Source of the DNA: Candidatus Naiadarchaeum limnaeum
Lineage (GTDB): Archaea; Undinarchaeota; Undinarchaeia; Undinarchaeales; Naiadarchaeaceae
Assembly (NCBI GenBank): GCA_014189685.1
Contig: DVAB01000028.1
Location: forward strand, 1 to 13,197
Length of the DNA stretch: 13,197 nucleotides
Direction: 5' to 3'
The notes beneath the pieces were generated by a model. It ran no database searches. It was given only the letters and a program-made list of their open reading frames with translations, and had not been told where the DNA came from. Shown here in pieces: positions 1 through 13,197 of the stretch. Position 1 is the first letter of the stretch, and each line of letters starts with the position of its first letter. Both the position numbers and the translations under genes were made by a program.

Positions 1-1
1 A

Positions 2-289
2 CAGAAGAAAGAAACAATTATAGTAAAGAGAAAAGGGCATAGAGAAATTTTTGATGAAAGAAAAGTTTATGGAAGTGTTTATGCAGCCTGCGCAAGCATG
101 CACTACCCTGAAAGGCACTGCGAAGTAACAGCAGCGCATGTAACAAGATTGATTAAAAAATGGGCGAAACCCAAAAGAACAATTAGCTCAGTGGCAATTC
201 GTAAAAAAGTTGCAAGTGAGCTAAAAAAGAAGGACAAAGAATTAGAATTCTTTTACGAATATCATTTACCAAATCTTAAAAAACTCTAA
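2..289 (+). CDS. ATP-cone domain protein, 5' end cut by window edge
   Basis: The reading frame is open from base 2 to the TAA at 287-289, giving 95 visible residues; an internal ATG at 98 is not the start because the domain begins well before it. The opening residues (VKRKGHREIFDERKVYGSVY) match the ATP-cone signature: basic strand, F-[DN]-x-x-K, then a Tyr/Ala-rich helix. ATP-cones bind ATP/dATP and control ribonucleotide reductases and NrdR-type repressors. Only about 10-15 residues of a typical cone seem to be missing, so the protein is probably a free-standing cone of about 105-110 residues. A further domain upstream of the window cannot be excluded. No catalytic RNR domain follows; the C-terminus is a Lys/Glu-rich helix ending in a Tyr/Phe-rich tail. 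Its nearness to nrdJ and the NrdD homologue suggests a role in nucleotide-pool sensing, which is inference. Confidence 0.82.
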   Translation, partial: QKKETIIVKRKGHREIFDERKVYGSVYAACASMHYPERHCEVTAAHVTRLIKKWAKPKRTISSVAIRKKVASELKKKDKELEFFYEYHLPNLKKL

Positions 290-297
290 CAGTATTC

Positions 298-358
298 GCA
301 AACCTTTGCAGATGAATGCCTAATCACATGTTTCCCTGCCTTTTTAGAAGATTTTTTA
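298..358 (+). terminator. Possible T-rich terminator after the ATP-cone gene
   Basis: A short inverted repeat (GCAAA-CC-TTTGC, 298-309) is followed by two T tracts, at 341-345 and 352-357, in the 83-base gap between two convergent genes. Archaeal RNA polymerase can terminate at T-rich tracts without a stable hairpin, so the T runs matter more than the weak stem. No other feature is visible in this gap. Confidence 0.3.
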
Positions 359-372
359 GCGCGCCTTTTCAT

Positions 373-687
373 CTATTTCTGCTCTTTCTTCTTTAAAATT
401 CTTGTCTTTACAACGTAACCTTTTGTGGTTAAAACAAGTCCTCTGACATTATCATATCTTGCCCTGTACGCGCCCAAATATTCTGATGTTTTAACCAGGC
501 CTAAACCAATTAAACGATTTACAGCCTTGTAAGTGTTCGCCCATGTGTGCCTTAAGTTCTTTGCCAAAATTGAAGTATAGTAAATATTTTCAGAATCCAT
601 TGCTCGCAGTACGCCTAACATTAACTGCGTTCCATTCTTGTCTAGTTCATTTACAAGCTTTCGAATATTGCTTCTCTTTACTTTCAT
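373..687 (-). CDS. Small winged-helix DNA-binding regulator
   Basis: This 104-residue, basic protein has a winged-helix layout. Helices at about 6-30 (NIRKLVNELDKNGTQLMLGV) and 36-46 precede a probable recognition helix at about 47-60 (TWANTYKAVNRLI). The phrase GLGLVKTSEYLG follows, typical of the helix-to-wing turn in MarR/ArsR-like proteins, and a two-stranded wing ends near residue 92. The C-terminus is a Lys/Arg tail. No ligand domain or metal-binding cysteine is present, so it is likely a simple repressor or chromatin-like wHTH protein whose target is unknown. The start is an ATG with no convincing ribosome binding site, and an 8-base palindrome lies 9 bases upstream. It lies downstream of the Fe-S assembly gene on the same strand but is separated by 79 bases containing its own TATA-like box. 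Confidence 0.75.
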   Translation of the reverse strand: MKVKRSNIRKLVNELDKNGTQLMLGVLRAMDSENIYYTSILAKNLRHTWANTYKAVNRLIGLGLVKTSEYLGAYRARYDNVRGLVLTTKGYVVKTRILKKKEQK

Positions 688-695
688 CTTACGTG

Positions 696-741
696 CTCGC
701 GAGTTATGTATAGAATTAATAATGAATGATTTATAAATATT
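696..741 (-). promoter_or_regulatory. Probable promoter and palindromic operator of the winged-helix gene
   Basis: Read on the minus strand, an ATAGAAA block leads into a TATA-like TTTATAAAT (about 730-739), 45-50 bases before the ATG. Nearer the gene is a second TATA-like stretch (TATACATA, about 704-711). It is followed directly by the perfect palindrome CTCGCGAG at 696-703. The palindrome lies where a transcription start or short 5' leader would fall, a usual place for autoregulation by a dimeric wHTH protein. The assignment is by position and symmetry only. Confidence 0.4.
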
Positions 742-766
742 TCTATGGCTTCAATTCACATTGTAG

Positions 767-1093
767 CTATAGACTTTGCTCCGCAGAAGGCTCTATAAAC
801 CCGAGTTTTAATTTTGCCTCCTGGCTCATCCTTGCAGGAGTCCACGGAGGGTCCCACTGAATAGTTACTTTGCAGTTATTCACTCCTGGCAAAGTCTTTA
901 CCTTTTCCTCAATCTCAGCACTTATTGTCGCGTGCATTGGGCAGCCAACTGCAGTTAAAGTCATGTCTATTCCAACATCATTTTCAGCAGAAATCTGAAT
1001 ACCATAAATCAATCCAAGGTCAACTATATTGACTGGGATTTCAGGGTCATTTACAGTTTTCAACACTTCCAAGACTTGTTCTTTAGTAACCAT
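767..1093 (-). CDS. MIP18/SufT-family (DUF59) Fe-S cluster assembly protein
   Basis: This 108-residue protein has the landmarks of the MIP18/PaaD/SufT family in order: VLKTVNDPEIPVNIVDLGLI (DPE motif, residues 16-18), the TLTAVGCPMH segment with the conserved Cys51, and a WDPPWTPARMS motif at about 80-90. Stand-alone members help mature Fe-S proteins, acting late in cluster delivery in the cytosol. The length is usual for the family, and the start is supported by a TATA box 28 bases upstream. No suf genes are visible nearby. It is transcribed from its own promoter just after the stop of the zinc-ribbon gene, so it need not belong to the adenosyltransferase operon. The client protein is not apparent; a radical-SAM activase for a class III reductase would be one candidate (inference). 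Confidence 0.9.
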   Translation of the reverse strand: MVTKEQVLEVLKTVNDPEIPVNIVDLGLIYGIQISAENDVGIDMTLTAVGCPMHATISAEIEEKVKTLPGVNNCKVTIQWDPPWTPARMSQEAKLKLGFIEPSAEQSL

Positions 1094-1117
1094 TGCAAAA
1101 ATTATTCGTGCCTTACT

Positions 1118-1130
1118 TATTTATACTTTA
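1118..1130 (-). promoter_or_regulatory. TATA-box promoter of the MIP18-family gene
   Basis: On the minus strand GATAAAG-TATAAATA is a good archaeal BRE plus TATA box (TATAAATA at 1125-1118). Its centre is about 28 bases from the ATG at 1093, the spacing expected for a leaderless transcript. No Shine-Dalgarno sequence lies before the ATG, which agrees. Confidence 0.6.
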
Positions 1131-1135
1131 TCAAT

Positions 1136-2290
1136 TCAGCGGCCGTATAAATCTTCCACTCTTTTAATACGTTTCAGAACTTCAGTTAAGCCGCGCTCAT
1201 TTATCTGCAAATACAGATAAGCCGCTGCCCTTGCGATATCCCTGTCCCTTTCATAAAGAGCCTCAGTGCAGGCTTCAATCATACTCCTTTCATTAAACTC
1301 CCCCAAGAATCTTTTTGGATCCATGATAAAGTCCATTAGCCGCTGGCCGGCGTTTGTTCTGACTTCTTTCCGTATGGAGTGTTTTTTTCTAACTATAATG
1401 ACAACTCCGTAATCAACTCCTTCTGCTAACTCAGCCAATGCCACTTCTTTTGGAGGAGGAACTTCAGGCGGTTGGCGCTGCTCTATCTTCATTCTCATTT
1501 CTTCATACTGTGCTAAAGACTTTCGTTCAGCAAGTTTGACAAGAGTATCAGCAAACGTAATAAACGCGCCCAAGATATCTTCAACATCCCGCTCTATCAA
1601 TGCTTTTTTTGAGTGCTCGCTGAGTTCTGCTGTTTTTTCCGCACCATATACATCTGTAAGATGCTGCTCAACATAACTATTAATCAATTCTTTAACACCT
1701 TCCTCTGTGGCGCGCAAAGTGTCTAGGAATATTCCATGCCTTTGAAGACCGATTCTCAGCAGGTATTCAATCGCACTTTTCTTAAAAAACTTGAAATACT
1801 TCAATCGATAAATTCTGGAAAGATTGTGTCTGCTCCAATGTTTCTTCTCAACTGGCAAGCTATAAGTATATCCGTGCTCCTTTAGCCATTTATTTGAACT
1901 TTCTAGAAATGCCGCAACAACCTGAGAAAAAATTTCAGGATTATTTATTTCAACCTCGCCTTTGCGCTCAAGCATTCTTTCAAATTTTCCCCAGTGCTCG
2001 AGATTTTCTGTTCCAAGTTCGCGCAATTGTTTTGCCCCCTGCTCAAGAATCCGCATAACTTTTTGGCACTTCGCACATTTTAAATCAATTGTCTTATGAA
2101 CTTTGACCGGAGGCTCAAACTCCTCACCGCTGCAATTTTCACAAAGGATTTGGTAAAAATGATGGTCAGGGGCTTTTTTACAAAATAAATACACCTTTTT
2201 TTGGCCGCGAAACTCAACCAATTCTGCTTCAGCGTGGCATTGTGGGCAGCGAAGTTCTTCTATTGCCGTGATTTTTTCAACGTTTACCAT
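1136..2290 (-). CDS. Unrecognised protein with N-terminal zinc-ribbon cysteines
   Basis: I do not recognise this 384-residue protein. The first 80 residues hold cysteine pairs C15-x2-C18, C50-x2-C53 and C72-x2-C75 plus C37, which suggests two treble-clef or ribbon zinc sites. The rest is almost wholly helical and charged: a block at about 110-190 rich in aromatic and Lys residues, a segment at about 195-275 with Glu-rich helices, a Pro-rich linker (about 284-291), and a C-terminal helical part with many Arg residues. No signal peptide or membrane helix is visible. A zinc ribbon plus a basic helical body would suit a nucleic-acid-associated protein, but that is inference. The ATG lies 9 bases after the stop of the preceding gene without a clear ribosome binding site, so it is probably the last gene of the adenosyltransferase operon. 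Confidence 0.75.
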   Translation of the reverse strand: MVNVEKITAIEELRCPQCHAEAELVEFRGQKKVYLFCKKAPDHHFYQILCENCSGEEFEPPVKVHKTIDLKCAKCQKVMRILEQGAKQLRELGTENLEHWGKFERMLERKGEVEINNPEIFSQVVAAFLESSNKWLKEHGYTYSLPVEKKHWSRHNLSRIYRLKYFKFFKKSAIEYLLRIGLQRHGIFLDTLRATEEGVKELINSYVEQHLTDVYGAEKTAELSEHSKKALIERDVEDILGAFITFADTLVKLAERKSLAQYEEMRMKIEQRQPPEVPPPKEVALAELAEGVDYGVVIIVRKKHSIRKEVRTNAGQRLMDFIMDPKRFLGEFNERSMIEACTEALYERDRDIARAAAYLYLQINERGLTEVLKRIKRVEDLYGR

Positions 2291-2299
2291 TTGAATTAA

Positions 2300-2785
2300 T
2301 TAAACAATCTGTGTTTTAGGCCACAGCGGCGCAAGCAAAAGCTGAACAAATTTCTTATAAACCTTAAAAGTTTCTTCTACTTTCACCTTAACCATTTTTC
2401 TGAAGAATCTTATTCCACGGCCTTTAAATTTCTTCCTTAATCGGTTCCCAAAATGTGGAGCAAGCTCTCCCGCTATAGCATTTTCAAGAGGCACCCTCCC
2501 AACAATAATGCGGCATACATCTGTGTTTTCAGCCAAATAATAAACTATCAATCTTATTCTAACCTGCGCTGGCAAATCATTGTGGAGCTCTAAAAACTCG
2601 TTTATAAAAACTTCGTTTCGTGGATCATAGATTGGATTATTCTCAAGCAATTTGCGCGCGCCCCAAACAAGCTGGGGAATAACATTTGGGAAAAATTGCA
2701 CACTATATCTAGAAAAAACTTCTGCCATTAAATATTTCTTTAATGTTGCGCGCGAAATTTCAGTACTCGACGCCCCAGCGGCCAT
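2300..2785 (-). CDS. Unrecognised small helical protein, overlapping the adenosyltransferase gene
   Basis: I do not recognise this 161-residue protein. It looks all-helical: an amphipathic N-terminal part (SRATLKKYLMAEVFSRYSVQ), a segment with Pro- and Asn-rich turns (NNPIYDPRNEVFINEF), a hydrophobic helix (VRIRLIVYYLAENTD), and a very basic stretch (GNRLRKKFKGRGIRFFRKMV) before a Lys-rich amphipathic C-terminus. There is no signal peptide. I place the start at the ATG at 2785, because a GGTG motif lies just before it; a GTG two codons earlier (2791) is also open, as is an ATG at 2728. It overlaps the end of the adenosyltransferase gene by 26 bases in another frame, which points to translational coupling. 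The basic patch suggests RNA, DNA or membrane-phosphate contact (inference). Confidence 0.72.
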   Translation of the reverse strand: MAAGASSTEISRATLKKYLMAEVFSRYSVQFFPNVIPQLVWGARKLLENNPIYDPRNEVFINEFLELHNDLPAQVRIRLIVYYLAENTDVCRIIVGRVPLENAIAGELAPHFGNRLRKKFKGRGIRFFRKMVKVKVEETFKVYKKFVQLLLAPLWPKTQIV

Positions 2786-3332
2786 ATACACCTTTATCGA
2801 TGGGGTGCTTTATCTTTTTTACCTCGCTAACATAGTCCGCCAGTTTTAAAACTTCCTCATGTGCGCCGCGGCCAGTAATTATTAACTCTGTTTTTGGATT
2901 TTTATTTTTTATCAACTCAATTAATTCCTTTGGCTGCACAAAAGCATAGCTCACTGCAACATTTGCCTCATCAAGAATAATTAAATCATATTCCCCGCTT
3001 TTTGTGATCTCTTTCGCAAACTTAATTGCCTCTCTTGAGGAGCGCGCAGCGTCCTCATCGTTCAAAAAACAATCCCTGCAACTCCCACACTCGAAAGGCG
3101 TATCCAAACGCTCATCCAGATAAGTGCAGTTTTTTCCAAACTGCTTCCACAAAATATTCGGGAATTTTTGCGCAGCCATGTATTCGCCTATGTAAGAGCC
3201 GCCTTTTAAAAATTGAATCACAGCGACTTTCAAATTGTGGCCGGCTGCGCGGAAAGCGATTCCTAGAGAAGTTGTTGTTTTTCCTTTGCCATCTCCAGTA
3301 ATAACATGAACAAGACCTAAATCTGATTTCAA
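2760..3332 (-). CDS. btuR: Corrinoid adenosyltransferase (CobA/BtuR type)
   Basis: The 190-residue product adds the 5'-deoxyadenosyl group of ATP to cob(I)alamin or its precursors, making adenosylcobalamin in the cytosol. It has the CobA/CobO/BtuR landmarks: an N-terminal P-loop GDGKGKTT (13-20), FLKG (about 41-44), the Walker-B-like IILDEANVA (about 108-116), and the family-typical C-terminus TGRGAHEEVLKLADYVSEVK followed by KHPIDKG and WGVEY. A Cys cluster (C82-x2-C85-x2-C88, plus C69) sits mid-protein. I chose the TTG at 3332 because AAGGAGAGG (3342-3350) and GGTG precede it; a GTG at 3341 is the alternative. The frame stays open to a TTG at 3410, but that falls in a hairpin and has no ribosome binding site. 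No other cobalamin-synthesis gene is visible, which fits salvage for the nearby B12-dependent reductase. Confidence 0.93.
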   Translation of the reverse strand: MKSDLGLVHVITGDGKGKTTTSLGIAFRAAGHNLKVAVIQFLKGGSYIGEYMAAQKFPNILWKQFGKNCTYLDERLDTPFECGSCRDCFLNDEDAARSSREAIKFAKEITKSGEYDLIILDEANVAVSYAFVQPKELIELIKNKNPKTELIITGRGAHEEVLKLADYVSEVKKIKHPIDKGVYGRWGVEY

Positions 3333-3341
3333 TGAGAACAC

Positions 3342-3350
3342 CCTCTCCTT
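3342..3350 (-). promoter_or_regulatory. Ribosome binding site deciding the adenosyltransferase start
   Basis: The minus strand reads AAGGAGAGG and runs straight into GTG-TTC-TCA-TTG. It is one of the strongest Shine-Dalgarno sequences in the window. It lies within the longer open frame, so it argues for a start at 3332 (TTG; GAGG 9 bases away) or 3341 (GTG; spacing shorter than usual) rather than at 3410. Confidence 0.6.
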
Positions 3351-3406
3351 CCGAACGAGGGAATAAAGTAAACAAACTGAGTTAATAAGTTTTGTTGTTA
3401 TAGACA

Positions 3407-3429
3407 GCAAGGAAGTGAAACTTCCTTGC
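3407..3429. repeat. Perfect 9-bp inverted repeat (hairpin A) in the adenosyltransferase leader
   Basis: GCAAGGAAG and CTTCCTTGC are separated by the five-base loop TGAAA. The stem is perfect and lies 75-97 bases upstream of the proposed TTG start of the adenosyltransferase gene, inside the predicted 5' leader. A single base separates it from hairpin B. Confidence 0.7.
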
Positions 3430-3430
3430 G

Positions 3431-3455
3431 CAAAAAGGAACTTTGTTCCTTTTTG
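3431..3455. repeat. Perfect 11-bp inverted repeat (hairpin B) in the adenosyltransferase leader
   Basis: CAAAAAGGAAC and GTTCCTTTTTG flank a three-base loop (TTT). On the plus strand a stem ending in a T run resembles an intrinsic terminator, but no plus-strand gene lies upstream for it to end. On the minus strand it would form in the adenosyltransferase leader just before hairpin A. Both stems carry a GGAA/TTCC core, so they may be related copies. Confidence 0.7.
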
Positions 3456-3525
3456 AAAAAGAAAAGAGTGCGTCTCATTTTTGTATCAACGCATTCACGA
3501 GTCAATTTTTATTGAAAATTACCCT

Positions 3526-3542
3526 TAAATATACCTTTCTAT
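3526..3542 (-). promoter_or_regulatory. BRE/TATA promoter of the adenosyltransferase operon
   Basis: The minus strand reads ATAGAAAGG-TATATTTA: a purine-rich BRE and a TATA box. Thirteen bases (3530-3542) are identical to the block upstream of nrdJ at 7060-7072. A start about 26 bases downstream would give a leader of roughly 170 bases containing both hairpins. The segment 3333-3667 holds no gene that I can see beyond these signals and the divergent plus-strand TATA. Confidence 0.55.
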
Positions 3543-3559
3543 CGAGGCGCTGACCAAAT

Positions 3560-3570
3560 TTTATATATAT
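3560..3570 (+). promoter_or_regulatory. TATA box of the plus-strand membrane/lipoprotein genes
   Basis: TTTATATATAT is the best TATA match upstream of the gene starting at 3668, and lies back-to-back with the adenosyltransferase promoter. It predicts transcription from about 3590 and a leader of about 75-80 bases. No Shine-Dalgarno sequence is visible before the 3668 ATG, so a nearer, weaker TATA-like stretch (about 3649-3657) may also be used. Confidence 0.4.
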
Positions 3571-3667
3571 GATTTCTGGCTTGAGAAAAATTAAACAAAA
3601 TCACTAATCTGCCACCCCACAGGAAACCTATTTCTACTACTTCTCGCTTAAAAATAAATGGCAAAAA

Positions 3668-3859
3668 ATGTTCATCTTCCTTAAAATGCTAATAGCAATT
3701 GTTATTGGAAGCATAGCCGCAGTAATTACACTGCCTTTTGTTCTTGGTTTCATCCTGAAATTTCTCCCGCTCGGCGCAATTGGGAGTGGAATCTTTACAA
3801 TAATGTGGAATTCCTTTGTAATCGGCGGAGTTGCTACGATTTTGTGGGGCTGGGAATAA
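3668..3859 (+). CDS. Small two-helix membrane protein, unknown role
   Basis: The 63-residue product is almost entirely hydrophobic: a first helix at about 4-30 (AIVIGSIAAVITLPFVLGFI), a short Leu/Pro/Gly turn, and a second helix at about 36-60 ending in WGWE. There are very few charged residues and no motif I recognise. Small Gly/Ile-rich pairs of helices like this are common and poorly annotated in archaeal genomes. It ends 32 bases before the lipoprotein start on the same strand, so both may act at the cell membrane. Coding status rests on the clean hydrophobic pattern and absence of rival frames. Confidence 0.6.
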   Translation: MFIFLKMLIAIVIGSIAAVITLPFVLGFILKFLPLGAIGSGIFTIMWNSFVIGGVATILWGWE

Positions 3860-3868
3860 GATTTAAGT
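3859..3868 (+). promoter_or_regulatory. Possible leaderless promoter of the lipoprotein gene
   Basis: ATTTAAG lies about 27 bases before the ATG at 3892, matching leaderless spacing. The following bases to the ATG are T-rich with no Shine-Dalgarno sequence. It is a weak TATA match, and co-transcription with the upstream gene is equally possible. Confidence 0.3.
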
Positions 3869-3891
3869 ACTTTCCTTGCTCAATTCTTTTT

Positions 3892-4320
3892 ATGAAAAAA
3901 CTAATACTCTGGATTTCTTTGTTGATTTTAGTTATAGTAATTAGCGGCTGCATTTCTGAAAAAGCAAAAAAGACTGAAGAGACAAGAACAGAGGTCAGGG
4001 CAAAAATGGGAAATATGGAAATGGTGATTGCGCCAACACTTAACAACACAGTCAAGGACATAGTTACAATAACAGCGACAAAAGTGGCGGCAGGCACAGA
4101 GATAGTTGCGTTTGCAATTCAGGGCCGCGGCATAGAAGATTTGAATAAAACAGGCCCTAATCTGGGCATAGACAGTGATGGCAGTGATGGCTGGAATTAT
4201 CTTTTTGATAGCCTAACCTATCCAAATGGAGTTTATACAATTTATACTATTGCTGGAGTACTAAAGAATGACACACCGCCCTTGGGGGGAGTTACAGCAC
4301 AGGTTATAATTCAGAATTAA
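3892..4320 (+). CDS. Secreted lipoprotein with a compact beta domain
   Basis: I place the start at the ATG at 3892, which gives a textbook lipoprotein signal peptide: MKK, a hydrophobic core (LILWISLLILVIVI) and the lipobox ISGC with Cys20 as the lipid-anchored residue. The frame is open further upstream, but that part lacks a signal and overlaps the preceding gene. The mature 123 residues start with a charged linker and continue into a beta-rich segment (NTVKDIVTITATKVAAGTEI; later NGVYTIYTIAGV and VTAQVIIQN), with an Asp/Gly-rich loop (DSDGSDG) that could bind calcium. The alternation resembles an Ig-like or CARDB/FN3-type extracellular domain. Function is unknown. Its stop overlaps the convergent nrdJ stop (TTAA at 4317-4320), so the two genes share their last bases. 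Confidence 0.75.
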   Translation: MKKLILWISLLILVIVISGCISEKAKKTEETRTEVRAKMGNMEMVIAPTLNNTVKDIVTITATKVAAGTEIVAFAIQGRGIEDLNKTGPNLGIDSDGSDGWNYLFDSLTYPNGVYTIYTIAGVLKNDTPPLGGVTAQVIIQN

Positions 4321-6863
4321 GCAACCGCGCAATAGGAATATCCGCAAGAAGGACAAGTCGCACATCCTTCACTCAAAACCATTTTTGTGCTGCACTCCGG
4401 GCATTTTTCTCCTACAGAGACTGCAGCAGCAGATGGAGCATTCATTTGTATCTTTGCCTCAACTTCCTCTTGCTTGGCTTTTTCTTTTCCAGTTCCAGTA
4501 ACTAAGACTTGCGATTTAATCGACGTGTCACGGAAAACAGTTACCCCCTTGCAGCCAAGATTATATGCAAGCTCATAAACTTTTTTCATGTGCTCCACAG
4601 TCGCATCTGCAGGGAAGTTTGTTGTTTTGCTAATTGAGCTATCGGTCCAGCGCTGGAATGCCGCAAGTGCGCGCACATGGTCTTCCGGAGTAATATCATA
4701 TGCAACTGTTAAAACGCGCTTGATCTCCTTTGGGACATATTCAATTTTTTGAATACTACCGCTTGCATTTGCAACATCTTCTAAAAGTTTTTCATCGTGC
4801 AGGCCTGCTCTTTTCATTACGCGCTCAAATGCAGGATCTACATAATAAAAGCTTCCAACAGCGACATTTTTCTGGAAAACAGAGCTGAAAACTGGCTCCA
4901 TTCCGCTTGAGACTCCAGCTATCATTGAAATTGATCCGGTGGGCGCAATTATTGTTGTGTATCCATTTCTGATTCCGTGCTTCTTAATCTCATTAACAAG
5001 CTTGTCCCAATCCAGATGCCAGCTTGCCTTATCATCAAAGCCTGCAAATGGAAGCCTGCCTTCAGGATAGAAAGATTTACTCAAATATGGCATTATCCCG
5101 CGCTCTTTTGCCAATTCAACAGATTCAACCTTGCTCCAGTAAGTTATGAACTCCATCAATCGCTCCATGAATTCCCTTCCTTCCTCTGTGTTATATGGCA
5201 ATCCAAGCTCAAACAATAAATCCCCGACTCCCATTACTCCAAGCCCTACTTTTCTTGTGGCAAGGCTCATATCCTCAATTGCTTTCAGAGGAAACTTGTT
5301 TACATCAATAACATTGTCCAAAAATTTCGTGCATGCCAAAGTTGTTTCCTTTAATTCATCCCAATCAAAATAAAGTTCGCCATTTTCATTCTCTTTTATG
5401 AAAGCATAGACATTTATGCTCCCAAGATTGCAGGGTTCATTTGGATACAAAAGAACTTCTCCGCACGGGTTTGTTGTGACTATTGGGCCAAGGTGTTTCA
5501 GAAATGGATTATACTTGTTTACAGTATCATAGAAAATAACTCCGGGCTCTGCGCTCTCCCAAGCCTGATAAATAATTCTTTCCCACAAAAGTTTTGGGCT
5601 TATGTGATCCACAATCTGCCCGTTTCTTGGATTTATTAGTGGATATGGATTATCATTCTTTAAGTGCTCCCAGAAATCTGGCATAATCAAAACAGAGATA
5701 TTAAAGTTTCTCAGTGCTTTGTTTCCTGTTTTTGCAGTCACAAACTTTAAAACATCTGGATGATTTGAATTAAGCATTCCCATATTCGCGCCGCGCCTGA
5801 TTCCACCCTGTTTTATTACCTCTGTCATCTTGTCAAACAAACTCATGAATGAAATCGGACCGCTTGCTGCTCCAGTAGTTGTCGAAACAAAATCTCCTTC
5901 AGGGCGGAGTTTTGAAAAGTTATATCCCATCCCGCCGCCTGCTTTGAAAACAATTGCTGTATTTTTTAGGGCATCCATTATACTATCTAAAGAGTCCTCA
6001 ATTCCGATAACAAAACATGCACTTCCCATTCCAAGTGGATTTCCAAAATTAGCAATTGCAGGGGTGTTGGGCATGAATTTCTTTGAAACCATAACCTCGT
6101 AGTACTCTGCAATGTTTTTCTCATAGTGCTTAAATTCGCCCTTTTGGAGCATATCAAAAAATTTCTTCCAGGAAACTTTCATCTGCCTGTTCTTGTTGTG
6201 CCTGTCATAAAGGCGCTTTACAGCTTCCAAATGATATCTGTTTAAATGATATTTTCCAATTGAAACTTTTTCATCCCAATCAGCATAATCGAAAGATTCA
6301 TGCTCGTGAGTTTTTTGTTTTGCCTCGTTGTCAAAAACTTTTGAATCATAAAATAAATCAGGAATAGTATCATGGACTGCAATTCTTGTAAAAAGCTGTT
6401 TTGGAGTTTCAATCAAATGCCCTTTCTCATCCTTTCTCAAATAGCGGGCTTTTAAAACTCTCAGCGCGTTTATATCGAAATTCTTATCAACATCATCTAT
6501 AGTATCCTTTTCTAAAACTTGCATCTTCTCCTTTCTGATTTCAGCGCGCTGCTGCCTGTACAAAATAAATGCCTTTGCTGTGCGCGCATGGCCTTCCTCA
6601 ATTAAAACTTTTTCAACAGCATCCTGAACATCTTCAACGCTTGGAATTTGACCTGCAAATTTTCTCTCCAAAAGCTCTATAACTTTTTCAGCAAGCTTTT
6701 CAGAGAGCTTCTTGTCCTGCCCGCCTATTGAGCGCGCTGCTTTCCAGATTGCGCCTGCTACTTTGGAAGGATTAAAATCAACAACTTTTCCATCCCTTTT
6801 CTTGATTTTAGTTATCTTAGAAGTTCCTTTTAGAACAGTTTTTTGTTTTTCAATTAAGGCCAT
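4317..6863 (-). CDS. nrdJ: Adenosylcobalamin-dependent (class II) ribonucleoside reductase
   Basis: This 848-residue enzyme makes deoxyribonucleotides, using adenosylcobalamin to form the active-site thiyl radical. Numbered from the ATG: an ATP-cone at about 15-110; the GMGSACF segment with C283; the catalytic NPCGE loop with N465, C467 (thiyl radical site) and E469; PCNLGSIN with C478, the partner redox Cys; the phosphate-binding PTGSIS (641-646); and a C-terminal ribbon with C821-x2-C824 and C837-x2-C840, plus C834 and C845, which could shuttle electrons to the active site. All expected catalytic residues are present and the length suits the cone-bearing NrdJ family. I prefer the ATG at 6863 over the TTG at 6869 because the GGAGG lies 10 bases before the ATG and only 4 before the TTG. 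The gene ends tail-to-tail with the lipoprotein gene. Confidence 0.96.
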   Translation of the reverse strand: MALIEKQKTVLKGTSKITKIKKRDGKVVDFNPSKVAGAIWKAARSIGGQDKKLSEKLAEKVIELLERKFAGQIPSVEDVQDAVEKVLIEEGHARTAKAFILYRQQRAEIRKEKMQVLEKDTIDDVDKNFDINALRVLKARYLRKDEKGHLIETPKQLFTRIAVHDTIPDLFYDSKVFDNEAKQKTHEHESFDYADWDEKVSIGKYHLNRYHLEAVKRLYDRHNKNRQMKVSWKKFFDMLQKGEFKHYEKNIAEYYEVMVSKKFMPNTPAIANFGNPLGMGSACFVIGIEDSLDSIMDALKNTAIVFKAGGGMGYNFSKLRPEGDFVSTTTGAASGPISFMSLFDKMTEVIKQGGIRRGANMGMLNSNHPDVLKFVTAKTGNKALRNFNISVLIMPDFWEHLKNDNPYPLINPRNGQIVDHISPKLLWERIIYQAWESAEPGVIFYDTVNKYNPFLKHLGPIVTTNPCGEVLLYPNEPCNLGSINVYAFIKENENGELYFDWDELKETTLACTKFLDNVIDVNKFPLKAIEDMSLATRKVGLGVMGVGDLLFELGLPYNTEEGREFMERLMEFITYWSKVESVELAKERGIMPYLSKSFYPEGRLPFAGFDDKASWHLDWDKLVNEIKKHGIRNGYTTIIAPTGSISMIAGVSSGMEPVFSSVFQKNVAVGSFYYVDPAFERVMKRAGLHDEKLLEDVANASGSIQKIEYVPKEIKRVLTVAYDITPEDHVRALAAFQRWTDSSISKTTNFPADATVEHMKKVYELAYNLGCKGVTVFRDTSIKSQVLVTGTGKEKAKQEEVEAKIQMNAPSAAAVSVGEKCPECSTKMVLSEGCATCPSCGYSYCAVA

Positions 6864-6873
6864 TTTCAAAACG

Positions 6874-6881
6874 CCTCCTTT
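6874..6881 (-). promoter_or_regulatory. Strong ribosome binding site of nrdJ
   Basis: AAAGGAGG on the minus strand is a near-complete match to the anti-Shine-Dalgarno sequence. Its spacing favours the ATG at 6863 over the in-frame TTG at 6869. Confidence 0.75.
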
Positions 6882-6896
6882 ATTTCTTTTTTGAAA

Positions 6897-6924
6897 ACAC
6901 GAGGAAATTTTATTTCCGAAGTGT
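6897..6924 (-). promoter_or_regulatory. Hairpin between the small basic ORF and nrdJ
   Basis: GGAAAT-TTT-ATTTCC (6903-6917) is a perfect 6-bp stem. It can extend across a small internal loop with ACAC (6897-6900) pairing to GTGT (6921-6924). It sits after the stop of the 33-residue ORF and 16 bases before the nrdJ ribosome binding site. It could be an attenuator, a processing site or a translational control element; the minus strand has only a short U run after it, so a full terminator is unlikely. Confidence 0.4.
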
Positions 6925-6929
6925 ATTAT

Positions 6930-7031
6930 TTACCTCCTCTTTTTCGGTTGCTTCCGATTGCGAAGCAATCGGCGAACTTTACCAACTTTCAACGGTTTGC
7001 GCTTTTTCTTAGAATAAACAGCTAAAGTCAT
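6930..7031 (-). CDS. Probable 33-residue, highly basic protein upstream of nrdJ
   Basis: An ATG at 7031 opens a 33-codon frame ending in TAA at 6930-6932. The product starts MTLAVYSKKKRKPLKVGKVR and ends in KKRR; 17 of its 33 residues are Lys or Arg and none is acidic. A GAGG motif lies 5 bases before the ATG, and two candidate TATA boxes lie upstream. It resembles short basic ribosome- or nucleic-acid-binding peptides in composition (for example L41e), but I cannot match it to a family. It reads in the same direction as nrdJ, 66 bases before the nrdJ ATG, so it may be co-transcribed or act as a leader peptide. The non-random composition, ribosome binding site and context support it; its shortness limits confidence. 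Confidence 0.5.
   Translation of the reverse strand: MTLAVYSKKKRKPLKVGKVRRLLRNRKQPKKRR
6954..6972. repeat. Perfect 8-bp inverted repeat inside the small basic ORF
   Basis: CCGATTGC and GCAATCGG flank the loop GAA. In the minus-strand transcript the stem covers the Arg-Leu-Leu-Arg-Asn-Arg codons of the 33-residue ORF. It could be a coding coincidence, an RNA control element ahead of nrdJ, or a small palindromic repeat like those upstream of the adenosyltransferase gene. Confidence 0.6.
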
Positions 7032-7055
7032 CTAACCCTCATTATTTCCTTTTGC

Positions 7056-7072
7056 TTTTTATACCTTTCTAT
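7056..7072 (-). promoter_or_regulatory. BRE/TATA promoter of the basic ORF-nrdJ unit
   Basis: The minus strand reads ATAGAAAGG-TATAAAAA, with 13 bases (7060-7072) identical to the adenosyltransferase promoter block. The TATA centre lies about 29 bases before the ATG at 7031, so the transcript would be leaderless or nearly so for the basic ORF and carry about 170 bases of leader for nrdJ. Confidence 0.55.
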
Positions 7073-7079
7073 AAAAGCT

Positions 7080-7102
7080 GGATAGACTATCCAACTTATA
7101 TA
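7080..7102 (-). promoter_or_regulatory. Second TATA box with adjoining palindromic operator candidate
   Basis: A further TATA-like TATATAA (7102-7096, minus strand) is followed three bases later by the perfect palindrome GGATAG-T-CTATCC (7092-7080). Transcription from this box would start near 7073 and include the GAGG site of the small ORF. A palindrome just downstream of a TATA box is where an archaeal repressor would block polymerase loading, so this is a candidate operator for nrdJ expression. It does not match the NrdR box that I know. Confidence 0.4.
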
Positions 7103-7160
7103 TTTTTCGCCAATGAAAGAGCACTTTTCAGACAGCTGTAACTTCGCGATGGAGAAATTT

Positions 7161-9011
7161 TTATTGAACATACTGCTCAATATATTTTTCTTCTCTTTCG
7201 CCAGCTAACCATGCAACTGCATTAAAAGTGATTTCGCGCTGATGCCTCTCTATTTTCTCAACAAAATTAATTTTGAAAAGAACATTGCCATAACCCGGAG
7301 GAGGGCTATCTGATCCAAATACTACATCGAAAAGAATGGGGTCAATTTTTCTTCTCCCACATCCTACAAATGAAATATGGCTAACATTATAAGCTTTTAT
7401 CACCTCAACCACTTTTCCTATGCTGTCGCTTGGAACATCAACAGTTTTTCTGTCAGAATTGTAATGTAAAACTGAAGAAGCGCATGTCATTATAACATCA
7501 TCATCTTTAGTTGCTTCTTTTATCAGCTCTCCCATTTTTGCTATGTTCTCATCTATTGCAGTAGCTCTATAGGGATAACGTGCGTCTTTATTAAAAAAGT
7601 TTCCAAAACCTTGCGGTATGTTTACTAAAAGAAAAATTAGTAGGAAAATAAAAAGAATTTTTTCAAGATCAATTTTTTTAAGTTTAGGGAATCGTTCTGA
7701 AGCAAGTTCTAAAATACGCCTCGTTCCTGCCCATGAAAAAATAAAGAAAAATACAATTAAAGGGAGGAAGTATCTATCTGCTGGGAAAACGTAGATCCCA
7801 TGGGCTACCACGAATGCAAGCCACAAAAGCGCAAATAACCTATTTCGGCTGCTTTCTTTGCCAAGCTCAATATTTGCTATATATAATATTATAAAAAGCG
7901 GGATAGCACCTAAGATATGAAATAAGGGATAAAATGTACTTATACTTATTATATTTGGTAACATTAAGTCTATTAGAAGTATTGGAAATATAATGGCAAA
8001 AGCACTTATGAAAAGAAGTTTTTTTCCAATTTTTTCTCTGGTTGTTACTATCAACCCAATAAATGCAGGCAAAATCAAATATAGGAGGTTCTCAAAAGGT
8101 ATTGTGAAGCCATTTAGAATTTTTGGGACAAATCTGTGTTCAAAAAACCCTGGTGGTGAAGAAGAAATCAACCATGAAAGAGAAGGTTTCTCAATGCCCC
8201 AAAATACCTTAAATCCAACTTCCTCATAAACAGGATACCATCCAAATATCCACTGCGCATACCTGTTTGCTGTGAAAAAGGGGTCTCCAAAAATTAAATA
8301 ACTCCTTATAAGCCATGGAGAAATGACTAAAAATGTTACAATGATTCCATTGATAAACTTGAGATCAAATTTCTTTTTTATCAAATAGTAAACCAGAATT
8401 AAGGTAGGGAGAACTATGAGCATTGTTTGTCTAACAAGATACGATAGTCCCAAAAACAACCCCATTAATAAAAAGTATTTTGTCTTCTCTTCCTTTAATC
8501 CTTTATAAAAGAAATAAACTCCCCCCAGCAAAAAAAATGCTAAAACCGTGTCGCGCCAAGAGAGGGCAAGCCCAAAAGTACGCGCATAAAACAAAACAGA
8601 AATTGCTGAAAGAAACCCGATTTTTTTATCAAAAAATTCTTTCCCTAGATAATATGTTAAAATCGGAAATAAAATTGTTCCTATGAATATAATTGGAATT
8701 TTCACAGCCATTGGTGTTTTCCCTAAAAAGTAGATAAATGGGGCTGCAATTATACCCATCATTGGAAACCCCCAGTCTTCTGGATGGGATACTGAATTGA
8801 ATTTAATAAAAAACTCATCAACAAAGTCCAGGACGAATCCTTTACCTTTTAAAATATTTTCGCCAAGGTTATAAAAGAATGCAACATCTGGGCTTCCAAA
8901 CTTTACCTTTGAGCTAAAATACAATTCTATAATGAAAACACTTATTACGATAAGCAAAAGCAAAATTAGAAAAAGGTCGTATTTTTTATCTGTAGATTTT
9001 TGATCGTTCAT
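7161..9011 (-). CDS. GT39-like membrane glycosyltransferase
   Basis: The 616-residue product begins with a short charged cytoplasmic tail and a first membrane helix at about 12-31. An extracytoplasmic loop (GSPDVAFFYNLGENILKGKG, about 39-58) has the acidic residue (Asp42) where PMT/ArnT-type GT39 enzymes carry a catalytic Asp. About ten further helices follow to roughly residue 478 (for example FLLMGLFLGLSYLVRQT). The last 135 residues are soluble, with Rossmann-like beta-alpha alternation. Such enzymes transfer a sugar from a polyprenyl- or dolichyl-phosphate donor to a protein or lipid outside the membrane. The catalytic assignment is by fold and loop, since GT39 sequences diverge strongly. 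It starts 20 bases after the beta-helix gene's stop without a ribosome binding site, so the two are probably co-transcribed; the sequon-rich neighbour could be a substrate (inference). Confidence 0.8.
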   Translation of the reverse strand: MNDQKSTDKKYDLFLILLLLIVISVFIIELYFSSKVKFGSPDVAFFYNLGENILKGKGFVLDFVDEFFIKFNSVSHPEDWGFPMMGIIAAPFIYFLGKTPMAVKIPIIFIGTILFPILTYYLGKEFFDKKIGFLSAISVLFYARTFGLALSWRDTVLAFFLLGGVYFFYKGLKEEKTKYFLLMGLFLGLSYLVRQTMLIVLPTLILVYYLIKKKFDLKFINGIIVTFLVISPWLIRSYLIFGDPFFTANRYAQWIFGWYPVYEEVGFKVFWGIEKPSLSWLISSSPPGFFEHRFVPKILNGFTIPFENLLYLILPAFIGLIVTTREKIGKKLLFISAFAIIFPILLIDLMLPNIISISTFYPLFHILGAIPLFIILYIANIELGKESSRNRLFALLWLAFVVAHGIYVFPADRYFLPLIVFFFIFSWAGTRRILELASERFPKLKKIDLEKILFIFLLIFLLVNIPQGFGNFFNKDARYPYRATAIDENIAKMGELIKEATKDDDVIMTCASSVLHYNSDRKTVDVPSDSIGKVVEVIKAYNVSHISFVGCGRRKIDPILFDVVFGSDSPPPGYGNVLFKINFVEKIERHQREITFNAVAWLAGEREEKYIEQYVQ

Positions 9012-9031
9012 TTAATCAAAAATTTAGCATA

Positions 9032-11344
9032 TTAAGGAGGACCTCTTGTTCTTGCACTATCGTTTGTCCAATTCCCGATATTAGTGACATTATCCACGGG
9101 GCGTACTTCTAGTTCATAAATTGCCCCAGAATTTAAACCAGTTGCGAGATAGAAGTTTATCGGCGCGGAAAGATTTACCTGGAAAATATTATCAAGCCAA
9201 ACTTCTGTGTGATTGAAATCAGAATCTGAAGGATTTGTCCAGCTCCAAAGAATTGTATGAGCTGTTGTATGAACCTCACTTAGATTTATTATATCCGCAG
9301 GCGGTGTTATATCGAGTGTTCTTGCAGTATCATTTACCCAGTTTGGATTTACGTTTCCAACTAAATCAACAGTTCTTGTTTGAATTTCGTAAACTGTGTG
9401 CTCATTCAATCCAGTTGCATTGTAAGAATTACTTGAAACATTTGCGCGGAAAGTGTTGTTAATCCAAATTTCCGCATGGCTGAAATCAATATCGGTGGGG
9501 TTTATCCAGCTCCAGAGAATCCAGAGTCCGCCAACTGCCGCTTCTGCCAAATTAGTAATTGTTGAAGGTGGGGTTGTGTCAATTACAACATAGCGCTTTT
9601 CGCTTATTCCTGTGAGTCCAGTGGTGTCATTTGCGTAAACCTTGAATGAGTAATTATCATCAGTCAGCGAAGTTTTGTTTTTAAACCAATGCAATCCGCT
9701 GCCTAACATTGATTCATTTATGCCATTCCAGTTTAGTGCTGCTGAACTTCCGGTCTCGTTCAAAGTCACATTTATAAATGCCCAATTTCTAGCAATAGTT
9801 TCATTATTTGGTGTTGGTAGAACAAATGTAACTACTGGCGGTGCATTTGGCTCTGTTAGTGGGGCAAAATCCCCCCCTCCTGCGGGAATATTTCCGCTTG
9901 AGTTGTATGGAATTTCAGTATCCCCCAAACCATCCCCATTCAAATCTGTTCCATTGTAGTGACTCCAGAAATTACCTGCGATAAATGGACCGCCCATTAT
10001 ATTTGGGCCAGGCTGCTTAGTTATATTAAATTTATTAAGAGTACTATCTGTTGCCGCATCTCTAAAAGTAGAATTAATATAATTGTCATAAATAAAGCTG
10101 GGCGCCTCACCAGTCCCTGCAGTGATTCCCTCCCTTACCATTGATACGTTATTTCTGTAAATAGTGGCATACGATGCCCCTCCCCTTAAACTAATTCCTC
10201 TGCCTGCTGCCGGAACAGTATTTGTGGAGAGGTTGAATATAAAGTTACTATAAATAGTTGTATTTCTTCCTCCCCCAGCCACGCCAAAGGCCACATCGAT
10301 CATAGTATTATTAGAAATGTTCGCAAGGTGCTGTGCTTCAAACGATACTGCGGTAGCGTACGGCGAATTTAAAAATTTATTTCCTGTAACATTTGTAGAA
10401 TTAGGTTGGTGGCCATTAAAACCTGTGAGCCCCAGTAGAATTGTCTCTCGCGAAGTTGTATAGTTTTGCATCGTATTATTTCTAAAGTTAGCTGGTACTT
10501 CTAATCTTACTGCTGCTGTGGCACAAGGACCATTTTCAATGGTATTAAATTCAATAGTATAATTTTTAAAAACAGATAAACCTGATATAATTATAGCCTC
10601 TACACACATATTACGGATAGTATTATTTTTTATCGATATGTGTTCTGCTGTTGTTGGCGTATGCGTTATTCTAATTCCAAAAGTGCCAAAAGAATTGTCT
10701 GTACGTTCTATGTAATTACTTTCAATAGTTGAATTAGCTCCTGTTAGAGTAATCGCAAAATTACTGTAGCTGGAAAAATTATTATTTGCTATTGTAATTC
10801 TAGTTAGATTGCTTGTACTACCAGTGGCAATTACTCCATTAGCCATATTTGTCATACGAGAATTTGTTATGTTTATGCCATTTTTGTTTGATATAGTAAC
10901 AAGCGTATCACGTGATTCTGCGCCAGTCCCACTAATGTTCAACTGATCTAGATTAACGAAATCTGTGACAACACAGATTTGAGTTGGAGTGTAACCAGGA
11001 CAGGATAAACCTATACCAGTTCTACTTATATTAAATCTTGTAACATTTACAAAATTAGAGCTTATGTAAACTGTTCCACTAATGTTACTCTCTAATGTAT
11101 CATTTGACTGAATGTGTAAACTTTTGGTGGTGTTTATATCTTCTACGAAGCTGCCCGTGGCATTTAAAATATCTCCATCAATAACACTTTCTGAATTAAT
11201 TGCGGCAGTGATTGTAGTAAAATCACAGAATCCAAAAGTTGGAGGGCAAACTGTCCACGTTGTAGCGTTGGTTTCAATTGCTATCACAGAGAAAAAAACG
11301 ATTGAAAATATTAAGATAAATCTAAATTTAAGCAATTTATCCAT
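9032..11344 (-). CDS. Secreted beta-helix protein with NosD-like motif and two FN3-like repeats
   Basis: I start at the ATG at 11344 (770 residues); the frame extends two codons to a TTG. Residues 1-24 are a signal peptide with a Phe/Ile-rich core. From about 40 to 440 the sequence is a right-handed parallel beta-helix, with repeated short strands separated by Asn-rich turns (for example FNISRTGIG, IKNNTIRNM). At about 458-476 comes the NosD-type phrase NFWSHYNGTDLNGDGLGDT, whose Asp/Gly loop may bind calcium. An Ig-like domain (about 500-588) and two FN3-like repeats (589-678, 679-768) follow. I count 44 N-x-S/T sequons. There is no C-terminal membrane helix or sorting signal, so it is either released or held by partners. 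A role as adhesin or polysaccharide-binding surface protein is inference; no lyase residues were identified. Confidence 0.88.
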   Translation of the reverse strand: MDKLLKFRFILIFSIVFFSVIAIETNATTWTVCPPTFGFCDFTTITAAINSESVIDGDILNATGSFVEDINTTKSLHIQSNDTLESNISGTVYISSNFVNVTRFNISRTGIGLSCPGYTPTQICVVTDFVNLDQLNISGTGAESRDTLVTISNKNGINITNSRMTNMANGVIATGSTSNLTRITIANNNFSSYSNFAITLTGANSTIESNYIERTDNSFGTFGIRITHTPTTAEHISIKNNTIRNMCVEAIIISGLSVFKNYTIEFNTIENGPCATAAVRLEVPANFRNNTMQNYTTSRETILLGLTGFNGHQPNSTNVTGNKFLNSPYATAVSFEAQHLANISNNTMIDVAFGVAGGGRNTTIYSNFIFNLSTNTVPAAGRGISLRGGASYATIYRNNVSMVREGITAGTGEAPSFIYDNYINSTFRDAATDSTLNKFNITKQPGPNIMGGPFIAGNFWSHYNGTDLNGDGLGDTEIPYNSSGNIPAGGGDFAPLTEPNAPPVVTFVLPTPNNETIARNWAFINVTLNETGSSAALNWNGINESMLGSGLHWFKNKTSLTDDNYSFKVYANDTTGLTGISEKRYVVIDTTPPSTITNLAEAAVGGLWILWSWINPTDIDFSHAEIWINNTFRANVSSNSYNATGLNEHTVYEIQTRTVDLVGNVNPNWVNDTARTLDITPPADIINLSEVHTTAHTILWSWTNPSDSDFNHTEVWLDNIFQVNLSAPINFYLATGLNSGAIYELEVRPVDNVTNIGNWTNDSARTRGPP
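9041..9580 (-). repeat. Tandem duplication of an FN3-like domain
   Basis: Two consecutive units of about 90 codons (9580-9311 and 9310-9041) share, in order: TPP-x3-I-x-NL, ILWSW-x-NP-x-D-x-DF, E-x-W, ATGLN, YE, VD and W-x-ND-[ST]-ART. The second copy stops at ARTRGPP where the first continues into the next repeat (ARTLDITPP), so the protein ends exactly at a repeat boundary. Confidence 0.8.
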
Positions 11345-11366
11345 GGACAAAACTAATAGTTGAGAG

Positions 11367-11375
11367 TATATAAAA
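11367..11375 (-). promoter_or_regulatory. TATA box of the beta-helix gene
   Basis: TTTTATATA on the minus strand is centred about 27 bases before the ATG at 11344, the spacing of a leaderless archaeal promoter. It sits in the 42-base gap after the stop of the winged-helix/DUF4443-like gene. It indicates that the surface cassette is transcribed independently of the NrdD-like gene, and supports the ATG over the TTG at 11350. Confidence 0.6.
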
Positions 11376-11386
11376 TTTATCGTGTC

Positions 11387-11968
11387 TTAGATATTTTTCG
11401 CTAGAAGCAAAGTTTTAGCAGCCGCGAATGCACCCAATTCTGCTTGTCTTTTTGTATTTGCAAAAGCAACTATAATAACATCGCCCTCTGAGAGCTTGAA
11501 ATTTTCTTTAATGCCGCTGAAAATATCATGGTAAACAGTCTCAATACTATCAACGCCTGGCAGTATTAACTTGTTATTTTTAAAAATCAACACTAAGCAG
11601 CCCTCAGCTCCTGAACGCACAGCAGCATCCCTCTGTTCCAATCCCAAATTTATCATGCTTGAGGAGTTTGAAATCTTAAACGCTGCTGAAAAATCACCAA
11701 AATCGATATGCACAGGCCCGCTTAAAACAGCTTTTATTTTATGCACAAAGCTTTTTCCATTATCATTCAGAGAAATACCTTTTGTTGTTGTGCGCACAAA
11801 TTTAGCCTTGGAGAGTTTTTTCATTAAGCTCCGTGTAGAGGCCTCGGTTAGTCCAAGGCTGCGTATCAATTGATTTCTACCAAGAGGTTTTTCATGGATA
11901 AGGATTAGAGCTTTGATTAAATCATATTCTGAAAAATTTGCAAAGCTTGGCGCAAGGAGGTTTTTCAT
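11387..11968 (-). CDS. Winged-helix protein with DUF4443-like C-terminal domain
   Basis: The 193-residue protein has an N-terminal winged helix (about 15-78): EYDLIKALILIHEKPLGRNQ, a probable recognition helix TEASTRSLMKKLSKA, and a short wing. A compact alpha/beta domain follows (about 82-190) with the phrase GLEQRDAAVRSGAEG (109-123), then FKNNKLILPGVDS and a C-terminal Ala-rich helix (AELGAFAAAKTLLLA). This order matches archaeal proteins annotated as DUF4443 with a helix-turn-helix; I am fairly, not fully, sure of the family. It probably binds DNA and senses a ligand through the C-terminal domain. Its ATG is the base after the TGA of the NrdD-like gene, so translation is coupled and the two likely form one operon. 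A role in controlling nucleotide reduction is inference from that pairing. Confidence 0.78.
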   Translation of the reverse strand: MKNLLAPSFANFSEYDLIKALILIHEKPLGRNQLIRSLGLTEASTRSLMKKLSKAKFVRTTTKGISLNDNGKSFVHKIKAVLSGPVHIDFGDFSAAFKISNSSSMINLGLEQRDAAVRSGAEGCLVLIFKNNKLILPGVDSIETVYHDIFSGIKENFKLSEGDVIIVAFANTKRQAELGAFAAAKTLLLAKNI

Positions 11969-13197
11969 TCAAGCCTTTTCAAACTTAAAATACTGTATTT
12001 TTGTTTTTGCAATCTCTTGAATCAATTCAAACAAATCCTGCAAATCCCCATTTCTGTATGGCAAAACAGAAAGCGCACCGCCATCAGCATATTCATGAAA
12101 TTGCGATTCAATTTTTGCGCGCTGAAGAGGTAACAAAGGAGCGCTTTTTTGCACTGAAAATCCTGGAGTATAAGTTGGCTTTCCTGCCCCATTTATCTGA
12201 GTAATTGCGCCCTTGAAATTTTGCAAATCAATCTCTGCAAGCCTGTTTGCAACAACCTTTGAGGGAACTGCAGATAATGCAAAATTCAATCCAGATGACT
12301 CTTTGAGCTCGGATAAGTAATTGCTCATGAACTTAACCGTTTTCAGGGCAAGCCTTTGCCCGTCTGAATCCTCGTGCAGGGCTTTTTCTGTAATAAACTT
12401 AACAAACTCGTTCATTCCTGTTATTCCAACGATTAAAAACTGCTTGTCAATATCAAGATACTTTGTTCCATCAATTGGCTGCTCAAGAAAAGGAAGCGCT
12501 CCGTTTTCCAAGTTCTTTGCAAGTGCATTTTTCTTCAGCAAAAGAACATCGCGCGCAGAATCAATTCGGCTCTGCAAGAGCTCATTTATGCGCTCCTCTT
12601 TTCCTCTGCCCATGTAAGCAATGTTTGGAAGATTTAAAGTTACGATTTGTGAAACTCCGCCTCTTATTGTCCCGTTTGCAATATCAAACTGTGTTGAAAG
12701 TTTATCCAGCGGAACAAGATAGGAGCAGTTCTGGAAAGTTGAAAATTCAGAGAAATAGTTTTGCTTAACTATAAAATAAGGAAAAGCATATTTTGCAGTC
12801 AGGCGGAGAATTTTTTCCCAGTTTCCGTCCAAATTTTTAAAAGAGTCCTGCTCTATGCTCACATTTATTTTCGGGAATGTGAACTGGTTTTTTGAATAAT
12901 CTCCCTCAATAAAAACATCCAGCAATCCGGATAACAAAATTTTTGCTTCTAATTCATAATCACCATAAGTCCCATTTATTCGCCCGCCTGGTACAACTGC
13001 TGCCGTGTGTTTTAATCTTTTTGGAACAGATAAATCCAAGTCAATACTTGAAAAGACTGTTTGCCCGCCTCGGGCAACATACATCTGAGACATTTCGTAA
13101 ATAAAAATCTGCGCAAGCTGTTTCATTCTGTGATAATTCAATCCGCGTGCATATGGAGCAAGCAAAGTATTAAACGAGAAAAATCCCTGGCCGCCGC
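11969..13197 (-). CDS. nrdD: Class III (anaerobic) ribonucleotide reductase NrdD homologue, lacking the glycyl-radical C-terminus; 5' end beyond the window
   Basis: The frame runs unbroken from the right edge to TGA at 11969-11971 (408 visible codons); the TTG at 13165 is internal. The opening GGQGFFSFNTLLAPYARGLN, then IYEMSQMYVARGGQTVFSSI, GGRINGTYGDYE, IVTLNLPNIAYMGRG and a terminal GGALSVLPY segment are clear NrdD core landmarks. A single Cys (codon 12727-12725, FQNCSYL) aligns with the thiyl-radical Cys of the usual MGCRT/MGCRS motif, though flanking residues differ. The chain ends at IAKTKIQYFKFEKA. In the family about 60-80 residues normally follow, with four zinc-binding Cys and the RVxGY-type glycyl-radical loop; here they are absent and the next gene starts immediately. 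Either the radical domain is supplied in trans, or this is a divergent NrdD-like protein with another role. Any N-terminal ATP-cone would lie outside the window. Confidence 0.88.
   Translation of the reverse strand, partial: GGQGFFSFNTLLAPYARGLNYHRMKQLAQIFIYEMSQMYVARGGQTVFSSIDLDLSVPKRLKHTAAVVPGGRINGTYGDYELEAKILLSGLLDVFIEGDYSKNQFTFPKINVSIEQDSFKNLDGNWEKILRLTAKYAFPYFIVKQNYFSEFSTFQNCSYLVPLDKLSTQFDIANGTIRGGVSQIVTLNLPNIAYMGRGKEERINELLQSRIDSARDVLLLKKNALAKNLENGALPFLEQPIDGTKYLDIDKQFLIVGITGMNEFVKFITEKALHEDSDGQRLALKTVKFMSNYLSELKESSGLNFALSAVPSKVVANRLAEIDLQNFKGAITQINGAGKPTYTPGFSVQKSAPLLPLQRAKIESQFHEYADGGALSVLPYRNGDLQDLFELIQEIAKTKIQYFKFEKA

Follow-up and report, generated by a model that had tools for sequence, protein, structure and literature searches.

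Organization of the locus

The window, by which we mean the whole stretch of DNA analysed (13197 bases), is a complete contig of a 984-kb Undinarchaeota genome assembled in 52 contigs (98.08% complete, 0.77% contamination). A paralogue of the membrane protein encoded at 7161-9011 was found on another contig of the same genome, which agrees with the window contig belonging there. On the minus strand, the window carries an open reading frame for a protein derived from the class III reductase NrdD (11969..13195), and directly downstream of it a gene for a DUF4443/PH0730-like protein with an N-terminal helix-turn-helix (11387..11968; Pfam DUF4443, 6e-25; CggR_N, 4e-8; PDB 2p8t, 1.8e-16). Farther along the same strand follow nrdJ, encoding a class II (B12-dependent) reductase (4317..6869), and cobO, encoding the ATP:corrinoid adenosyltransferase that makes the NrdJ cofactor (2760..3410; Pfam, 1.4e-53). 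NrdJ possesses an ATP-cone, the NPCGE motif and a C-terminal zinc tail, as seen in Pfam/NCBIfam matches and by alignment; according to a genome search and alignment it is the only class I/II-type barrel encoded in the genome, and its catalytic motifs are intact. The order NrdD-like gene, nrdJ, cobO on one strand is the same as in the related genomes described below. At the opposite end of the contig, a short open reading frame on the plus strand (2-289, open at its 5' side) encodes an ATP-cone that resembles the one in NrdR (8.7e-7).

The contig ends within the 5' part of the NrdD-like gene, and the N-terminal ~215 residues are therefore unreadable; the 408 codons present cover the catalytic barrel from GGQG as far as its final strand. 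Their translation matched positions 104-505 of the 562 in Pfam NRDD (5.8e-73), as well as solved class III reductases, both by sequence and by fold. An AF2 model (40 sequences; pLDDT 88.2, pTM 0.86) was produced, and the top 36 PDB matches of a Foldseek search with it were all class III NrdD. Pfam, model and Foldseek agree on the presence of the ten-stranded NrdD-homologous barrel, the N-terminal part of which lies off the contig.

The original prediction had stated that this homologue ends before the zinc site and the glycyl-radical loop, and Pfam, alignment and model all confirmed it. The model ends on strand 402-407, the last strand of the barrel, so the protein, with the C-terminus ...KIQYFKFEKA, stops at the radical-domain boundary. 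In an alignment with 40-odd archaeal homologues this end falls just before the segment YFAFTKD-x4-CxxC...CxxC...SRITGYY of full-length NrdDs, and the alignments show that the Cys4 zinc site is absent from the protein. The same boundary is observed in the P. copri structure, where a disordered radical domain leaves nothing visible past the last strand of the barrel (PMC11226230). In the sequence TGAATG, the stop codon of the NrdD-like gene abuts the ATG of its downstream neighbour, again as predicted. A RITGYY-type C-terminal glycyl-radical loop is absent from the gene, from the DNA that follows and from the genome as a whole. On these grounds, neither a frameshift concealing such a domain nor its location on another contig was retained as an explanation, in line with the earlier view that a simple frameshift is no explanation.

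Search for the radical domain and the activase

Since PF01228 by itself detects NrdD radical domains only weakly, a zinc/radical-domain profile was derived from the C-terminal domains of ten archaeal NrdDs. This profile gave no match better than E=0.06 in the 98.08%-complete, 52-contig window genome (G000), and none better than 0.44 in the genomes of three relatives. As a positive control, the same profile gave E-values of 6e-35 for full-length NrdDs and of 5e-14 to 7e-17 for stand-alone domains (60-127 aa), the stand-alone controls being located in G002 and G006-G009. The NrdG activase was not found in the window genome either; TIGR02495 (NrdG2) gave only sub-cut-off matches, all of them radical-SAM proteins (four, 340-582 aa) that resemble other families in sequence. 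The original prediction had considered a split reductase with its radical domain encoded elsewhere, and had proposed a search of the genome for nrdG and for a small protein with CxxC...CxxC and a radical loop. Neither was found, and the lack of a radical domain in the window genome and in all three relatives speaks against that option here, although a small gene could have escaped an assembly at this level of completeness.

Orthologues in related genomes, selection and phylogeny

The comparison within Undinarchaeota comprised six genomes for which the order, class and phylum sets are identical, and its breadth within the phylum is limited. Three relatives from another family of the same order (G003, G004 and G005; loci L017, L015 and L016) encode a complete orthologue of ~610 aa (e.g. 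L015:6007-7821), which includes an ATP-cone and has an end point identical to that of the window protein, an agreement that the original prediction had marked as worth checking. The orthologues are 40-41% identical to the window protein and 84-86% identical among themselves. In G001, nrdJ is present and NrdD was not found (75%-complete genome), while G002, which represents a third family, has a split class III reductase and no class II barrel. A further genome labelled Candidatus Undinarchaeales (G010; L036) is 3.8 Mb in size, its NrdD groups elsewhere, and it is probably mislabelled or mixed.

Pairwise dN/dS of the NrdD-like gene, calculated among the three relatives only, was 0.087, 0.095 and 0.160 at a dS of about 1, and the neighbouring genes gave 0.06-0.12 (the two nrdJ genes) and 0.04-0.05 (cobO). 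The NrdD-like gene of the relatives is thus under purifying selection and is not decaying. The original prediction had also offered gene decay, nrdJ having rendered nrdD dispensable, which would fit the disappearance of the catalytic motifs and the presence of a class II reductase. It is nevertheless improbable, given the clean end point common to two families, a window frame that stays open over 408 codons and, in the relatives, a dN/dS of about 0.1 that is similar to that of the adjoining nrdJ.

In the phylogenetic tree, the window protein and its relatives form one clade (100/99), which sits within a 13-row group together with NrdDs of Altiarchaeales, Aenigmatarchaeota and Huberarchaeota (100/99). 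When either the window protein or the relatives were left out, the remaining one still fell beside Altiarchaeales; long-branch attraction between the two was rejected, as each alone lands in the same place. The truncated NrdDs of the window and of the relatives likely share a common origin. The branches are long, and a single truncation in the common ancestor of the two families, retained for long afterwards, makes the simplest history, independent truncation of similar donors being less likely.

Loss and retention of catalytic and allosteric motifs

In NrdD, the NxN flap, the HxHD motif and the TPAE loop are involved in substrate binding, the finger-loop Cys forms the thiyl radical, and helix B and loop 2 make up the specificity site (PMC11226230, PMC4493059). 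The finger-loop motif QCC[S/A/R] characterizes the NrdD3 subgroup (PMC9669993). Compared with QCC[S/A/R] in true NrdD3, the finger loop reads QNCSY in the window protein and QNSSY in all three relatives. Cys157 of the window protein (codon 12725..12727, minus strand) aligns with the thiyl-radical Cys, at the place in QNCSY where the original prediction had seen the active-site Cys; its reference motif MGCR[ST] was the wrong comparison, because QCC is the finger-loop motif of NrdD3, the lineage concerned. The predicted change of TPAE-type residues is also evident from the alignments, the substrate triphosphate-binding TPAE being replaced by VPSK in the window protein (residues 310-313; 12257..12268, minus strand) and by CPAT in the relatives. 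The substitution of Asn for Cys before the thiyl Cys and the exchange of TPAE for VPSK are the unusual changes of the window copy. The NxN and HxHD motifs are readable only in the relatives, and there ETEK, ESEG or EREE is found in place of ENAN, and HIHR in place of HIHD, with loss of the Asp. Because the window protein keeps a Cys at the thiyl position, the catalytic loss is less complete there.

The dNTP specificity-site/dimer region, consisting of helix B and loop 2, was located by alignment at residues 23-52 of the window protein (RMKQLAQIFIYEMSQMYVARGGQTVFSSID; 13040..13129, minus strand). A column was counted as conserved if 85% of a set of 41 true NrdDs shared it. In the window protein, helix B/loop 2 keeps 20 of 21 such columns as opposed to 58 of 86 elsewhere (p=0.012), and the catalytic motifs keep 4 of 8; in the relatives, the ATP-cone and linker keep all 25 of 25, as opposed to 14 of 25 in the catalytic motifs (p=2e-4), these p values being indicative since the segment borders were hand-picked from the literature. 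Helix B/loop 2 of the relatives keeps 16 of 21 columns, which is not above background.

The tree nests the window protein and its relatives inside the NrdD3 class III reductases, with which they have the barrel, helix B/loop 2 and, in the relatives, the ATP-cone in common. They differ from NrdD3 in the absence of the zinc site and radical Gly, in the changed TPAE and, in the relatives, in the loss of NxN, the HxHD Asp and the thiyl Cys. A glycyl-radical-enzyme fold without a recognizable radical Gly is also known from SP0239 (named in PMC4390871), although that protein, as far as it is described, is not an NrdD that has retained its nucleotide-sensing region and has no link to a class II operon. 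There is good support for the loss of catalysis, and the window protein is very probably not a working class III reductase. An enzyme that is still active with altered chemistry, either on another substrate or with a thiyl radical generated by another route, would be compatible with the intact barrel fold and with Cys157 of the window copy; however, the thiyl Cys is a Ser in the sister family, the substrate motifs are lost in both families and neither activase nor radical domain was found, which makes such an activity quite improbable.

Split class III reductases in other archaea

Separation of the radical domain from the NrdD core was observed in several other archaeal groups. The NrdD core of Methanomicrobiales ends before the zinc site, with QCC and TPAE intact (L050-L054, L063, L064), and a separate protein of ~125 aa carries a zinc ribbon and SRVTGY (L075:1258-1635, L076:1255-1632). 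A relative of the small protein was found in 55 of 61 Methanomicrobiales genomes, a relative of the core likewise in 55 of 61, and two of the genomes checked have no class II barrel. Apparently, the class III reductase is split throughout this order. A different type of division, inside the Cys4 zinc site with one CxxC on each polypeptide, was detected in the Undinarchaeote G002, in G009 and in a Nanoarchaeote (L005:865-2820 with L084:1477-1656; L083:1-1566 with 1567-1740; L069:5734-10686 with 10701-10898). The stop codon at the split is TAA in G002 and TAG in G009, and these different stops, the presence of own start codons and the recurrence of the arrangement argue against a sequencing error. 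A glycyl-radical protein encoded separately is relevant to the loading, repair or exchange of the radical domain.

These separations, which appear real, and the Cys157 retained in the window copy are what would speak for the window protein being the core of a split class III reductase, with the zinc/glycyl-radical domain supplied by a separate protein that assembles with it. We consider this highly improbable. In addition to the missing radical domain and NrdG, the window protein has lost TPAE and the relatives the thiyl Cys, whereas true split cores keep QCC or ECC together with TPAE. True split cores also pass the NrdD cut-off that the window protein misses: with TIGR02487 (NCBIfam, cut-off 326 bits), split cores with an intact active site score 377 and 462, and the window protein and a relative score 218 and 245, missing ends lowering such scores. 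A radical domain separate from its core, as in the splits of these other archaea, is reminiscent of YfiD, the spare part for pyruvate formate-lyase (PMC8683613); the window genome differs in that no radical domain of any kind was found. Division of a reductase between genes is likewise seen in the class II pair NrdJa/NrdJb (PMC9669993), which belongs to another class, and the NrdJ of the window is a single chain.

Further unusual NrdD arrangements were encountered in this comparison. G002 encodes a second stand-alone small radical half of 58 aa away from its nrdD locus (L078:1459-1635, minus strand), which is reminiscent of a YfiD-type spare part. A full-length NrdD homologue at L045:3634-5916 retains a Gly in its radical loop but neither the finger-loop Cys pair nor the Cys of RPFC nor the Asp of HxHD; its genome additionally carries nrdJ and a split NrdD. 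In a bacterial homologue from Syntrophaceae (L068:5887-8040), Lys takes the place of the radical Gly (ARLTKYY) and Ser that of the RPYC Cys. Tandem pairs of full-length NrdDs with intact motifs occur in an Altiarchaeote (L020:3311-5614 and 5704-8124) and in Jingweiarchaeum (L046:5647-8013 and 8014-10077).

A fused NrdD homologue in Bathyarchaeota

At eight Bathyarchaeal loci, a second NrdD homologue is encoded immediately upstream of the true nrdD. Its architecture comprises a winged helix (DUF7347 down to 8e-9, HTH_45, ArsR-type), an ATP-cone and the NRDD core (L034:3594-5699, L038:3575-5722, L040:3586-5694, L042:3598-5706, L044:1093-3201, L061:3493-5718); two of the eight loci are without the full N-terminus, owing to a contig edge or the choice of start (L043:2703-4703, L035:1-1752). 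The fusion has neither the finger-loop Cys pair nor TPAE nor the radical Gly, and its loop 2 is deleted or altered. An AF2 model of the fusion reached a pLDDT of 60 and was left out of the analysis. The dead NrdDs of Undinarchaeota and Bathyarchaeota form separate clades in the tree, on which grounds a common origin was rejected. The Bathyarchaeal fusion is therefore a separate lineage, in which loop 2 is lost, and an analogy to the window gene instead of the same gene. As judged from its predicted domains, it is an example of a dead NrdD fused to a DNA-binding domain, and it is a candidate regulator of the reductase.

Gene neighbourhood and a possible regulatory role

In all three relatives, the NrdD-like gene heads an operon in which it is followed by genes for NrdJ1 (836 aa, no ATP-cone), a 74-aa Cys-rich protein, NrdJ2 (683 aa, ATP-cone) and CobO. 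It overlaps nrdJ1, and a TrmB-family gene is divergently transcribed from the short intergenic region at the NrdD-like gene. In the window, the DUF4443 gene and two large unrelated genes lie between the NrdD-like gene and nrdJ, which is about 4.5 kb away. The coupling to a DUF4443-like gene that had been pointed out from the window holds there and was not seen in the relatives, from whose genomes the DUF4443 gene is absent. In two other archaea that possess DUF4443, the gene is located beside unrelated genes, not nrdD, and DUF4443 was rejected as a conserved partner of the NrdD-like protein. A link to DNA binding might be provided by the coupled DUF4443/HTH gene, in the window only, and by the divergent TrmB-family gene in the relatives; within the readable part of the window protein itself there is no DNA-binding domain.

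That strong purifying selection acts on a gene without radical domain and substrate motifs points to a function other than catalysis, and the retention of the allosteric-nucleotide regions in a gene near nrdJ and cobO suggests a dNTP-sensing regulator. Among the options of the original prediction, an NrdD-derived regulator best fits the motif loss, the kept specificity-site region, the nrdJ/cobO neighbourhood and the Bathyarchaeal parallel, and on balance we lean towards this role, exerted on the class II reductase system. Arguments against it are the absence of a DNA-binding domain from the readable window protein, its Cys at the thiyl position, the restriction of the DUF4443 pairing to the window, the distance of ~4.5 kb to nrdJ and the 16 of 21 columns kept in the specificity site of the relatives. 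Alternatively, the protein could serve NrdJ as a stoichiometric subunit, in an allosteric or scaffolding capacity, with no role in transcription. The overlap with nrdJ1 in the relatives supports this notion, as does the complementary occurrence of the ATP-cone, which NrdJ1 lacks and the NrdD relative has. In the window, however, the coupling is to an HTH gene and nrdJ lies 4.5 kb away with an ATP-cone of its own, and we regard a pure subunit role as rather unlikely.

The analysis shows the anatomy of the protein, its missing motifs, the genome contents, the single clade and, for the relatives, purifying selection; for the dNTP-sensing regulator, we infer ligand binding, a partner and a direction of control as follows. 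An ancestral archaeal NrdD3 would have lost the glycyl-radical domain at the domain boundary along with substrate-site residues, and the lineage of the relatives would additionally have lost the thiyl Cys. The resulting pseudoenzyme probably still dimerizes, with dNTPs bound at its specificity site and, in the relatives, where the N-terminus is known, ATP/dATP bound at the ATP-cone. It would then report the state of the dNTP pool to the class II system, i.e. nrdJ plus cobO. In the window, the likeliest output would be transcriptional, via the HTH protein encoded directly downstream, while in the relatives direct contact with NrdJ is equally plausible, given the overlap with nrdJ.

The idea of a reductase-derived nucleotide-sensing module that controls reductase genes is shared with NrdR (PMC9110341, PMC12176259), which is a small zinc-ribbon/ATP-cone protein, as opposed to an NrdD barrel without its own DNA-binding domain in the readable part. 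For the control of dNTP supply in archaea without a known NrdR, a catalytically dead NrdD kept together with class II genes would be a testable candidate, in which an enzyme would have been reused as a sensor. More tentatively, archaea may have made a class III reductase into a dNTP sensor for the class II enzyme at least once, in Undinarchaeota, and, with the Bathyarchaeal protein, into a transcription factor, which would amount to a recurring type of regulator distinct from NrdR. Neither a dead NrdD regulator nor a split NrdD was described in the literature searched, most subscription journals being outside it, and novelty is accordingly unproven.

The operon of the relatives holds one further peculiarity. 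NrdJ1 and NrdJ2 are both without a zinc tail, and NrdJ2 has SPCGE in place of NPCGE. The 74-aa Cys-rich open reading frame (L015:10328-10555, L016:10330-10554, L017:9207-9431), which overlaps the end of nrdJ1, looks like a separately encoded C-terminal zinc tail of a class II NrdJ.
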